From an uncultured SAR116 cluster alpha proteobacterium (GTDB taxonomy: Bacteria > Pseudomonadota > Alphaproteobacteria > Puniceispirillales > Marisalimonadaceae): a DNA stretch of 64,000 bases. Made by a program: the position numbers and the translations under genes. Positions 1-64,000 of the stretch are shown piece after piece (the first letter of the stretch is position 1; every line of letters starts with the position of its first letter). A model generated the notes under the pieces. The model ran no database searches and was not told the DNA's origin. It was given only the letters and a program-made list of their open reading frames with translations. The stretch spans positions 1-64,000 of the forward strand of contig CACHEH010000002.1 in the NCBI GenBank assembly GCA_902578805.1, read 5' to 3'.

Positions 1-548
1 TCAAATTTTTGACATCTTGAAATTATTGTCGCTGGTATTTTTTTTATTTCAGTTGTTGCAAAAATGAATTTAACATTTTGTGGGGGTTCTTCTAAGGTTT
101 TTAAAAGAGCATTAAATGCTGCGTTAGACAACATATGAACTTCATCTATAATGTAAACCTTATATCTTGCATTATTTGGTGAATATATAACAGAGTCAAT
201 TATTTCTCTTATGCCATCAACGCCAGTTCTACTAGCGGCGTCAACCTCAATAACATCAAGATAATTTCCATTATTTATGGATTTGCACGGTGAGCAATTA
301 TTACAAATTTCAAAAGAGGGATCTTTTTTACTGCCATCACCAACACAATTTAAAGCTTTAGCTATTATTCTTGCTGTAGTAGTTTTCCCAACACCTCTTA
401 TACCAGTTAAGAGAAATGCGTGAGCTAATCTGCCTTTGTTAAGAGCGTTATTAAAAGTTTTGACTAGTGTGTCTTGTCCAATTAATTCACTAAAATCATT
501 TGGTCTATATTTACGAGCTAAAACTCTATAATTGTTTTGTTCATTAAT
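1..548 (-). CDS. dnaX: DNA polymerase III subunit tau/gamma, N-terminal part (cut by window edge)
   Basis: This is the clamp-loader ATPase of the replisome; only about the first 182 codons are inside the window. The reverse-strand translation reads through [18 protein letters not shown], a Walker [10 protein letters not shown], a four-Cys zinc module (CNNCSPC region), Walker B IIDEVHML and sensor 1 ATTE, all in the order of the family. The frame has no ATG, GTG or TTG between the upstream stop (570-572) and the conserved [10 protein letters not shown] motif. An ATT at 546-548 would give an N-terminus MNEQNNYRV, and an ATA at 555-557 is the alternative. The nearest ATG (542-544) is out of frame and reaches a stop after eight codons. 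Identity is certain; the start is not. Confidence 0.93.
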
Positions 549-585
549 ATTATTTATTTGATATCTCGTTTATAATCAGTAAAAC

Positions 586-675
586 GAAGGGCCTCACAAC
601 CCGCTATCATTGTTACGGCTGCTTCCTTTCGGACCTGACCGGATTGGCAAGAATTACGTCCGTGTGACCCTTCTC
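586..675 (-). ncRNA. ffs: Signal recognition particle RNA, small bacterial (4.5S) type
   Basis: On the minus strand the centre reads GGTCAGGTCCGAAAGGAAGC, the universal SRP domain IV hairpin (GGAA-type tetraloop and asymmetric internal loop that binds Ffh). The ends pair: GAAGGG at 586-591 with CCCTTC at 668-673, giving a hairpin of roughly 90 nt. It lies just upstream of dnaX in the same orientation, a neighbourhood seen in many bacteria. The exact ends are estimated from the pairing and from the promoter spacing. Confidence 0.96.
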
Positions 676-680
676 AAATA

Positions 681-709
681 TATATGTTATAAATAACAAT
701 AATATGCAA
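681..709 (-). promoter_or_regulatory. Probable sigma-70 promoter of the SRP RNA
   Basis: Reading the minus strand, TTGCAT (704-709) is followed after exactly 17 nt by CATATA (681-686), then 5 nt to a G at 675 where the SRP RNA hairpin begins. The -35 lies in TTCTTGCAT, which also occurs ahead of the cytochrome c gene at 2474-2482. Spacing and location are good; the -10 is imperfect. Confidence 0.5.
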
Positions 710-730
710 GAATTTCTGTGATTTTATAAA

Positions 731-1579
731 TTAGTTTTTCTTAGCTCTAGAGTAAGTTCCAATAATTTTAACTGAATTAGGCTCGCTGTAGAAATACATT
801 TCTTCAAGAGCGTTTTGCATAGCTTTTGTATCTGGATGACCTTCTGCATCAACATAAAATCTTGCTGCATTCATCTCCTTACCACCAATATAGCTTTCAA
901 GCTTAGTAAGATTTATTCCGTTAGTAGCAAATCCACCTAAGACTTTATATAATGCAGCAGGAACAGATCTAACCTCAAAAATGATAGTTGTAACCGGAAT
1001 TGGTATGTTTGCAGATGGTGTCTGAGGATCTCTAGCCATTATAAGAAATCTAGTTGTATTATGTTCTGCGTCTTCAATATTATTTTTTAATATTTTAAGA
1101 TTATAGATTTTTGCTGCCATATTTGAAGCTATTGCAGCAATTTTAGGATCTTCCAATCTTGAAACTTCTTCTGCAGCTCCAGCAGTATCTATATGCTGTA
1201 TTGGTATTAGGTTGTGTTTTTTTATAAATTTTCTACATTGTGCAAGCCCTTGTGCATGACTTTTAATATATTTCAGATCTTCTAGTTTAGAAGTTTTAAG
1301 TCCAAGTAATTGATGATTCACTCTTTGAAAATGTTCGCCAACAATAAATAAACCACTTTCTGGTATTAAATGATGGATATCTGCCACTCTTCCAGCTAAA
1401 GAATTCTCAACAGGGACCATTGCGTAATCTGATTCTCTATTTTTGGTAGAGTTAAGCATATCTTCAAATGAAGTACATGCTAGAGTTTTAGAGTTAGGAA
1501 AATAAGCTTCACATGCCATATTTGAATATGCGCCAGCCATACCTTGAAAAGCAATTATAAGTTTACTTTTATTGTTCAT
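731..1579 (-). CDS. pheA: Prephenate dehydratase
   Basis: Converts prephenate to phenylpyruvate in phenylalanine biosynthesis. The 282 aa protein has the catalytic periplasmic-binding-like domain (about 8-185), starting IIAFQGMAGAYS and including the NTTRFLIMARDP segment whose Thr/Arg are catalytic in the family. A C-terminal ACT domain (about 198-275) contains GINLTKLESYIGG, the typical phenylalanine-binding ESRP-like region. There is no chorismate mutase domain, so it is the monofunctional type. It follows kdsB in the same direction with a 43 nt gap. Feedback inhibition through the ACT domain is expected from the family. Confidence 0.95.
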   Translation of the reverse strand: MNNKSKLIIAFQGMAGAYSNMACEAYFPNSKTLACTSFEDMLNSTKNRESDYAMVPVENSLAGRVADIHHLIPESGLFIVGEHFQRVNHQLLGLKTSKLEDLKYIKSHAQGLAQCRKFIKKHNLIPIQHIDTAGAAEEVSRLEDPKIAAIASNMAAKIYNLKILKNNIEDAEHNTTRFLIMARDPQTPSANIPIPVTTIIFEVRSVPAALYKVLGGFATNGINLTKLESYIGGKEMNAARFYVDAEGHPDTKAMQNALEEMYFYSEPNSVKIIGTYSRAKKN

Positions 1580-1622
1580 TTTTTATCTCTATTTTGTTTG
1601 ACTTAATGTATTATATGAATAA

Positions 1623-2381
1623 CTAAATTAAGTCTTTAAAATAATTTTCTGCTTTCTTTAAATCTGATTTAGTATCAACTCCAATCGGGTGTTCCGAAGT
1701 AATAATTGTGTGTATCTGCATTCCTGATTCAAGTGCTCGAAGCTGTTCAAGTTTCTCTGACTTTTCAAGTGGGGAAGGTTTAAGTTTTACAAATTTTTCT
1801 AAAATATCTCTTCGCCATGCATAGATCCCAATATGGTGCCAAATATTTTCACTTCCAGTTGGAATACATGCTCTACTAAAATATAATGCTCTTCCAACAT
1901 CACCCACTTTTGGATTATTGTTTGTGAAAGTTGTTGCTACTTTAACAACTGATGGGTCATAAAATTCATCTGGAGAGGCTTTAACAATTACTGTTGTAAT
2001 TTCCTTTAATGGATCATTAGCTACTTGAGCTAATTTTTGAATTAAATTTCCTGAAATATTTGGTAGGTCGCCTTGTAGATGAATAATATTTTTATATTTT
2101 TTTTCATGATCAAACTTTTCAAGAGCTTCTAATATCCTATCTGATCCACTTTCATGTAGATGAGAAGTCATTAAAGCAGTTCCACCATATTCACTAACAG
2201 TTTTAAAAATCAAATTATCATCAGTTGCAACAACTACTGGAACATTTAATTTTGCATTTTTTGCACAATTGTATACATGAATTATTAATGGGATACCGTT
2301 GATTTTAAGAAGAGGTTTATTTGGGAGCCTTGATGAACCTATTCTAGCAGGTATCATAATAATGGTATCAGTATATTCCAA
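1623..2381 (-). CDS. kdsB: 3-deoxy-manno-octulosonate cytidylyltransferase
   Basis: Activates KDO as CMP-KDO for the lipopolysaccharide inner core, so the cell makes KDO-containing LPS. The family signature IPARIGSSRLPNKPL is near the N-terminus, followed by HLQGDLPNI (the QGD nucleotide-binding motif) and HIGIYAWRRD (family HxGxYxYR). The first start in the open frame is a TTG at 2387, but GGAG at about 2391-2394 sits 8-9 nt before a second TTG at 2381, the better-spaced choice. The first in-frame ATG (2357) would remove the first beta strand. About 252 aa, normal for KdsB. Upstream of pheA on the same strand. Confidence 0.93.
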   Translation of the reverse strand: MEYTDTIIMIPARIGSSRLPNKPLLKINGIPLIIHVYNCAKNAKLNVPVVVATDDNLIFKTVSEYGGTALMTSHLHESGSDRILEALEKFDHEKKYKNIIHLQGDLPNISGNLIQKLAQVANDPLKEITTVIVKASPDEFYDPSVVKVATTFTNNNPKVGDVGRALYFSRACIPTGSENIWHHIGIYAWRRDILEKFVKLKPSPLEKSEKLEQLRALESGMQIHTIITSEHPIGVDTKSDLKKAENYFKDLI

Positions 2382-2476
2382 TTTCAAAGCTCCATGAATT
2401 TTATTAAATTATATTTAAAATTTCTTGGAAATAATTTATTAACCTTTTATACTTTTATACTTGAAGAAAGCATTTC

Positions 2477-2504
2477 TTGCATGTAAATAATTACTTATTA
2501 AAAT
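2477..2504 (+). promoter_or_regulatory. Probable promoter of the membrane cytochrome c gene
   Basis: TTGCAT (2477-2482), within TTCTTGCAT, and TAAAAT (2499-2504) are 16 nt apart and end about 20 nt before the ATG at 2525. This would leave a very short leader. It lies in the 143 bp divergent gap with kdsB. Confidence 0.4.
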
Positions 2505-2524
2505 ATTTATTTGTGGATTAATTT

Positions 2525-3058
2525 ATGGATGCATTGAGGTTTAATAAAATAGCAGCAGCACTATTGTCAGGTGTTTTGTTGATAATGGTCTTTGGAAAGA
2601 TTGGTAATTTACTAGTTAGTCCAAATACTGAAATCTCAAATGCATATCCAATAGAAGTTCCAGAAAAAGCTGAAACAAAAATTAAAGAAACTAAAGAAAT
2701 AGTGGTTGAACCTATTCTTGCTCTTTTAGCTAGTGCAGATATAGATAGTGGTCAAAAAATTTCTAAAAAATGTGTTGCTTGTCATGGATTTGAGGCTGGA
2801 GGTGCAAACAAAGTTGGGCCTAACCTTTATAATATTGTTAACAAAGAACAAGGTAAAGCTGACTATGCATATTCTAAAACACTTGCATCATTATCTGGTA
2901 AATGGACTTACGAAGAGCTTAATAAATTTTTGTATAAACCAAAACTATTTTATAAAGGCACTAAAATGAATTATGCAGGTTTATCAAAAACAAAAGATAG
3001 AGCTGATCTAATTGCTTGGTTAAGAACAAAGAGCGATAGTCCTGTAGCCTTGCCATAG
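2525..3058 (+). CDS. Membrane-anchored mono-heme cytochrome c (CycM / cytochrome c552 type)
   Basis: Electron carrier between the bc1 complex and terminal oxidase, held in the membrane with its heme domain in the periplasm. The 177 aa protein has one hydrophobic segment (about 11-31), a charged linker (40-62), then a class I cytochrome c domain with CVACH at 83-87 (heme attachment) and the likely axial Met in GTKMNYAG near the C-terminus. Divergent from kdsB-pheA, a neighbourhood I associate with alphaproteobacterial CycM-like genes. The bc1 genes at 55.0-57.6 kb would be its donor. I am sure of the cytochrome and less sure that it is the CycM orthologue. Confidence 0.88.
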   Translation: MDALRFNKIAAALLSGVLLIMVFGKIGNLLVSPNTEISNAYPIEVPEKAETKIKETKEIVVEPILALLASADIDSGQKISKKCVACHGFEAGGANKVGPNLYNIVNKEQGKADYAYSKTLASLSGKWTYEELNKFLYKPKLFYKGTKMNYAGLSKTKDRADLIAWLRTKSDSPVALP

Positions 3059-3103
3059 ATTAAATACAAATTAACAAAAATCCCTTTTGAAAAGGTCCTT
3101 TTT

Positions 3104-3895
3104 ATGAATGAAGCTGAATTTATTGAAATTTCAGATTTTATGAATTTATTGGCTGATCGTTCAAAAGTTATAACTTTAGAAGGTTTTCACTCAAATATAA
3201 CTCTACAAGTTAAAGATGATGGGAGCCCTGTAACAGACTATGATATAAATTCTGAAAAAATATTAATAGAGATTATATCAGCCAAATTTCCAAATCATAA
3301 CATATTTGCTGAAGAGATGGGATTTACATCAAATAATTCTGATTATACCTGGATTATAGATCCAATAGACGGAACTCGTAGCTATGTTATTGGAAGGCCT
3401 TTATGGGGTACATTAATATCGCTTGCATTTAAAGGTGAACCAATTATTGGCATGGCGGATTTTCCAGCTTTAAATGAAAGATGGATTGGTTATAAAAATA
3501 AATGTCTATTTAACAACATAGCTTTTAAAAAAAATTATAAATCCATCACGAGTATATCTGAAGCAACAGTTGCCTCTACAGGACCACATTTATTTTCTGA
3601 AATTGGTAAACAAAAATATGAAATTTTGATAAAAAAATCCAAGTATCATATTTGGTCAGGAGATTGTCATAATTACTGTTTGGTAATCAAAGGTGGCTTA
3701 GATTTAGTAGTTGAAGAAGGTCTTTCTTCATATGATATCTTGCCATTGATACCTATATTAAAAGCTAAAAATATTATTGTAACTGACTGGAAATCTAAAA
3801 AAATTAATCTTAAGGATGATTTATTCAGCAAGTACTCTGTAATAGTTGCAAGAGATAAGAATATTTATGACACGGCAATTAATTATATGAATTAA
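3104..3895 (+). CDS. Inositol monophosphatase family phosphatase, HisN-like (histidinol-phosphatase)
   Basis: A lithium-sensitive, Mg-dependent phosphatase fold of 263 aa. Metal-binding signatures are present: DGSPVTDYD (about 38-46), an EEMG glutamate (about 70), WIIDPIDGTRSYVIGRPLWG (DPIDGT) and, near the C-terminus, WSGDCHNY in place of the usual WDxAA. The GRPLWGTLISL context fits the alphaproteobacterial histidinol-phosphatase (HisN) branch, but inositol-1-phosphatase or CysQ-like activity cannot be excluded. The ribosome-binding AAAAGG lies in a small hairpin (CCTTTTGAAAAGG) just before the ATG. Its stop overlaps that of the convergent aminopeptidase gene by 4 bp. Confidence 0.8.
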   Translation: MNEAEFIEISDFMNLLADRSKVITLEGFHSNITLQVKDDGSPVTDYDINSEKILIEIISAKFPNHNIFAEEMGFTSNNSDYTWIIDPIDGTRSYVIGRPLWGTLISLAFKGEPIIGMADFPALNERWIGYKNKCLFNNIAFKKNYKSITSISEATVASTGPHLFSEIGKQKYEILIKKSKYHIWSGDCHNYCLVIKGGLDLVVEEGLSSYDILPLIPILKAKNIIVTDWKSKKINLKDDLFSKYSVIVARDKNIYDTAINYMN

Positions 3896-5361
3896 TTTAA
3901 AATTTTACTTTTTGAACAATATTTTATAATCATATTCACAATATTCCTTAATCCCATAGCCTCTCCGCCCACAGGGAAACCTGGCCGTGATGAAGTATTC
4001 CAAGCCATTAGATCAACATGTGCCCAATTTGTATTTTTATTTATAAATCTGTTAAGGAATAATGCTGCAGTTATTGCACCACCTGTTCCTGATGATCCTG
4101 TACTACTTATTGCATTATTATTTTTATCAAGTTGTTTATTATAAGGGTTAAATAAAGGTAATCTCCACATTGGGTCAATTTGTTTTATACCCTCATTTAT
4201 AATATCTTCACCTAGATTATCATTGTTTGTAAATAATGCAGGTAATTCAGTACCTAAAGCCACTCTTGCGGCTCCTGTTAAAGTAGCAAAATCTAAAATA
4301 AAATCAATTTGTATTTTGCTTTCCTGACAATAAGTAAGTGCGTCAGCAAGCAGTAGTCTACCTTCAGCATCAGTATTACCAATTTCAACTGGTGTTTGGT
4401 TTCTTGAATAAATAATGTCTAATGGCCTCATAGATTTTTCAGAGACTGCGTTCTCAGCAAGTGGTAATATTATTCTTAAATTAATAGGACAATTTATGGA
4501 CATTAATGCATAAGCTATTCCAAGAACTACTGCGCTACCACCCATATCTTTTTTCATTAACAACATACTATTGGACGGTTTTATATCTAAACCACCACTA
4601 TCAAACGTAACTCCCTTACCAACCAATACAATGTTAGGGTAATTATTTTTTTTATTTTTAGCCCATTGAAGATCAATCAGCAAAGGTTTATTTTCTGAAG
4701 ATCTGCCAACAAAATCTATTAAGGGGAAATTCTTTTCTAGTTGTTTGTTTTTATATATTAAAATTTTAGGTGAAAATTTTTTAAATGATTTTTTAATTAC
4801 TTTTTCGTAGTTAAAAGGTGTTAGGATATTTGGTGGCAAATTGATCAAATCTCTAGCTAGAAAAATACCTCGTATTTCTGCAAAGCACTTTTCTAATGAA
4901 TTTTTTGAAACTTCTTTTCTACATTGAGATAAGCATAAGGCCTGTTTTTCAAAAGAATTTTTGTTTATTTTTTTTATGGAGAAATTATAGAATGCTAACC
5001 CCCATCCTAAAATAAAGTTTAACTTGTCAAAGGTTTCAAATTCGTCAACAAATTGGACACTCCATTTTCTCTTTGGAAGTTTTTGTGTTAGTTTAGCTGC
5101 TTGGTCAATTAAGCTTTCTTTTGGTTCATGGGATTTTTTAATTATTGCAATTGCTCCGCCAAGAGCAAATTGCTCATTTGGGAAAAATCCAAAATGCTGA
5201 GTATCTATTGCAAAACTTGTATTCAAAAATTCTTTTTGTTTTTCGGATATTAACTTAGTTGAATTTAAACTTTTTATATCGTTAAAAAGATAAAGAGGAA
5301 TTGATTTGATTTTTCTATTTTCGCAAAATCCATTTAGAATCTCATTAAAATTATAAACCAT
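3892..5361 (-). CDS. Leucyl aminopeptidase family protein (M17)
   Basis: Cytosolic dinuclear-metal exopeptidase that releases N-terminal residues. The 489 aa protein has a poorly conserved N-terminal domain (1-165) and a catalytic M17 domain with VGKGVTFDSGGLDIKPS, KKDMGGSA and NTDAEGRLLLADAL, which hold the metal ligands Lys, Asp and Glu and the catalytic Arg. The C-terminal GEAMGLRNI is also typical. Length fits PepA-like enzymes. Alphaproteobacteria often carry two M17 paralogues, so I leave the symbol blank. Monocistronic on the minus strand, with a divergent gap to the ArnT-like gene. Confidence 0.9.
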   Translation of the reverse strand: MVYNFNEILNGFCENRKIKSIPLYLFNDIKSLNSTKLISEKQKEFLNTSFAIDTQHFGFFPNEQFALGGAIAIIKKSHEPKESLIDQAAKLTQKLPKRKWSVQFVDEFETFDKLNFILGWGLAFYNFSIKKINKNSFEKQALCLSQCRKEVSKNSLEKCFAEIRGIFLARDLINLPPNILTPFNYEKVIKKSFKKFSPKILIYKNKQLEKNFPLIDFVGRSSENKPLLIDLQWAKNKKNNYPNIVLVGKGVTFDSGGLDIKPSNSMLLMKKDMGGSAVVLGIAYALMSINCPINLRIILPLAENAVSEKSMRPLDIIYSRNQTPVEIGNTDAEGRLLLADALTYCQESKIQIDFILDFATLTGAARVALGTELPALFTNNDNLGEDIINEGIKQIDPMWRLPLFNPYNKQLDKNNNAISSTGSSGTGGAITAALFLNRFINKNTNWAHVDLMAWNTSSRPGFPVGGEAMGLRNIVNMIIKYCSKSKILN

Positions 5362-5446
5362 TATTCAATTACCTCGTAATAAAATTTAAAATTATAACAT
5401 TACTCTCAAAATATGGTATTTCTAAATTAATAAAAAAGTTGAAGAA

Positions 5447-7174
5447 ATGAATAATATTTTAGAATTTTCAGAATTTTTTAAAAAATTAAAAAAATTAAAT
5501 TATTTAATCTTAGGTTCATTGATTATTTTAATAATTTTAGCTCTTTTCTCTGGGCAATACTCAATACCTCCTATAGATAGGGATGAAGCCCGTTTTGCTC
5601 AAGCTAGCAGTCAAATGATTCAAAGTGGTGATTACGTAAATATAAAATTTCAAGACGAAATTAGAGCAAAGAAACCAATTGGCATTTATTGGCTTCAAGC
5701 ATTTTCAGGAAAAATATTTGGTCAGGAAAATATTGGGTCCTATAGAATACCATCATTATTAAGCTCTATTATAACATTAGTTTTTGTTGGTTTAATAACT
5801 AGGTTGATTTTCCCACTTTATCAAACATTTATTGTAACATTATTATTTGCATCATCGATTGTATTTATGGGAGAAGCTCACCTAGCCAAAACTGACGCTA
5901 CTCTTTTGTGTTTAATCTGTGTTCAACAATATTTTTTACTTAAAATAATTTTGGATCAAGATAATACTTTCAAAGTAAAATACCTTTACCCAGTATTAGT
6001 GTGGCTAGCTTTTTCTTTTGGAGTTTTGGTAAAAGGTCCTATTTCAATAGCTATACTATTTTCTACGGTTATTACCTTTTCATTAATTCAGAAATCTATA
6101 AGTCTGATAAAATCTTTAAGACTCATTTTAGGTTTTTTAATATGTACTTTAGTAATTCTGCCATGGTTTTTTGCAATTGATGAAGCAACAAACGGGATGT
6201 TTTTACAAAAAGCTTTTCAAGAAGATTTTTTTAGTAAATTGAAGAGTGGTCAAGAAGGTCATGGTGCCTTACCAGGAACTCATTTATTGACATTATCAAT
6301 TTCAATATGGCCTATTGCAACTTTTTTACCTTGCTTGATTTTATTTAGTTTACAAAATAAAACTAATATAATTATAAAATTTTTAATATGTTGGATTCTA
6401 CCCTTTTGGCTAATTATCGAAATCATTCCAACTAAACTTTTTCATTATCCACTCCCAGTTTTACCAGCAATTGCAATTCTTGCAATAGGAGGGCTATTGC
6501 AGTTCAAGTCTAATATTAAAAAAATAAAAAGTGTTTTACTTCGAAAAATTATATATTTTTCTTCTGTTTTATTTAGCTTTGGAGGAATCATTTTAAGTGG
6601 GGGTATTTTTTATATTTCCTCTAAGTTTAATATTGAAAATGATTTTGTTTTAACATTTCTCACAATATTAATTGTCTTAATTGGAATAGTGATTTTTATT
6701 TTGTCAGTTACTCTGATTTTTAATTCCAAAATTATATATCTAGATATTAGTAAAAATTTTTATAATATTTTATTGGCTATAATTGCTCTTGGATCAATTT
6801 TTAATATTATTAATTTTAATTTTGTTTTACCTAAACTAGATTATTTATATCCAAGTAAAACAATCATAAAGAAATTAAAAAAAGTTAAAGCAGAGGCTGT
6901 TGCGTCTTCAGGTTACCATGAACCAAGTCTTGTTTTTTTATTAAATGGTAATGTTTTATTATCTAATCCTCATGAGGTTGCTATTTTTATGGCAGAGGGT
7001 AAAAACAATATAGCGTTAATAGAAAAAAGTGATCTAAAACAATTCTTAGAAACAACAAATGATCTAAATTTAAAAATTAAAGAAATATCTAAAGTAAAAG
7101 GCTTTAATATAGCTAAAGGAAGACATTTAGAAATATACATTTTTCAAAATCAATTGTTTGACCTGATTAATTAA
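5447..7174 (+). CDS. ArnT-like glycosyltransferase family 39 membrane protein
   Basis: Predicted GT-C enzyme that moves a sugar or aminosugar from undecaprenyl phosphate to an envelope acceptor, acting on the periplasmic side. The 575 aa protein has about 11-12 hydrophobic segments from residue 20 to 465 and a C-terminal soluble tail. The first periplasmic loop carries DRDEARFAQAS (residues 44-54), the acidic pair conserved in ArnT/PMT enzymes, followed by KKPIGIYWLQ. It heads a three-gene set with a DPM1-like GT2 and a LAB_N membrane protein, which together make and use a polyprenyl-phosphate sugar. The acceptor (lipid A or another glycan) is not shown by the sequence. Confidence 0.85.
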   Translation: MNNILEFSEFFKKLKKLNYLILGSLIILIILALFSGQYSIPPIDRDEARFAQASSQMIQSGDYVNIKFQDEIRAKKPIGIYWLQAFSGKIFGQENIGSYRIPSLLSSIITLVFVGLITRLIFPLYQTFIVTLLFASSIVFMGEAHLAKTDATLLCLICVQQYFLLKIILDQDNTFKVKYLYPVLVWLAFSFGVLVKGPISIAILFSTVITFSLIQKSISLIKSLRLILGFLICTLVILPWFFAIDEATNGMFLQKAFQEDFFSKLKSGQEGHGALPGTHLLTLSISIWPIATFLPCLILFSLQNKTNIIIKFLICWILPFWLIIEIIPTKLFHYPLPVLPAIAILAIGGLLQFKSNIKKIKSVLLRKIIYFSSVLFSFGGIILSGGIFYISSKFNIENDFVLTFLTILIVLIGIVIFILSVTLIFNSKIIYLDISKNFYNILLAIIALGSIFNIINFNFVLPKLDYLYPSKTIIKKLKKVKAEAVASSGYHEPSLVFLLNGNVLLSNPHEVAIFMAEGKNNIALIEKSDLKQFLETTNDLNLKIKEISKVKGFNIAKGRHLEIYIFQNQLFDLIN

Positions 7175-7218
7175 AATAGCTATTGATTTCTATATATTCA
7201 ATTATTGTAATATTAAAC

Positions 7219-7950
7219 ATGTCCAAAATAACCGAAATATCAGTAGTTATTCCTGTTAAAAATGAAGCAGGAAATATTAGTTTCCTAATAAGTGAAATTC
7301 GTCAGTCTTTAAAAAAGTTTAATTATGAAATAATATACGTGAATGATGGATCAGACGATGATACTGAATTAGAACTAAAAAATAATTTGAAAAATAACAA
7401 AAAGTTAAGGGTTATTAGTCATGAAAACAGACAAGGTCAATCTGCAGCTCTAAGAACTGGTATTCAAGCATCAAATTCAACAATAATAGCAACTTTGGAT
7501 GGAGACGGTCAAAATGATCCATCAGATCTTCCTAAAATGATTGATACACTCAAGAGCTGTAAAGATGAGTTAATATTAGTAGGAGGAGTTAGAGTAAATC
7601 GTAAAGATAGTATTACTAGGTTATGGGCATCATCTTTTGCAAAATATTGTAGGTTTATTTTGCTAAAGGATTCTCACCCAGATTCAGGTTGTGGTATAAA
7701 AGTATTTCATAAAGAGTTATTTTTAAGGCTTCCTTATTTTGACCATATGCATAGATTTTTATCAGCTTTAGCTTTACGTGAAGGTGCCAAGGTTTTAAAA
7801 TTTAATGTTAAACATAGAAAAAGAGTAGTAGGGACTTCAAATTATACTAATTTTGGAAGATTCTTGGTTGGCCTTTTTGATGTGCTAGGCGTAATCTGGC
7901 TAAGAAATAGAATGCCAAAAAATACTTCATTTAAGGAGATTTTAAAATAA
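7219..7950 (+). CDS. Glycosyltransferase family 2, dolichol-phosphate-mannose-synthase-like
   Basis: Likely transfers a sugar from a nucleotide donor to polyprenyl phosphate, providing the donor used by the ArnT-like enzyme encoded just upstream. The GT-A signature VVIPVKNEAGNI starts the protein, IIYVNDGSDD holds the nucleotide-binding acidic residues, and ATLDGDGQNDPSDL contains the DxD motif (about residue 95). It has no C-terminal membrane anchor. The open frame extends upstream to a TTG at 7183, but the extra twelve residues are hydrophobic and not family-like, so I place the start at the ATG at 7219 (243 aa). Confidence 0.88.
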   Translation: MSKITEISVVIPVKNEAGNISFLISEIRQSLKKFNYEIIYVNDGSDDDTELELKNNLKNNKKLRVISHENRQGQSAALRTGIQASNSTIIATLDGDGQNDPSDLPKMIDTLKSCKDELILVGGVRVNRKDSITRLWASSFAKYCRFILLKDSHPDSGCGIKVFHKELFLRLPYFDHMHRFLSALALREGAKVLKFNVKHRKRVVGTSNYTNFGRFLVGLFDVLGVIWLRNRMPKNTSFKEILK

Positions 7951-7963
7951 TTAGGAATTTGTA

Positions 7964-8344
7964 ATGCATTTTATATCATTTTTATCAAACCAGATAGAAA
8001 AAGGTGCAATTTTTTTAAATGAGTTAATAATTGTCATTTTACCATTTATGGAGCCTTATTTATTAAATCATCCTGAAGCAATTATGATTACTATTGGTTT
8101 TGGAGGGCAGGCATTATTCGCAACACGTTTTATCATTCAATGGATAAGCAGTGAAAATGCTCGTAAGTCGGTTATTCCTCTAGCTTTTTGGTATTTTTCA
8201 ATTTCAGGTGGACTGGTTTTATTAACTTATGCAATTTGGAGACAAGATCCAGTTATAATTGCCGGACAGTCAGTTGGTGTATTTATATACGCTAGAAATT
8301 TATATTTTATATATAGAGAAAAAAAACAAGAAAATAATTCTTGA
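7964..8344 (+). CDS. Lipid-A-disaccharide synthase N-terminal-domain (LAB_N) small membrane protein
   Basis: A 126 aa integral membrane protein with three hydrophobic segments after an amphipathic N-terminus. The LAB_N hallmarks are present: GFGGQALFATRFIIQWISSE and PLAFWYFSISGG, plus the terminal ARNLYFIYRE. The domain is named after an N-terminal extension of some LpxB proteins, but as a stand-alone gene it accompanies GT2/GT39 lipid-sugar enzymes, as here (13 nt after the GT2 stop). A role in flipping or presenting the polyprenyl-phosphate sugar is inference. Confidence 0.85.
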   Translation: MHFISFLSNQIEKGAIFLNELIIVILPFMEPYLLNHPEAIMITIGFGGQALFATRFIIQWISSENARKSVIPLAFWYFSISGGLVLLTYAIWRQDPVIIAGQSVGVFIYARNLYFIYREKKQENNS

Positions 8345-8378
8345 AAAATTGTATATTATATTAATTTAGAGACTAGAT

Positions 8379-9362
8379 TTATGAAAATTCATTCTTAATT
8401 GGTCTCCCAAGTAAGTTTTTTATAATGTCTTTGATATCTGCTTTTTTGTTTATAATTTTATAAATTGCTTCTACGATTGGTAGCTCAACACTAAGGTATT
8501 TAGACAGCGAAATGGCAGCATCTAGAGCGTTTAAACCTTCTACTAGACGTGTGGGGCGCCGATAATTATTTTTAATTATGTCAATACCGTACGCCATATT
8601 TCTAGAATGTGGGCCACTACACGTTAAGCTCATATCTCCAATTCCAGCAAGACCAAAGGCTGTTGCATGATCTCCACCTGCTTTTTTAATTAACTCGCAT
8701 GTTTCTGAAATACCTCTAGTAATAAGTGCTGCTTTAGCGTTATCACCTAATTCTAAACCTTCAACAATACCAGCACCAATGGCAATTATATTTTTTATTG
8801 CACCTGCAATAGATGCCCCCCTTGGATCATTGCTAGGATAAAGTCTTAAATTCGAATTGTGAAATAGTTCACAAATAGAAGTGGCTATATCAATCTGTTT
8901 GTTGGCTACTATTGCAGCAGCAGGCTTGTTATTAGCAATTTCATCGGCAAAAGTGGGTCCAGTTAGTATAGAAAGTAATATATTATGAAATTTATTTTCT
9001 ACAATTTCATTGAAAGTTTCACCCTTTTTTGTTGCAAAACCTTTTGAAGTAATAATTACATTAATTTTGTTTTTAGAAAAAGAGGAGATTTCTTCTATAG
9101 CCTTTAAAACTCTTTTGCTTTCTGTTGTAATAAAAATTAAATCACTACTTTTTATGGCTTTTTCTTTATTTGTGGTTGCTTTTATTAAAGGACTTAATTT
9201 TAAACTCGGGAATCTTTGAGATTTACTATTATTTATTTGTGTTTCTCGTGTCTTATCAGAGACTAATAGAGTAGAGTTATGATTTAGCGTGGAAAGCGTA
9301 ATTGCTAATGCTTGCCCCCATGCACCACCTCCATAAAAACATATATTTGAATAAATTGACAT
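8379..9362 (-). CDS. gpsA: Glycerol-3-phosphate dehydrogenase [NAD(P)+]
   Basis: Makes sn-glycerol 3-phosphate from dihydroxyacetone phosphate for phospholipid synthesis. The 327 aa protein has the N-terminal nucleotide-binding fold GGGAWGQALA (residues 10-19) and the catalytic region GAIKNIIAIGAGIVEGLELG with the conserved Lys and Asn. The C-terminal all-helical domain contains the family-typical LAGIGDMSLTC stretch. The ATG follows the tsaD stop codon directly, with no spacer, so the two are translationally linked; this tsaD-gpsA order is common in alphaproteobacteria. Confidence 0.96.
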   Translation of the reverse strand: MSIYSNICFYGGGAWGQALAITLSTLNHNSTLLVSDKTRETQINNSKSQRFPSLKLSPLIKATTNKEKAIKSSDLIFITTESKRVLKAIEEISSFSKNKINVIITSKGFATKKGETFNEIVENKFHNILLSILTGPTFADEIANNKPAAAIVANKQIDIATSICELFHNSNLRLYPSNDPRGASIAGAIKNIIAIGAGIVEGLELGDNAKAALITRGISETCELIKKAGGDHATAFGLAGIGDMSLTCSGPHSRNMAYGIDIIKNNYRRPTRLVEGLNALDAAISLSKYLSVELPIVEAIYKIINKKADIKDIIKNLLGRPIKNEFS

Positions 9363-10457
9363 TTATGCTTTTGCTCCACTTTTCCCAATATTTTGATGTA
9401 TAGGGTTTATTAAATGTGCATTGGGATCTAATGGCCATCTTGGTCTTGGTTTAAAATTTAAATTACTTTCACCTTCATTTTTATATTTTTCGTAGCCTGC
9501 CCATGCTATCATTGCGCCATTATCTGTGCATAAATTTAATGGAGGCGCAAAAAAAGTACTATCTGTTTCTAAACATAGTTTTTTTAATTCTTCTCTTATA
9601 TATAAATTTGAAGCAACTCCACCTGCAACTACAAGTTGAATTTTAGACATGTTACCTAGAATTTTCTGAAATTTTGCAATTCCTAATCTAGTTCTATCAA
9701 TTAAACAATCTGTTATAGATTTTTGAATGCTTGCTGATAAATCACTTATTATTTTCTTGTTTAATTTGTTTTTCATTGCTATCTGATTAAAAGCTGTTTT
9801 GAGTCCTGAAAAAGAGAAATTTGGATTTTTAGATTTATGCATAGGTCTTGGTAAATAAAAACTCGTTGGATCACCATCTTTAGACATTTTTTCTATCATG
9901 GGTCCACCTGGAAAACCAATTCCAAGTATTTTTGCAGCTTTATCAAAAGTTTCTCCCGCTGCATCGTCTAAAGTTGAACTTATTCTGGTATATTTACCAT
10001 ATTCTATTACAGCTATTATTTGAGTATGACCTCCAGAAACTAAAAGCAGAAGATAAGGATATTCAATATCATTTGTTAAACGAGCAGTTAATGCATGTCC
10101 TTCTAAATGATTTACAGCAACGTAAGGTTTCTCAAGAGACATAGCTAAAGATTTAGCAAACACAGTACCTACAATTACGCCACCAATTAATCCTGGTCCG
10201 CCCGTAGCTGCAATTAAGTCAATGTCTTTTAAATTTAGCTTCGGTTCTTCTAATGCTCTATTAACTGCATGATCTAGGTTAGATAAATGGTCTCTAGCTG
10301 CTATTTCAGGTACAACGCCACCAAAATTATTCAAATTTGAGTTTTGATTGATTACAACATTGGACAAGATATTTTTTTTTGAAGTAACCACGCTAATTGC
10401 TGTATCATCACAACTTGTTTCAATACCAAGTATCTTTATATCATTAAACCCACACAT
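9363..10457 (-). CDS. tsaD: tRNA N6-adenosine threonylcarbamoyltransferase
   Basis: Transfers threonylcarbamoyl to A37 of ANN-decoding tRNAs (t6A). The 364 aa ASKHA-fold protein begins KILGIETSCDDTAISVV and has the metal-binding HLEGH motif (about 117-121), LLVSGGHTQ, DDAAGETFDKAAKILG and VAGGVASN, all as in TsaD/Gcp. AAGGAA lies upstream of the ATG at a suitable distance. It is divergent from hemC across 158 bp and first in an operon with gpsA. Confidence 0.96.
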   Translation of the reverse strand: MCGFNDIKILGIETSCDDTAISVVTSKKNILSNVVINQNSNLNNFGGVVPEIAARDHLSNLDHAVNRALEEPKLNLKDIDLIAATGGPGLIGGVIVGTVFAKSLAMSLEKPYVAVNHLEGHALTARLTNDIEYPYLLLLVSGGHTQIIAVIEYGKYTRISSTLDDAAGETFDKAAKILGIGFPGGPMIEKMSKDGDPTSFYLPRPMHKSKNPNFSFSGLKTAFNQIAMKNKLNKKIISDLSASIQKSITDCLIDRTRLGIAKFQKILGNMSKIQLVVAGGVASNLYIREELKKLCLETDSTFFAPPLNLCTDNGAMIAWAGYEKYKNEGESNLNFKPRPRWPLDPNAHLINPIHQNIGKSGAKA

Positions 10458-10615
10458 AAAATTCCTTAGTAAATTAAAATTTTATTATAAATTAAATTGA
10501 AAACTAAGTAATGCAATATAAAATAATATTGTATGTTTTACGATTTACTATAAGTGTAAAGAAATATTCAAGAATTAATAAATAACTTGATGATGTAAAA
10601 AATTAATAAATTAAA

Positions 10616-11530
10616 ATGACACTTAAAATAAGAATTGCCACTCGAAAATCTGAACTCGCTTTACGACAAGTAGATATTGTTAAGAGTTATCTTGGAGAAG
10701 ATGTTGAAACTGAAACTGTTAAAGTTACTACATCAGGGGACAAAATTTTAAATAAATCTTTATCTGACATTGGAGGTAAAGGTCTTTTTATTAAGGAATT
10801 AGAATATTTTATTTTAAATGGATTTGCAGATATTGCTGTTCACTCAATGAAAGACATAGAAACAGATATTACAAAAAATACTGAAATCTCAGCTGTTCTT
10901 CCAAGAGGTGATAGAAGTGATGTCTTGTTAGGAAATTATGATTCATTCGATGATTTGCCAGATAAAGCAATTGTAGGAACAAGTTCTGTAAGAAGAGCTG
11001 CTTTTGCTAAATATTATAGGCCTGATTTAAACATAAAAATTCTGAGAGGTAATGTTGGAACTCGAATTGAAAAGCTAAACTCTGGATTATATGATGCAAT
11101 TATATTAGCCAAAGCAGGTTTGGATAGGTTAAATATTAACGTTGGTAATATAATTCCAAATGAAATTATTCCTCCAGCATCTTCTCAAGGGGTAATTGCG
11201 ATTCAATCTACTACAAATCACAATAATGAATATCAAAAACAATTAAAGATGCTCTTAAATAAAATTAACGATGAAAGGGCTTTTTTTGAAACTTTAGCTG
11301 AAAGAAGTCTATTAAAAACTTTAGACGGTTCTTGTAGATCTCCAATTTCAGCAAGCGCACATTTTACTGATACTAAAGAATTGATATTGTATGGAGCAAT
11401 TGCAACTTTAGATGGTACGAAGGTAATTAGATCTAAAATCAAAGGATCGAATAAAGACGCAATTAAGTTAGGTAAAGAGTTAGGGAATAAAATTAAAGCT
11501 AAAATTAATGGTGACTTTTTATTTAAATAA
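10616..11530 (+). CDS. hemC: Porphobilinogen deaminase (hydroxymethylbilane synthase)
   Basis: Polymerises four porphobilinogens to hydroxymethylbilane in heme synthesis. The 304 aa protein starts KIRIATRKSELALRQ and includes HSMKDIETD, LPRGDRSDVL, VGTSSVRRAA and LRGNVGTRIEKL. The dipyrromethane cofactor Cys is in LDGSCRSPISA (about residue 242). No clear Shine-Dalgarno precedes the ATG. It leads the hemC-hemD-mitofilin-hemY run. Confidence 0.96.
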   Translation: MTLKIRIATRKSELALRQVDIVKSYLGEDVETETVKVTTSGDKILNKSLSDIGGKGLFIKELEYFILNGFADIAVHSMKDIETDITKNTEISAVLPRGDRSDVLLGNYDSFDDLPDKAIVGTSSVRRAAFAKYYRPDLNIKILRGNVGTRIEKLNSGLYDAIILAKAGLDRLNINVGNIIPNEIIPPASSQGVIAIQSTTNHNNEYQKQLKMLLNKINDERAFFETLAERSLLKTLDGSCRSPISASAHFTDTKELILYGAIATLDGTKVIRSKIKGSNKDAIKLGKELGNKIKAKINGDFLFK

Positions 11531-11554
11531 CTTGATTAAACAAGGAGTTTATGG

Positions 11555-12304
11555 ATTAAAAAATCAAAAAAAATAACTTTTGTCCTTCGAGAGAAAAAAG
11601 ATGCTGAAAGGAATTCACAATATCTAAATGATAATGGTTTTTTTTCAAAACCTTTTCCCATAACAACATTAAAATATGCAGATTTTAAAAGTTTAAATAT
11701 TTCTAAAATTGATTTTAATTATATCATTATAACAAGTCCCAAAGCATTAAAAACTCTTGATGAGATAATTTTAAACACACCAGGCAACCTCACTAAAGAT
11801 ATAAGAATTTTTTCTGTAGGATTTGAAACCACATATCAATTGAAAAAATCATCTTATACTAATATTGTTCAAGCAAATAATAATTCTCAATCTTTACATA
11901 ACTTAATTGTTACAAAAACTAAAAAAGAAGATTATGGTTTGTGGATTGCTGCTAAAAATAGAAGTGCTGAATTTGAAAAAAATTTATCAACTAACAACAG
12001 AAAAATAGAAATTATCGAAGGTTATAGTACCTACCCAATTTTAGAATTATCAAAGTCTTTACAAACGGATTTAATTGAATATGAAATCTTAAATTTAGTA
12101 ATATTTTCATCAAGAAATGTATCAATTGCAAAACAAATTTTAGAAAATTACAATTTATTCAACATTGTAAAAAATAAAGCAACTTTATATGTTAATAGTG
12201 AAAATGTTGCTAAAAAAGCAGAGAGTATAGGTTGGAGAAATATAAAAATTATCAAGAAAAATTTTACTAAAGAATTTTTAGATAATATAATCAAATTACC
12301 TTAG
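11555..12304 (+). CDS. hemD: Uroporphyrinogen-III synthase with an apparent ATT start codon
   Basis: Cyclises hydroxymethylbilane to uroporphyrinogen III, the step after HemC. Weak primary-sequence conservation is usual for this family, but the two-lobed pattern fits: ITFVLREKKDAERNSQYL at the start, IIITSPKALKTL in lobe 1, VIFSSRNVSIAKQIL in lobe 2, and position after hemC. The only in-frame ATG-type start (11840) would remove about 95 residues including lobe 1. The frame opens after a stop upstream, and an ATT at 11555 lies 7 nt after AAGGAG (11542-11547), giving 249 aa, normal for HemD. An out-of-frame ATG at 11551 is followed by GAT TAA. Either ATT is the start or one base is wrong here. 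Confidence 0.88.
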   Translation: MKKSKKITFVLREKKDAERNSQYLNDNGFFSKPFPITTLKYADFKSLNISKIDFNYIIITSPKALKTLDEIILNTPGNLTKDIRIFSVGFETTYQLKKSSYTNIVQANNNSQSLHNLIVTKTKKEDYGLWIAAKNRSAEFEKNLSTNNRKIEIIEGYSTYPILELSKSLQTDLIEYEILNLVIFSSRNVSIAKQILENYNLFNIVKNKATLYVNSENVAKKAESIGWRNIKIIKKNFTKEFLDNIIKLP

Positions 12305-12322
12305 TAAAACAGGGACATAAAG

Positions 12323-13174
12323 ATGATAAAAGCCAAAACTCATAAAGCTAAGAGTGATAAAGAAACAATCATCGACATGGAGCCAGTAAATGAAACACAA
12401 AAAACAATTATTTTAAAAAATCCTATTTTTTTAATTCCATTTATAGCCGTCTTTTCATTTATTATAATTTTAATTTGGTTAACATTATATTATTTGCCAA
12501 ATTATATTGAACAACAGTCAAATAAAATCATTGAACTAAATAACGAGATTGAGACTTTAAAAGATAAAGAAAATACAAAAATTAATGAAATTAACACAGA
12601 AATCAAATTACTTAAAAATAAGCTTAATACTTTAGATTTTAATACTAGCGAGACAATAAACCTTGAGATTAAAAATCAAGGTAATTCTTTGTTATTGATA
12701 AAAGAAGAGCTAGATAAAATCTCAAATAAAATTAAAATTTTAGAAAACAAAAATGAAACAGCAAATAAAAAAATTGAACAAAATGATAATGCCGTCCAAG
12801 TAAAAAGCTCTTATAAATCCAGAAAGTTTTTACAAAATATAGAAAAATATCAAAAAGAACTTATAAAAGAAGGTGAAATAATTATAGAAAAACTTCTCTC
12901 AAAAAAAGACTTTGGTTCATCTTCTAATTACAATGAAATTCTAAGTGAACAAACCTATTTGAATAGATTAAAAAATTATTTTGCAGGTTTTTTAAAACTT
13001 AGAAGGTTTTCGGACAACACCACCCCTAGAGGATTAATTACAATGGCAGAAAAAGAACTTGAAAACAAAAATTTTAATAATTTTTTGTCTATCATAAAGA
13101 CACTTCCTGAGAATTGGAAAGAAACTATAAAAGACTCAATAAATAGGTTTGAAAGAGCATTAAATCAAAATTAA
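12323..13174 (+). CDS. Mitofilin-family membrane protein
   Basis: A 283 aa protein with a charged cytoplasmic N-terminus, one hydrophobic segment (about 35-57) and a long Lys/Glu/Asn-rich coiled coil (about 60-165), then a C-terminal helical domain. Alphaproteobacteria carry a mitofilin/Mic60-like gene between hemD and hemY, and this is that position; Mic60 is implicated in shaping intracytoplasmic membranes and cristae. Primary sequence alone is low-complexity, so the call rests mainly on architecture and location. Starts 18 nt after the hemD stop, with AGGGA upstream. Confidence 0.75.
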   Translation: MIKAKTHKAKSDKETIIDMEPVNETQKTIILKNPIFLIPFIAVFSFIIILIWLTLYYLPNYIEQQSNKIIELNNEIETLKDKENTKINEINTEIKLLKNKLNTLDFNTSETINLEIKNQGNSLLLIKEELDKISNKIKILENKNETANKKIEQNDNAVQVKSSYKSRKFLQNIEKYQKELIKEGEIIIEKLLSKKDFGSSSNYNEILSEQTYLNRLKNYFAGFLKLRRFSDNTTPRGLITMAEKELENKNFNNFLSIIKTLPENWKETIKDSINRFERALNQN

Positions 13175-13189
13175 AAAAAGAGTGAATAA

Positions 13190-14584
13190 GTGATTTTTAA
13201 AATCTTAAAACTAATTATATTTATCTCCATCATATGGTATTTATCAGAGTTTTTTTCTGAGCGTCCAGGTGTGACATTTATAAATTGGATGGAGTGGGGA
13301 ATTCAAATTCCTACTGACAGGTTTATTCTAATTATAATTCTATTTTCTGTAATTTTAATCTTTATTGACAGGATTTGGCTAGCTTTTTTGAATTTGCCAA
13401 AAGCGACATTTAGACGATTTGAAGCTAGCAATAATAAAAAAGTCGAACAAAAATTAGTAAAGGCATTTTTATTAGCAAGTCATGGAGAATTAGAAACTGC
13501 AGCAAAAGAAGCTGCTTTAGTATCAAGGAATACTAAGGATAAAAATTTAGGTAAATTATTAAATACACACATTAATGTCTTTAACAAATTAAATAAAAAT
13601 TCTAATGAAAATGAAGAATTATCAAAAAATTATTTTAAACAGCTTACTGATGAACCATCTACAGCATTTGTTGGTCATTTAGCACTCATGAGACAAGCAA
13701 TATTTGATAAAAAAGATTTAGATGAAATTATTAATGAGGGTCTAAAGGCTCTTAAATTTGAACCTAAGTCAAAACAAATCTTAGAAGTCTTGTTATTTTC
13801 GTATGCAAAGCTGAAAGACATTTCTAATTCTCTGGTATATCTCAATAAATTAAAAAAACTGAATTATATAAAAGATAATATATATAAAAATATATCTGCA
13901 GATTTAAATTATTTGAAGGCACTAGATTACTTGGAAGATGAAAAAAGTGGTCTTGCCACCAATCATTTAAAAGAAGCCTTTAAGCAAAAACCAAGTCATA
14001 TTGAAGCTTCTATGAAGTTGTCAGAGTTGCTTAAAGGTATTAATTCAAAAAATAAATCAATTGCCCAATTAGAAAAAACTTTTTTATTAACCGCTAATCC
14101 TAATGTTTTAGAAGAATTATCAAAAAAATGGAATTTAAAAACTTCAGGATCTCGTGTTTCAAAAGCTATTAACCTTTTGACTAAAAAATCTTCTCAAGAA
14201 ATTAAAAATGATATTAAAATAGAATTGGCATGTTACGCTATTTCAGAGGAAATTTGGGGAGAGGCTGAAAAACTATTAAAAGATATTCCTGAGGATAAAC
14301 TTACAACTAAAGCTTATCAAGCACTAGCTGATATAGCTGGATCTCAAAATAATCCTGAAGTAGTTAAGACTTATCTTGAGAAAGCTGCAAGCGCTAAAGA
14401 AGGATATAATTATTTTTGTTATTCCTGTGGTCATAAAAATCATAATTGGGAATTACATTGTTCAAAATGTGATCAATTAAGTACTATTGATTGGATGAAA
14501 ATAGAAAATAATCAAAATTTTGATGTTTTAAAAATTACTTCAGATAATGGTTCTAATAAATTATCAAATAAAATACTCAATTGA
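13190..14584 (+). CDS. hemY: HemY-type TPR membrane protein
   Basis: Membrane-anchored TPR protein of unresolved biochemical role, genetically linked to late heme synthesis. The 464 aa protein has two hydrophobic segments (about 3-19 and 42-63) around a short loop (family HemY_N), then helical repeats from about 80 to 400, and a C-terminal zinc-ribbon-like end with C-x2-C (CYSCGH) and C-x2-C (CSKCDQ). Starts with GTG, preceded by AAGAG. Its stop region overlaps the 3-prime end of the convergent LysE gene by 21 bp. Confidence 0.88.
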   Translation: MIFKILKLIIFISIIWYLSEFFSERPGVTFINWMEWGIQIPTDRFILIIILFSVILIFIDRIWLAFLNLPKATFRRFEASNNKKVEQKLVKAFLLASHGELETAAKEAALVSRNTKDKNLGKLLNTHINVFNKLNKNSNENEELSKNYFKQLTDEPSTAFVGHLALMRQAIFDKKDLDEIINEGLKALKFEPKSKQILEVLLFSYAKLKDISNSLVYLNKLKKLNYIKDNIYKNISADLNYLKALDYLEDEKSGLATNHLKEAFKQKPSHIEASMKLSELLKGINSKNKSIAQLEKTFLLTANPNVLEELSKKWNLKTSGSRVSKAINLLTKKSSQEIKNDIKIELACYAISEEIWGEAEKLLKDIPEDKLTTKAYQALADIAGSQNNPEVVKTYLEKAASAKEGYNYFCYSCGHKNHNWELHCSKCDQLSTIDWMKIENNQNFDVLKITSDNGSNKLSNKILN

Positions 14585-15196
14585 CATACTAACTAAATAA
14601 ATAGAAAAAATAATTAAAATTATTCCAAAAAATAAAAAAATTATTTTTTGATTAAAGATAATGTGTTTTTTTAATTCTGGAAGATTTACAGAATAGGACA
14701 CTAAAATATACCAGACTGTGTCAATTATTCCTGCTAATAATCCAATTCCAACTTTTTTATAATCATTTAAGTCATTGTTTATAAACTGACTAAAAACAGA
14801 TGTAAAAAAAATTAGAATTTTTGGGTTTATTAAAGATGTTGTAAGTCCCAAAAAAAAGCTATCTGTAACTTTTATTGGGATTATGAAATTTTTGTTTATG
14901 TTTCTTTCATTTGTTTTAAAAAACACCATTTCATAACCGAAAAATATAAGAAATAGTGCACCCATCAATTGAATAAATGGTATTATAAAGGGTAAATTTT
15001 TATCAATTAAACTTAAAGTGTAAATAGAGATCAAGGCATAGAAAAATATACCAAGCCCATGTGCTAATGAAGCAATGATTCCTGACAAAAAGCCTTTAGT
15101 ATTATTTATGTAAATAATTACTAAAACACTTGGTCCAGGTGTTATTGCACCTCCCGCACAAATAAGTGCAATAAACAACCATTCATAAATACCCAT
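14564..15196 (-). CDS. LysE/RhtB family amino-acid exporter
   Basis: Predicted inner-membrane efflux permease of 210 aa with about six hydrophobic segments. The family N-terminus (ICAGGAITPGPSVLVI, with the GPS motif) and the TSLINPKILIFFTSVF segment (NPK after helix 3) are diagnostic for LysE/RhtB. The exported substrate, an amino acid or related amine, cannot be read from the sequence. Confidence 0.88.
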   Translation of the reverse strand: MGIYEWLFIALICAGGAITPGPSVLVIIYINNTKGFLSGIIASLAHGLGIFFYALISIYTLSLIDKNLPFIIPFIQLMGALFLIFFGYEMVFFKTNERNINKNFIIPIKVTDSFFLGLTTSLINPKILIFFTSVFSQFINNDLNDYKKVGIGLLAGIIDTVWYILVSYSVNLPELKKHIIFNQKIIFLFFGIILIIFSIYLVSMSIEYFI

Positions 15197-15222
15197 ATTT
15201 AAATTGAACCTTAAATTAAATT

Positions 15223-15687
15223 TTAAACTAAATTTTCAAACTTATTTTGTCTTAGTCCTTCATAAACTGTTATTGCCACGGAGTTACTTAGATTAAGACT
15301 TCTACTATTCACAATCATGGGTATCCTAAGCTTATTTTTAACTTTTATTTTATCTAAGATATTATTAGGTAATCCGCTGGTTTCATTTCCAAATAAGAAG
15401 CAATCATTTCTTTTAAATTTTATTTTAGTAAAAGTTTTTTTTGCAAATTTGGTGAATGCAAAAATTTCATTAAACTTTATTGAATTTAAACATAAATCAA
15501 AACTATCATGTAAAAAAAAATCGGCATCTTTTTTATAATCTAGGCCGGCTCTTTTAAGTGAATTATTACTTAGATTAAAACCTAATGGTCTAATTAAATG
15601 TAATTGTGTGCCAGTATTAGCTGCTAACCTCATAATATTACCTGTATTAGGGGGTATTTCTGGATTATATAAAATTATATGAAACAT
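15223..15687 (-). CDS. trmL: tRNA (cytidine(34)-2'-O)-methyltransferase, SPOUT family
   Basis: Methylates the wobble nucleotide 2'-OH of tRNA-Leu species. The 154 aa length is right for TrmL, which consists of the SPOUT domain alone. Motif 1 NPEIPPNTGNIMRLAANTG, motif 2 FLFGNETSGLP and motif 3 IPMIVNSRSLNLSNSVAI, which form the SAM-binding trefoil knot, are all present. Followed on the same strand, through small gaps, by LysE. Confidence 0.94.
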   Translation of the reverse strand: MFHIILYNPEIPPNTGNIMRLAANTGTQLHLIRPLGFNLSNNSLKRAGLDYKKDADFFLHDSFDLCLNSIKFNEIFAFTKFAKKTFTKIKFKRNDCFLFGNETSGLPNNILDKIKVKNKLRIPMIVNSRSLNLSNSVAITVYEGLRQNKFENLV

Positions 15688-15706
15688 TAAAATTCTCTAT
15701 CTTAGT

Positions 15707-16156
15707 TTAATTTAGAGACCCTTCTAGAATATATTTTAAGATTCTAACAACTTGATATTGATCTTTTGTAACAGCAGATGCTGCTGCATCTACTTCTTTC
15801 AGTGCATGTTGATGTTCATCATTATGGATTACAATTATAGATTTGTTTAAAGCTGCAGCAAAACCAGCATCAAAAGCAGCATTCCACTGTTTATATTTTT
15901 CTCCAAATTTAACAACAACAATATCAGCATCTTTAATTGCTTTTCTTGTTTTTATAGAGTTAATATTAGCACCTTTACTGTCTTTCCAGAAATTTTTTTC
16001 TTCTTGTCCTAATATTTCGACCCCACAATTATCAGACGCTTCATGATTTGTAATTGGAAAGGAAAAAGAAATATTTAAATTTTCATTTTTGCATAAATTG
16101 ATTATTTCTTCACGCCAATCAGTGTGAATTTCTCCTGAAAGATAAATGTTCAACAT
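15707..16156 (-). CDS. YtoQ family protein
   Basis: A 149 aa soluble protein resembling the YtoQ family, whose function is not established; the fold resembles nucleoside 2-deoxyribosyltransferases. Visible landmarks are IYLSGEIHTDWR at the start, PITNHEASD, DADIVVVKFGEKYKQWNAAFDAG and VIHNDEHQHALKEVD. A longer frame begins at 16201, but the ATG at 16156 has GGGAG upstream and gives the family's usual N-terminus, so I use it. Confidence 0.8.
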   Translation of the reverse strand: MLNIYLSGEIHTDWREEIINLCKNENLNISFSFPITNHEASDNCGVEILGQEEKNFWKDSKGANINSIKTRKAIKDADIVVVKFGEKYKQWNAAFDAGFAAALNKSIIVIHNDEHQHALKEVDAAASAVTKDQYQVVRILKYILEGSLN

Positions 16157-16157
16157 G

Positions 16158-17387
16158 TTAAGCTCCCTTCTTGATATTTTTAGATAATAGTTTCGGTGCA
16201 TGCTTCATGGTAATAGCCAATGAAATGCTTGAAAACATAGCTAATATACACATTCCTAATAAAATAGAATTATAATTATGTCCAAAATCTAATAACATAC
16301 CTACAATTGCTGGACCCAATGAAGTCCCAAACACCATTGTTGATGTTGATAAGGATCTAACAGATCCCAAATTTTTTGTTCCGTAGTAATTAGGCCAAAA
16401 AGTTCCTCCGATTGTCATTGCTAGTCCTTGGGTCATTCCTATAAAGGCAAGTCCAATCATTGCATGAAGATATGTGTTACCAAAAGAAAATATTAACAAT
16501 CCTAAAGACATTGGTAGTAAGTAGAATGGTAGAATTTTGTCAACACCAAATTTGTCTAGTATCCAACCAGAGCATAAGGTAGTGAAAATGGACATTGAAG
16601 TATAGAATGGGAATAGGGCAGTAAAAGAAATTAAAGACCAATCTTTAATTTCTGTTAAGTGAACCATATTAAAAAAGAAGGCAGTAGAAAAAATTGGAGG
16701 AATTAAAAAAGGCACTATCACAGCCCAAAACACCCAATGATTAAGAGCCTCTTTTCTAGTCCAATGCTTATTCTGCATACCTAATTGATTAGAAATGTTT
16801 TCATGTTTACTGTTAGGAATTCTTTCATTAGACAATAATTTCAATATTATAGGTAATAATAATAATAAAATAATCATTCCAACAATCCAACTATTTCTCC
16901 AGCCTATAATTGTGAACAAACTTACAAATATTACTGGGAAAATTGCTTCCCCAATTGAAAATCCCATTATTGATAAAGACAGAGCTTTACCTTTGTTTTT
17001 TCCAAACCATTTACCTATAGCTACAGCAGGTATATGTATTAACATTCCTTGACCAAAAAACCTGAGACCAAAAATTATTAATGGAAGAAGCCAAACAATC
17101 TCAATAAAAGTCATGCTTAAGCAAAGAAGGCTTAGGCAAATTATTACAATTTTTATATTTGATGTAATTTTATATTTATCAATGTAACCACCAAAAATTA
17201 ACATAGCCATTGCAGAAACTAATGTTCCCCCAGAGTAGATAGCGCCCCAATCGCCATGAGATAAATCAAACGCTTGTCTAATTTCACCAGCGAATAATGA
17301 AATAAAAAAAGTTTGTCCAAAACAGGAACTAAAATACAGAAGAGCTGTTGCTAACAACCATCTAGCATTTTCAATTATAAAATTCAT
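16158..17387 (-). CDS. Major facilitator superfamily transporter (oxalate/formate antiporter-like)
   Basis: Twelve-helix secondary transporter of about 409 aa. Helix 1 begins WLLATALLYFSSCFGQTFF, the loop between helices 2 and 3 contains GGYIDKYKI (MFS motif A), and a long charged loop (about 185-210) separates the halves. The general look is that of monocarboxylate/oxalate-formate antiporter-like MFS proteins; the substrate is unknown. I start at the ATG at 17387 rather than the TTG at 17402. Followed by ytoQ in the same direction and preceded by the PhyH and aldolase genes, so it may import their substrate. Confidence 0.82.
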   Translation of the reverse strand: MNFIIENARWLLATALLYFSSCFGQTFFISLFAGEIRQAFDLSHGDWGAIYSGGTLVSAMAMLIFGGYIDKYKITSNIKIVIICLSLLCLSMTFIEIVWLLPLIIFGLRFFGQGMLIHIPAVAIGKWFGKNKGKALSLSIMGFSIGEAIFPVIFVSLFTIIGWRNSWIVGMIILLLLLPIILKLLSNERIPNSKHENISNQLGMQNKHWTRKEALNHWVFWAVIVPFLIPPIFSTAFFFNMVHLTEIKDWSLISFTALFPFYTSMSIFTTLCSGWILDKFGVDKILPFYLLPMSLGLLIFSFGNTYLHAMIGLAFIGMTQGLAMTIGGTFWPNYYGTKNLGSVRSLSTSTMVFGTSLGPAIVGMLLDFGHNYNSILLGMCILAMFSSISLAITMKHAPKLLSKNIKKGA

Positions 17388-17448
17388 AAGGTACCAATCC
17401 AATCGTTAGATGGATTTTATGATACTTAAATAAAGTTTAGGCAATAGT

Positions 17449-18408
17449 TTAAATTTTTAATTCACCAATTTCATGATTTTCAATATCAAGAAATGTATCA
17501 GTAGGATTTCCAATTCTTCCATATCCATTCCAAACTTTAAACCCTAGTAATTCTTTTTGATAGTCATTTAAATTTGAAAAAACATCTTTTTTTATACCTA
17601 AGGTAAAATTTTCTTGAGGTCTAAATTGTGGACCACAAAAAGTTATTAATAACGCAAGCCTATTATGCTTTGTAATATTTGCGCCTGTTCCGTGCCATAC
17701 CCTACCATCAGTAATAATAGCACAACCGGGGGGGCCTTCAGCAGATATAACTTCTATATCTTTATCTAAAACTTTATCTGGATGACGTCCAAATAAATGA
17801 GATCCCGGGACAATACGTGTGCCCCCATTCTCTTTACTCATTCCATTTAGCATTATTAAAACATTAGTTACAGCTGGCCTTGAAATAAGTTCGTTATTGT
17901 TATTAATATTTTCATTGATTTTGATATTAAATTTATTTCTTTTAATAGATCCTGGAGGCAAAAAATCATCATTTCTATTAACTGGGTCTGGAAACCACCA
18001 TTGATCAGTATGAAGATCCATCACAACGCCTCCTGGCTTAGCAATATTTGCTCCAAAGCTTGAAACTAGGAATTCATCACCAACAATTTCTGTCACACAA
18101 TCTACATAGTTGTGTTTTGCTAAAATATCTAAAAACACTTTGCCCTTATTAGGCAACATCCATACTCGTTGATTGACCCCAGGGGCATCAGCATTTTTAT
18201 TGAATTCACCCCATTTCTTTTTTTCACTGCCATCCTCGTAAGCAAGATTTAATTCTTTTTCTGCATTAGCCTGTTCAATTAATCTTTCCATAGCACTATT
18301 ATTTAGATCTGGAGGAATAGCGTTTTTAAGTAAACAATAACCCCATTTTTTTAAGTCAATTTTTGCAACTTCTATTGATTTTGTTGGCTTTGGATAATTA
18401 AGGTTCAT
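17449..18408 (-). CDS. Phytanoyl-CoA dioxygenase (PhyH) family Fe(II)/2-oxoglutarate oxygenase
   Basis: Predicted non-heme iron, 2-oxoglutarate-dependent hydroxylase of 319 aa. The iron triad is visible: His and Asp in MDLHTDQWWFP (HxD, about 135-137) and the distal His in GRVWHGTGANITKHNR, with the 2-oxoglutarate-binding Arg shortly after. GGTRIVPGSHLFGRHP is the conserved strand before it. Translated just downstream of the aldolase gene (16 nt gap). The substrate is unknown; members act on acyl-CoAs, ectoine and small organic molecules. Confidence 0.86.
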   Translation of the reverse strand: MNLNYPKPTKSIEVAKIDLKKWGYCLLKNAIPPDLNNSAMERLIEQANAEKELNLAYEDGSEKKKWGEFNKNADAPGVNQRVWMLPNKGKVFLDILAKHNYVDCVTEIVGDEFLVSSFGANIAKPGGVVMDLHTDQWWFPDPVNRNDDFLPPGSIKRNKFNIKINENINNNNELISRPAVTNVLIMLNGMSKENGGTRIVPGSHLFGRHPDKVLDKDIEVISAEGPPGCAIITDGRVWHGTGANITKHNRLALLITFCGPQFRPQENFTLGIKKDVFSNLNDYQKELLGFKVWNGYGRIGNPTDTFLDIENHEIGELKI

Positions 18409-18424
18409 TTTAATCCTCTTAATC

Positions 18425-19309
18425 TTATTTTATAAGGTTTAGATTAATTAGGGCTTCCTTCACTTTTTCTTTCTGATTGTCGGTTGCAGGAGAGGTTGGT
18501 CTTCTGGCAAAACCACTTTCAAGACCTTGTAAACTTTGTGCATATTTACACAGAGATGGCATATTATCTAAGCCAATTGCATCCCATAAAGGCATTAGTT
18601 TTTCATGAAGATCCTTTGCAGTTTCCCAATCTTGGTCAATAACAGCATTCCATAATTTAACAGAAGGACCTGGGGCAGCAGTTAAAATTGCTGCAATTGA
18701 TCCCGGCGCTCCCAATTTGTATGATAAGTAAAGAAGTGCATCAACAGCACTAAAAATCATATTTTTAGGCTTTGCTCTTCTAATGAGGTCAGCAAAAAGT
18801 TTCATATCACCAGCACTTTGCTTTACACCTAAAACTCCTGGAACATCATTCATAATTCTTAATAGTAAATCAGGTGATAAATAGCACCAAGGTACAACAT
18901 TATAAATTAATATTGGTATCTGGCATTCATCGTGTATCTCATTAAAATGTTTTACCATTGCACTATCATCAGGCCTAAATAAATAACTTGGTGGTGTTAT
19001 TTGAAGGGCTGCAACGTTAAGAGACTTTACTGACTTACCTCTTTCAATTACTTCAGATGTCGAATTAGCAATAATACCAGCAACCAATGGGACCCTGCCA
19101 TTTATAGATGAAGCTGTTTCTGTCATTAGGGCCAAATACTCATCTCTACTTAGAGCATGACCTTCACCTGTGCTACCTCCAGCAGCTAAACCATGAACAC
19201 CATTTTCAATTAACCAATCCACTTGTGGCTTTATCAAAGTAAAATCAATTTCTCCATTAGCCTTAAATGGAGTTGTAAAAGGTGCAATAATTCCTTTTAA
19301 TGCTGTCAT
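18425..19309 (-). CDS. Dihydrodipicolinate synthase / N-acetylneuraminate lyase family aldolase
   Basis: Class I aldolase of 294 aa. It has the AAGGSTGEGHALSRDEY substrate loop, the IYNVVPW tyrosine and the Schiff-base Lys in GVLGVKQSAGD (about 165). The family includes DapA, NanA, 5-dehydro-4-deoxyglucarate dehydratase and hydroxy-oxo-acid aldolases. Its catabolic neighbours (PhyH, MFS, and a uronate-dehydrogenase-like gene 3.7 kb away) argue against DapA. Strong GGAGAAAAC upstream of the ATG. Divergent from the esterase operon. Confidence 0.85.
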   Translation of the reverse strand: MTALKGIIAPFTTPFKANGEIDFTLIKPQVDWLIENGVHGLAAGGSTGEGHALSRDEYLALMTETASSINGRVPLVAGIIANSTSEVIERGKSVKSLNVAALQITPPSYLFRPDDSAMVKHFNEIHDECQIPILIYNVVPWCYLSPDLLLRIMNDVPGVLGVKQSAGDMKLFADLIRRAKPKNMIFSAVDALLYLSYKLGAPGSIAAILTAAPGPSVKLWNAVIDQDWETAKDLHEKLMPLWDAIGLDNMPSLCKYAQSLQGLESGFARRPTSPATDNQKEKVKEALINLNLIK

Positions 19310-19396
19310 GGTTTTCTCCTAAAAAAATTCACTAGATTTTTTATTATAAATAAACTTTATTAAAAATATAAAGCTAAAAGAACAAAATAAATTATT

Positions 19397-20371
19397 ATGG
19401 GAATACATAGATCAATGATAATTGATAAAGAAACTGATATTTTTTTAAAAAATCGTATTAAAAGTAATTCAAAATTACATCACTTATTAGATCCTGTAGA
19501 ATTAAGATCTGAACGTTTGAGACAGTTAAGGGAAGATAATTTAACACCTCCAAAAATTATTAATTTAGAAAACTTAAAAATAAAAAATCGATTTAACAAA
19601 GATGTTAAATTAAGATTTTATTTTCCAAATAATTTTAATAAAAAAACTAAAATTCCAATCATAGTTTTTTTTCATGGTGGTGGTTTCGTCATGGGGGATT
19701 TGGATACTCATGACTTTACCTGCAGATCAATTTGCTTAGAATCTCAAATGATTATTGTGGCTGTAGATTATAGTTTGTCTCCAGAACATAAGTTCCCCTA
19801 TGCAGTAGAAGAGGTTAAGGATGTTCTAAATAGCCTTGTAAATTTTGAAAAAGACTTTTTTATTGATCTTGAAAATATCTTCGTATGTGGAGATAGCGCT
19901 GGTGGTAATTTGGCAACTGTTTTGGCTATTAACTCAAGGGACGAAAAGGTAATTCCGATAAGAGGCCAGATATTGGTATATCCTTGTGTAGATCTAACGT
20001 TAACAATGAGATCAATGGATATTTTTCTAAAAGGTATGACTTTAACTTTTGATACTATGGACTATTTCGTTAAACATTATCTTAATTCAAGTAATGATGC
20101 AGTTAACTGGGAAGCTTCACCGCTTTTTGCCAAGGATCTATATAATTTACCTGAAACATTTATATTTGCGGCTGGGTTAGATCCTTTGCTGGATGAAGGA
20201 ATAGCTTACACAAATAGATTAAAAAGCTTTGGTAATAAAGTGACTTATAAATTATATCCCGGTCAGATACATGGTTTTTTGTCTAATTCTGTACATTTTC
20301 CTAAAGCTGCAGAATGTATTAAAGAAATAGGAAAAGCTGCTAACTCTATGGTATTTAAAAAGGTAGTTTAA
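19397..20371 (+). CDS. Alpha/beta hydrolase, HSL-type esterase/lipase
   Basis: Serine esterase of 324 aa in the hormone-sensitive-lipase group. The oxyanion-hole motif FFHGGGFVMGD (about 92-102), the nucleophile elbow GDSAGGNLA, the acidic residue in GLDPLLDEG and the catalytic His in GQIHGFL are all in order. Probably cytoplasmic, acting on small carboxylic esters or lactones. First of a four-gene plus-strand run; the next gene starts directly after its stop. Confidence 0.88.
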   Translation: MGIHRSMIIDKETDIFLKNRIKSNSKLHHLLDPVELRSERLRQLREDNLTPPKIINLENLKIKNRFNKDVKLRFYFPNNFNKKTKIPIIVFFHGGGFVMGDLDTHDFTCRSICLESQMIIVAVDYSLSPEHKFPYAVEEVKDVLNSLVNFEKDFFIDLENIFVCGDSAGGNLATVLAINSRDEKVIPIRGQILVYPCVDLTLTMRSMDIFLKGMTLTFDTMDYFVKHYLNSSNDAVNWEASPLFAKDLYNLPETFIFAAGLDPLLDEGIAYTNRLKSFGNKVTYKLYPGQIHGFLSNSVHFPKAAECIKEIGKAANSMVFKKVV

Positions 20372-21256
20372 ATGGGAAAAATTATCATTTTTGGAGGATG
20401 TGGATTTTTAGGAAGTTGGATAGTAAGAGCCTTTTTAAAAAAGGGTTATAGCGTTTCAGTTTTTGACTTAAAAATACAAAAAGAATTGCTTAGTTATATT
20501 ATAGGTGAGGATATAAATAAAATTAAATTTATACAGGGTGATATAACAAATTATGATCAGGTCCAAGAAGCAACAAACAATATGGACCATGTAATAAATT
20601 TGGTTGGGTTAATGACACCAGATTGCAGTACAAATCCTATTTTAGGTGCTAAAGTAAATGTCCTTGGCTCAATTAATGTTTTTGAAGCTTTGAAAAAAAA
20701 TAATATTAAGTTTCTAGTTTATGCGAGCAGTGCAGCTGTTTTTGGTCAAAAAGATAATTATTACCCATTTCCAGAAACTCATTACGGCGCATATAAGTTG
20801 GCGATAGAGGGCGTGGCAAGGGCATATTTTAATGAAGTTGGTATTTCAAGTGTTGGAATTAGACCGTATGTAATTTATGGGCCAGGAAGAGAAGTTGGCG
20901 GAACTGCTGGGGTGACTTTAGCCTGTAAGGCGGCAAAACAAGGAAATAGTTATACTATAAATTTTTCAGGCAAGGCAGGTTTTGTTTATGTTCAAGACGT
21001 TGGGGATTTAGTTGAAATGTCAATATCTCAAATTCTTTCAGGCGCATTAATTTTTAATATAAATGGAATAACGGCTGATGTTAGCAATTTCATAAATTTG
21101 ATTAAAAAAAACTTACCGCTGGCGAATATAGGAATCAAAGGCAATACATTAGGTGTGGTAGACGAAATACGAGGAAATGAGCCTACTAATATATTTAAAA
21201 AATTTAAGTATACTTCTCTTGAAGATGGGATCAAGAGGACAATCGATTTTTATTGA
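20372..21256 (+). CDS. NAD-dependent epimerase/dehydratase family protein
   Basis: Extended short-chain dehydrogenase of 294 aa. The NAD-binding GGCGFLGSWIV is at the N-terminus, ASSAAVFG holds the catalytic Ser/Thr, and YGAYKLAIEG holds the YxxxK pair. No substrate-specific signature is recognisable. Its ATG follows the stop of the upstream esterase with no gap, so they are co-translated. A sugar or sugar-acid substrate is inferred from the uronate-dehydrogenase-like gene two genes on. Confidence 0.83.
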   Translation: MGKIIIFGGCGFLGSWIVRAFLKKGYSVSVFDLKIQKELLSYIIGEDINKIKFIQGDITNYDQVQEATNNMDHVINLVGLMTPDCSTNPILGAKVNVLGSINVFEALKKNNIKFLVYASSAAVFGQKDNYYPFPETHYGAYKLAIEGVARAYFNEVGISSVGIRPYVIYGPGREVGGTAGVTLACKAAKQGNSYTINFSGKAGFVYVQDVGDLVEMSISQILSGALIFNINGITADVSNFINLIKKNLPLANIGIKGNTLGVVDEIRGNEPTNIFKKFKYTSLEDGIKRTIDFY

Positions 21257-21283
21257 GACTTAGTAAGAAAGAAAAAATAAATT

Positions 21284-22165
21284 ATGCCTATAAATATTTC
21301 TTCAAATGCTAAGGGTATATTATTTATAATAGCTGCTGTATCATGTTTGTCTGTAATGGACGGTGTTACAAGATATCTAGCAGAATACTATAATGTAATA
21401 GCAATTAATATGTTTCGATATTTCTTCCTATTTCTATTTGTAATATCAATTAACAGTACAGGAAATAAAAGTGTTATTCTTGTTTCAAAAAGCAAATTTA
21501 AGCTCATTCAAATACTAAGGGGAACAATTCTTGCTTTAGAGATGTGTTTTGCTCATTATCTTTTTTTAAAAATAGGACTTATTGAGACACATGCCATTTT
21601 TGCAAGTGGTCCTCTAATAGTTGCAGCTTTGTCAGTGTTTTTTTTAGGTGAAAAGGTAGGTTGGAGAAGGTGGAGCGCAATATTAATTGGTTTCTTAGGT
21701 ATTTTAATTATGCTTCGACCTGGTACCAAAGTTTTTGATCCTTTATCTCTAATAGCTCTGGGATGTGCTATTGCTTTTGCTATCTATCAAATTTTAACTA
21801 GATATGTGTCTAGTGAAGATAGTCCTGAAACCAGTCTTTTTTACACGGGTATTTCAGGATTTATAATATTAGGTTCTGTAGGTCCTTTCTTTTATTCGCC
21901 TGTAGATAATGCACATTGGTTTTGGCTTTTATTAGTTTGTGTCCTTGGAGCAGGGGGACATTTTTTGATGATAAATGCTTTTAAACACAGTGAAGCTTCA
22001 ATATTGCAACCCTTTACTTATCTTCAGTTAGTTTTTGTTTCTATGATTGGTGTATTAATATTTAACGAAAAGTTGGAAAGTGAAATAGTTATTGGATCAT
22101 TAATCGTGATTGTAGCAGGTTTATTTACTTTTTGGAGAGAATATATAAAAAGCCAAAGAAGTTAG
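21284..22165 (+). CDS. EamA-family (DMT superfamily) transporter
   Basis: Ten-helix drug/metabolite-type transporter of 293 aa built from two EamA repeats (about 10-140 and 150-285). FASGPLIVAALSVFFLGEKVGWRRW and LQPFTYLQLVFVSMIGVLIFNEKL are the typical ends of the two repeats with the conserved Glu. Members export amino acids, nucleotides or sugar derivatives, or import small solutes; this substrate is unknown. Lies between two dehydrogenase genes in a tight operon, implying a shared substrate or product. Confidence 0.86.
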   Translation: MPINISSNAKGILFIIAAVSCLSVMDGVTRYLAEYYNVIAINMFRYFFLFLFVISINSTGNKSVILVSKSKFKLIQILRGTILALEMCFAHYLFLKIGLIETHAIFASGPLIVAALSVFFLGEKVGWRRWSAILIGFLGILIMLRPGTKVFDPLSLIALGCAIAFAIYQILTRYVSSEDSPETSLFYTGISGFIILGSVGPFFYSPVDNAHWFWLLLVCVLGAGGHFLMINAFKHSEASILQPFTYLQLVFVSMIGVLIFNEKLESEIVIGSLIVIVAGLFTFWREYIKSQRS

Positions 22166-22175
22166 GGAGTAAGAA

Positions 22176-22985
22176 ATGTCAAAATTCAAATATAATAATA
22201 TTTTATTAACTGGAGCAGCTGGTGCTTTAGGAAAACAGTTAAGAAAAACATTATCACAAAATTGTAATCTTTTAAAAATATCAGATAAAGAAAAATTACA
22301 AAAAAAGTTTGAAAATGAAGAAGTAAATCTAGCAGATCTCTCGTCTGCAGAAGCAATGATACATTTAACAAAAAATATAGATTGTGTAGTTCATATGGGT
22401 GGACAAAGTATAGAGGGTTCATGGAACAACGTTTTGAACTCTAATATAATTGGTATGTATAATTTATATGAAGGTTGCAGAAAAAATAATGTCAAAAGGG
22501 TGATATGGGCAAGTTCAGTTCATACTGTAGGTTTTTATCCAAGGTCAGAAGTTATTGATAGTAAAGTAACACCTCGACCTGATAGTAATTACGGACTGTC
22601 AAAAGTTTTTGGAGAATCTTTGGCTCAATATTATTGGGATAAATATAAAATAGAAACTGTTTCAGTCAGAATTTATTCATGTTTGGCTGAACCTAAAGAT
22701 CATAGAATTTTATCTACATGGCTTAGTTATGATGATTTAAGAAGTCTTATTCTTGCTAGTATAAATAGTTCCAACGTACAACATTCCATCATTTTTGGTG
22801 TCTCAAATAACGATTCGGTGCTAATTGATAACAAGTATGCCAAACACATTGGTTATAAGCCAAAAGATAACGCAGAAGAATTCAGAAGTTTAATTGAAAA
22901 AAAAGATGGATTTATTGATTCTAGTGATCCTTTAGTTACAACACATGGTGGTTATTTTGCATCATCAGGTCATTTTGATGATTAG
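22176..22985 (+). CDS. Uronate dehydrogenase-like NAD-dependent oxidoreductase
   Basis: Resembles uronate dehydrogenase (Udh), which oxidises D-glucuronate or D-galacturonate to the aldarolactone with NAD. The 269 aa protein has LLTGAAGALGKQLR at the N-terminus, ASSVHTVGFYPRSE, the YGLSKVFGE catalytic Tyr/Lys, and the strongly Udh-like stretch from VSVRIYSCLAEPKDHRILST through LSYDDL and GYKPKDNAEEF. These match my memory of Udh along its whole length. GGGAG sits before the ATG, ten nt after the EamA stop. The pathway fit with the DHDPS-family enzyme at 18.4 kb is inference. Confidence 0.8.
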   Translation: MSKFKYNNILLTGAAGALGKQLRKTLSQNCNLLKISDKEKLQKKFENEEVNLADLSSAEAMIHLTKNIDCVVHMGGQSIEGSWNNVLNSNIIGMYNLYEGCRKNNVKRVIWASSVHTVGFYPRSEVIDSKVTPRPDSNYGLSKVFGESLAQYYWDKYKIETVSVRIYSCLAEPKDHRILSTWLSYDDLRSLILASINSSNVQHSIIFGVSNNDSVLIDNKYAKHIGYKPKDNAEEFRSLIEKKDGFIDSSDPLVTTHGGYFASSGHFDD

Positions 22986-23051
22986 ACAAAAAATAAAATT
23001 GTGATTAAAAATTTTTCTATAAAAAAATTAATACTATCAATGGCTTGCAAG

Positions 23052-23088
23052 AATATTTTTTTAGTTTTATATAAGTTAAAAAAATATT
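23052..23088. repeat. A/T-only inverted repeat, possible udh terminator
   Basis: A 12 bp perfect inverted repeat (AATATTTTTTTA / TAAAAAAATATT) with a 13 nt loop, followed by more T residues. Placed 66 nt after the udh stop it could act as a weak terminator, but without G:C pairs the stem is marginal. Confidence 0.3.
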
Positions 23089-23260
23089 TTTTCTTGAATA
23101 TATCTGTATAAAATCTAATCAAAATTTATATGATTGTTATATTTGTTCATATGTTAGACAAAATAAAAACAAAATGTGTCAAGCAAAAAAAAAATAATTG
23201 AAATTTTATAAGTTTTTTCTTGCCTTTATTGAAATAATTAAGAAAAATACGAATCAGTTG

Positions 23261-23276
23261 AGAAACAAATGTTTCT
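23261..23276. promoter_or_regulatory. Operator-like palindrome upstream of dctP
   Basis: AGAAACA-AA-TGTTTCT is a perfect 7 bp inverted repeat with a 2 nt spacer, 70 bp before the dctP start. The spacer is too small for an RNA hairpin but suits a dimeric repressor site (GntR- or LacI-like geometry). No regulator gene is adjacent. Confidence 0.35.
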
Positions 23277-23345
23277 TTTAATTTGGCTTTTGAATTGAAT
23301 AAATCATTTCATTAAAGTCTATTTACAATACTAGGGAGGAATTTC

Positions 23346-24404
23346 ATGAAATTCAAATCAAGCCTATTTGTAGGCGCTGTAGCTTTAGCTGCAACTAGTT
23401 TAGTAGCTGTTTCAGCAAATGCTGACAAGCTACGTTGGAAAATGCAAAGTACTTGGGGTAGCCAGGTTGCAATTAACGGTGAAGCTGCTGTTTATTTTTC
23501 TAACAAAGTTAAGTCAATTTCAGGTGGTGACGTCCAGTTGAGATTTCACGAGCCAAATGCTCTTGTGCCTTCATTAGAAGTTTGGGATGCTGTTAAAAAT
23601 GGATCAGTAGATGCAGGTTATACAACACCTGGATATCATGCTGGTAAAATCCCTGCAGTTTCTTACTTCACAGCTGTTCCTTTTGGTCCAGGTGCTAGTG
23701 AGTACCATGGGTGGATGGAATATGGCGGAGGTCAGCAGTTAAAAGATAGAATTTATGGCGAGTATGGCCTAAAAGCTCTTAATTGCCTAACTCACGCTCC
23801 AGAGACATCAGGTTGGTTTAGAAAGAAAATCAACAATGTTGAAGAGTTGAAAGGTATGAAAATGCGTTTCTTCGGTCTTGGTGCTATGGTTATGAGTAAA
23901 TTAGGTGTGTCAACACAGTTACTTGCAGGTGGAGATATTTATCCAGCTCTAGAAAAAGGTGTTATTGATGCAACAGAATTTTCTATGCCTACACACGACT
24001 TAAGTTATGGTTTCTATCAGTTAGCAAAGTTTAACTATTTCCCAGGTTGGCATCAGCAAACATCTATTGGTGAGCTACTTATGAGCACTAAAGGATGGGG
24101 TGGTCTTACTAAGACACAACAAGCAGTTATTAACACAGCATGTCGTGACACAATGTGGTGGGCTTTAGTTAGATCTGATGCTAAGCAAGTTCCTGCTATG
24201 GCAGAGCTAGAGAAAAAAGGAGTTACATTCGTAACATGGCCTGATTCAGAAATTTCTAAGTTCAAGAAAGCTTGGGACGCTGTTGTTGAAGAGAAATCAG
24301 CTTCTGACCCTCTTTTCAAAGAAATTACTGCTAGCTACAACAAGTTCAGAGAGGATTATAGCATTTGGTCATCAAGAGCTTATCTAAAAGCTAAAAAGTA
24401 TTAA
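23346..24404 (+). CDS. dctP: TRAP transporter solute-binding protein, TakP-like DctP family
   Basis: Periplasmic binding protein of a tripartite ATP-independent transporter for an organic acid. The 352 aa precursor has a signal peptide (1-26, cleaving after SANA), then KLRWKMQSTWGS, typical of the 2-oxo-acid (TakP) and related subgroup. LKGMKMRFFGLG carries the Arg that binds the ligand carboxylate in DctP-family proteins, followed by GGDIYPALEKGVIDATEF. Strong GGGAGG before the ATG and noticeably less AT-rich codons than its neighbours suggest high expression. A perfect hairpin terminator follows, separating it from the membrane subunits. The exact ligand is not readable. Confidence 0.9.
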   Translation: MKFKSSLFVGAVALAATSLVAVSANADKLRWKMQSTWGSQVAINGEAAVYFSNKVKSISGGDVQLRFHEPNALVPSLEVWDAVKNGSVDAGYTTPGYHAGKIPAVSYFTAVPFGPGASEYHGWMEYGGGQQLKDRIYGEYGLKALNCLTHAPETSGWFRKKINNVEELKGMKMRFFGLGAMVMSKLGVSTQLLAGGDIYPALEKGVIDATEFSMPTHDLSYGFYQLAKFNYFPGWHQQTSIGELLMSTKGWGGLTKTQQAVINTACRDTMWWALVRSDAKQVPAMAELEKKGVTFVTWPDSEISKFKKAWDAVVEEKSASDPLFKEITASYNKFREDYSIWSSRAYLKAKKY

Positions 24405-24422
24405 TAATTCTACTTAATTTTG

Positions 24423-24463
24423 AGTACACTTGTTATTTCATATAACAAGTGTACTTTTTTTTT
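24423..24463 (+). terminator. Rho-independent terminator between dctP and dctQ
   Basis: AGTACACTTGTTAT (24423-24436) pairs perfectly with ATAACAAGTGTACT (24442-24455) around a 5 nt loop, followed by a run of eight further T residues. It should end most dctP transcripts before the membrane-subunit genes, giving an excess of binding protein, or may stabilise the dctP mRNA end. Confidence 0.9.
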
Positions 24464-24536
24464 GATAAATAAATTGTAATTTTGTATTTAATAAGTTAAT
24501 TAAAATTACTATAGTTCTACTTTTCTGGGGGGAATA

Positions 24537-25148
24537 ATGGCACTTACCGAGCAAAATATGGAAGGTCTAATTTCAGTTAGCGAAAAACTTCGTGAGATTG
24601 TAAATAGAGTTGGCCGAGCTAGTACATGGCTATTAGTACCTTTAGTAATAATTACAATGTGGGATGTGGTTGCTAGAAAATTAGTTTGGATACAAATTTG
24701 GATGGTAGCTAATTTTGGCTCTTTCTTTGAATCTACTCTAATGCAAGAAATGGAATGGCACCTTCACACTGTAGTTTTTTGTTTGGTTTTGGGTTATGGA
24801 TACACTCACAATAGGCATGTAAGAGTTGATTTTCTAAGAGAAAATTTTAACTTTCAATCAAAAGCGAAAGTTGAATTTTATGGAAACATATTCTTTATGC
24901 TACCATTCACACTTATTTGTGTATATTTTTCTTGGATATATATGGTAGATTCATACATTATTAAGGAAGTATCCGCATCATTAGTTGGTTTAAGTAATAG
25001 GTGGATCATAAAAACATTTTTGCCTATTGGATATTTCTTTTTATTCTTGGGTGGAATGTCAGTTATGATACAATTAATCGCTGTGATATGGGGCGATAAT
25101 AAAAAGAAACTTGATCTTATGGTACTTGATTATGATAAAAGTAAATAA
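24537..25148 (+). CDS. dctQ: TRAP transporter small permease subunit (DctQ family)
   Basis: Small membrane subunit of 203 aa, with four main hydrophobic segments after a soluble N-terminus of about 30 residues. The hallmark stretch ESTLMQEMEWHLHTVVFCL and the following YTHNRHVRVDFLRE are typical DctQ motifs. GGGGGGAA lies just before the ATG. It pairs with the DctM subunit, but a 158 aa membrane protein gene lies between them. Confidence 0.9.
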   Translation: MALTEQNMEGLISVSEKLREIVNRVGRASTWLLVPLVIITMWDVVARKLVWIQIWMVANFGSFFESTLMQEMEWHLHTVVFCLVLGYGYTHNRHVRVDFLRENFNFQSKAKVEFYGNIFFMLPFTLICVYFSWIYMVDSYIIKEVSASLVGLSNRWIIKTFLPIGYFFLFLGGMSVMIQLIAVIWGDNKKKLDLMVLDYDKSK

Positions 25149-25188
25149 GATAAAAAAATCGTTTACTAAGATTTCTACGAGATAAACA

Positions 25189-25665
25189 ATGTGGTTTTCA
25201 AAAGTTCCAGGCTATATTTTTGATAAACAAAAAACACCATACTTAACTGAAGCTAAGGAACTAAGTTTGGCCCAATCTCAATATGAGTTGACTGCTTACG
25301 GAGTGTTTGTAGGAACTATTTATGGAATTATTGGGTTAGCCGCGATGTTATCAATATTTGAAGGTAATAATTGGATTTACTATATCTGGTTATTTGCTTC
25401 AGTTTCAGTAATTTATTCGATATTTAGTGTTATAAGAAATTATGAATTATTTTCATCTTATATAATTTCTTCAGCTCCGTCAGTTATAGTATTATTCTGC
25501 TTCTACGAAGCGATCATAAAAAAATCACCTTTATTAACTATGACTATTTTTGTTTGTTTACTTTTTCTCTCGCTTAAATATGGCTGGAGAATTTCAAGGA
25601 TAGTTGCTTGGCAAAGATATACTGGAGAATATAAAAATTATAATTTTAAAAAAGAGAAAGCATAG
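25189..25665 (+). CDS. Small integral membrane protein inside the TRAP operon, function unknown
   Basis: I do not recognise this 158 aa protein. It has a soluble N-terminal stretch of about 35 residues with a KVPGYIFDKQKTPYLTEA region, then four predicted hydrophobic helices (about 37-58, 62-82, 90-108, 113-132) and a basic C-terminal tail. It lies 40 nt after dctQ and 8 nt before dctM in the same direction, so it is almost certainly co-transcribed with them. An accessory or assembly subunit of this TRAP system is the simplest inference. It is not a second DctQ, because the QEMEWH and DFLRE motifs are absent. Confidence 0.75.
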   Translation: MWFSKVPGYIFDKQKTPYLTEAKELSLAQSQYELTAYGVFVGTIYGIIGLAAMLSIFEGNNWIYYIWLFASVSVIYSIFSVIRNYELFSSYIISSAPSVIVLFCFYEAIIKKSPLLTMTIFVCLLFLSLKYGWRISRIVAWQRYTGEYKNYNFKKEKA

Positions 25666-25673
25666 GTGCAATT

Positions 25674-27065
25674 ATGGATTTTGTTGATATTATCATAGAA
25701 TATCTCCCAATTTTTATGTTCCTTACAATGGGTGTACTTTTATTTATTGGATATCCTGTTGGTTTCATACTTGGTGGTGTCGCTATAACTTACGGATTTA
25801 TAGGTTATCTATTTGGCGTTTTCAAAATTGCAGAATTTTTTAACTTTGTTCCTCGAATGTGGGGGTTTTCTGCAGAAAACCTAATATTAGTTGCCATACC
25901 AAGCTTTGTTTTTATGGGAACCATGATGGAAAGAAGTGGTATTGCTAATGACTTATTAAGAACAACACAAATTTTACTTAGAAAAGTTCCTGGTGGTTTG
26001 GCTATGTCTGTGACAGTTATGGGTACGGTTTTGGCAGCTATGACTGGTATCATAGGTGCTTCAGTTACTATGATGACGGCATTAGCATTACCTACAATGT
26101 TAAAAAATAAATATAGTCATGCACTTTCTACTGGAGTAATTGCTGCATCAGGTACTCTTGGAATACTTATTCCACCAAGCATCATGTTGATTATTATGGC
26201 TGACATTATGCAGGTTTCTGTTGGAAACTTGTTTATGGGAGCAGTTATTCCTGGATTAACATTGGCTTTAATGTATTTAGTATTTATTTTTGTGTGGTGT
26301 TCTATTGACCGAAATGTTGCACCAGCCCTAAAAGAAGGTGATTTGGAATATGAAAAGGGTAAATTACCCCAAATGGTCTTAAAGGCATTTCTACCGCCAG
26401 TTGCATTGATTGTCCTTATCAAGGGTTCAATTTTGCTTGGATGGGCAACACCTAGTGAAGCTGGTGCAGTTGGAGCCTTTGGAGCAACTATATTAGCTAT
26501 AATTGGAAATAAATTCACTATACCTATGTTAAGGAGTGTTTTGCATTCCTCTGGTCTTACTATTTCTATGGTCTTTATGATCATTTTAAGTGCTACTTGT
26601 TTCGCGTATGTGTTTAGATCGCTTGGTGGAGACTATATTGTAGAGGAGCTTATCGAAAAGGCTGGCCTTGGATCTTGGGGTTTATTATTTCTTTTAATGG
26701 GAATGACATTTTTACTTGGATTTTTCCTAGATTGGGTTGAAATCACATTAATTATTCTTCCAATATTCGCTCCACTTGTGGTTCTACTAGATTTTGGTGA
26801 TCATGTTTCACAATTAACTGGCCTTGACGGTCGTAAAGAAACTATGGTGTGGTTTTTAGTCTTGATGGCGATTAACCTTCAAACGTCATTTCTTACACCA
26901 CCATTTGGTTTTGCCCTATTTTACTTAAAGGGGGTTGCTCCTCCTGAAGTTGCTACATTAAGTATTTATAGAGGTGTTATACCTTTTGTTATTATACAGT
27001 TAATAGGTCTAGGCTTCGTTATATATCAACCAGAAATGGCGTTGTGGCTGCCACGACTAATATAG
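25674..27065 (+). CDS. dctM: TRAP transporter large permease subunit (DctM family)
   Basis: The sodium-coupled transport subunit, 463 aa with about twelve hydrophobic segments. Diagnostic motifs include AIPSFVFMGTMMERSGIA, IGASVTMMTALALPTML, AASGTLGILIPPSIMLI (the GxLGILIPPS signature), WATPSEAGAVGAFGA and the C-terminal NLQTSFLTPPFGFALFYLKG. The length and late loop fit the cluster of DctM proteins that work with TakP/FcbT-like binding proteins for 2-oxo or aromatic acids. Ends 9 nt before a terminator. Confidence 0.93.
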   Translation: MDFVDIIIEYLPIFMFLTMGVLLFIGYPVGFILGGVAITYGFIGYLFGVFKIAEFFNFVPRMWGFSAENLILVAIPSFVFMGTMMERSGIANDLLRTTQILLRKVPGGLAMSVTVMGTVLAAMTGIIGASVTMMTALALPTMLKNKYSHALSTGVIAASGTLGILIPPSIMLIIMADIMQVSVGNLFMGAVIPGLTLALMYLVFIFVWCSIDRNVAPALKEGDLEYEKGKLPQMVLKAFLPPVALIVLIKGSILLGWATPSEAGAVGAFGATILAIIGNKFTIPMLRSVLHSSGLTISMVFMIILSATCFAYVFRSLGGDYIVEELIEKAGLGSWGLLFLLMGMTFLLGFFLDWVEITLIILPIFAPLVVLLDFGDHVSQLTGLDGRKETMVWFLVLMAINLQTSFLTPPFGFALFYLKGVAPPEVATLSIYRGVIPFVIIQLIGLGFVIYQPEMALWLPRLI

Positions 27066-27073
27066 AAATTAAC

Positions 27074-27102
27074 AAAAGCCGCATCTTGATACGGTTTTTT
27101 TT
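27074..27102 (+). terminator. Terminator at the end of the TRAP operon
   Basis: CCGCATC (27079-27085) and GATACGG (27088-27094) pair with one mismatch, and the stem can be extended by AAAAG against the following T run (GTTTTTTTT). It ends 12 nt before the next ATG, so it also forms the leader of the downstream dehydrogenase gene. Confidence 0.65.
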
Positions 27103-27113
27103 AGGATAAATAA

Positions 27114-28049
27114 ATGGATAAAATTGGGATCTGTGGTGCAGGTTTGATTGGAGCAAGCTGGGCAATAGGTTTTGCAAATGCTGGTTTTAAATGTTTTGTT
27201 TATGACGCAAATCAAAATAGTTTTGCAAAATTTAGGAAAACATCAAACAAATTAATTCAAGATTTACGTATAATTAATCCCGATATTGACGAAGTTAGCA
27301 TAAATTCTAATATAAAACTTAACTGTAATATTGAAGAAATTTGCAATGGTTCTATGTTAGTTCAGGAAAGTGTAATAGAAGATTTAGAGCTTAAAAAAAA
27401 AGTTTTTTTACAATTAGATAAACTAACATCAGAAAACACTATAATTGCCTCATCATCATCTTACCTTTTAATATCTAGAATTTCGGAGCTTGTTAAACAC
27501 AAGCATAGATGTATCAATGCTCATCCAGCATTGCCACCACATATTGTTCCATTTGTTGAAGTTGCTGGTGGGGAAAATACCGATACTAAAATTATTAAAC
27601 AAGCTGTCTCAATATACAAAAAAGCCAAATATGCAGCTATAACTGTAAATAAAGAGGCAGAAGGTTTTATTTTAAATAGATTGCAAGGTGCTCTTCTTAA
27701 CGAAGCAGTTAGACTACACGAAGGAGGGTTTGCTTCTATGGAAGATATCGATATAGCTTTAAAACATGCATTAGGTATAAGGTGGGCATTTATGGGTCCC
27801 TTTGAGATTATGGATTTAAATGCACCAGAGGGTATCAAAGATTCTTTTACTCGATATAGAAAGGGTATACAAAATTTAGCTAAGGAGCAAAATAGTGTTC
27901 CTGAATATTCAGAAGAATATTTAAATAAATTAGAAATGGATCAAAGAAATAGATTATCTTATGATCAAAGGGATAATAGAGTAGAAAAAAGAAATAAAAT
28001 GATTGCATTAATTAGAAGGCTTAAATCTGAATTAGGAGAGGATATTTAA
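27114..28049 (+). CDS. 3-hydroxyacyl-CoA-dehydrogenase-fold NAD enzyme (L-gulonate 3-dehydrogenase / carnitine dehydrogenase-like)
   Basis: Oxidises a beta-hydroxy acid to the beta-keto acid with NAD. The 311 aa protein has the Rossmann motif GICGAGLIGASWA, a SSSSYLL segment, NAHPALPP with the catalytic His (about 140), and the C-terminal domain EGFILNRLQGALLNEAVRL followed by GPFEIMDLNAPEG. These resemble lambda-crystallin (CRYL1, L-gulonate 3-dehydrogenase) and bacterial L-carnitine dehydrogenases more than fatty-acid enzymes. The BKACE gene follows directly after its stop, which supports a beta-keto product that is then cleaved. AGGA of the ribosome-binding site lies right after the preceding terminator. 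Confidence 0.83.
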   Translation: MDKIGICGAGLIGASWAIGFANAGFKCFVYDANQNSFAKFRKTSNKLIQDLRIINPDIDEVSINSNIKLNCNIEEICNGSMLVQESVIEDLELKKKVFLQLDKLTSENTIIASSSSYLLISRISELVKHKHRCINAHPALPPHIVPFVEVAGGENTDTKIIKQAVSIYKKAKYAAITVNKEAEGFILNRLQGALLNEAVRLHEGGFASMEDIDIALKHALGIRWAFMGPFEIMDLNAPEGIKDSFTRYRKGIQNLAKEQNSVPEYSEEYLNKLEMDQRNRLSYDQRDNRVEKRNKMIALIRRLKSELGEDI

Positions 28050-28982
28050 ATGGCTAAAAAAGTAATTATCAGCTGTGCAGTAACAGGAGCGATACATACA
28101 CCTTCAATGTCAGAGTTTTTACCTGTGACAGCAGAAGAAGTTATTGAACATTCATTGGCAGCACATGAAGCTGGTGCTGCTGTCCTGCATTTGCATGCAC
28201 GAGATGAGGATGATGGCCACCCAACTCAAGATCCGGAAGAATTTCAAAAATTTCTGCCAACCATTCACAACTCTTGTAATGCAGTGATAAACATTACAAC
28301 TGGAGGTGGTCCTCAAATGACAGTGGAAGAGAGAATGAAACCTGCAATGCATTTTAAACCAGAACTTGCTTCTTTGAATATGGGATCAATGAATTTTGGA
28401 CTTTTCCCAATGCTCAAAAGACATAATCAGTTAAAATATCCATGGGAAAAAGAAATGCTTGAAAAAAGTAAGTATTCTCTTTTTAAAAATACTTTTGAGG
28501 ATATTGAAAACATAATGACATTTGGGTATGAAAATGGAACTAAGTTTGAGTTTGAATGTTATGATGTTGGCCACTTATATAATCTCCATTATTTTCATAG
28601 AGAAGGTATGTTAAAAGGTCCTTACTTTATTCAATTTGTCATGGGAATAATGGGTGGTATAGGAGCAGATGCTGACAATTTATTACATATGAAAAAAACA
28701 GCTGATAAATTATTTGGTGAAGTAGGTTATGAGTGGTCAGTTGTCGGTGCTGGAGCAACTCAAATGAGGATGAATGCAACTGGTGCTTCTTTAGGTTCTC
28801 ATGTGCGTGTTGGTCTTGAAGATTCTCTATGGGACGGTCCTGGTAATTTAGCTAAGACAAATGCTGATCAAGTAAAAAGGGTAAGAGAAATATTAGAAGG
28901 ACTTTCACTGGAGATTGCTACACCTGATGAAGCAAGACAAATGTTAGGGCTAAAAGGAAAAAATAATACTAACATAAACTAG
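28050..28982 (+). CDS. Beta-keto acid cleavage enzyme (BKACE, DUF849 family)
   Basis: Zinc-dependent Claisen-type enzyme that condenses a beta-keto acid with acetyl-CoA, giving acetoacetate and a new CoA ester. The 310 aa TIM-barrel protein has AVTGAIHTPS near the N-terminus, the zinc-binding VLHLHARDEDDGHPT (His 47 and 49), NITTGGG and, late, WSVVGAGATQMRMNATGASLG. Characterised members act on 3-keto-5-aminohexanoate, dehydrocarnitine or other beta-keto acids. Directly follows the NAD dehydrogenase. Length is standard. The true substrate is unknown. Confidence 0.9.
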   Translation: MAKKVIISCAVTGAIHTPSMSEFLPVTAEEVIEHSLAAHEAGAAVLHLHARDEDDGHPTQDPEEFQKFLPTIHNSCNAVINITTGGGPQMTVEERMKPAMHFKPELASLNMGSMNFGLFPMLKRHNQLKYPWEKEMLEKSKYSLFKNTFEDIENIMTFGYENGTKFEFECYDVGHLYNLHYFHREGMLKGPYFIQFVMGIMGGIGADADNLLHMKKTADKLFGEVGYEWSVVGAGATQMRMNATGASLGSHVRVGLEDSLWDGPGNLAKTNADQVKRVREILEGLSLEIATPDEARQMLGLKGKNNTNIN

Positions 28983-28992
28983 AAAGTTAAAA

Positions 28993-29769
28993 ATGAACTA
29001 CGAAAAACTTCTTGAAGGTAAAAAAGCTCTTATAACAGCTGGAGCTGATGGGATTGGTTATGCAATAGCTAAAAGATTTGACAAAGCAGGAGCCAAAGTC
29101 TTTGTATGTGATATCAATCCTGAAGCTGTGAATAAAGTCAATGATGTTGATGATAATATTAAAGCAGTTGTATGTGACCTTAGGCAAACCCAATTGATCT
29201 CATCTATGGTTGAAGCCGGGTTTGATTACCTAAAAGAAATTGATATTATAGTAAATAATGCTGGGATTGCAGGAGAGACTGCTGGTGTTGGTGAGCAAAC
29301 GCTAGGAGGTTGGCAAGAGTGTTTACAAGTTAATATTACTAGTCACTTTGAAACAATGAGACTAGTTGTTCCACGTATGAATAACGATGGATCAATTCTG
29401 TCGGTATCTTCTGTTGCTGGTAGAGTTGGCTTTGCTTACAGAATACCTTACGCAGCTACAAAATGGGCGGTTATAGGCATGGTTAAGAGTTTAGCAATTG
29501 AACTAGGTCCTCGGGGTATAAGAGCGAACGCACTTTTACCAGGTATTGTTGAAGGCGAGAGACAAAACCGAGTTATCGATGCAAAGGCTAAAGTTAAAAA
29601 AGTATCTTTCGAAGTAATGAGAGACGAAATTTTATCTGGTGCGTCATTGAATAGATTTGTAACTCACGAAGATTTAGCAGAGCAAGCTCTTTTCTTGTGT
29701 AGTCCCCTTGGGAAAAATATTTCTGGTCAAGCTGTAAGTGTTTGTGGGAATATAGAAAAGGCCGGATAA
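28993..29769 (+). CDS. Short-chain dehydrogenase/reductase
   Basis: Classical SDR of 258 aa. TAGADGIGYAIAKRF is the cofactor-binding TGxxxGIG variant, VNNAGIAGET the NNAG motif, SVSSVAGRVG holds the catalytic Ser, and YAATKWAVIGM the YxxxK. CDINPEAV after strand 2 (Asp) suggests NAD rather than NADP. Co-directional and 10 nt after the BKACE gene, so probably in the same pathway, acting on a hydroxy or keto intermediate. Specific substrate unknown. Confidence 0.88.
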   Translation: MNYEKLLEGKKALITAGADGIGYAIAKRFDKAGAKVFVCDINPEAVNKVNDVDDNIKAVVCDLRQTQLISSMVEAGFDYLKEIDIIVNNAGIAGETAGVGEQTLGGWQECLQVNITSHFETMRLVVPRMNNDGSILSVSSVAGRVGFAYRIPYAATKWAVIGMVKSLAIELGPRGIRANALLPGIVEGERQNRVIDAKAKVKKVSFEVMRDEILSGASLNRFVTHEDLAEQALFLCSPLGKNISGQAVSVCGNIEKAG

Positions 29770-29771
29770 GT

Positions 29772-30620
29772 TTATTTTATAATTTCATCTAATATTGGAT
29801 AGATATAAGTTTTAAATAAATCTGGATTTTCTGACATAGGAAAATGACCTATTCCTGGTATTATAGTTGCCTTAGATCCCTTAATTCTTTTTGCTGTTTC
29901 TAGTGTACGCTCAGGTGTACAAGAACAATCATATTCACCTGATAAAAGATATACTGGACATTTTGAAGTATCTATTAAATTTGAACGGTCGTCAAAGTCT
30001 CCGTCATGCCAATAAAAATAAAGATCTCCTTTGAAAACGCCGGGCCCTCCTTGCATATAATGCCATAAAGTTTCATGTCTAAAATTATTTGGACTCTGAG
30101 GTGCTATTTGTGAGGAAACAAATGCCGCTTGAACTAAACCACCATGAACATCTGGTCTTTGTAGCCAATCTAGATCATAATAAGGTTCAAGTTTGTCAGA
30201 ACCTTCAAGTGCAATCACAGCTTTAAAGTAATCACAATGTTCTAGGGCTAGATGTAAGACTACTCTTCCACCCATGGAGCAACCCATTATAACTGGATCA
30301 ATTAATTTATATTGCTTACAAAAAGACATTATTATTTCTTTATAAAGATTTGTAGTTAGTTTGTAGTCTTTCAATTCATAACCTTCTGGTGGGTTGGATT
30401 TTCCATGCCAAGGCAAATCAAAAACAATTACTCTATAATTATTTGTAATTCTTTTATCATTTAAAATATGTCGAAATTGTCTACCATCAGATCCGGCTGT
30501 ATGTAGGCATAATAGAGGAGTTCCCTGTCCTGCCTCCTCAACATAAATTCTATAATTGTCCTTTTTTATATTTAAATTAAAATATCTTCCAATAATATCC
30601 TCAAAGTTCAAATCAGTCAT
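29772..30620 (-). CDS. Alpha/beta-fold hydrolase (serine type)
   Basis: A 282 aa hydrolase with LLCLHTAGSDGRQ at the oxyanion region, nucleophile elbow MGCSMGGRV (Ser about 120), acid region YLLSGEYDCSC and catalytic His in IPGIGHFPMSE. It could be an esterase, C-C bond hydrolase or lactonase. Its ATG overlaps the stop of the 122 aa upstream gene by 8 bp, so the two are translationally coupled. Convergent with the SDR gene (2 nt gap). Confidence 0.85.
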   Translation of the reverse strand: MTDLNFEDIIGRYFNLNIKKDNYRIYVEEAGQGTPLLCLHTAGSDGRQFRHILNDKRITNNYRVIVFDLPWHGKSNPPEGYELKDYKLTTNLYKEIIMSFCKQYKLIDPVIMGCSMGGRVVLHLALEHCDYFKAVIALEGSDKLEPYYDLDWLQRPDVHGGLVQAAFVSSQIAPQSPNNFRHETLWHYMQGGPGVFKGDLYFYWHDGDFDDRSNLIDTSKCPVYLLSGEYDCSCTPERTLETAKRIKGSKATIIPGIGHFPMSENPDLFKTYIYPILDEIIK

Positions 30621-30981
30621 GCTTATCTCTATTAGAAGCTATTAGATCTTTAAAATATTGAAGGTTTTGTATAAATGGGGTTAGGTTTCCATCTATATAT
30701 ATAATTTTTTTTGCAAGCATAGCAAAGATATCATGATAATCTCTGGGAGGTACCTTTAACCAATGTTTATTCCAACTATTCCTTTGTCCGTAAATTTTAA
30801 AAGTTCCACTTTGTGTTAAAATTTCTCTTTCCTTTATAGACAACACACTTCCGCTGAGGATTTCAAATAAATAATCTTTTTCTCCAATACCAAATGTGAA
30901 GGTAATATTTAACCAACGACCATTTTCAATTAATCTTTTATTGGAATTTATGTTGTTTATCCAATTTTCGATTGATAACAT
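30613..30981 (-). CDS. Small protein, possibly SCP-2-like sterol/acyl carrier fold
   Basis: 122 aa, soluble, with no signal peptide. The alternating pattern WLNITFTFGIGEKDYLF, LSGSVLSIKERE, FKIYGQRNSWNKHW, then a helical HDIFAMLAKK and IYIDGNLTPFIQNLQYFKDLI resembles the SCP-2 lipid-binding fold (a beta sheet, then GNL and a final helix). I see this as a fold-level resemblance only. It is coupled to the downstream hydrolase, so it may bind or present that enzyme's acyl or ester substrate. GGAAAG precedes the ATG. Confidence 0.5.
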   Translation of the reverse strand: MLSIENWINNINSNKRLIENGRWLNITFTFGIGEKDYLFEILSGSVLSIKEREILTQSGTFKIYGQRNSWNKHWLKVPPRDYHDIFAMLAKKIIYIDGNLTPFIQNLQYFKDLIASNRDKHD

Positions 30982-31072
30982 AATAATATTCTTTCCATTA
31001 TGTAAAAATATAAATCTTTATAAATATTTTACAAAAGGAATCTTTGATATAAGTTTTATTATAGGGGGAGAA

Positions 31073-32281
31073 ATGTTTAACATTAATAATTTTTTACATT
31101 TAGATGCTCTAAAACCAGCAATAGAATGGAAAGGTTTTCCAAAATACAATTTTGTAGGAGGACATATTGATGGTGATACTATTCCAGTGCAATCTATAAA
31201 AGACTCGCTCAATAGAATAATATTAAAAGAGGGAAAAAATTTAGCTAAATATGGACTGGAAAGTGGTCCTCAGGGCTTTTTACCATTAAGAAAATTTATA
31301 TCTAATCAGTTACAAATTAGTTCCAAAATTAATTGCTCTGAAAGAGAGATTTTAGTTCTTTCTGGTTCATTGCAAGCTTTAGATCTTGTAAATCAGACAT
31401 TTCTTAGAAAAGGAGATACAGTAATAATTGAAGAGGAAAATTATGGAGGAACTATTTCAAGGCTGAAAAGACTTGGTGTAAATATGGTTGGAATACCTCT
31501 AGAAAAAGACGGAATGAATTTAAAAATTTTAGAGCAAGAGTTGAATGATCTTCTGAAAAAAGAAATAATCCCAAGATATATTTACACGATTCCAACAATT
31601 CAAAACCCAACTGGAACAGTAATGTCTGTTGCTAAAAGAAAGCAACTAATAAAATTATCAAAAAAATATCAAATACCCATTTTTGAAGATGATTGTTACG
31701 CAGATCTTCTTTTTGAAAAAGAAAGACCCCCTGCGATAAAATCATTTGATAAAGAGGGTTATGTAACTTACTGCGGATCTTTTTCTAAATCAATTGCTCC
31801 TGCACTCAGAGTTGGATATTTAATTGCCAATTGGGAAGTTTTATCAAGAATATTACCTTATAAAACTGATGCAGGTAGCGGATCATTAGAACAAATGGCA
31901 CTGGCAGAGTTTTGTAAGGAAAATTTTAATACACATATCAAAACACTAACAAATAAATTGCAAAAAAAATCTGAAGCTATTTGCAATGCTTTGGATAAAT
32001 ATTTTGGGTCTTCTGCTGAATATAAAAAACCTGATGGTGGAATTTTTGTTTGGGTTGATATGCATAAAAAAGTAGACACATTTCGTCTTTACGAATTGGC
32101 ATTAAAAGATGGTGTGGCCATAAATCCTGGAAATGAATGGTCAATTAACAAAAGTGGTAGACATAAAATGAGACTTTGCTTTGGTAATCCTTCAATTAAA
32201 GAAATTGATGAGGGCATTAAACGTTTGGCTATAATATGTAGAAAAGAATTTGGAATACCCACAAAGATTGCGAATTTATAA
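31073..32281 (+). CDS. PLP-dependent aminotransferase, class I/II (2-aminoadipate-transaminase-like)
   Basis: A 402 aa fold-type I aminotransferase related to the catalytic half of MocR regulators but with no helix-turn-helix. Motifs are GPQGFLPLRKFI, LSGSLQALDL, IPTIQNPTGTVMS (the NPTG Asn), FEDDCYADLLF (PLP-ring Asp) and YCGSFSKSIAPALRVGYL with the Schiff-base Lys. A frame upstream to 30896 exists, but GGGGGAG at 31064-31070 points to the ATG at 31073. Lysine, 2-aminoadipate and branched-chain amino acids are typical substrates of relatives. It may supply 2-oxo acids to the E1 encoded at 33.8 kb. Confidence 0.87.
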   Translation: MFNINNFLHLDALKPAIEWKGFPKYNFVGGHIDGDTIPVQSIKDSLNRIILKEGKNLAKYGLESGPQGFLPLRKFISNQLQISSKINCSEREILVLSGSLQALDLVNQTFLRKGDTVIIEEENYGGTISRLKRLGVNMVGIPLEKDGMNLKILEQELNDLLKKEIIPRYIYTIPTIQNPTGTVMSVAKRKQLIKLSKKYQIPIFEDDCYADLLFEKERPPAIKSFDKEGYVTYCGSFSKSIAPALRVGYLIANWEVLSRILPYKTDAGSGSLEQMALAEFCKENFNTHIKTLTNKLQKKSEAICNALDKYFGSSAEYKKPDGGIFVWVDMHKKVDTFRLYELALKDGVAINPGNEWSINKSGRHKMRLCFGNPSIKEIDEGIKRLAIICRKEFGIPTKIANL

Positions 32282-33181
32282 ATTTTTGTGAATCTTCATT
32301 ATATGTAAAATGGCTTCTGAAAAATTTTTAGGGTCCTCCTGAGGTACATTATGGCCAATATTTGGAAGAATTTCATGTTTAAGATGACTTGAAAATTTTT
32401 GTTTAATTTTTGCAATATCAGATAATCCTGTCACCCCGTCTTTATCACCATCAATTGTTATAGTGGGTACAGAAATAACAGGCTGGTTAGATAATTTCTT
32501 TTCTATTTTTTCAAACCTTTTGTCTCCACATACTAGCCCAAATCTATGCTTGTAACTATGAATGACTACTTCTACAAAATCAGGATTCTCAAAAGCATTA
32601 GCACTTAAATTATATAAATTATTATTAATATTCCAAGTTGGTGACCAAGATTTCCATATAAATTTTATAAAATCATGACGTTGATTTAAAAGACCATTTC
32701 GTCCTCTTTCACTATGGAAAAAATATTGATACCATAATTTTTGTTCAATTTCAGGTTTAACTGGTATTGATGATTTTTTTATGTCTTGAATATTGTAGCC
32801 ATTGCAGGAAACTAAACCTAAACATCTATTTGGATATAGTGCAGCAACTATGCAAGCTGCTCTGCCACCCCAATCATATCCTCCTAAAATTGCTTTATCT
32901 ATTTTGAGTCCGTCCATAAGTTTTAACAAGTCAAATCCAAGTGCTGCTTGTTGACCTGAACGTAAGGTATCATTTTGTAAAAAAAATGTGTGTCCATACC
33001 CTCTTAAGTAAGGAATAATTATTCTGCAGCTTGACATTAATAACGGGACCACTTCTTTGTAAGCGTGAATATCGTATGGGAAGCCATGCAGAAGTATTAC
33101 AGGTAAACCTTTTCTTGAACCCACCTCAAAGTAGCTTACGTTTAAATCCCCAGCATTTATATTTTTTAAATTCTTTATCAA
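32276..33181 (-). CDS. Alpha/beta hydrolase with Asp nucleophile (epoxide hydrolase / haloacid-dehalogenase-like group)
   Basis: A 301 aa hydrolase whose nucleophile elbow reads GGYDWGGR, an Asp in place of Ser, as in soluble epoxide hydrolases, haloalkane dehalogenases and fluoroacetate dehalogenases. The oxyanion HGFPYD motif (about 31-36), PYLRGYGH, the acid in TIDGDKDGVTG and the catalytic His in PNIGHNVPQEDP are in place. The frame opens at a TTG (33181) with no clear ribosome-binding site; an ATG 7 nt upstream is out of frame. Its 3-prime end overlaps that of the aminotransferase gene by 6 bp (convergent). Confidence 0.82.
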   Translation of the reverse strand: MIKNLKNINAGDLNVSYFEVGSRKGLPVILLHGFPYDIHAYKEVVPLLMSSCRIIIPYLRGYGHTFFLQNDTLRSGQQAALGFDLLKLMDGLKIDKAILGGYDWGGRAACIVAALYPNRCLGLVSCNGYNIQDIKKSSIPVKPEIEQKLWYQYFFHSERGRNGLLNQRHDFIKFIWKSWSPTWNINNNLYNLSANAFENPDFVEVVIHSYKHRFGLVCGDKRFEKIEKKLSNQPVISVPTITIDGDKDGVTGLSDIAKIKQKFSSHLKHEILPNIGHNVPQEDPKNFSEAILHIMKIHKNL

Positions 33182-33201
33182 TTTTCATACAACATAAATT
33201 A

Positions 33202-33669
33202 TTAATAATTTATAGGTAAGGTATTTATTGTCTTAACTCTTCCTAGCGCAAAATTTGTTTCTATTGATGCAATCCCTTCAACCTTTGTGAGTTCTTCTCT
33301 CATAAAGATTTCATAATTTTTTAAGTCAGTTGCAACAACTCTTAATAAATAATCTCTATTTCCAGTTACTAACCAACAATCCATAACAGCATCTAAAGAT
33401 GTTATTTCTTTTTCAAATGATTTTAAAATTTGATCAGTTTGATTCTCTAATCTAACAGATACAAAAGCAGTTACTGGATAACCATAAGCAATTTCATCAA
33501 TAATAGCTGTGTAACCAGCTATTAAACCTTTTTGTTCTAGGGTTTTTACTCTTCTTAAACAAGGAGAAGGTGACAAGCCAACTTTTTCAGCTAACTCAAA
33601 ATTAGTTAATTTTCCATTTTGCTGAAGAAAAAAAATAATTTTTTGATCTATTTTATCAATATTGCTCAA
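33202..33669 (-). CDS. Lrp/AsnC family transcriptional regulator
   Basis: Ligand-responsive regulator of 155 aa, standard Lrp length. Winged HTH at about 5-60 (LTNFELAEKVGLSPSPCLRRVKTLEQKGLI), then a RAM/AsnC ligand-binding domain (about 67-145) with VTAFVSVRLE, CWLVTGNRDYLLRVV and the final FALGRVKT. It starts with TTG preceded by AGGT. Divergent from the E1-like gene across 122 bp containing a long A/T inverted repeat, so it probably regulates itself and that cluster in response to an amino acid. Confidence 0.9.
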   Translation of the reverse strand: MSNIDKIDQKIIFFLQQNGKLTNFELAEKVGLSPSPCLRRVKTLEQKGLIAGYTAIIDEIAYGYPVTAFVSVRLENQTDQILKSFEKEITSLDAVMDCWLVTGNRDYLLRVVATDLKNYEIFMREELTKVEGIASIETNFALGRVKTINTLPINY

Positions 33670-33702
33670 AAAAAACCTATTTTAATATAATATTTTAATA
33701 TT

Positions 33703-33731
33703 AAATTTATATTAGCATATAATATTAATTT
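33703..33731. promoter_or_regulatory. Inverted repeat in the Lrp / E1 divergent promoter region
   Basis: AAATTTATATTA and TAATATTAATTT form 12 bp arms (11 of 12 matching) around GCATA. Lrp-family proteins bind degenerate A/T-rich palindromes of about this size, and this lies between the regulator and its likely target. The whole gap is A/T-rich, so chance similarity is possible. Confidence 0.4.
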
Positions 33732-33791
33732 AAGAAGTATTTTTATAATATTTAGTCATTCATTTCATTTGAAAGATGCTACTGTAAAGAA

Positions 33792-36089
33792 ATGAGTGAT
33801 GTTGATATTTTAAAAAAAATTGAAAAGAAAGTGTTGTGGCTTGCTTGTTGGATGATTCATAATGCAAATCACATTAGAGAAAATCAAGATGGCCTTAAAG
33901 TTGGTGGTCATCAAGCTAGTTCTGCTTCAATAGTTTCAATAATGACGGCCTTGTATTTCAGTATTTTAAGACCTGAAGACAGAGTTGCAGTTAAACCTCA
34001 TGCAAGTCCAGTATTTCACGCTATTCAGTATTTATCTGGATTGCAAACTAAAGAAAAAATTGAAAATTTTAGAGGTTTTGGAGGTGCACAATCATACCCG
34101 TCTAGAACAAAAGATATTGATGACGTTGATATTTCGACTGGATCAGTTGGATTGGGTGTAGCAATGACAAGTTTCATTTCATTAATTCAAGATTATATTG
34201 CAAGAAAACAATTTTATAAAAATAAACCCTTAGGGAGAATGATTGCATTAGTTGGTGATGCAGAACTAGATGAAGGTAATGTTTATGAGTGTCTTCAAGA
34301 AGGTTGGAAACATGATTTAAGGAATGTTTGGTGGATAATTGATTATAACCGACAATCACTTGATGGAGTTGTCCATGAAGGGTTATCTGAAAGGCTAAGT
34401 TCTGTTTTTTCAGCTTTTGATTGGAACCTTGTTGTATTAAAATATGGTAAATTACAGGAAGAATCATTTAAAGAGCCTGGTGGGAAAAAATTAAGAAAAT
34501 GGATTGATGATTGCCCTAATCAATTATATTCAGCTCTAATTTTTGAAGGTGGTGAAGCTTTTAAGAAAAGAGTTTTAGATGATATTGGCGATCAATCTGA
34601 GATTTCAAATCTGATCAATAAAAGATCTGATTCTGAGTTTTTAGAATTAATGTCAAATTTAGGAGGTCATTGTATTTCTACTTTATGCGAGTCATTTAAT
34701 AAAATTAAGAATGATAAACCAACTGCTTTCATTGCATATACAATTAAAGGGTGGGGCACTCCATTAGCAGGTCATAAAGACAATCATGCTGGTCTTATGA
34801 CGAAAGCTCAAATGAAAGATTTTAAATCTAAATTAGAAATTAATGATGGTGAGGAATGGAATAATTTTTCTGACGAAAAAAAACATTTAAATATAAATGA
34901 ATATATAAAAAACTTACCTTTTCAAAAAGCAGGTCATAGAAAATTTGGTGGAAATAAAGTAGTAATTGATGAACCAATTTTGATTAATGATAATAAAATA
35001 TCTACTCAAAGTGCGTTTGGAAAAATTCTAGATTCTTATGCAAAAAACAATACTGAATTTACCCAAAGAATTGTAACCACATCGCCCGATGTATCAGTTT
35101 CGACTAACCTTGGATCATGGATTAATAGAAGAGGATTGTTCAGTAGAAAAGATAATTCTGATATTTTTGAGGATAGGAAAATACCCTCTGCTCAAAAATG
35201 GATTTTTTCTCCAGATGGACAGCATATAGAGCTTGGTATAGCTGAAATGAATTTATTTATAATGCTTGGATCTGCTGGTCTTTCTCATGAGTTGTTCAAT
35301 GAAAGATTATTCCCTATAGGCACAGTTTATGATCCGTTTATAGCACGAGGTTTAGATGCTCTAAACTATGCCTGTTATCAAGATTCAAGATTTATAATTG
35401 TAGGAACTCCCTCTGGTGTCTCCCTAGCACCAGAGGGCGGTGCACATCAATCTATAGGAACTCCTTTAACTGGTATAAGTCAGCCAGGCCTATTAAGTTT
35501 TGAACCTGCTTTTGCAGATGAACTATCAATTATGATGAACTATAGTTTCAATTATTTGCAAGATGAAAATGGGGGTTCAGTATATATTAGATTAAGCACT
35601 CGATCTATTGATCAACCATCTAGAGAATTAACTAAAGATTTACAAGATCAAATTTTAAAGGGAGGATATTGGTTAAAACAACCTGGTTCAAATCCTGAAA
35701 TCATATTAGCTTATCAAGGTGTTATAGCAGCAGAAGTTATTGAAGCAACTGCTAATTTAGGAGAAAAATTTAGAGATATTGGGGTTTTAGCTATTACAAG
35801 TACAGATATATTATTAAGTAACTGGAAAGATAAACATTTATCTACAAATCAAAATAAAACTGAATCTCATGTTGAAAATTTATTAAAATATGTTCCAAGA
35901 GACACGAAGATTTTGACAGTAATTGATGGTCATCAATTAACATTATCTTGGTTAGGCTCTGTACTTGGTCATAAAGTAATACCTCTTGGAGTTGATCGTT
36001 TTGGACAAACTGGAAATATAAAAGAACTTTTGACAGAGTTTGGAATTGACTCAAGTAACATAAGTAAATTAGGCTTCAATTTAGCATAA
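33792..36089 (+). CDS. Homodimeric 2-oxo acid dehydrogenase E1 (AceE/MdeB-like, transketolase superfamily)
   Basis: Thiamin-diphosphate enzyme of 765 aa. It has the AceE-type layout: GGHQASSAS and KPHASPVFHAI near the N-terminus, the ThDP motif GDAELDEGN with its Asn about 28 residues later, and KGWGTPLAGHKDNHAG. The C-terminal transketolase domains follow (GIAEMNLF, then GVSLAPEGGAHQSIGTPLTG). It is shorter than typical AceE (near 890 aa), and no E2 or E3 gene is nearby, as for the MdeB-type paralogues proposed to act on 2-oxobutyrate or other 2-oxo acids. The divergent Lrp regulator matches the mdeR-mdeB arrangement as I recall it from Pseudomonas putida. Confidence 0.84.
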   Translation: MSDVDILKKIEKKVLWLACWMIHNANHIRENQDGLKVGGHQASSASIVSIMTALYFSILRPEDRVAVKPHASPVFHAIQYLSGLQTKEKIENFRGFGGAQSYPSRTKDIDDVDISTGSVGLGVAMTSFISLIQDYIARKQFYKNKPLGRMIALVGDAELDEGNVYECLQEGWKHDLRNVWWIIDYNRQSLDGVVHEGLSERLSSVFSAFDWNLVVLKYGKLQEESFKEPGGKKLRKWIDDCPNQLYSALIFEGGEAFKKRVLDDIGDQSEISNLINKRSDSEFLELMSNLGGHCISTLCESFNKIKNDKPTAFIAYTIKGWGTPLAGHKDNHAGLMTKAQMKDFKSKLEINDGEEWNNFSDEKKHLNINEYIKNLPFQKAGHRKFGGNKVVIDEPILINDNKISTQSAFGKILDSYAKNNTEFTQRIVTTSPDVSVSTNLGSWINRRGLFSRKDNSDIFEDRKIPSAQKWIFSPDGQHIELGIAEMNLFIMLGSAGLSHELFNERLFPIGTVYDPFIARGLDALNYACYQDSRFIIVGTPSGVSLAPEGGAHQSIGTPLTGISQPGLLSFEPAFADELSIMMNYSFNYLQDENGGSVYIRLSTRSIDQPSRELTKDLQDQILKGGYWLKQPGSNPEIILAYQGVIAAEVIEATANLGEKFRDIGVLAITSTDILLSNWKDKHLSTNQNKTESHVENLLKYVPRDTKILTVIDGHQLTLSWLGSVLGHKVIPLGVDRFGQTGNIKELLTEFGIDSSNISKLGFNLA

Positions 36090-36132
36090 GTAATTCTAAA
36101 TAATAATATTAGGACTTATAAAGATAACTAAA

Positions 36133-37005
36133 ATGATAAGTCAGCCTGAAAAATTAAGAAAAATTTTAAAAGATAAATACTTTACTCCTATACCGTCATG
36201 TTTTGATGCTTTATCTGCTAAATTGATTGAACAAGCTAATTTTGATGTAACGTTTATGTCAGGGTTCGCTGCGTCTGCTTCTAGGATAGGATCTCCAGAT
36301 CTTGGGCTTATGACCTTTTCAGAGGTTTTTGATCAGGCTAATAATATCTGCAATGCGATTGAAATACCGATGATTGTAGATGGAGATACTGGATATGGAA
36401 ATGCTATGAATGTACGAAGAACATTAAAGGAATGTTCCAAGGCAGGTTGTGCTGGCATCTTAATTGAAGATCAACTAGCACCAAAGCGTTGTGGTCATAC
36501 ACCAGGAAAAGACGTGGTTAATCGAGAAGAAGCGTTTGATCGGATAAGAGCAGCTAGTGATATGAGGAATGAAGGATATGATATTTTAATTATGGCAAGA
36601 ACTGACGCCAATCACACTCACGGTCTAAGTGAGGCAATATCAAGATCACAAAAATTTTATGAACTTGGAGCAGACATTATGTTTATTGAAGCCCCAAAAA
36701 ATATCGAAGAAATGAAAACAATCTGTAAAGAAGTTCCAGGTGATAAAATTGCTAACATCGTTGAAGGTGGCATTACACCAAATTTATCCATGAAAGAATT
36801 ATCAGAAATTGGTTATAAACTTGCTGTGTACCCACTTACAGTTATGAGTTCAGCAATGAAAGCAATGACAAACTCGTTAAATTTGCTAATGAAAGATGAA
36901 GATAGGTCTGAGTTATTACTTGATTTTAGTGATCTAAGACAGAAAATTGGATTTGATGATTATTATGAAATATCAAGTAAGTACGAAACTTCAAAAAGAA
37001 GTTGA
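36133..37005 (+). CDS. Isocitrate lyase / PEP mutase superfamily lyase
   Basis: A 290 aa TIM-barrel enzyme. DGDTGYGN binds Mg, the flexible catalytic loop is LAPKRCGHTPGK and IMARTDA follows. The Cys in KRCGH is the general base of the lyase branch (isocitrate, 2-methylisocitrate and 2,3-dimethylmalate lyases), so it should cleave a C-C bond rather than act as a phosphonopyruvate mutase. EAPKNIEEM and the late region look closer to dimethylmalate-lyase-like proteins than to PrpB. Second gene of the plus-strand cluster, 43 nt after the E1 gene. Confidence 0.85.
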   Translation: MISQPEKLRKILKDKYFTPIPSCFDALSAKLIEQANFDVTFMSGFAASASRIGSPDLGLMTFSEVFDQANNICNAIEIPMIVDGDTGYGNAMNVRRTLKECSKAGCAGILIEDQLAPKRCGHTPGKDVVNREEAFDRIRAASDMRNEGYDILIMARTDANHTHGLSEAISRSQKFYELGADIMFIEAPKNIEEMKTICKEVPGDKIANIVEGGITPNLSMKELSEIGYKLAVYPLTVMSSAMKAMTNSLNLLMKDEDRSELLLDFSDLRQKIGFDDYYEISSKYETSKRS

Positions 37006-37032
37006 TAATTTTTAGATGGGGAGAATTGTTTA

Positions 37033-38079
37033 ATGAAGAGTTATCAGGTTGTTCAGTTTGGTGAACCTTTAGAATTAAGAGAATATGAAAATCCACAACC
37101 TAAAGGAGATGAAGTTCTTGTAAAGATTACAGCTTGTGGTGTTTGTCACAGTGATCTTCATTTGGCAGATGGTTATTTTGATTTAGGAGATGGAAAAAAA
37201 ATAACATTAGCTGATAGAGGAACAAAATTACCATTTACGCCAGGACATGAGATTACTGGAACTGTAGTAGCTTTAGGTGAGAATGTAAAAGATATTAAAA
37301 TAGGTGATTCTGGAATAGTATTCCCATGGATAGGTTGTGGAAAATGTGCAGCTTGTTTAGAAAATAATGAAACATTATGCGAGGCTCCTAAATATTTAGG
37401 TGCTCGTCTTGATGGAGGTTATTCTGATCACATAATTGTACCTCATAGTAAATATATAGTTTCTTACGGTGATATGGATCCTGCGCAAGCAGCACCATAC
37501 GCATGTTCAGGTCTAACTGCATTTAGTGCTCTAAAAAAAATTCCTACAACTTCAAAAGATGATTGGATTATTATTATTGGTGCAGGTGGTGTTGGTATAA
37601 ATGGTATTTTATTATCTCCTGCAGTACACAAAGCAAAAATTTTAGTAATAGATAATGATCCAGAAAAGAGGAAAAAAGCTATTGAAGCTGGTGCAAATGA
37701 AGCTTTTTCACCAGATGAAGAGATTGAAATTAGAAATAAAATTGGTATTGGTTCTGCGGCAGCAATAGACTTTGTTGGAAGACCAGAAACCACTGACTTT
37801 GGTCTATCATTAGTAAAAAAAGGTGGAATGGTAATTGTGGTAGGTTTGTACGGTGGTTCGCTAAAACTATCATTGCCATTGGTACCAATGAGATCTATGA
37901 CGCTTAGAGGTTCTTATGTAGGAGAGTTAAGAGAATTAAAAGAACTTGTTGATATTATCAAAACTGGCAAAATAAAATTAATATCTGTAAAAAAACAAGG
38001 TTTAGAAACTGCAAATCAAGCAATGTCTGATTTAAGATTGGGCAAAGTTAATGGAAGAATAGTTCTAATTCCAGATTAG
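37033..38079 (+). CDS. Zinc-dependent alcohol dehydrogenase (MDR family), first copy
   Basis: A 348 aa medium-chain dehydrogenase. Catalytic zinc ligands are in GVCHSDLH (Cys) and FTPGHEITG (His-Glu); structural zinc is bound by GCGKCAACLENNETLC. The Rossmann motif is GAGGVGINGI and the residue after strand 2 (VIDND, Asp) suggests NAD. It has an insert LADRGTKLPF before the HE motif. GGGGAG precedes the ATG. It lies immediately upstream of the nitrile hydratase genes on the same strand, so it probably works on an alcohol or aldehyde related to the nitrile or amide. Confidence 0.88.
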   Translation: MKSYQVVQFGEPLELREYENPQPKGDEVLVKITACGVCHSDLHLADGYFDLGDGKKITLADRGTKLPFTPGHEITGTVVALGENVKDIKIGDSGIVFPWIGCGKCAACLENNETLCEAPKYLGARLDGGYSDHIIVPHSKYIVSYGDMDPAQAAPYACSGLTAFSALKKIPTTSKDDWIIIIGAGGVGINGILLSPAVHKAKILVIDNDPEKRKKAIEAGANEAFSPDEEIEIRNKIGIGSAAAIDFVGRPETTDFGLSLVKKGGMVIVVGLYGGSLKLSLPLVPMRSMTLRGSYVGELRELKELVDIIKTGKIKLISVKKQGLETANQAMSDLRLGKVNGRIVLIPD

Positions 38080-38110
38080 AAACATTTAATGATAAAAAAA
38101 GGATTGGATT

Positions 38111-38752
38111 ATGAGTGAAAAGAAAAATATTACTGATGACCATCATCATTCACATGATCATGCGCATTCACATTTACCATCAGATCCTGAATTAAGAGTA
38201 AAAGCTGTAGAAACTTTGCTTTTGAACAAAGGTTTAATTGATTCTCAAACTTTAGATGAATTGATTGACACTTATGAGAATCGAATAGGTCCTAAAAATG
38301 GTGCAAAAGTAGTAGCTAAAGCCTGGGTAGATCTAGAATATAAAAAAAGACTTTTGAATGATGCTACATCAGCAATTAGAGAATTAAGTTACCAAGGAAG
38401 ACAGGGTGAAAATATGGTTGTTGTTGAAAACACAACTGAAACTCACAATGTAATAGTTTGTACATTATGTAGTTGTTATCCATGGCCAGTACTTGGCATT
38501 CCCCCAACTTGGTATAAAAGTGATGAATATAGATCTAGAACAGTAAGAGAACCTAGAAAAGTTCTTTTAGAGTTTGGTTTATCTTTGGATCCAAAAGTTC
38601 AGATAAAGGTGTGGGATTCAACCGCTGAAATAAGATATTTGGTATTACCAATGAGACCAAAAGGTACTGAAAACATGGATGAAAGTAAACTTGCAGAATT
38701 GGTAACAAGAAATTCAATGATAGGTACTGGATTACCAAAGGAAATAAAATGA
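38111..38752 (+). CDS. nthA: Nitrile hydratase alpha subunit, cobalt type
   Basis: Metal-binding subunit that hydrates nitriles to amides. The 213 aa protein contains [14 protein letters not shown], with Cys 117, Cys 120, Ser 121 and Cys 122 forming the claw; Thr after the first Cys (CTLCSC) marks the cobalt type. The surrounding [15 protein letters not shown] and [13 protein letters not shown] are canonical. Residues 11-21 contain seven His ([11 protein letters not shown]), a probable metal-handling tail. The stop overlaps the beta-subunit start (ATGA), implying 1:1 synthesis. The gene order alpha-beta-activator is normal for Co-type enzymes. Confidence 0.95.
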
Positions 38753-39489
38753 GTAGATTGCATGACATGGGTGGTCGTTTTGGTGATGGATCAATTCCTG
38801 TTCCAAGAGATAATGATAATGAAGTAACTAACTCTGAACCAACTTTCAAGTATGAGTGGCATGCTAAGGCATGGGCAATTACTCTTGCTGCTGGAGCTCT
38901 AGGTGAATGGAATTTAGATATTAGTCGTCATTATAGAGAGTGTTTGCCACCAAAAGATTATATTAATTTTTCTTATTACGAAAAATGGTTAGCAGCTCTT
39001 ACTAACCTTTTAATAGATAAAAAACTTGTTTCGTTAGATGAGTTAAAAGAATATGTTTCTGCAGCAAAAAACGGAAGTTTAACAAAGTTTTCTAATAAAG
39101 ACATCAAACTTGATCACAGAACTTGGTTGGCTAAAGATGTTCAAAAAACACTAGGTTGGGGAGGTCCTTCTATTAGAGACACCAATTTAAATCCTGTTTT
39201 TGATATAGGCGATAAGGTTATTACACAAAATTACAGTCCAAATAAAGATGTTAGTGGAGGTCATACACGATTACCAAAATATGCCATGGGAAGAGTTGGA
39301 GTAATTCATTCTTATAACAATAACCATGTTTTCCCTGATAAAAATGCCCATGGTTTTGGAGAGAACCCCTTACCATTATATACAGTGGAGTTTAAATCTT
39401 CAGAGTTGTGGGGAGAATTAGCTGAAAGTCAAAATGACAGTATACTTCTAGACTTGTGGGAACCATATTTAAAACTTTCACCAAATTAA
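38749..39489 (+). CDS. nthB: Nitrile hydratase beta subunit
   Basis: Partner of the alpha subunit, 246 aa. It begins [18 protein letters not shown] (the LHDMGG signature) and includes [20 protein letters not shown], then [42 protein letters not shown] and DLWEPYLKL, the conserved SH3-like C-terminal domain. Two Arg of the beta subunit contact the oxidised Cys of alpha in known structures; the HYRE Arg is one of these. Starts inside the alpha stop codon. Confidence 0.94.
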
Positions 39490-39506
39490 TTTTTAAAAAG
39501 ATAAAG

Positions 39507-39866
39507 ATGAAATCTGATTATAATTTACCATTCACGAATAAAACCGAAGAACAAATTGTTTTCCAAAATCCTTGGCATAGTCAATTATTTGCGATTACAG
39601 TTCAATTATCTGAGACAGGAAATTTTAGCTGGAAAGAATTTGTAGAAGTTTTTGGAGTTACCCTTAAAAAACAAAGATCTCTCTCTAAAAATTTAGATGG
39701 TAGCAATGATTATTTTTCTTGTTGGTTAAACGCACTTGAAGAAATTTTGATTATTAAGAAAATAAGTGATCAAGATGCTTTGATGTCATTAAAAGAAGAC
39801 TGGACCCAAGCTTATTTGTCTACACCTCACGGGAAACCGGTAAATATTAAAAATAGGAGTGTTTAA
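39507..39866 (+). CDS. Nitrile hydratase activator / accessory protein (P14K-type)
   Basis: Small 119 aa protein that delivers cobalt to the alpha subunit and supports its maturation. VFQNPWHSQLFAITVQLSETGNF is the family core, resembling the N-terminal half of the beta subunit, and FSCWLNALEEILIIKKI matches its YYExWLxxLE region. An upstream extension to 39456 lies within the beta-subunit gene and is not family-like, so I use the ATG at 39507. Ends exactly at the start of the second alcohol dehydrogenase gene. Confidence 0.88.
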   Translation: MKSDYNLPFTNKTEEQIVFQNPWHSQLFAITVQLSETGNFSWKEFVEVFGVTLKKQRSLSKNLDGSNDYFSCWLNALEEILIIKKISDQDALMSLKEDWTQAYLSTPHGKPVNIKNRSV

Positions 39867-41006
39867 ATGTCAATTAAATGTAAAGCTGCAGTTATTAGAA
39901 ATAATAAATTAACTGCCCCATATAAAGACTCTAAACCACTATCTATTGAGGAAATCAATATATCACCTCCTCTCGAAAATGAAGTTCTTGTGAAGGTTAT
40001 GGGTGCAGGTCTTTGTCACTCTGACTTATCAGTTATTAATGGATCAAGAGTTATGCCACTACCATTAGTAATTGGTCATGAAGGTTCGGGTGAAGTGGTT
40101 GAGTTAGGAAGTGCTGTAAAAGACATAAAAGTTGGAGATCATGTTGCTTTTCAATTTTCACCTTCTTGTGGAAGATGTAGAAGATGTCTTGAAGGAAGAC
40201 CTCAAGTATGTGAACTCGCAGCTGCTACAAAAGGTAAAGGTGATTTAATGTCAGGTGGAAGCAGATTGACTGATATGGAGGGTAATAGGCTTAATCACCA
40301 TACTGGGATTTCATGTATGTCTCAATATAATGTAGTTGATAGAGGATCTGTAGTTGTAATTGATAAAGCCTTTAATATTGAAGATGCAGCTCTTTTTGGG
40401 TGTGCTGTTATGACTGGTGTCGGAGCTGTAATTAATACTGCTAGAATAAGACCTGGAGATTCAGTCGCAATTATTGGATTAGGAGGTGTAGGTCTAAATG
40501 GTATAATTGGTGCAAAACTAGCAGGAGCTGAAACTATAATTGCAGTTGATATTGATCCATCAAAATTTAGTAGAGCAGAAGAACTTGGCGCAACACATTG
40601 TTTTGATAGTAGAAATAATAATATGGTTGAAGAAATAAGGGATTTAACAAATGGTGGTGTTGACTATGCTGTTGATCTAGCTGGGGTAATACAAGCCATG
40701 GATACCGCTTATCAAATAATAAGATATGGAGGTTCTGTGGTTACTGCTGGTTTATCGCCTATAAATACTCAATTTAGTTTTAATCATAGTGATTTAGTTG
40801 CACAGGAAAAATCAATTTTAGGAAGCTATATGGGTTCATGTGTTCCTGTAAGAGATGTACCTAGATTTTTAAACTTATATAAACAAGGACGTTTACCAGT
40901 AGATAAGTTAATAGATGGTAAAATTACATTTGATAAATTGAATGAAGGTTTTGATAAATTGTCAAAGGGTGAGGTTGTTAGACAGATACTAGTGCCAAAT
41001 TCATAG
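39867..41006 (+). CDS. Zinc-dependent alcohol dehydrogenase (MDR family), second copy
   Basis: A 379 aa medium-chain dehydrogenase, longer and of a different subgroup from the copy at 37.0 kb. Catalytic zinc ligands in GAGLCHSDLS and VIGHEGSGEV; structural zinc by SCGRCRRCLEGRPQVC; Rossmann motif GLGGVGLNGI and Asp in VDIDPSK (NAD). The FGCAVMTGVGAVINTA and GSYMGSCVPVRDVPRF segments resemble class III-like or coenzyme-dependent alcohol dehydrogenases. GGAG precedes the ATG, which follows the activator stop without a gap. Last gene of the cluster. Confidence 0.88.
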   Translation: MSIKCKAAVIRNNKLTAPYKDSKPLSIEEINISPPLENEVLVKVMGAGLCHSDLSVINGSRVMPLPLVIGHEGSGEVVELGSAVKDIKVGDHVAFQFSPSCGRCRRCLEGRPQVCELAAATKGKGDLMSGGSRLTDMEGNRLNHHTGISCMSQYNVVDRGSVVVIDKAFNIEDAALFGCAVMTGVGAVINTARIRPGDSVAIIGLGGVGLNGIIGAKLAGAETIIAVDIDPSKFSRAEELGATHCFDSRNNNMVEEIRDLTNGGVDYAVDLAGVIQAMDTAYQIIRYGGSVVTAGLSPINTQFSFNHSDLVAQEKSILGSYMGSCVPVRDVPRFLNLYKQGRLPVDKLIDGKITFDKLNEGFDKLSKGEVVRQILVPNS

Positions 41007-41009
41007 CTT

Positions 41010-41810
41010 TTATATCATCTTCCAATTTTTATAAAATATACTTCTAGTATTTTTTAATAAAAAACCCACAGATTTTAAAATCAGTTTGATTATATTGTCT
41101 AAATGAGAAGGTCTAATAATATCAATAAAAGCACAAAATCTTAAATCATCTTCTTCGTTAAAGCTTTGATGTATTAATGTATCATCAAAAATAAACAATG
41201 GATCAGACTTCCACTTATGAATTCTTCCGTCAGCTTCAATAAAAGAACCTTCCTTTTTAACTTTATTAAAATTATACAAAATGCGATAAGTCATTCTTAA
41301 AGGACCAAAATGTCTAGACGTTGAAGTCTTCTCTCTAAAAAGTGAAACACCAATGGTTCTTATATATTTATATTCGTTATTAAATTCTTCAATTGAATCG
41401 TCCAGTTCATATCCGTACCATTTATAAAATAACATTGTTCTATTGTCATTTGGATTTTCTTCAAATCTCTTTGCGATTTCTTTAGAATTTTTATCAAATA
41501 GCGAAATTACGTCATTGATTTCATTTTGATGACCTTGGGGAAGATCTTCAATTTTATAAGTATGAAGGTTTCTATGAGACAAAAGATCAGATAAAAGATT
41601 TAATGGTGATAGTAAAAAAGTTAAAAAACCTTTACCTATGAAATATTCTTTAATTAATTTTAGATCCATTGTTTTGTGTCTAGAGACATCAATTAATCCA
41701 CATAAAATCCAGAATGGAAATATTGTCCATATTCCAATATTCATAAAAAGAAAAACAGTACTTAAAATTATGGGTATAAGTAAAATTAATTTAAAAATAA
41801 TATCCATCAA
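41010..41810 (-). CDS. Aspartyl/asparaginyl beta-hydroxylase-family protein, LpxO-like
   Basis: Predicted Fe(II)/2-oxoglutarate oxygenase of 266 aa with an N-terminal hydrophobic hairpin (about 4-40) that places it at the membrane. RHFGPLRMTYRILYNF holds the first iron His and FDDTLIHQSFNEEDDLRF the second His with the 2-oxoglutarate Arg; IDIIRP is the conserved end of the Asp_Arg_Hydrox domain. LpxO adds a 2-hydroxyl to a lipid A acyl chain, and the membrane anchor fits, but peptide or other lipid substrates remain possible. Convergent with the NHase cluster (3 nt gap), so not part of it. Confidence 0.82.
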   Translation of the reverse strand: MMDIIFKLILLIPIILSTVFLFMNIGIWTIFPFWILCGLIDVSRHKTMDLKLIKEYFIGKGFLTFLLSPLNLLSDLLSHRNLHTYKIEDLPQGHQNEINDVISLFDKNSKEIAKRFEENPNDNRTMLFYKWYGYELDDSIEEFNNEYKYIRTIGVSLFREKTSTSRHFGPLRMTYRILYNFNKVKKEGSFIEADGRIHKWKSDPLFIFDDTLIHQSFNEEDDLRFCAFIDIIRPSHLDNIIKLILKSVGFLLKNTRSIFYKNWKMI

Positions 41811-41945
41811 AAACTTTATTTATAGTTAGTATTAATAAATTTATAATCTATAATTTTAAGGAATTTCTATCAACTTTTATTTAGATTGTTTGAGAAATAA
41901 AAATTTAATATTATAATAATTAATAACACTTATGGGAATTTAAAA

Positions 41946-42431
41946 ATGCCTAGCTTTGATATAGTAAGTAAAATAGACATGCCTTCAGTTCAAAATGGTT
42001 TAGAGGGCGTAAAAAAAGAAATTAGTACAAGATATGATTTTAAAGGAAGCATGTGTGAGGTAGAGCAGCAAGAAGATAAAATTATAATTAAAGCTGATGA
42101 TGATTTGAAAAGAAAGCAAGTTGAAGATCTTATTATTACTCACCTTACTAGAAAAAAAGTTGACACAGGCGCATTGGAATTTGAAAAACCAGAAGCTGCA
42201 TCAGGTAATTCCATTAGACAAATTGTATTAATCAAACAAGGTGTCGATAGAGAAGTAGCCCAAAAGATTGTAAAGGCAATTAAATCCTCTAAAAGTAAAG
42301 TACAAACATCCATTCAAGGTAATGAAGTAAGAGTATCTGGCAAAAAAAGAGATGATCTTCAAGCAGCAATTAAATTAATAAAAGAATTAAATATTAGGCA
42401 CCCATTACAATATGAAAATTTTAGAGATTAG
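41946..42431 (+). CDS. yajQ: YajQ family cyclic-di-GMP-binding / nucleotide-binding protein
   Basis: A 161 aa UPF0234 protein. Signatures are MPSFDIVSKIDMPSVQNG at the start, EISTRYDFKG, LIKQGVDREVAQKIVK and VRVSGKKRDDLQAAI, ending PLQYENFRD as usual. Some homologues bind c-di-GMP and affect transcription; others bind tRNA or GTP. GGGAA precedes the ATG. Monocistronic; its stop overlaps that of the convergent hydrolase gene by 4 bp. Confidence 0.95.
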   Translation: MPSFDIVSKIDMPSVQNGLEGVKKEISTRYDFKGSMCEVEQQEDKIIIKADDDLKRKQVEDLIITHLTRKKVDTGALEFEKPEAASGNSIRQIVLIKQGVDREVAQKIVKAIKSSKSKVQTSIQGNEVRVSGKKRDDLQAAIKLIKELNIRHPLQYENFRD

Positions 42432-43315
42432 AATTTTATTATTTTTGCTCTATGATCTCTACGACCCCACGAAGATGAATTGACTGCAGTAAAAAATTTA
42501 AGCAAATGATTATTAAATAAATCTGGCTCTTCTAAATTGATTGTATGCCCTGTTTTTGGAACTATTAACAAACCAGCTGTTTTAATAGTCCTTTTCAAAT
42601 ATAGACCTACTTCAAGACACATATCATCTTCATCACCATTTATGATTAGTGTTGGACAATTTATGCCACTTATTTCCTTTTCTAAAGAATATAAATTAGG
42701 TCTTTTATTTTGAACACCCAATAAAGTATTGGCTGAGCCGACAGGATCATGTTTAATTAGTTGGTCATTAAATAGTCGCCAACCTTTTGGATCTTTATTT
42801 TGAAATTGGACTCTAGAAGGACCTAAGGCATATTCTGATCCAAATTTATCCATTCCTTTATTTAAAATAATTTTTGCACTATCCAAAGAAATATTAGAAA
42901 AGTCTGCTTCTTTATTGAAATTAGTTTTGTTAACTGGTATGGCGCCATATCCACAACCAGCTATTACCAGACTTAAAACTCTATCATGAGCATTTATCCC
43001 TAAATGCAGAGTTGCAAAACCACCCATGGATAAACCGACAATATGAGCTTTCTCAATTTTCAGATTATCCATTACACTCAAAATATCACGCCATGCTCTT
43101 TCTTGGCTGTAACTGCTTTCATTTTCTGGAACTTCGGATGGTGGGTACCCTCTAGCACAAAATGATATACATTGATAATATCTAGCAAAATAATTAATTT
43201 GTGGTTCCCAACTTCTATAATCACCAGCAAATTCATGAACAAATATTATCGTTTCACCTTTACCAGTAGACTCATAAAATAATTTTACATTATCATCAGT
43301 TTTTATAAATGACAT
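42428..43315 (-). CDS. Alpha/beta-fold hydrolase (serine type)
   Basis: A 295 aa hydrolase. Oxyanion region IIFVHEFAGDYRSW (HEF rather than the usual HGF), nucleophile elbow VGLSMGGFA (Ser about 95), acid in INGDEDDMCLE and catalytic His in PKTGHTINLEEPD. General similarity to 3-oxoadipate enol-lactonases and related esterases; with a PcaF-like thiolase 1.9 kb away this is suggestive, but no other protocatechuate-pathway gene is present. Confidence 0.84.
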   Translation of the reverse strand: MSFIKTDDNVKLFYESTGKGETIIFVHEFAGDYRSWEPQINYFARYYQCISFCARGYPPSEVPENESSYSQERAWRDILSVMDNLKIEKAHIVGLSMGGFATLHLGINAHDRVLSLVIAGCGYGAIPVNKTNFNKEADFSNISLDSAKIILNKGMDKFGSEYALGPSRVQFQNKDPKGWRLFNDQLIKHDPVGSANTLLGVQNKRPNLYSLEKEISGINCPTLIINGDEDDMCLEVGLYLKRTIKTAGLLIVPKTGHTINLEEPDLFNNHLLKFFTAVNSSSWGRRDHRAKIIKF

Positions 43316-43388
43316 TTATAATTCCCCATTATATTCTAGTTAGGATATAATACTCAAAATCAATTCCAAATTTAGTTGGTTTTTTAAT

Positions 43389-44081
43389 ATGGATATTTAT
43401 CACCATTTAAGTTCAGATTTTATTGCAATTTTAATTACATTAAAGTTAGCTATTGTTACTTGTTTTTTCCTCGCTTTAATAGGCACCCCATTAGCGTATT
43501 TTTTAGCATTTAAGTCAAAAAAGACCAAACCATTTATTGAAACAATTGTAACGTTACCACTTGTTTTACCACCTACAGTTATTGGCTTTTATCTAATTAT
43601 TATTTTTAGTCCTGAAACTGCATTAGGTAAAATTTTTATAATACTAACAGGAGAACAATTAATTTTTTCGTTTTACGGTTTAGTTCTGGCTTCTATAATT
43701 TATTCTCTTCCTTTTTGGGTTCAGCCTCTTCAAGCTTCATTTGAAAAAATAGGAAGAGATACTATTAGGACATCTTATAGTTTAGGGGCTGGTCCATTAG
43801 ATACTTTTTTTAATGTAATAATCCCCTTATGTAAAAAAGGATTTTTTACTTCTTTCATAATATCTTTTGCGCACACCCTAGGTGAATTTGGAATTGTTCT
43901 AATGGTTGGAGGTGGCATTCACGGTAAAACAAAAGTAATTGCTATTTCGATTTATGATCATGTAGAACAATTATCCTTTGGTAAAGCGCATATTTTAGCA
44001 GGTGGAATGTTAATTTTATCATTTATTATACTATTAACTCTATTTTATTTTAACAAAAGAACGGTTGTAAAAGTTAAGTAA
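43389..44081 (+). CDS. modB: Molybdate ABC transporter permease
   Basis: A 230 aa inner-membrane subunit with five or six hydrophobic segments. LPLVLPPTVIGFYLII is typical of ModB, and SLGAGPLDTFFNVIIPLCKKG is the EAA loop that contacts the ATPase. ETIVTLPLVLPP and FAHTLGEFGIVLMVGGGI complete the family pattern. Its stop overlaps the modC start (TAATG). No modA lies in the window, so the binding protein must be elsewhere. Tungstate transport is possible. Confidence 0.9.
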   Translation: MDIYHHLSSDFIAILITLKLAIVTCFFLALIGTPLAYFLAFKSKKTKPFIETIVTLPLVLPPTVIGFYLIIIFSPETALGKIFIILTGEQLIFSFYGLVLASIIYSLPFWVQPLQASFEKIGRDTIRTSYSLGAGPLDTFFNVIIPLCKKGFFTSFIISFAHTLGEFGIVLMVGGGIHGKTKVIAISIYDHVEQLSFGKAHILAGGMLILSFIILLTLFYFNKRTVVKVK

Positions 44082-45202
44082 TGTCAAATTTGTCAGTTTT
44101 TTTAAATGGTAAAATTGGAAGTCTAATTTTAAACTTTGAGCATCATTTCCAAAATGACGGGATAACTATCTTATATGGTCCAAATGGATCAGGAAAATCT
44201 ACAATTATTTCTGCATTAGGTGGATTTATTAATAATTTAGAAACTAGAATTTTTTTTAATGGAAATGAAATTCATGACATAGATAAATTTCCTCCTAATA
44301 AGAGGCAATTTGGAATAATGTTTCAAAATCCAATATTATTTGAACACCTAAGTGTTGAAGAAAACCTTGATTTTGTTACAAAAAGGAATCAAATAAATAC
44401 TCAAAATAAAAGTTCAATAAGTAAAGAATATTTAATTAATCAACTTGAATTGAATTCACTTTTAAAAAGGTCACCTGAGAATTTGTCTGGAGGTGAAAAA
44501 TTAAGAGTGGTTCTTGCTAGAACAATTTTAAAAAATCCTAATTATCTACTTCTAGACGAGCCTATGTCAGATTTAGATATAAAATATAAAGCTAAGCTAC
44601 TATTTTTTTTAAAAGATTTTAATAAAAAATTTAAAATACCAATTTTATACATTACCCACTCAATTGAAGAAATAACACAAATTGGGGATCAAATTGTATT
44701 AATCAAAAATGGTAAGAAAATCGATAGTGGAAGTGTTTCAAATGTTCTTAATAGAAGTTCATTTGTAGATTTGACAGGCAAATTTGAGTCAAGTTCCATT
44801 TTAGAGGGGATAGTTTCTAGGCATGATCAGAACTTGCATATGACAACTCTTGATTTAAATGGACAAAAGCTTATTGTTCCTGGTTTGCCAGGTAAGTTAA
44901 ATGATATAGTAAGAGTTAGGATCAGGTCCAGAGATATACTTCTTTCATCTTCACGTGTAAAGACACAAATCACTGAAAACGAATTGCAAGGTCTAATATC
45001 TTCGATTGAAATTGAAAAAAACTCAGCATTTACTGAATTAGTAATTGTATTAAAAAATTTCAAAAATAATAGAAAAAAACAAAAACTTAGAGCAAGAATA
45101 ATGACATATACTCTAAAAAATAAGAAATTATTAATACATGATAATGTATTTATTTATGTAAGTTCGGTATCTATAGATCGACAAGCATATCAATCCAAAT
45201 AG
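44081..45202 (+). CDS. modC: Molybdate ABC transporter ATP-binding protein
   Basis: A 373 aa ATPase. Walker A GPNGSGKSTII, Q-loop IMFQNPILFEH, signature LSGGEKLRVVLARTIL, Walker B LLLDEPMSDLD and the switch His in YITHSIEE are all present. The C-terminal 130 residues form a TOBE/Mop-like domain that in ModC binds oxyanion and regulates uptake. Co-translated with modB. Confidence 0.92.
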   Translation: MSNLSVFLNGKIGSLILNFEHHFQNDGITILYGPNGSGKSTIISALGGFINNLETRIFFNGNEIHDIDKFPPNKRQFGIMFQNPILFEHLSVEENLDFVTKRNQINTQNKSSISKEYLINQLELNSLLKRSPENLSGGEKLRVVLARTILKNPNYLLLDEPMSDLDIKYKAKLLFFLKDFNKKFKIPILYITHSIEEITQIGDQIVLIKNGKKIDSGSVSNVLNRSSFVDLTGKFESSSILEGIVSRHDQNLHMTTLDLNGQKLIVPGLPGKLNDIVRVRIRSRDILLSSSRVKTQITENELQGLISSIEIEKNSAFTELVIVLKNFKNNRKKQKLRARIMTYTLKNKKLLIHDNVFIYVSSVSIDRQAYQSK

Positions 45203-45207
45203 GTTAT

Positions 45208-46410
45208 TTAGACTTTTTCAATTATAACAGCACTGCCTTGACCAACACCAACGCACATTGTACACAATGCGTATTTTAAGTTTTTTTCGATTAATTCTTG
45301 AGTCGCTGTAAGAACTAATCTTGTTCCGGACATGCCAAGAGGATGACCTAGTGCTATTGCTCCACCATTAGGATTCACTCGATCATCATCATCTTCAATA
45401 CCAAGAGACCTTAAACTAGCCAAACCTTGTGCAGCAAATGCTTCATTTATTTCAATAATATCAATATCTTTAATTTTAATTCCAGCTATTTTAAGGGCTT
45501 TTAAAGAAGCTGGCACAGGTCCAATACCCATAAACGCTGGCTCAACTCCAGAACTAGCTGCTGAAATTATTCTTGCTCTAGGTATTAAATGATTTCGTTT
45601 AACTCCTTCTTCACTTGCAATTATCATTGCTGCCGCACCATCGTTAACCCCACTAGCATTTCCTGCAGTAACAGTACCATTATTTCGAAATGGTGTTGGA
45701 AGTGAAGAAAGTTTTTCGATTGATGTACTTCTAGGATGTTCGTCTTTGTCAAATATTAATATTTCACCTTTTCTTTGAGCAATTTCTACGGGAGTAATTT
45801 CTTTAGCTAATCTTCCATTTTCAATTGCAGCAAAAGCCTTTATTTGACTGGAAAGAGCCATTTTGTCTTGGTCATCTCTGCTAACTTGATATTTTTCTGC
45901 GACGTTTTCTGCAGTTTCTGGCATTGAATCTATACCGTAATTAGCTTTCATTTTAGGGTTTACAAATCTCCAACCTATGGTTGTATCATAAATTTCAGCA
46001 TTCCTAGAAAATGCCATACTAGCTTTTGGCATGACAAATGGAGCTCGACTCATACTTTCTGCACCTCCAGCAATAGTCATATCTGCTTCATTAGACTTAA
46101 TCATGCGTGATGCACTTGATATTGCTTCCATGCCTGAAGCACATAATCGGTTGAGTGTGATACCCGGAATTGAATGTGGAAGATCTGCTAAAAGAAGAGC
46201 CATTCTTGCGATGTTACGATTGTCTTCACCAGCTTGATTAGCATTACCATAAAAGACTTCTTCTAAGTTTTCCCAGTCAGTTTTATTTAATTTTTTTTTC
46301 AATGACATAAGAGGCAAAGCAGCAAGATCGTCGGTTCTTATCGAAGATAAACTTCCCCCAAATTTCCCAATTGGAGTTCTTGTTCCCTCACAAATAAAAG
46401 CTTCTGACAT
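45208..46410 (-). CDS. Acetyl-CoA acyltransferase, 3-oxoadipyl-CoA-thiolase (PcaF/PaaJ)-like
   Basis: Thiolase of 400 aa. Catalytic Cys in TLNRLCASGMEA (about 90), His in GGAIALGHPLGMSG and second Cys in TMCVGVGQG. The start (FICEGTRTPIGKFGGSLSSI) and the NQAGEDNRNIARMALLLADLP and DTTIGWRFVNPKMKANYG regions match PcaF/PaaJ more closely than PhaA-type acetoacetyl-CoA thiolases. It would give succinyl-CoA and acetyl-CoA from 3-oxoadipyl-CoA, or cleave other 3-oxoacyl-CoAs. GGAGAAATTTT upstream of the ATG. It could also serve acetoacetyl-CoA formed after the BKACE step. Confidence 0.87.
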   Translation of the reverse strand: MSEAFICEGTRTPIGKFGGSLSSIRTDDLAALPLMSLKKKLNKTDWENLEEVFYGNANQAGEDNRNIARMALLLADLPHSIPGITLNRLCASGMEAISSASRMIKSNEADMTIAGGAESMSRAPFVMPKASMAFSRNAEIYDTTIGWRFVNPKMKANYGIDSMPETAENVAEKYQVSRDDQDKMALSSQIKAFAAIENGRLAKEITPVEIAQRKGEILIFDKDEHPRSTSIEKLSSLPTPFRNNGTVTAGNASGVNDGAAAMIIASEEGVKRNHLIPRARIISAASSGVEPAFMGIGPVPASLKALKIAGIKIKDIDIIEINEAFAAQGLASLRSLGIEDDDDRVNPNGGAIALGHPLGMSGTRLVLTATQELIEKNLKYALCTMCVGVGQGSAVIIEKV

Positions 46411-46433
46411 AAAATTTCTCCTAGGTAAATAAA

Positions 46434-47096
46434 TTATTCAAAATATGAATAAATCGGAATGTCATTTGGTTTCCATTGTTTGAATTTTTTCATTATAGAT
46501 GAAAAATCTTTGCTATCAATAATTTGATTAATCCACTTGTGCAAAAAAATAAAATTTAATTTGTCAAACCACTCTTGATCAACATTTCTAAATTGTCTGA
46601 CAAATGGAAATATAGCGTAATCTAATATAGAAAGATGCTCACAATTGACCGATTTGTTGTTTTCTATGTAGGAATTTAATTTTTTAAGGAAGTATAAATT
46701 TTTGTCTCTATGTAAATATTGATCAACTCCAGAAATTCTACTTGGGTATTTATACTTATCTAAATTAGGTTTAAATTTATTATCAAAATCATCTAAAAGT
46801 TTTCTAACATCTTGATTTTCTAGTTTTCCTCTAGCAAGCCATTTATGTGGATCATTTTTATTTAAGGCCCAGTAAATTATATCCATACTTTCTTCTAAAA
46901 CTTCACCTGAGTTTGTAATTAAAACTGGAACAGTTCCTTTTGGGGATAATTTTAAAAATTCAGATGGTTTTTCCTGTAACTTGATTTCTCTTACTTCAAC
47001 TATTATTTGAGATGATCTTATGGCAAATCTTGCCCTCATCGCATAAGGACATCTTCTGAAAGTGTATAATACAGGATATTTTAGGTTTGTTTCCAT
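46434..47096 (-). CDS. Glutathione S-transferase-like protein with N-terminal thioredoxin fold
   Basis: A 220 aa protein with a GST N-terminal domain (about 5-80): LYTFRRCPYAMRARFAI carries a Cys-Pro-Tyr site, followed by PKGTVPVLI (cis-Pro of the glutathione site) and EESMDIIYWAL. The C-terminal helical domain is YibF/omega-like. Function could be glutathione-dependent reduction or dehalogenation; no substrate clue. Same strand as, and upstream of, the thiolase gene (23 nt). Confidence 0.8.
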   Translation of the reverse strand: METNLKYPVLYTFRRCPYAMRARFAIRSSQIIVEVREIKLQEKPSEFLKLSPKGTVPVLITNSGEVLEESMDIIYWALNKNDPHKWLARGKLENQDVRKLLDDFDNKFKPNLDKYKYPSRISGVDQYLHRDKNLYFLKKLNSYIENNKSVNCEHLSILDYAIFPFVRQFRNVDQEWFDKLNFIFLHKWINQIIDSKDFSSIMKKFKQWKPNDIPIYSYFE

Positions 47097-47172
47097 TAAG
47101 TAATAACTTTAAATTACTTTTATATATTATTAAATCCTAATATTATTCGAAATAAAATTTATCTAAAAAAAC

Positions 47173-47382
47173 TTATTTTTTGGGCTTCAAATCCATTAAG
47201 TTACAGATATCCTCATTATCTATATGACCTTGTTTTGTAAGCTGATAAACAGTGTTCCAAAGTGATGGAGGATAGTTTTGTCTAATATTTTTTATCATAT
47301 GTAGAATATGTTTTTCTTTAAAAATATTTTCATTTTTTGACTTTCTAACTTTATCAAGTGGAAAGGGAACAATCTGCGCCAT
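47173..47382 (-). CDS. Small conserved-looking hypothetical protein
   Basis: 69 aa, basic and soluble. It starts MAQIVPFPLDKVRKSKN and continues with a helical HMIKNIRQNYPPSLWNTVYQL and DNEDICNLMDLKPKK. I do not recognise the family. GGAG is present just upstream (AGGAGAAATATAG before the ATG), and no better gene occupies this gap, so I take it as real. Lies between the GST-like gene and the divergent pyk. Confidence 0.6.
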   Translation of the reverse strand: MAQIVPFPLDKVRKSKNENIFKEKHILHMIKNIRQNYPPSLWNTVYQLTKQGHIDNEDICNLMDLKPKK

Positions 47383-47504
47383 CTATATTTCTCCTATAGT
47401 ATCTTAGAAGTTTGCAAATAGCTTGCCGATTTTAATTTTTAAATAAATAAATTTAATTTTTTTTTGAAAATTAATGTATAAAGGTTAATAGTAAAGGATA
47501 AAAA

Positions 47505-48920
47505 ATGAAAGATATTAAGTCACCACGATCAACTAAAATAGTTGCAACAATTGGAACTACAACAGACGAACCAAATATAATCAAAAGTTTAATAAAAACA
47601 GGTGTAAATGTTTTTCGTCTTAATTTTAGTCATGGTAATCACGGAGACCATCTAAAAAGAATTACAAATATAAGATCAGCAGAAAAAGAAATGGATTGTA
47701 ATGTTGCAATCCTTGCTGATCTCCAAGGACCAAAATTTAGAGTTGGAGCAGTAAAAAATGAATCAAAAGTGATCAAGGGGAGCACTTATATTTTTGACAA
47801 AGATCCAAAAATTGGAGATTTTGAAAGGGTAAATTTACCGCACAATGAAATTTTTAAAAGTTTGTCAATTGGCTCAAATATACTTATGGATGATGGAAAG
47901 TTACAATTTAAAGTAAAAGACATATCAAAAGATGAAATTAAAACTGAAGTTGTAGTGGGAGGAGTTATTAAAAGTAATAAAGGTGTAAATCTTCCAGATG
48001 TTGTATTAAATACAAGTTCCCTGACCTCTAAAGATATTGAGGATCTTAAATTTATATTAAATCAAGAAATTGACTGGATAGCTCTTTCTTTTGTTCAGAA
48101 ATTAAAAGACGTACATGAAGTGAAAAAATATATTGGTGACAAAGCTAGTGTAATTGCGAAAATAGAAAAACCATCTGCTTTAGAAGAAATAAATGAAATA
48201 ATTCAAGCATGTGAAGGAATAATGGTTGCAAGAGGTGATTTAGGAGTTGAATTAGCGCCTGAAGAAGTTCCAGGTATACAAAAAGAAATCATTCTTAAAT
48301 GTAGACAAGCAGGAAAACCAGTTATTGTTGCTACACAAATGCTTGAATCCATGATCGAAGCACCATCACCAACAAGAGCTGAGGCTTCTGATGTAGCCAC
48401 TGCTGTTTTTGACGGTGCAGATGCAGTTATGCTTTCTGCAGAAACTGCTGTTGGTTCTTATCCACTTGAGACAGTAAACATTATGGACAGAATAATAACG
48501 TCAGCTGAAAACCATATAAAAACACATCCAGGTGATGGCCCTCAAAATTTAAAAAGAGAAAATTTTATTTACAGTGCTGTGTCTAGTTCTGCAGTAAGTT
48601 TAGCTGAGTCAGTAAACGCAAAAGCTGTAGTTGCTTTTACAGCATCTGGAAATACGGCTTTCAGAATGTCTAGAGAACGTTCAAAGTTATTGTTAGTTGT
48701 TATGACACCTGAAATCAGTGTAAAAAGAAAGTTGTCGCTTCTATGGGGAGCTTGTCCTTTTTTTAGTAAAGTTCAAGGTTATGAAGCAGCAATACAAGAG
48801 GCGAGAGAAATTATAAAAATTAAAAAATTTGCAAAAGAAGGAGATACTATAGTGGTAGTAGCAGGAATGCCTTTTGGAATATCTGGTTCAACAAATTCGA
48901 TTAGAGTTGTTGAAATTTAA
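47505..48920 (+). CDS. pyk: Pyruvate kinase
   Basis: Last step of glycolysis, PEP to pyruvate with ATP formation. The 471 aa protein has RSTKIVATIGTTTDEP, FRLNFSHGNHGDH, DLQGPKFRVG, the signature VIAKIEKPSALEEINEII (catalytic Lys, Mg-binding Glu), VARGDLGVELAPEEVP and ATQMLESMIEAPSPTRAEASDVATAV. The C-terminal domain is intact. Monocistronic, convergent with the cyclophilin gene. GTAAAGGA precedes the ATG. Confidence 0.97.
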   Translation: MKDIKSPRSTKIVATIGTTTDEPNIIKSLIKTGVNVFRLNFSHGNHGDHLKRITNIRSAEKEMDCNVAILADLQGPKFRVGAVKNESKVIKGSTYIFDKDPKIGDFERVNLPHNEIFKSLSIGSNILMDDGKLQFKVKDISKDEIKTEVVVGGVIKSNKGVNLPDVVLNTSSLTSKDIEDLKFILNQEIDWIALSFVQKLKDVHEVKKYIGDKASVIAKIEKPSALEEINEIIQACEGIMVARGDLGVELAPEEVPGIQKEIILKCRQAGKPVIVATQMLESMIEAPSPTRAEASDVATAVFDGADAVMLSAETAVGSYPLETVNIMDRIITSAENHIKTHPGDGPQNLKRENFIYSAVSSSAVSLAESVNAKAVVAFTASGNTAFRMSRERSKLLLVVMTPEISVKRKLSLLWGACPFFSKVQGYEAAIQEAREIIKIKKFAKEGDTIVVVAGMPFGISGSTNSIRVVEI

Positions 48921-48922
48921 TT

Positions 48923-49453
48923 TTATTTTTTACCAATTCTTACTGATATCATTTTATCTGGATTGCTTGGGGGCTCGCCAACTGCCAGTTTTTCAACTGC
49001 TTGCATGCCCGAAACTACCTGACCCCATACCGTATACTGACCTGTTAGGTGACTGCAACCGTCAAAACATATAAAAAACTGACTGTCTCCGCTGTCTGGG
49101 CTCATAGATCTTGCCATTCCAACAGTTCCATACTTGTATTCATAATCTGAGAATTCAGCTTTTAAATTCTTTCCTGAACCACCAGTACCATTACCATCAG
49201 GATCACCTGTCTGAGCCATAAAGCCTTTTATAACTCTATGGAAAACAATTCCATTATAAAACCCTTGCTTAACTAATTCTTTAATTCTTTTAACATGGTT
49301 AGGTGCTATTTTTGGTAAAGTCTCAATTACAACTTTACCTTTAGATGTTTCAATTGTTATAAATTTACTTGAACTTGCAGTTGCTTTTTTTACTGGTTTT
49401 ACCATTGTTACACACATTATCCCTAATATAATAATAAATAATCTTTTACACAT
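48923..49453 (-). CDS. Peptidyl-prolyl cis-trans isomerase, cyclophilin type, exported
   Basis: A 176 aa protein with a hydrophobic N-terminal signal segment (about 5-18), then the cyclophilin domain. FITIETSKGKVVIETLPKI, FHRVIKGFMAQTGDPDGNGTGG (active-site Phe-His-Arg), GTVGMARSMSPDSGDSQFFI and HLTGQYTVWGQVVSGM are canonical. Likely assists folding in the periplasm. Divergence at the first residues makes cleavage versus anchoring uncertain. Confidence 0.93.
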   Translation of the reverse strand: MCKRLFIIILGIMCVTMVKPVKKATASSSKFITIETSKGKVVIETLPKIAPNHVKRIKELVKQGFYNGIVFHRVIKGFMAQTGDPDGNGTGGSGKNLKAEFSDYEYKYGTVGMARSMSPDSGDSQFFICFDGCSHLTGQYTVWGQVVSGMQAVEKLAVGEPPSNPDKMISVRIGKK

Positions 49454-49513
49454 ATATCACTCTTTAATTTTTATATACGTATAAAGTTAGTTTATTTAAA
49501 ATCAACTATTATT

Positions 49514-50020
49514 TTAAACAAGTGCATCAATTTGTTCATCTGTAAGATTTCCAGGCACTATTGTAATAGGTACTCTGCACTCAGTGCTACCTCTATTAAT
49601 TACATAGTTTATCAAAGGGCCAGGATTCCCATGTTCCGTGGAAACGCCTAAAACTAACACTCTTATAGCTTTTTCTTTATCGATTAAATTAAAAAGTTCT
49701 TCATGAAGAATTCCTTTTCGAACAAATGTTCTAGGTCTAGGTGCCCCCAGCTTTTCACAATATTCACTTAATTCTAGAAGTAATCTTTTACTAGCTTGTT
49801 CAGCCTCTGCTTCCATAATTTCAGTCACACCACCCCAAAGCTGTCCTTCAATAGGTTCTATGCATCTAAATAATGCAACCTCTCCATTAGCTGTTGCGGC
49901 TCTTCTTGCAGCATAATATAGAGCTTGATGTAATTCCTTACTATCATCTGCTACAACTAAGAATAGTCTGTTCCTTCGTTTTGAAACTTTTGGCTTATTA
50001 CTTAAATTTTTATCAGTCAT
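49514..50020 (-). CDS. Universal stress protein (UspA) family
   Basis: A 168 aa single-domain Usp. RNRLFLVVADDSKELHQAL is the first strand and ATP-binding start, YAARRAATANGEVALF follows, and VLVLGVSTEHGNPGPLINYVINRG contains the G-x2-G-x9-G-like phosphate loop in a modified form. A Usp beside a TIGR02186-type membrane protein and a TSUP permease is a recurrent alphaproteobacterial set; here all three run in the same direction with 10 and 6 nt gaps. Confidence 0.86.
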   Translation of the reverse strand: MTDKNLSNKPKVSKRRNRLFLVVADDSKELHQALYYAARRAATANGEVALFRCIEPIEGQLWGGVTEIMEAEAEQASKRLLLELSEYCEKLGAPRPRTFVRKGILHEELFNLIDKEKAIRVLVLGVSTEHGNPGPLINYVINRGSTECRVPITIVPGNLTDEQIDALV

Positions 50021-50030
50021 TAATTCCTCA

Positions 50031-50780
50031 TCAAACTTTTCTAAAAATTAGATTAGATCCCCAACCAACTAAAACTGCTAAAAAAACTGCAAAAATACCA
50101 TATAAAGTAGAGTAATTTTGAGCTATATCATAAATTTCTGCACTAATACCTGATTTTGATACATTGATTGAATTAATTTGTTGTGAGACAAGTTTACTAT
50201 TACGGTAGTGTAAAATCTTAACTTCAAACTGACCAATAATCACATTTGACGGTAATCCTAAGAATAATCTAAAAAGTGCGTCTTTATTCAAACTCACAGA
50301 ATTCTCATTTATGCTCCATAAATTTGATTTCAGCATGTTTCTAGTAAGTGCTTTTCTCCATTGTTTTTCATTTTCAACTTTAATACCTGGTTGCATCCTT
50401 ATATTCAAATTGTTAAGACCAATTTCAGATATTTTTTGAGTTTTTTTATTAAGTATGTCATCAATCTTTCTATTAGATGAAATACTCAAATATTTAGGCG
50501 TATTTATATAGTTTACTTTTCTTGTATTTACCCAGACACCAAGTATTTTTTCTTTTTTTTGAACCGTGACTAATCCTTTGGGTCCTGTAACAATTACAAT
50601 TATATCATCGCCTTTTTTACCATCATAGGCACCAAATAAAAGTATCTTAGCACCTTGGAAATCTGTTGAAATTTTTACATTTTCTTGAGATAAATCTGCA
50701 ACTATTTGATTTTGTGCAAATGTATTAGATGTCAGAATAGATACTAAAAAAATTAGATTAATATGAAAAAAAAATCTCAT
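50031..50780 (-). CDS. TIGR02186-type alphaproteobacterial transmembrane protein
   Basis: A 249 aa protein with a signal peptide (about 1-22), a periplasmic beta-rich domain and a single C-terminal hydrophobic anchor (about 225-244). The core QIVADLSQENVKISTDFQGA and LLFGAYDGKKGDDIIVIVTGP matches the family described as conserved in alphaproteobacteria and encoded next to a TSUP permease. Function unknown; coupling to sulfite/sulfoacetate-type export is inferred from location only. Confidence 0.85.
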   Translation of the reverse strand: MRFFFHINLIFLVSILTSNTFAQNQIVADLSQENVKISTDFQGAKILLFGAYDGKKGDDIIVIVTGPKGLVTVQKKEKILGVWVNTRKVNYINTPKYLSISSNRKIDDILNKKTQKISEIGLNNLNIRMQPGIKVENEKQWRKALTRNMLKSNLWSINENSVSLNKDALFRLFLGLPSNVIIGQFEVKILHYRNSKLVSQQINSINVSKSGISAEIYDIAQNYSTLYGIFAVFLAVLVGWGSNLIFRKV

Positions 50781-50786
50781 TTAAGC

Positions 50787-51740
50787 TTACCTACTAATTA
50801 TGACTGAAAAAAGATCAGAAGGAACAGTAACTAAATCAATTAAAAGCTTTAAGCTTACTAAAATTATTATAGAAGATAATATCAACCTTAAATATTCGCC
50901 TCTTAAAATATTTGTAAACCTCGAACCTAATTGGACACCTATTACAGAACCTAACAATAATATTGTTGCAAGTACTATATCAACAGTTTGATTTTGAGAT
51001 GCTTGTAAAATAGTTGTGTTTGCAGCAACAAAAATAATTTGAAATAAAGATGTGCCTACTACTAGAGATGTTGGCATACCCAAAAGATATATCATTGCTG
51101 GCACTATAATAAAACCACCACCAATACCCATTAAAGCAGCAAGAATACCAACTATAACCCCGATAAAAATAGGTAATAAAATTGAAATATATAATTTTGA
51201 TTTCCTGAACCTAATCTTAAAAGGTAAACCGTGAAGCCAATTATGTTGATGAAGTTTACCCCTTGTGACTTTACCTTTTCTTGATCGTAAGATTAATCTA
51301 AGTGACTCTGAAAACATCAAAGTTCCGATAAGAGTTAAAAAAATTACATAGGATGATTTGATCACAAAGTCTAATTGTCCAATTTTACCTAAAAAATTAA
51401 ATAAGATAACACCTATTGAAGAACCCACAATACCTCCAAGCAGTAAAACTGTGCCCATTTTAAAATCAACATTACTTCTTTTCCAATGAGATAAAACACC
51501 TGAAACCGAAGGCGCAACCAACTGGTTCGCAACAGAAGCTACCGCCACAGGTGGTGGTATACCCAAAAACATCATAAGTGGTGTTAAAAGAAATCCCCCA
51601 CCTACCCCAACGAGTCCCATTATTAGACCAAGAAAAGCTCCGATACCCAAAATTGCTAAAGAATGTACTGGTTGTTCTGCTATAGGTAAATATATATACA
51701 TAAAATTTTCAATATTGTTTCTTAAATCATGATAATACAT
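50787..51740 (-). CDS. TSUP (TauE/SafE) family sulfur-compound permease
   Basis: A 317 aa permease with eight to nine hydrophobic segments in two halves, each carrying the glycine-rich motif: GLVGVGGGFLLTPLMMFLGIPP in the first and LAALMGIGGGFIIVPAMIYLLG in the second. Family members move sulfite, sulfoacetate, thiosulfate or similar anions. The first residues (1-14) are not membrane-like and the true start could be the internal Met 14. First gene of the TSUP-TIGR02186-Usp set. Confidence 0.88.
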   Translation of the reverse strand: MYYHDLRNNIENFMYIYLPIAEQPVHSLAILGIGAFLGLIMGLVGVGGGFLLTPLMMFLGIPPPVAVASVANQLVAPSVSGVLSHWKRSNVDFKMGTVLLLGGIVGSSIGVILFNFLGKIGQLDFVIKSSYVIFLTLIGTLMFSESLRLILRSRKGKVTRGKLHQHNWLHGLPFKIRFRKSKLYISILLPIFIGVIVGILAALMGIGGGFIIVPAMIYLLGMPTSLVVGTSLFQIIFVAANTTILQASQNQTVDIVLATILLLGSVIGVQLGSRFTNILRGEYLRLILSSIIILVSLKLLIDLVTVPSDLFSVIISR

Positions 51741-51777
51741 TATTAATATTTAAAAAATAATTATTTGAACTTAAAAT

Positions 51778-52401
51778 ATGATAAAAATTGTATCTAAGGC
51801 CGATCTTGTAACATGTATCAATAAAGTTAGAAATGCAGGTGATAAAGAGCGATCAAATGATAAATATAAGCAAGCAAGTGTTCTAGTATTATTCATCAAT
51901 GACGAAATCAAAAAAAACAGTTCAATTTTAATGATAAAGAGAAGAGATAATTTAAGAAAACATGCAGGCCAAATAGCTTTCCCAGGTGGAAAAAAAGAAA
52001 AAGAAGATTTAAATTTAGAAGAGACAGCAAAAAGGGAAACCGAAGAAGAAATAAATGTTTCTAGTAAGGAATACAATATAGTTGGAAGTTTCCCAAAATT
52101 TTTTACTGGAACTGGTTATGTTGTTACACCATTTCTTGGTATTATCAAATCTAATTCAGATTTGAAAAAAGTACTAAAACCAAATCTAAGTGAGGTGGAA
52201 CAAATTTTTTCCCTGCCTATTAATTATTTATTATCACCAAAACATCATTTAAGAGAAAAAGCTCCAATTAACTCGAGCATGTCTATGACATGGACAATTA
52301 ATTATAATAATAAAAATATTTGGGGGTTAACAGCAAGGGTATTAGTGACTATATCTGCAGGATTAGGTTTGAGGGAGTTTCCGCCATGCGACGATATTTA
52401 G
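51778..52401 (+). CDS. NUDIX hydrolase, CoA-pyrophosphatase-like
   Basis: A 207 aa hydrolase. The Nudix box runs from about residue 70: FPGGKKEKEDLNLEETAKRE then TEEEIN, with the REx2EE metal-binding core. KRRDNLRKHAGQIAFPGG is the UPF0035 signature seen in CoA pyrophosphatases, so CoA or CoA-ester hydrolysis is likely. The 3-prime end overlaps the next small gene by 16 bp. The NUDIX-DUF6111-CCA-transferase order is typical of alphaproteobacteria. Confidence 0.88.
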   Translation: MIKIVSKADLVTCINKVRNAGDKERSNDKYKQASVLVLFINDEIKKNSSILMIKRRDNLRKHAGQIAFPGGKKEKEDLNLEETAKRETEEEINVSSKEYNIVGSFPKFFTGTGYVVTPFLGIIKSNSDLKKVLKPNLSEVEQIFSLPINYLLSPKHHLREKAPINSSMSMTWTINYNNKNIWGLTARVLVTISAGLGLREFPPCDDI

Positions 52402-52640
52402 TTGTACTTTTAGCAATAATATTTTCTATAGGTCTTTTTTTCTTAACAAAATATATTCTAAAAAAACTAACAAAAAATAATCAAATTTTTTACTCAACAT
52501 TAATTAGTATTGTTGGGTTTTGTGTTTTTGTTATATTGTGTTTTATGTATTTTGAGTTAGATTCTTTTGATCCAAGTTACTCTTATCAACCACCCTCAAT
52601 AATTGACGGAAAAGTTAAAGATGGTAATTTTTCTAAGTAA
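52386..52640 (+). CDS. DUF6111-like small membrane protein
   Basis: An 84 aa protein with two hydrophobic helices (about 3-23 and 36-56) and a short polar tail. Alphaproteobacteria have a DUF6111 membrane protein exactly between a NUDIX hydrolase and the CCA-adding enzyme, and I assign it by position and topology. The open frame extends upstream to 52320 inside the NUDIX gene; the ATG at 52386, overlapping the NUDIX 3-prime end, is preferred. Function unknown. Confidence 0.65.
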   Translation: MRRYLVVLLAIIFSIGLFFLTKYILKKLTKNNQIFYSTLISIVGFCVFVILCFMYFELDSFDPSYSYQPPSIIDGKVKDGNFSK

Positions 52641-52652
52641 ATAGGTATTTGA

Positions 52653-53978
52653 ATAATAAAAAATAAATTTATAAATTTTTTTAAAATAGATCAAAATATT
52701 GAAGCTATTTTTAATCTTGCAGAGAGTATTGGTATTAAAATTTGGATTGTTGGTGGATCTTTAAGAGATTATCTTACTAATGAAAAAGTAACCGACATTG
52801 ATTTTGTAATAAATGAAGATATAAAAAAATTCGTAAAAAAAATAAGTAAAAATAATATAAATGTAAATGAGACCTACATAAAATATAAAACTATATCACT
52901 TATAATAAATAAAAAAGAATATCATATAACTAGCTTAAGAAAGGATCTAATTTCTTATGGAAGATCTGCATTGGTTGATAATGCATTTAGTTTGATTGAG
53001 GATGTTAAACGAAGAGATTTTACAATTAATAGCTTATATTTAGACTCAGAAGGAAAGTTAACAGATCTGCTTAATGGAAAAAATGACCTAATTGAAAGAA
53101 AACTTGTCTTTATAGGCAATCCAATTGAAAGAATTGAAGAAGATTATCTAAGAATTATAAGGTTTTGTCGTTTTTCTGGAAATTTTGATAACAAAATGTC
53201 AAAAAATCTCAAAAAAGAAATTATTTTAAGAGTTCCTAAAATCATTCATTTATCAAACAAGAGAATTAGAGATGAGATCGATAAAATCCTATTAACTAAG
53301 AATTGTTATAAATGTTTTTTAATGATGACAAAATTAACTTTAGACAAATATCTTCTAATTAATAAAAATAATTTTAAAGAATCTGAAATATCTTCTGGAT
53401 TTGTACTAAAAAACTTTGGAATAGTTGATTTTATTAAATTTAATGCAATAACTTTGGTACAAAATGAAAAATTAGATTTAATTTCTGTGATAATGATCCA
53501 TTTATATGGAGAAAATTGTATTGATAAAATAATTAACAGGTTTGATTTAAATAAAAGAAAAATTAAGTTTTTAAATTTTATCAAACAAATAATTAATTTA
53601 AAAATTAACATTGAAAATAATTATTTGGAGTCACACGTAGTTAGAGAAAAACAGATTTATATCTTTCGATTAATTTGGCAACTTAGATGTGGTATAAATT
53701 CAAATAAACAAGGATTATTTAATAAAGATAGAATTCCATTTAATTGGTATAAACTTGCATTATTACATATTCTGCCATTTGAAAAAATAAAGAACGTTGA
53801 TTTTTGGGATTTACAGTGGCCTATATTCCCATTAGTTAGAGAGGAAATAGTAAAATTAAAAAAAATAACGACTTATGGTGAAGTTGAAAAATTATTTTTT
53901 CAAGCTGAAAATTTTTGGGTAAACAACAATTTTAAAACTTCACAAAAAGAAATTTTAAATTTTTTAAGAAATATATAA
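52653..53978 (+). CDS. CCA tRNA nucleotidyltransferase / poly(A) polymerase family, with a non-standard start codon
   Basis: Adds or repairs the tRNA 3-prime CCA end. The class II nucleotidyltransferase core is WIVGGSLRDYLTNEKVTDID (GGxxRD and the DxD, about residues 35-54), then RRDFTINSLYLD and the RNA-binding region with EEDYLRIIRFCRFSG. No ATG, GTG, TTG or CTG lies in frame between the stop at 52650-52652 and the GGSLRD motif; the first ATG (52971) falls beyond the active site. ATA at 52653, 6 nt after AGGT, would give 441 aa, and other ATA/ATT codons follow. Either the start is ATA/ATT or there is a base error. Confidence 0.87.
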   Translation: MIKNKFINFFKIDQNIEAIFNLAESIGIKIWIVGGSLRDYLTNEKVTDIDFVINEDIKKFVKKISKNNINVNETYIKYKTISLIINKKEYHITSLRKDLISYGRSALVDNAFSLIEDVKRRDFTINSLYLDSEGKLTDLLNGKNDLIERKLVFIGNPIERIEEDYLRIIRFCRFSGNFDNKMSKNLKKEIILRVPKIIHLSNKRIRDEIDKILLTKNCYKCFLMMTKLTLDKYLLINKNNFKESEISSGFVLKNFGIVDFIKFNAITLVQNEKLDLISVIMIHLYGENCIDKIINRFDLNKRKIKFLNFIKQIINLKINIENNYLESHVVREKQIYIFRLIWQLRCGINSNKQGLFNKDRIPFNWYKLALLHILPFEKIKNVDFWDLQWPIFPLVREEIVKLKKITTYGEVEKLFFQAENFWVNNNFKTSQKEILNFLRNI

Positions 53979-53991
53979 GAAGATAAATAAC

Positions 53992-54900
53992 ATGTCTGTA
54001 AAAGTTAAAATGCTTAGAACTTTAAATGCTAAAGAATGTTTAGATGATAACCAAACATTAAAAAATAAAAAACAATTAGCAAGTTTATGGTTCAAAGAGC
54101 TTCGTAATAAAATTTGTAAATCATTTGAAGAAATCGAAAATAATAAATCTATAAAAAAACAAATTACTTTTAATCAAAAGTCATGGGAAAGAGATGGAGG
54201 AGGAGGGGGCGTCATATCAATTATGCATGGCAATATTTTTGAAAAAGTTGGAGTAAATATATCTACAGTACATGGTAAATTTTCTAGAGAGTTTAGGCAA
54301 CAAATACCTGGTGCAGAAGAAAATGGTTTGTTTTGGGCATCTGGCATTTCTGTTGTTTCACATATGTGCAACCCCTATGTACCAGCTGCACATATGAATA
54401 CAAGGATGTTAGTAACAGGTAAGGGCGATAAAAAAAAAATATGGTTTGGTGGAGGAGGTGATCTCACTCCAACCTTCAAGGATATAAAATCATCAAATAT
54501 ATTTCATCAAGAACTGAAAAATATATGTGATAAATACGATAATTCATATTATCCTAAATTTAAGGGTTGGTGTGACGATTATTTTTATTTACCTCACAGA
54601 GAAGAACCTCGGGGAGTGGGTGGAATATTTTTTGATTATTTGTGCAACGAAGATTGGGATAACGATTTCTCATTTATTCAAAGCATTGGTTTAACATTCT
54701 TGTCGTCTTATCTTTCTATTATTAAAAGTAGATTGAGTAAAAAATTTAATGATAAAGATAGAGAATTACAGCTTATCAAAAGAGGTCGATATGTTGAGTT
54801 TAATTTACTATATGACAGAGGGACAATTTTTGGATTGAAAACTGGTGGTAACACAGAAGCTGTATTGATGAGTTTGCCTCCAAAAGTAAGTTGGTATTAA
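53992..54900 (+). CDS. hemF: Oxygen-dependent coproporphyrinogen-III oxidase
   Basis: Aerobic conversion of coproporphyrinogen III to protoporphyrinogen IX. The 302 aa protein has SWERDGGGGGVISIMHG, GISVVSHMCNPYVPAAHMN, FGGGGDLTPTF, HREEPRGVGGIFFDYL and GRYVEFNLLYDRGTIFGL, all family signatures. Starts 13 nt after the CCA-enzyme stop. Oxygen dependence implies an aerobic lifestyle for this step. Confidence 0.97.
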   Translation: MSVKVKMLRTLNAKECLDDNQTLKNKKQLASLWFKELRNKICKSFEEIENNKSIKKQITFNQKSWERDGGGGGVISIMHGNIFEKVGVNISTVHGKFSREFRQQIPGAEENGLFWASGISVVSHMCNPYVPAAHMNTRMLVTGKGDKKKIWFGGGGDLTPTFKDIKSSNIFHQELKNICDKYDNSYYPKFKGWCDDYFYLPHREEPRGVGGIFFDYLCNEDWDNDFSFIQSIGLTFLSSYLSIIKSRLSKKFNDKDRELQLIKRGRYVEFNLLYDRGTIFGLKTGGNTEAVLMSLPPKVSWY

Positions 54901-55000
54901 ATCCAAAAAAAATTTAATTCTTTTTTAGAATCATTATAAAAAACACTGGAATTATTTTTCTACAATGTTATATAAATAATATATTTATAAAGTGAGATAA

Positions 55001-55543
55001 ATGCCCAAAAATTCTAAGTCAAAAAATAATAACGAAGGTAAAAGAGATTTCTTAATAATCTCAACTTATGCTATGGCAGGCATTGGTGCTGCATCTGTTG
55101 CTTGGCCTTTAATTGACCAAATGAATCCCGCTGCAGATACATTAGCATTAGCATCTACTGAGGTAGATTTATCTTCTCTAGAAGAAGGTCAAGCCATAAC
55201 TGTAACTTGGAGAGGCAAGCCTGTTTTTGTACGTCATAGAACACCTGAAGAAATCAAGCTAGCCAAAGAAGTTTCTTTAGATGATATGAGACACCCTGAA
55301 ACAGACGAGGAAAGGGTGCCTAATGAAAAGTTTATCGTTCTAGTTGGTGTTTGTACACATTTAGGTTGTGTTCCACTTGGTCAAAAATCTGGTGATGTCA
55401 AAGGTCAGTACGGTGGATGGTTTTGTCCTTGTCATGGATCTCACTATGATCATTCGGGAAGAATTAGAAAAGGCCCAGCCCCTACTAATTTAGAAATCCC
55501 TTCATATAAGTTTTTGTCAGATAACATTATTAAAATTGGTTAA
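55001..55543 (+). CDS. petA: Ubiquinol-cytochrome c reductase iron-sulfur (Rieske) subunit
   Basis: A 180 aa protein with one N-terminal helix preceded by [19 protein letters not shown], of Tat-like character with Lys-Arg instead of twin Arg. The Rieske domain has [10 protein letters not shown] and CPCHGSHYD, which bind the 2Fe-2S cluster, and [12 protein letters not shown] at the C-terminal end. First gene of the petABC operon; it feeds electrons to cytochrome c1 and on to the cytochrome c at 2.5 kb or an equivalent. Confidence 0.96.
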
Positions 55544-55569
55544 TTAAATATTTTATTTAGGAGTAATAA

Positions 55570-56820
55570 TTGTCAAAGTCTAAATTTAAAAACCCTGTTG
55601 TTAAATGGATAGATCACAGGTTACCTGTATTTTCATTTATGGATCATGAGTTAAATCATTATCCAACACCAAAAAACTTAAATTATTTTTGGAATTTTGG
55701 TTCTCTTGCTGGCTTTGCTTTGGTAACAATGATAGTAACTGGAATTGTTTTGTCTATGAACTATACTGCTCATGTAGATTACGCTTTTGACTCTGTAGAG
55801 AGAATTATGAGAGACGTAAATCATGGATGGTTAATAAGATATATTCATATGAATGGAGCAAGTTTTTTCTTCATTGTAGTTTATATTCATATTTTTCGTG
55901 GACTTTATTATGGTTCTTATAAAGCTCCAAGAGAACTTCTGTGGATTTTAGGTGTGTTAATATTGTTACTCATGATGGCTACAGCTTTCATGGGCTACGT
56001 TTTACCATGGGGTCAAATGAGCTTCTGGGGAGCTACTGTGATTACTAATTTATTTTCCGCTATTCCACTTGTTGGTGAAAGTATAGTGACATGGTTATGG
56101 GGTGGTTTTTCTGTTGACAACTCTACTTTAAATAGATTTTTTTCACTTCATTTTGTATTACCTTTTGTAATTGTAGGTGTTGTAATATTACATTTAGTCG
56201 CATTACATCGTTTTGGCTCTAACAATCCAATTGGTATAGATGTAAGTGGTACACAAGATACTGTTCCGTTTAGCCCTTATTATACAATCAAAGATTTGTT
56301 TGGTTTAAGTGTATTTCTGTCATTTTTTGCAGCAGCAGTATTTTTCTTTCCTAATTTTATGGGTCATCCAGATAATTATATTGAAGCTAATCCCATGGTT
56401 ACTCCTGCCCATATTGTACCCGAATGGTATTTTCTTCCTTTCTATGCGATTCTCAGAGCAATTCCAGACAAGCTCGGTGGAGTTCTTTTTATGTTTGGTG
56501 CCATTGCAGTTTTATTTATTTTACCATGGTTAGATAGATCATCTGTCAGATCATCTCAATTTAGACCTATATATAAGATTTTCTTTTGGATACTTCTATT
56601 AGATTGCATTTTATTAGGTTACTTAGGTGCTATGCCCGCCGAAGGTATATATGTTATATTATCAAGGATAGCTACAGCTTACTACTTTTTCCACTTTCTA
56701 ATTTTATTTCCATTATTACCATATATAGAAAAAACTAAACCACTTCCAATTTCTATATCTGAACCAATCTTAGGGGGAGGATCTACTGCTTCCGCCTTTG
56801 CGGTGCGGGAGAAAAAATAG
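55570..56820 (+). CDS. petB: Cytochrome b of the bc1 complex
   Basis: Quinol-oxidising membrane subunit, 416 aa with eight helices. Heme ligands are in [20 protein letters not shown] plus HIFRG and in [41 protein letters not shown] contains the Qo-site PEWY. It starts with TTG after AGGAG. Separate from cytochrome c1, unlike the fused fbcH of some alphaproteobacteria. The last residues are directly followed by petC. Confidence 0.97.
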
Positions 56821-57612
56821 ATGACCATAGCTTCATCAATTTTTTTTAATAATAATATTTTAAAAGTTTTTTTAAGTTTGGTTATAATTTCGTTATCTAA
56901 TCTTTCATTTGCTGCTGGCGAAAAAATAATTTACCCACAGCTAAATTGGACTTTCTCTGGAATTCTAGGTACTTTTGACAGAGCATCTCAACAACGAGGG
57001 CTACAAGTTTACAAAGAGGTATGCTCAGGGTGTCATGGTATGAGACTTTTAGCGTATAGAAATTTAAAGTCAATTGGTTACAATGATGATGAAATTAAAG
57101 CATTTGCAGCAGAAAATAGCGTGAACACTATTAACGATGATGGTGAAGTTGTTGAGAGACCAGCTAGGCCGAGTGACAAATTCGTATCACCTTACCCAAA
57201 TGATAAAGCTGCGAGAGCAGCAAATGGTGGTGCATATCCACCAGATTTATCGTTAATTGTAAAAGCCAGACCTGATGGTGCAAATTATTTACATGCTCTT
57301 TTAACAGGTTATGTAGACGCGCCTGCTGAAATAAATGTCCCTGATGGCATGTATTACAATAAATATTATTCAGGAAATTTAATTGGTATGCCTCAACCCC
57401 TTTATGATGATGGAGTTGAATATGCCGATGGAACTAAAGCTACACCTGATCAAATGGCAAAAGACGTCACAGCTTTCCTTGCATGGGCTTCTGAGCCTGA
57501 GATGGAAGATAGGAAGCGATTGGGTATATCAGTCATGCTATTTTTGTTATTATTAACTGCTTTATCTTATTTTGCTATGAAGCAGATTTGGGCTCCTATA
57601 AAAAATCAATAA
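56821..57612 (+). CDS. petC: Cytochrome c1
   Basis: A 263 aa precursor with a signal peptide (about 10-32, cleaving near SFAAG), the heme-binding EVCSGCHGMRLLAYR, the axial Met region GNLIGMPQPLYDDG and a C-terminal anchor (about 236-256) ending MKQIWAPIKNQ. Its ATG follows the petB stop with no gap. Last gene of the bc1 operon. Confidence 0.96.
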   Translation: MTIASSIFFNNNILKVFLSLVIISLSNLSFAAGEKIIYPQLNWTFSGILGTFDRASQQRGLQVYKEVCSGCHGMRLLAYRNLKSIGYNDDEIKAFAAENSVNTINDDGEVVERPARPSDKFVSPYPNDKAARAANGGAYPPDLSLIVKARPDGANYLHALLTGYVDAPAEINVPDGMYYNKYYSGNLIGMPQPLYDDGVEYADGTKATPDQMAKDVTAFLAWASEPEMEDRKRLGISVMLFLLLLTALSYFAMKQIWAPIKNQ

Positions 57613-57613
57613 T

Positions 57614-58279
57614 TTAAGTTAAATTTTCTTCTAAAAATTTTAATGTTCTATCAAGTGCAATTCTTGCACAGGTCTTGTTATATTGGCTTCTATGGTCACA
57701 ATTAAAACCATGGTCAGCAGGATAGGTGTATGTATGAACTTCAGGTCTTTTTTTCTCAAAAATTTTAACATTTTTTATTGGTATTCCCTTATCAAGTTCA
57801 CCAAAATGGGTTAAAACATTGCATTTTGGTTTTAAATCTCCAAGTTTTGGAATATCCCCACCATAGTAGCAAACAGAAGCTGAAAGGTTGGAAGCCTCAC
57901 ATCCAACTCTCCAAGATAATGATCCACCCCAGCAATATCCTATTGCACCCACTTTCCCAGCCGAGGATACTACAGAAATACTAGCCTCTATATCTTTTAA
58001 AGCGTTATCATCACACAATGCTTTTAAGTCTCTTCCTTTAGATACACCTTTTTCGTCATAATTTAGAGTTATATTTTTCTCAATTCTGTCAAACAATGCA
58101 GGTGCAATGCATAAATAACCTTTGCTAGCATATAAGTCTGTTACTTCTTTGATATGAGTGTTTACACCAAAAATTTCTTGTATAATTACAACTCCTGCTT
58201 TTGGTTTCTCCGAAGGTTGAGAAATATAAGCTGAGAATTGATGATTATCTTTTGCTGTAATTTCTATAAAATCATTCAT
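57614..58279 (-). CDS. Dienelactone hydrolase family protein
   Basis: A 221 aa alpha/beta hydrolase with a Cys nucleophile in IGYCWGGSLSW (about 113), the conserved Glu in VVIQEIFGVN (about 33) and His in YPADHGFNCDHR, the Cys-Asp-His triad of dienelactone hydrolases. Some members cleave chloro-substituted lactones; many are of unknown role. Convergent with petC (1 nt gap). Confidence 0.9.
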   Translation of the reverse strand: MNDFIEITAKDNHQFSAYISQPSEKPKAGVVIIQEIFGVNTHIKEVTDLYASKGYLCIAPALFDRIEKNITLNYDEKGVSKGRDLKALCDDNALKDIEASISVVSSAGKVGAIGYCWGGSLSWRVGCEASNLSASVCYYGGDIPKLGDLKPKCNVLTHFGELDKGIPIKNVKIFEKKRPEVHTYTYPADHGFNCDHRSQYNKTCARIALDRTLKFLEENLT

Positions 58280-58292
58280 AACTTAGCTCCAA

Positions 58293-59390
58293 TCAAACAT
58301 TAAATCTAAAATGAAATACATCTCCATCATTAACTATATAATCTGCACCCTCGACTCTCATACGTCCAGCATCTTTTGCTGCTTGCTCGCTTTTGTAATT
58401 TAAATAATCATCATAAGATATTGTTTCGGCGCGAATAAATCCCTTTTGAAAATCTGTATGAATTATACCGGCAGCTTCTGGTGCAGTTGAGTTATTTTTT
58501 ATTGTCCATGCTCTTGTTTCTTTTGGTCCAACTGTAAAAAATGTGATTAGATCAAGAAGGCTGAATCCTGTTCTTATTAATCTGTTTAGTCCAGACTCTT
58601 CCAAATTTAAATCTTTGAGAAATTCTTTCTTTTCAGTTTCTTCTAAAATTGCGATTTCAGATTCTATAGAACCTGAAATTATTATAGCATCACAGTTTTC
58701 AGTTTTAGCTTTATTAAATATGTTCTTAGTAAAGTTATTTCCATCGGAGGCATCATCTTCACTTACGTTGCATGCATAAAGAACTGGCTTTGATGTGAGT
58801 AGATTAAAAGTTTTTATTCTTTTCTTTTCTACATCAGTTAAATTTGCCAAACGAAGTTGAATGCCATCAGATAAAAATTCAATTAATTTTCTCATTAGTA
58901 CTAAATCATTTTTAGCGTCTATATCATTTGATTTTGCTTTTTTTGACAAGTTTTGAGTTTGTCTTTCTAAACTTTCTAAATCAGCTAACATCAATTCAGT
59001 ATCTATGGTTTCAGTGTCTCTTAGAGGGTTTATAGTATTATCTACATGTGTTATGTCTGTATTTTCAAAGCATCTAACCACATGTATAATTGCATCAACC
59101 TCTCTTATATGAGATAAAAATTTATTACCTAATCCTTCCCCTTTACTAGCACCACTTACAAGTCCAGCAATATCTACAAATTGCATCTGTGCAGGAATGG
59201 TTTTTTGAGATTTAGCTAAATTAGAGAGTAAATTTAATCTTTTATCAGGAACAGATACAATGCCAGAATTAGGCTCTATTGTACAAAAAGGATAATTTGC
59301 AGCCTCTGCTGATGAGGTTTCTGTAAGAGCGTTAAATAAAGTAGATTTCCCTACATTTGGTAAGCCTACAATTCCACATTTAAAACCCAT
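58293..59390 (-). CDS. ychF: Redox-regulated ATPase/GTPase YchF
   Basis: Universally conserved Obg-family ATPase that associates with ribosomes. The 365 aa protein begins GIVGLPNVGKSTLFNALT (P-loop), has VDIAGLVSGASKGEGLGN (switch II), NVSEDD replacing the NKxD motif as in YchF, a coiled-coil insert (about 130-200) and a C-terminal TGS domain ending KDAGRMRVEGADYIVNDGDV. Nine nt from the pth start region, same strand; pth-ychF is a widely conserved pair. Confidence 0.96.
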   Translation of the reverse strand: MGFKCGIVGLPNVGKSTLFNALTETSSAEAANYPFCTIEPNSGIVSVPDKRLNLLSNLAKSQKTIPAQMQFVDIAGLVSGASKGEGLGNKFLSHIREVDAIIHVVRCFENTDITHVDNTINPLRDTETIDTELMLADLESLERQTQNLSKKAKSNDIDAKNDLVLMRKLIEFLSDGIQLRLANLTDVEKKRIKTFNLLTSKPVLYACNVSEDDASDGNNFTKNIFNKAKTENCDAIIISGSIESEIAILEETEKKEFLKDLNLEESGLNRLIRTGFSLLDLITFFTVGPKETRAWTIKNNSTAPEAAGIIHTDFQKGFIRAETISYDDYLNYKSEQAAKDAGRMRVEGADYIVNDGDVFHFRFNV

Positions 59391-59398
59391 TTATGCAC

Positions 59399-59971
59399 CT
59401 ATACATTTTTACCACAAAAACTATTTTGGCTATTAATTAAAGATACAATCATTTCAGAAACGTAATTAATTGTGTTATCAAGCCATTTATCTTTTTCATT
59501 AGATGTAAAGTCAGAAAGCACCCAATTTGATATGTTTTCATCAATATTTTCTTCATACATTTTTGATGGTCGAGATACCCCAACCCTAACCCTGTTGTAG
59601 TTTTTACCAATCATTTTATCTATACTCTTTAGGCCATTGTGTCCGTTATGACCGCCGCCATTTTTTACTTTAACACGCCCTTGATCCAGGTCTATTTCAT
59701 CATGTATTACATAAATGTTTTTTATATCAATATTATAAAATTCTTTAATTTCTTTAACAGCTACTCCTGAATTATTCATGAAAGTTATTGGTTTAAGCAA
59801 GGAAATTATCTCTTCGTTTAACAATGATTTTGAAAACTCAGATTTAAATTTTGTAGTGAAATTTGGAAAATTATAACTTTTCTTAATATTGTCTATTACT
59901 TTATATCCAATATTATGTCTATTATTAGTATAAGATTTTCCAGGATTCCCTAAACCAACTATTAGAAACAT
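59399..59971 (-). CDS. pth: Peptidyl-tRNA hydrolase
   Basis: Recycles tRNA from drop-off peptidyl-tRNA. The 190 aa protein begins LIVGLGNPGKSYTNNRHNIGY with the catalytic His (about 20) and Asn 10, followed by LLKPITFMNNSG, VIHDEIDLDQGRVKVK and GGHNGHNGLKS, all canonical. Followed by ychF and preceded by rplY in the same direction. Confidence 0.96.
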   Translation of the reverse strand: MFLIVGLGNPGKSYTNNRHNIGYKVIDNIKKSYNFPNFTTKFKSEFSKSLLNEEIISLLKPITFMNNSGVAVKEIKEFYNIDIKNIYVIHDEIDLDQGRVKVKNGGGHNGHNGLKSIDKMIGKNYNRVRVGVSRPSKMYEENIDENISNWVLSDFTSNEKDKWLDNTINYVSEMIVSLINSQNSFCGKNV

Positions 59972-60007
59972 ATTTAAAGTTAGAACTCATTTTCCACTAA
60001 CACGTTA

Positions 60008-60655
60008 TTAATTTTCATTTCCATCCTCTTTAGTATCTTCGTTATCTTCATCGGATGTTTCAGTCTCTTCTTCTTCAGAGTCTCCTAAACCTCCTCTTGG
60101 TGCAGCTATAGTAGCAACAGTAAAATCTCTATCTGTTATTGTTGGTGTGCATCCGTCAGGAAGTTCAATAGCACTAATGTGAATTGTATGGCCAACATTA
60201 AGGCCTTCTAAATCAACTGTTATTTTTTCAGGAATAGAAATTGCAGGACAGTTTAATTCTACTTGAGGCCTTACAACGTTTAATACACCACCTAATTTCA
60301 AACCAATACATTTATCTTCGTTTAGAAATTCAACGTTAATACCCACAGATACTGTATCATCTTTTGTAACTCTTAAGAAGTCAACATGTTCTGCTTCTTC
60401 TGAAACTGGGTGCTGTTGAATATCACGAGGTAAAACAAAATGTGTTTCATTATTAACTTCGATATTCATCAGTTGGCTAAATATACCAGGCTTATGCATC
60501 AATTGACGCCACTTATTAGCGTCAAGCGTTATAGGAATCGGCGATTGTTTATTGCCATAAATGACTGCAGGAACCAAACCTTCACGCCTTGCTACTCTGG
60601 CAGACCCCTTACCAACCTGACTGCGAGCTTCAGCTTTAATATCAATTGTTTGCAT
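60008..60655 (-). CDS. rplY: 50S ribosomal protein L25, long CTC type
   Basis: Binds 5S rRNA. The 215 aa protein has the L25 domain (about 4-92: RSQVGKGSARVARREGLVPAV then YG) and a C-terminal TL5/CTC beta domain (about 100-190) typical of the stress-related long form. It ends in a very acidic Glu/Asp/Thr tail of about 25 residues. GGAG precedes the ATG, itself preceded by a 9 bp hairpin in the prs-rplY gap. Confidence 0.94.
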   Translation of the reverse strand: MQTIDIKAEARSQVGKGSARVARREGLVPAVIYGNKQSPIPITLDANKWRQLMHKPGIFSQLMNIEVNNETHFVLPRDIQQHPVSEEAEHVDFLRVTKDDTVSVGINVEFLNEDKCIGLKLGGVLNVVRPQVELNCPAISIPEKITVDLEGLNVGHTIHISAIELPDGCTPTITDRDFTVATIAAPRGGLGDSEEEETETSDEDNEDTKEDGNEN

Positions 60656-60673
60656 TTATTTTCTCCTTAAAAT

Positions 60674-60701
60674 TTCTTTTGCCTCCAGGGGTGCAAAAGA
60701 A
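60674..60701 (-). promoter_or_regulatory. Hairpin in the rplY leader
   Basis: Perfect 9 bp inverted repeat (TTCTTTTGC / GCAAAAGAA) around a 10 nt loop. In mRNA orientation the loop and stem edge read ACCCCTGGAG, and the hairpin ends about 18 nt before the ATG, close to the ribosome-binding site. There is no T tract in the rplY direction, so it is not a terminator for prs. It could be an autoregulatory leader or processing site. Confidence 0.45.
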
Positions 60702-60753
60702 TAAAGCATACATAACCTTTTAATTAAGAAATTTAAAGTAAATAATATAAAAT

Positions 60754-61686
60754 TTATTCAAAAAGACTAGAAACAGATTGTTCCATGTGAACTCTCCGAA
60801 TTGCTTCACCAATTATAGGTGCAATAGAAATTTGTCTTATATTACTCGACATATTTACGGCTTCTGTTGCTTTTATTGAATTAGTTGTAACAAGAGAATT
60901 TAAGGGTGAATTAGTTATATTACTCACAGCTGAACCTGAGAGTACCCCATGAGTTACATATGCGTCAACACTAACAGCACCTACATCAATAAGTGCTTGA
61001 GCAGCGTTACATATAGTTCCTCCTGAATCAATTATATCATCCACTATAATGCAGTGATGATTAGACACATCACCAATAATATTCATGACCTCAGATGAAC
61101 CAGGTTTTTCTCTTCTTTTATCAATTATAGCTAAATTCGCGTTAATGCGTCTAGCAATTGCTCTAGCTCTAACAACTCCACCTATATCAGGAGATACAAT
61201 GACAACAGGTTTGTTTTTATATTTGTCCTCTATATCTTTAACAAAAACTGGGGCGGCAAATAGATTGTCTGTAGGAATGTCAAAAAATCCTTGTATTTGT
61301 CCTGCATGAAGGTCCATTGTTAGAATCCTGTCTGCACCTGCTTTGGTTATAAGATTAGCAACTAACTTTGCTGAAATGGGAGTTCGAGGTCCAGATTTTC
61401 TATCTTGCCTAGCATAACCATAATAAGGAATAACTGCAGTAATTCTTCTTGCGCTTGCTCTTCTCAGAGCATCCAATGAAACAAGTAATTCCATCAAATT
61501 ATCATTTGCAGGATAAGATGTAGATTGTATAATAAACATATCTTCACCTCTGACATTTTCCTGAACTTCGACAAACACCTCCATGTCAGAAAATCTTTTA
61601 ACTTCAACTTTTACAAGCCTAGTATTAAGTGTTTTGGAAATACTCTCTGCTAAATTAACATTTGAGTTGCAAGATAATATTTTCAT
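60754..61686 (-). CDS. prs: Ribose-phosphate pyrophosphokinase
   Basis: Makes PRPP from ribose 5-phosphate and ATP. The 310 aa protein has [19 protein letters not shown], the signature [21 protein letters not shown], the ATP-binding [18 protein letters not shown] and the PRPP-binding [14 protein letters not shown]. Upstream of rplY-pth-ychF on the same strand, a common order. Confidence 0.97.
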
Positions 61687-61830
61687 AAAATATTTGTCCC
61701 AAGTTAATTATGCTATTTAATAGCAGTCAAGTTAAAGTTATAGCAAGGAAAATTTATCTTTATTTATATAAAAATTAAAACAAACAACCCTAAAATCATG
61801 ACAATTGAAAATATTATTAAATGTGGCATT

Positions 61831-62616
61831 TTAGTTATTAACCAAACCTATTACAGATATATGTCTTCCAGTTTTACCTTGTTGAGGAAAGTTATTGTGT
61901 GTGGATTTTCTGTGACTAAAAAACAAATTAGTTTTTTGGTAAGTATTCATATTGATATCTCCCAGATCACTAATCTTAGAATATTTTAAACTTTCTTTTA
62001 AAAGTAAAGGTAGATCAAATAGATATTTATCCTTTTGTACTTGAAATAATATAGAATGATTTTTTTTATAAAATTTAGTTTCTTTTACAATTGAGGCTAC
62101 ATCTTCTCTAATTTCATAAGATTCTTTATGAATTGTTGGACCTATGATAGAAATAATATCATTTCTTTTTGAACCTAAATCTTCCATGCTAGTTACTGTT
62201 GCTTCAATAATTCCATTTACTGCCCCACGCCAACCTGCGTGACACGCACCAATTATTTTAGAAATTTTATCATAAAATAGAATTGGTGCACAATCAGCAC
62301 CTAAGATTGATAATCCAATACCTTTTAATTTTGTTACTAATCCATCTGCTTCGATATTATTAACTTGATTATCTTTACTATTAATCACAAAAACTTTAGA
62401 TGAATGTATTTGTTTTAATTTTATTATCCCTTTTAATTTTAGTTCATTGCAAACTAATACTAAATTTTTTTCAACATCCCTTTCATTATCTTCAACATTG
62501 AAACTACAGTTTAGTGAATCATATGGTGATCTTGAAAACCCACCTTTTCTTGTAAAAAATCCATAGCTTATGTCATTAAATTTTAATTTCGGATGAAGTA
62601 TTTTTTTAATGGTCAT
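61831..62616 (-). CDS. pgeF: Purine nucleoside phosphorylase / laccase-domain protein (YfiH/PgeF family)
   Basis: A 261 aa CNF1/YfiH-fold protein. FFTRKGGFSRSPYDSLN is the N-terminal motif, LGADCAPILFYD and CHAGWRGAVNGIIE contain the Cys and His zinc ligands. Homologues have been assigned purine nucleoside phosphorylase/adenosine deaminase or peptidoglycan-editing activity. Downstream of lgt on the same strand; in many alphaproteobacteria a MidA-type methyltransferase gene lies between them, which is absent here. Confidence 0.91.
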   Translation of the reverse strand: MTIKKILHPKLKFNDISYGFFTRKGGFSRSPYDSLNCSFNVEDNERDVEKNLVLVCNELKLKGIIKLKQIHSSKVFVINSKDNQVNNIEADGLVTKLKGIGLSILGADCAPILFYDKISKIIGACHAGWRGAVNGIIEATVTSMEDLGSKRNDIISIIGPTIHKESYEIREDVASIVKETKFYKKNHSILFQVQKDKYLFDLPLLLKESLKYSKISDLGDINMNTYQKTNLFFSHRKSTHNNFPQQGKTGRHISVIGLVNN

Positions 62617-62648
62617 TATAAATGTTTCTTTTTATATTTATATCTAAA

Positions 62649-63443
62649 TCAAATATCTATTTTTTTATTATAAAAAATAATCATGAAATACAAGCCAGAA
62701 AATATCATTGGTAATGACAAAATTTGTCCCATTGAAAAGTCAAAATAAACTAATCCAATGTGTCTATCAGGTTCCCTTAGATACTCTATAAAGAACCTAA
62801 AAGTTCCATAAAAAAATAAAAATGATGCAGTCAAAAATCCTTTTTTTTCAAAAAACTTAGATTTGTTCATTAAAAAAATCATTATAAAGAATAATACAAA
62901 TCCTTCAAAAAAAGCTTCATATAATTGACTCGGATGTCTGGGGAGTTTTCCACCATTTGGAAATATAATACCAAAATAATGATTTGTTACTCTTCCAAAA
63001 AGTTCTCCATTTATAAAATTTGCTATTCTTCCAAAAAAAAGACCAATTGGAGTAACTACCGAAATAAGGTCAGAGAACAGTATGATTGGAATATTTGAAG
63101 TTTTACTTGAATAAATAATAGCTAATATTACTCCTATTAATCCTCCATGAAACGACATTCCTCCATTCCATATTTTAAAAATCTCAATTAAATTATCAAA
63201 ATAGTATTCAGGATTATAGAAAATAACGTAACCTAATCTGCCACCAAGAATTATACCAATCATACAATTGCTAATTAAGTCGTTTATTACTTTATTTTCA
63301 ATTTGAATTTTTTTAATTTTAATTATCTTTAATATAAAATACCAGCTTAATAAAATGCCTGTTATATAAGCTAGTGCGTACCAACTAACTTTAATTAGTC
63401 CAAAATCTATTGCTATAGGATTTATATCTGGGAATTGAAACAT
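62649..63443 (-). CDS. lgt: Prolipoprotein diacylglyceryl transferase
   Basis: Transfers diacylglycerol to the lipobox Cys of prolipoproteins. The 264 aa protein has seven hydrophobic segments and the signature FFGRIANFINGELFGR (about 130-145), GGMSFHGGLIG (with the catalytic His) and RHPSQLYEAFFEG. Start is the ATG at 63443. Short divergent gap (94 bp) to the UbiK-like gene. Confidence 0.96.
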   Translation of the reverse strand: MFQFPDINPIAIDFGLIKVSWYALAYITGILLSWYFILKIIKIKKIQIENKVINDLISNCMIGIILGGRLGYVIFYNPEYYFDNLIEIFKIWNGGMSFHGGLIGVILAIIYSSKTSNIPIILFSDLISVVTPIGLFFGRIANFINGELFGRVTNHYFGIIFPNGGKLPRHPSQLYEAFFEGFVLFFIMIFLMNKSKFFEKKGFLTASFLFFYGTFRFFIEYLREPDRHIGLVYFDFSMGQILSLPMIFSGLYFMIIFYNKKIDI

Positions 63444-63537
63444 TTAAAACAACTTAAATATAATTTTAACAATCTATAAAAAATATCTTATAATAAAAAA
63501 TATTTATTAATATAAAATTTTATTTTAAGGAAAATTA

Positions 63538-63798
63538 ATGAAAAATTCTAAATTCTTTTTGAAAGATACAGCTTCTATAATTACTGGTGCGCTTTCAACT
63601 TTTGCGGATTTAAAGAAAGAAATTGATAATATTATAAAAAGTAGATTTGAAAAATTTATTAATTCCCAAGGTATTGTAAGTCGAGAAGATTTTGAAGCAT
63701 TAATAGATAGACATGAAAAATTAAATTCAGAATTTATTTTATTAAAAACAAAATTAGAAAATAAAAATAGAAAAAATTCCTCTAAAAAGAAAAAGTAA
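63538..63798 (+). CDS. Accessory factor UbiK family protein (BMFP domain)
   Basis: An 86 aa, mostly helical protein with a coiled-coil C-terminal half and a Lys-rich end. The pattern VSREDFEALIDRHEKLNSE matches the C-terminal motif of the UbiK/YqiC family, which supports the ubiquinone-biosynthesis complex. AAGGAA lies before the ATG. Confidence 0.8.
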   Translation: MKNSKFFLKDTASIITGALSTFADLKKEIDNIIKSRFEKFINSQGIVSREDFEALIDRHEKLNSEFILLKTKLENKNRKNSSKKKK

Positions 63799-63818
63799 GT
63801 TTTAGTTTAAGATAATCA

Positions 63819-63865
63819 ATATATAGTATACAATTCTCATGTTAATAAAAAAACATACTATATAT
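63819..63865. repeat. Inverted repeat upstream of the last partial gene
   Basis: ATATATAGTAT (63819-63829) and ATACTATATAT (63855-63865) form perfect 11 bp arms separated by 25 nt, ending 7 bp before the ATG at 63873. It may be an operator pair or a weak terminator for the UbiK gene. Confidence 0.3.
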
Positions 63866-63872
63866 AGTTATA

Positions 63873-64000
63873 ATGACAGACCACTTAAAAAACATAATAT
63901 TTTCTCCACAAATATCGAGTGTGTTTCTCAAAAGTAATTGGATAATAAATATAGATCCCAAAAAAAAGTATCATTATTATTTTGTAGATGATATAGCAGA
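63873..64000 (+). CDS. Start of an unidentified gene (cut by window edge)
   Basis: An ATG opens a frame that stays open for 42 codons to the window end (MTDHLKNIIFSPQISSVFLK, continuing with a WIINIDPKKKY region). Soluble, not recognised, and no Shine-Dalgarno is obvious. A competing ATG at 63839 in another frame stops after 32 codons. Confidence 0.45.
   Translation, partial: MTDHLKNIIFSPQISSVFLKSNWIINIDPKKKYHYYFVDDIA

Follow-up and report, generated by a model that had tools for sequence, protein, structure and literature searches.

Where does translation of hemD, the gene for uroporphyrinogen-III synthase, begin in this SAR116 genome? The window, i.e., the whole stretch of 64,000 nucleotides that was analyzed, is part of contig C2 in an assembly of 1.49 Mb (~70% complete), and the hemD frame within it holds no ATG, GTG, or TTG before codon 96, the earliest being a TTG at position 11840. 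A preliminary description had reported this gap and proposed that the gene starts at an ATT behind an ideal Shine-Dalgarno (SD) sequence, with an overlapping out-of-frame ATG GAT TAA as a dead end between which and the ATT the ribosome must choose. Re-reading of the sequence confirmed the missing canonical starts as well as the positions of the SD, the mini-open reading frame (mini-ORF), the ATT, and the 249-aa frame (Table 1). The gene order is ordinary and hemCDXY-like: on the plus strand, hemD is followed by a membrane-anchored coiled-coil protein in the hemX position (12323 to 13174, no Pfam match) and by a HemY_N protein (13190 to 14584).

Table 1. Features of the hemD region and of two further loci with weak start codons (positions refer to the window unless a contig is named)
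Feature	Position	Strand	Remarks
hemC, hydroxymethylbilane synthase	10616..11530	+	ATG start; TIGR00212, 300 bits, above cut-off
hemD SD, AAGGAG	11542..11547	+	7 nt before the ATT
Out-of-frame ATG GAT TAA	11551..11559 (ATG, 11551-11553)	+	Judged incidental
hemD start codon ATT (predicted)	11555..11557	+	24 genomes; in most, an upstream in-frame stop is close by
hemD, uroporphyrinogen-III synthase, 249 aa	11555..12304, stop included	+	PF02602, structure model, and structure match
cca/pcnB-family weak SD-like AGGT	52643..52646	+	Read from the sequence; duplex -3.7 kcal/mol
cca, tRNA nucleotidyltransferase/poly(A) polymerase family	52656..53978, stop included	+	Start ATA at 52656; PF01743
hpaR, HpaR/MarR-type regulator	G000:C3:92832-93335 (L209; relatives, L210-L233); ATT at about 93278	minus	G-rich SD

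The protein read from the ATT has the properties of a complete enzyme. It matches the HEM4 domain PF02602 with 62.6 bits (curated cut-off, 27.5), and its predicted structure (pLDDT, 88.9) shows the two-lobed HemD fold, including an N-terminal strand (residues 6 to 13) directly behind the proposed start, and resembles the HemD crystal structures 3re1, 4es6, 3mw8, and 1jr2 from end to end. In comparisons with close relatives, codons 2 to 95 gave dN/dS values of 0.18 to 0.47, a range similar to that of the remaining gene, and this stretch is therefore under purifying selection and translated.

The start region was read in 27 other genomes of the genus with a sufficiently long HemD. Group A comprises the window and 18 relatives (19 genomes, 85 to 90% identity), and group B comprises five genomes with ~54% identity to the HemD of the window. 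The ATT is present in all 19 group A genomes, 7 nt behind the SD (AGGAG at the same distance), and in five of five group B genomes with a spacing of 6 nt, i.e., in 24 genomes representing two lineages of the genus, while groups C (L022 and L031) and D (L024 and L025) start hemD with TTG or ATG. Among the five group B genomes, four have a TAG immediately before the ATT, and a TGA is located one codon further out in 16 of the 19 group A genomes (TGA TGG ATT or TGA CGG/GGG ATT, with L009 and L015 counted), which rules out an upstream start of the frame in these genomes; L021 of group B is the exception, as it carries an ATG in frame five codons before the ATT. The invariance of the ATT alone is no evidence, since isoleucine codons are generally conserved in hemD: 9 of 14 invariant isoleucine columns keep a single codon across the 24 sequences. 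The argument for a near-cognate start is based on the combination of a conserved codon, a strong and well-spaced SD, and an N terminus free of ATG, GTG, and TTG in group A. On this comparative evidence, the ATT at 11555 is most probably the start codon of hemD, and the earlier proposal is borne out by 24 genomes with a fixed SD spacing within each group. An in-frame ATG at this site, which would have spoken against it, was found in none of the relatives carrying the ATT.

Such a start is highly unusual in this genome. When 66 genes of the window were compared with their orthologues in four syntenic relatives, 64 shared a canonical start with them (58 ATG, 5 TTG, and 1 GTG), and the only two without were hemD and cca (52653 to 53978, counted from a preceding ATA at 52653 that is a possible alternative start). 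Of 665 coding frames on 730 kb, about half of the assembly, the same two genes had the longest prefixes without a canonical start, with hemD in second place, and a screen of the first 343 kb for an SD with ATT, ATA, ATC, or CTG ahead of a missing start ranked hemD first and infC second. The SD of hemD forms a duplex of -7.8 kcal/mol, which is stronger than in ~94% of the genes (top ~6%). An AAGGAG is found 3 to 10 nt before the start in a mere 16 of 664 genes in the screened parts of the genome, and its spacing across the genome ranges from 5 to 8 nt, most often 6. RNA structure at the hemD start did not exceed that of shuffled sequences in the three stretches analyzed. Two frames of a different kind deserve mention. 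G000:C2:107677, outside the window, is a 193-codon frame without a canonical start for 78 codons, and an upstream ATG that runs into an A-run in another frame makes a frameshift or an indel in the assembly more likely than a rare start. G000:C3:97099, a 169-codon frame that reaches its first canonical start after 52 codons, possibly represents a gene with a frameshift.

The distribution of start codons points to a derived origin of the ATT. Most SAR116 families outside the genus and the sister genera g11 and g13 begin hemD with ATG, and sister genus g12 begins it with TTG (L285 and L286, the same proteins as L099 and L100). By codon count, the ATT lies one codon downstream of the former TTG start, a position that is now TGG in group A and TAG or TAT in group B. 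Presumably, the original start was lost by decay and initiation moved to the next codon; judged from this pattern, the ATT is a derived state within the genus. The HemD tree is compatible with one origin and a reversal in group C or with two origins, and a single origin is accordingly not resolved by it.

According to the strongest alternative, hemD does start at the ATT but without any regulatory meaning, the codon having drifted in a small or AT-rich genome while a strong SD compensates. The tree permits one or two origins with drift-like stages from ATG over TTG to ATT, and HemD is required only in small amounts. On the other hand, the ATT has persisted across about 46% amino acid divergence, even though ATG, TTG, or GTG could be regained by many single-base changes, the SD is unusually strong, and 64 of 66 genes in the window have retained canonical starts. 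We regard drift as a serious contender with somewhat less than an even chance.

Starts further downstream, e.g., the ATA at codon 7 in group A, the TTG at codon 9 in group B, or the TTG at 11840, are very improbable. In many HemD proteins, only a few residues precede the first strand, and the TTG at codon 9 might conceivably yield a marginally shorter HemD in group B, but none of the three positions has an SD nearby. Codon 7 is not conserved, being ATA in most group A genomes, CTA in L009, and TTA in L019, and initiation at 11840 would discard conserved and constrained sequence corresponding to five strands of the modeled fold.

The out-of-frame ATG at 11551 could matter in a different way if translation began there and shifted by +1 into the hemD frame within two codons. 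Such a programmed frameshift is a shade less credible still. The ATG is indeed kept in 16 of the 19 group A genomes, but it reads ACG in L009 and AGG in L015, both with an intact hemD, and GTG in L012; it is missing from all five group B genomes, and its distance of 3 nt from the SD is outside the 5 to 8 nt found for AAGGAG in this genome. The same observations count against a meaningful choice of the ribosome between this ATG and the ATT as well as against the mini-ORF as a conserved regulatory element, a candidate that we rejected. Of the conservation anticipated for related genomes, the ATT thus stood, and the overlap with ATG GAT TAA, which is altered in 3 of the 19 group A genomes and lacking from group B, did not. 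Because of the changed or absent ATG and the short spacing, no role is assigned to the mini-ORF, which may compete with the ATT in the genomes that carry it. Finally, an in-frame ATG hidden by a recent mutation or by a single-base error of sequencing or assembly, the trivial explanation raised at the outset, is refuted by the relatives and keeps a negligible probability: dropping one base would bring the ATG at 11551 into frame and indels do occur in single-cell genomes, but 18 other group A genomes, mostly separate single cells, share the sequence, and in three of the group the ATG itself is mutated while the ATT stays.

With its predicted ATT start, hemD belongs to a set of at least four genes with a weak start in the genus, together with infC, cca, and hpaR, as judged from genome comparison. 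For infC, the start is ATA in 46 of 46 SAR116 genomes (27 of the genus, among them G000:C3:12473 [L057], and 19 outside), always preceded by a GGAG-type SD, and IF3 is a normal two-domain protein; since the genus keeps this ATA, near-cognate initiation is in use there. The start of cca, in the second codon position behind the stop, reads ATA or ATT in 29 of 29 genomes of the genus. In the window, about 105 codons pass before the first canonical start at about codon 106, and in most genomes of the genus none is nearby; at codon 9, an ATG is available in six group B genomes. For most relatives outside the genus, a canonical start is found near the N terminus. By score, the protein is nearer to CCA-adding enzymes than to PcnB. 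The regulator gene hpaR starts with ATT, ATA, or ATC in 24 genomes, and solely L230 has an ATG at the corresponding place. An ABC transporter gene at G000:C1:152557 (L239) has an AGGAG 7 nt before an ATA and its first GTG nine codons later. It may represent another near-cognate start, but the gene occurs in only two close genomes, which do not suffice to support the case; the closest homologue (L240) has an ATC at that place.

Overall, we consider it very likely that hemD is translated from AUU as one of a small set of such genes; the weak codon would lower its yield relative to that of hemC and make its output sensitive to IF3. The comparison of genomes supports the identity of the start, its SD, its conservation, and its derived origin, and control by IF3 is plausible by analogy. 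The AUU would be read as fMet in the organism of the window and in two lineages of its genus, and initiation would rely on the strong AAGGAG SD 6 to 7 nt upstream. As inferred from other bacteria, the weak codon should result in less HemD than HemC from the same operon, and falling IF3 activity should increase HemD output, because IF3 rejects start codons other than AUG, GUG, and UUG; in E. coli, it represses the near-cognate start of infC. Since hemC ends only 24 nt upstream, ribosomes that terminate on hemC may reinitiate and add to hemD translation, and such a translational coupling could render the hemD start less sensitive to IF3. The weak starts of the genus suggest an output that is either deliberately low or tied to IF3. 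More doubtful is the idea that infC, cca, hemD, and hpaR form a near-cognate translational regulon that follows the status of IF3 and the ribosome. If true, it would tie the maturation of tRNA ends, heme synthesis, and a regulator of the aromatic-catabolism type to the fidelity of initiation.

Conserved near-cognate starts are a known but rare kind of signal, as in infC, pcnB, sigR, and ccpN, and to our knowledge very few natural AUU or AUA starts have been established in bacteria. The literature searched, which left most subscription journals outside, contained no paper on a near-cognate hemD start or on this SAR116 set. A conserved AUU in a core heme gene and at least three more weak starts in the same genus provide a natural set for the question of an IF3-sensitive regulon, and the step from ATG over TTG to ATT can be traced within one family. 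The findings are also relevant for genome annotation, as gene callers limited to ATG, GTG, and TTG would truncate or drop hemD (95 codons) and cca (about 105 codons).

Among the known systems, infC of E. coli and other bacteria (AUU, AUA, or AUC) is similar to hemD in its long-conserved combination of an isoleucine-type codon with a strong SD. It differs in that infC regulates itself via IF3, whereas the product of hemD is a biosynthetic enzyme and an effect of IF3 on it, if any, would be one-way; moreover, the weak infC codon is common to all SAR116 genomes read, whereas the ATT of hemD is apparently derived within the genus. In E. coli pcnB, likewise a chromosomal gene, translation is limited by an AUU (Binns and Masters 2002, as cited in PMC13009471), as would be the case for hemD. 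This is a different gene from hemD, and the PcnB/Cca-family member of the window also starts with ATA or ATT but is nearer to CCA-adding enzymes; its weak start looks convergent with that of pcnB, because most of its relatives elsewhere in the order start canonically. The closest parallel to a set of such genes comes from Staphylococcus aureus, where cvfC1 (AUU), ccpN (AUA), and citZ (AUA) have conserved near-cognate starts with an extended SD, few per genome and alongside an infC with AUA, and where AUU and AUA starts reach about 10% of AUG expression; these are Firmicute genes with other functions, and their starts were proven by Ribo-Ret and reporters (PMC13009471), whereas that of hemD is deduced by comparison of genomes. 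Streptomyces sigR shares with hemD a noncanonical start conserved at the genus level and a strong ribosome-binding site, but its codon is GUC or GUU, and repression of the GTC start by IF3 was demonstrated experimentally (PMC5472188).
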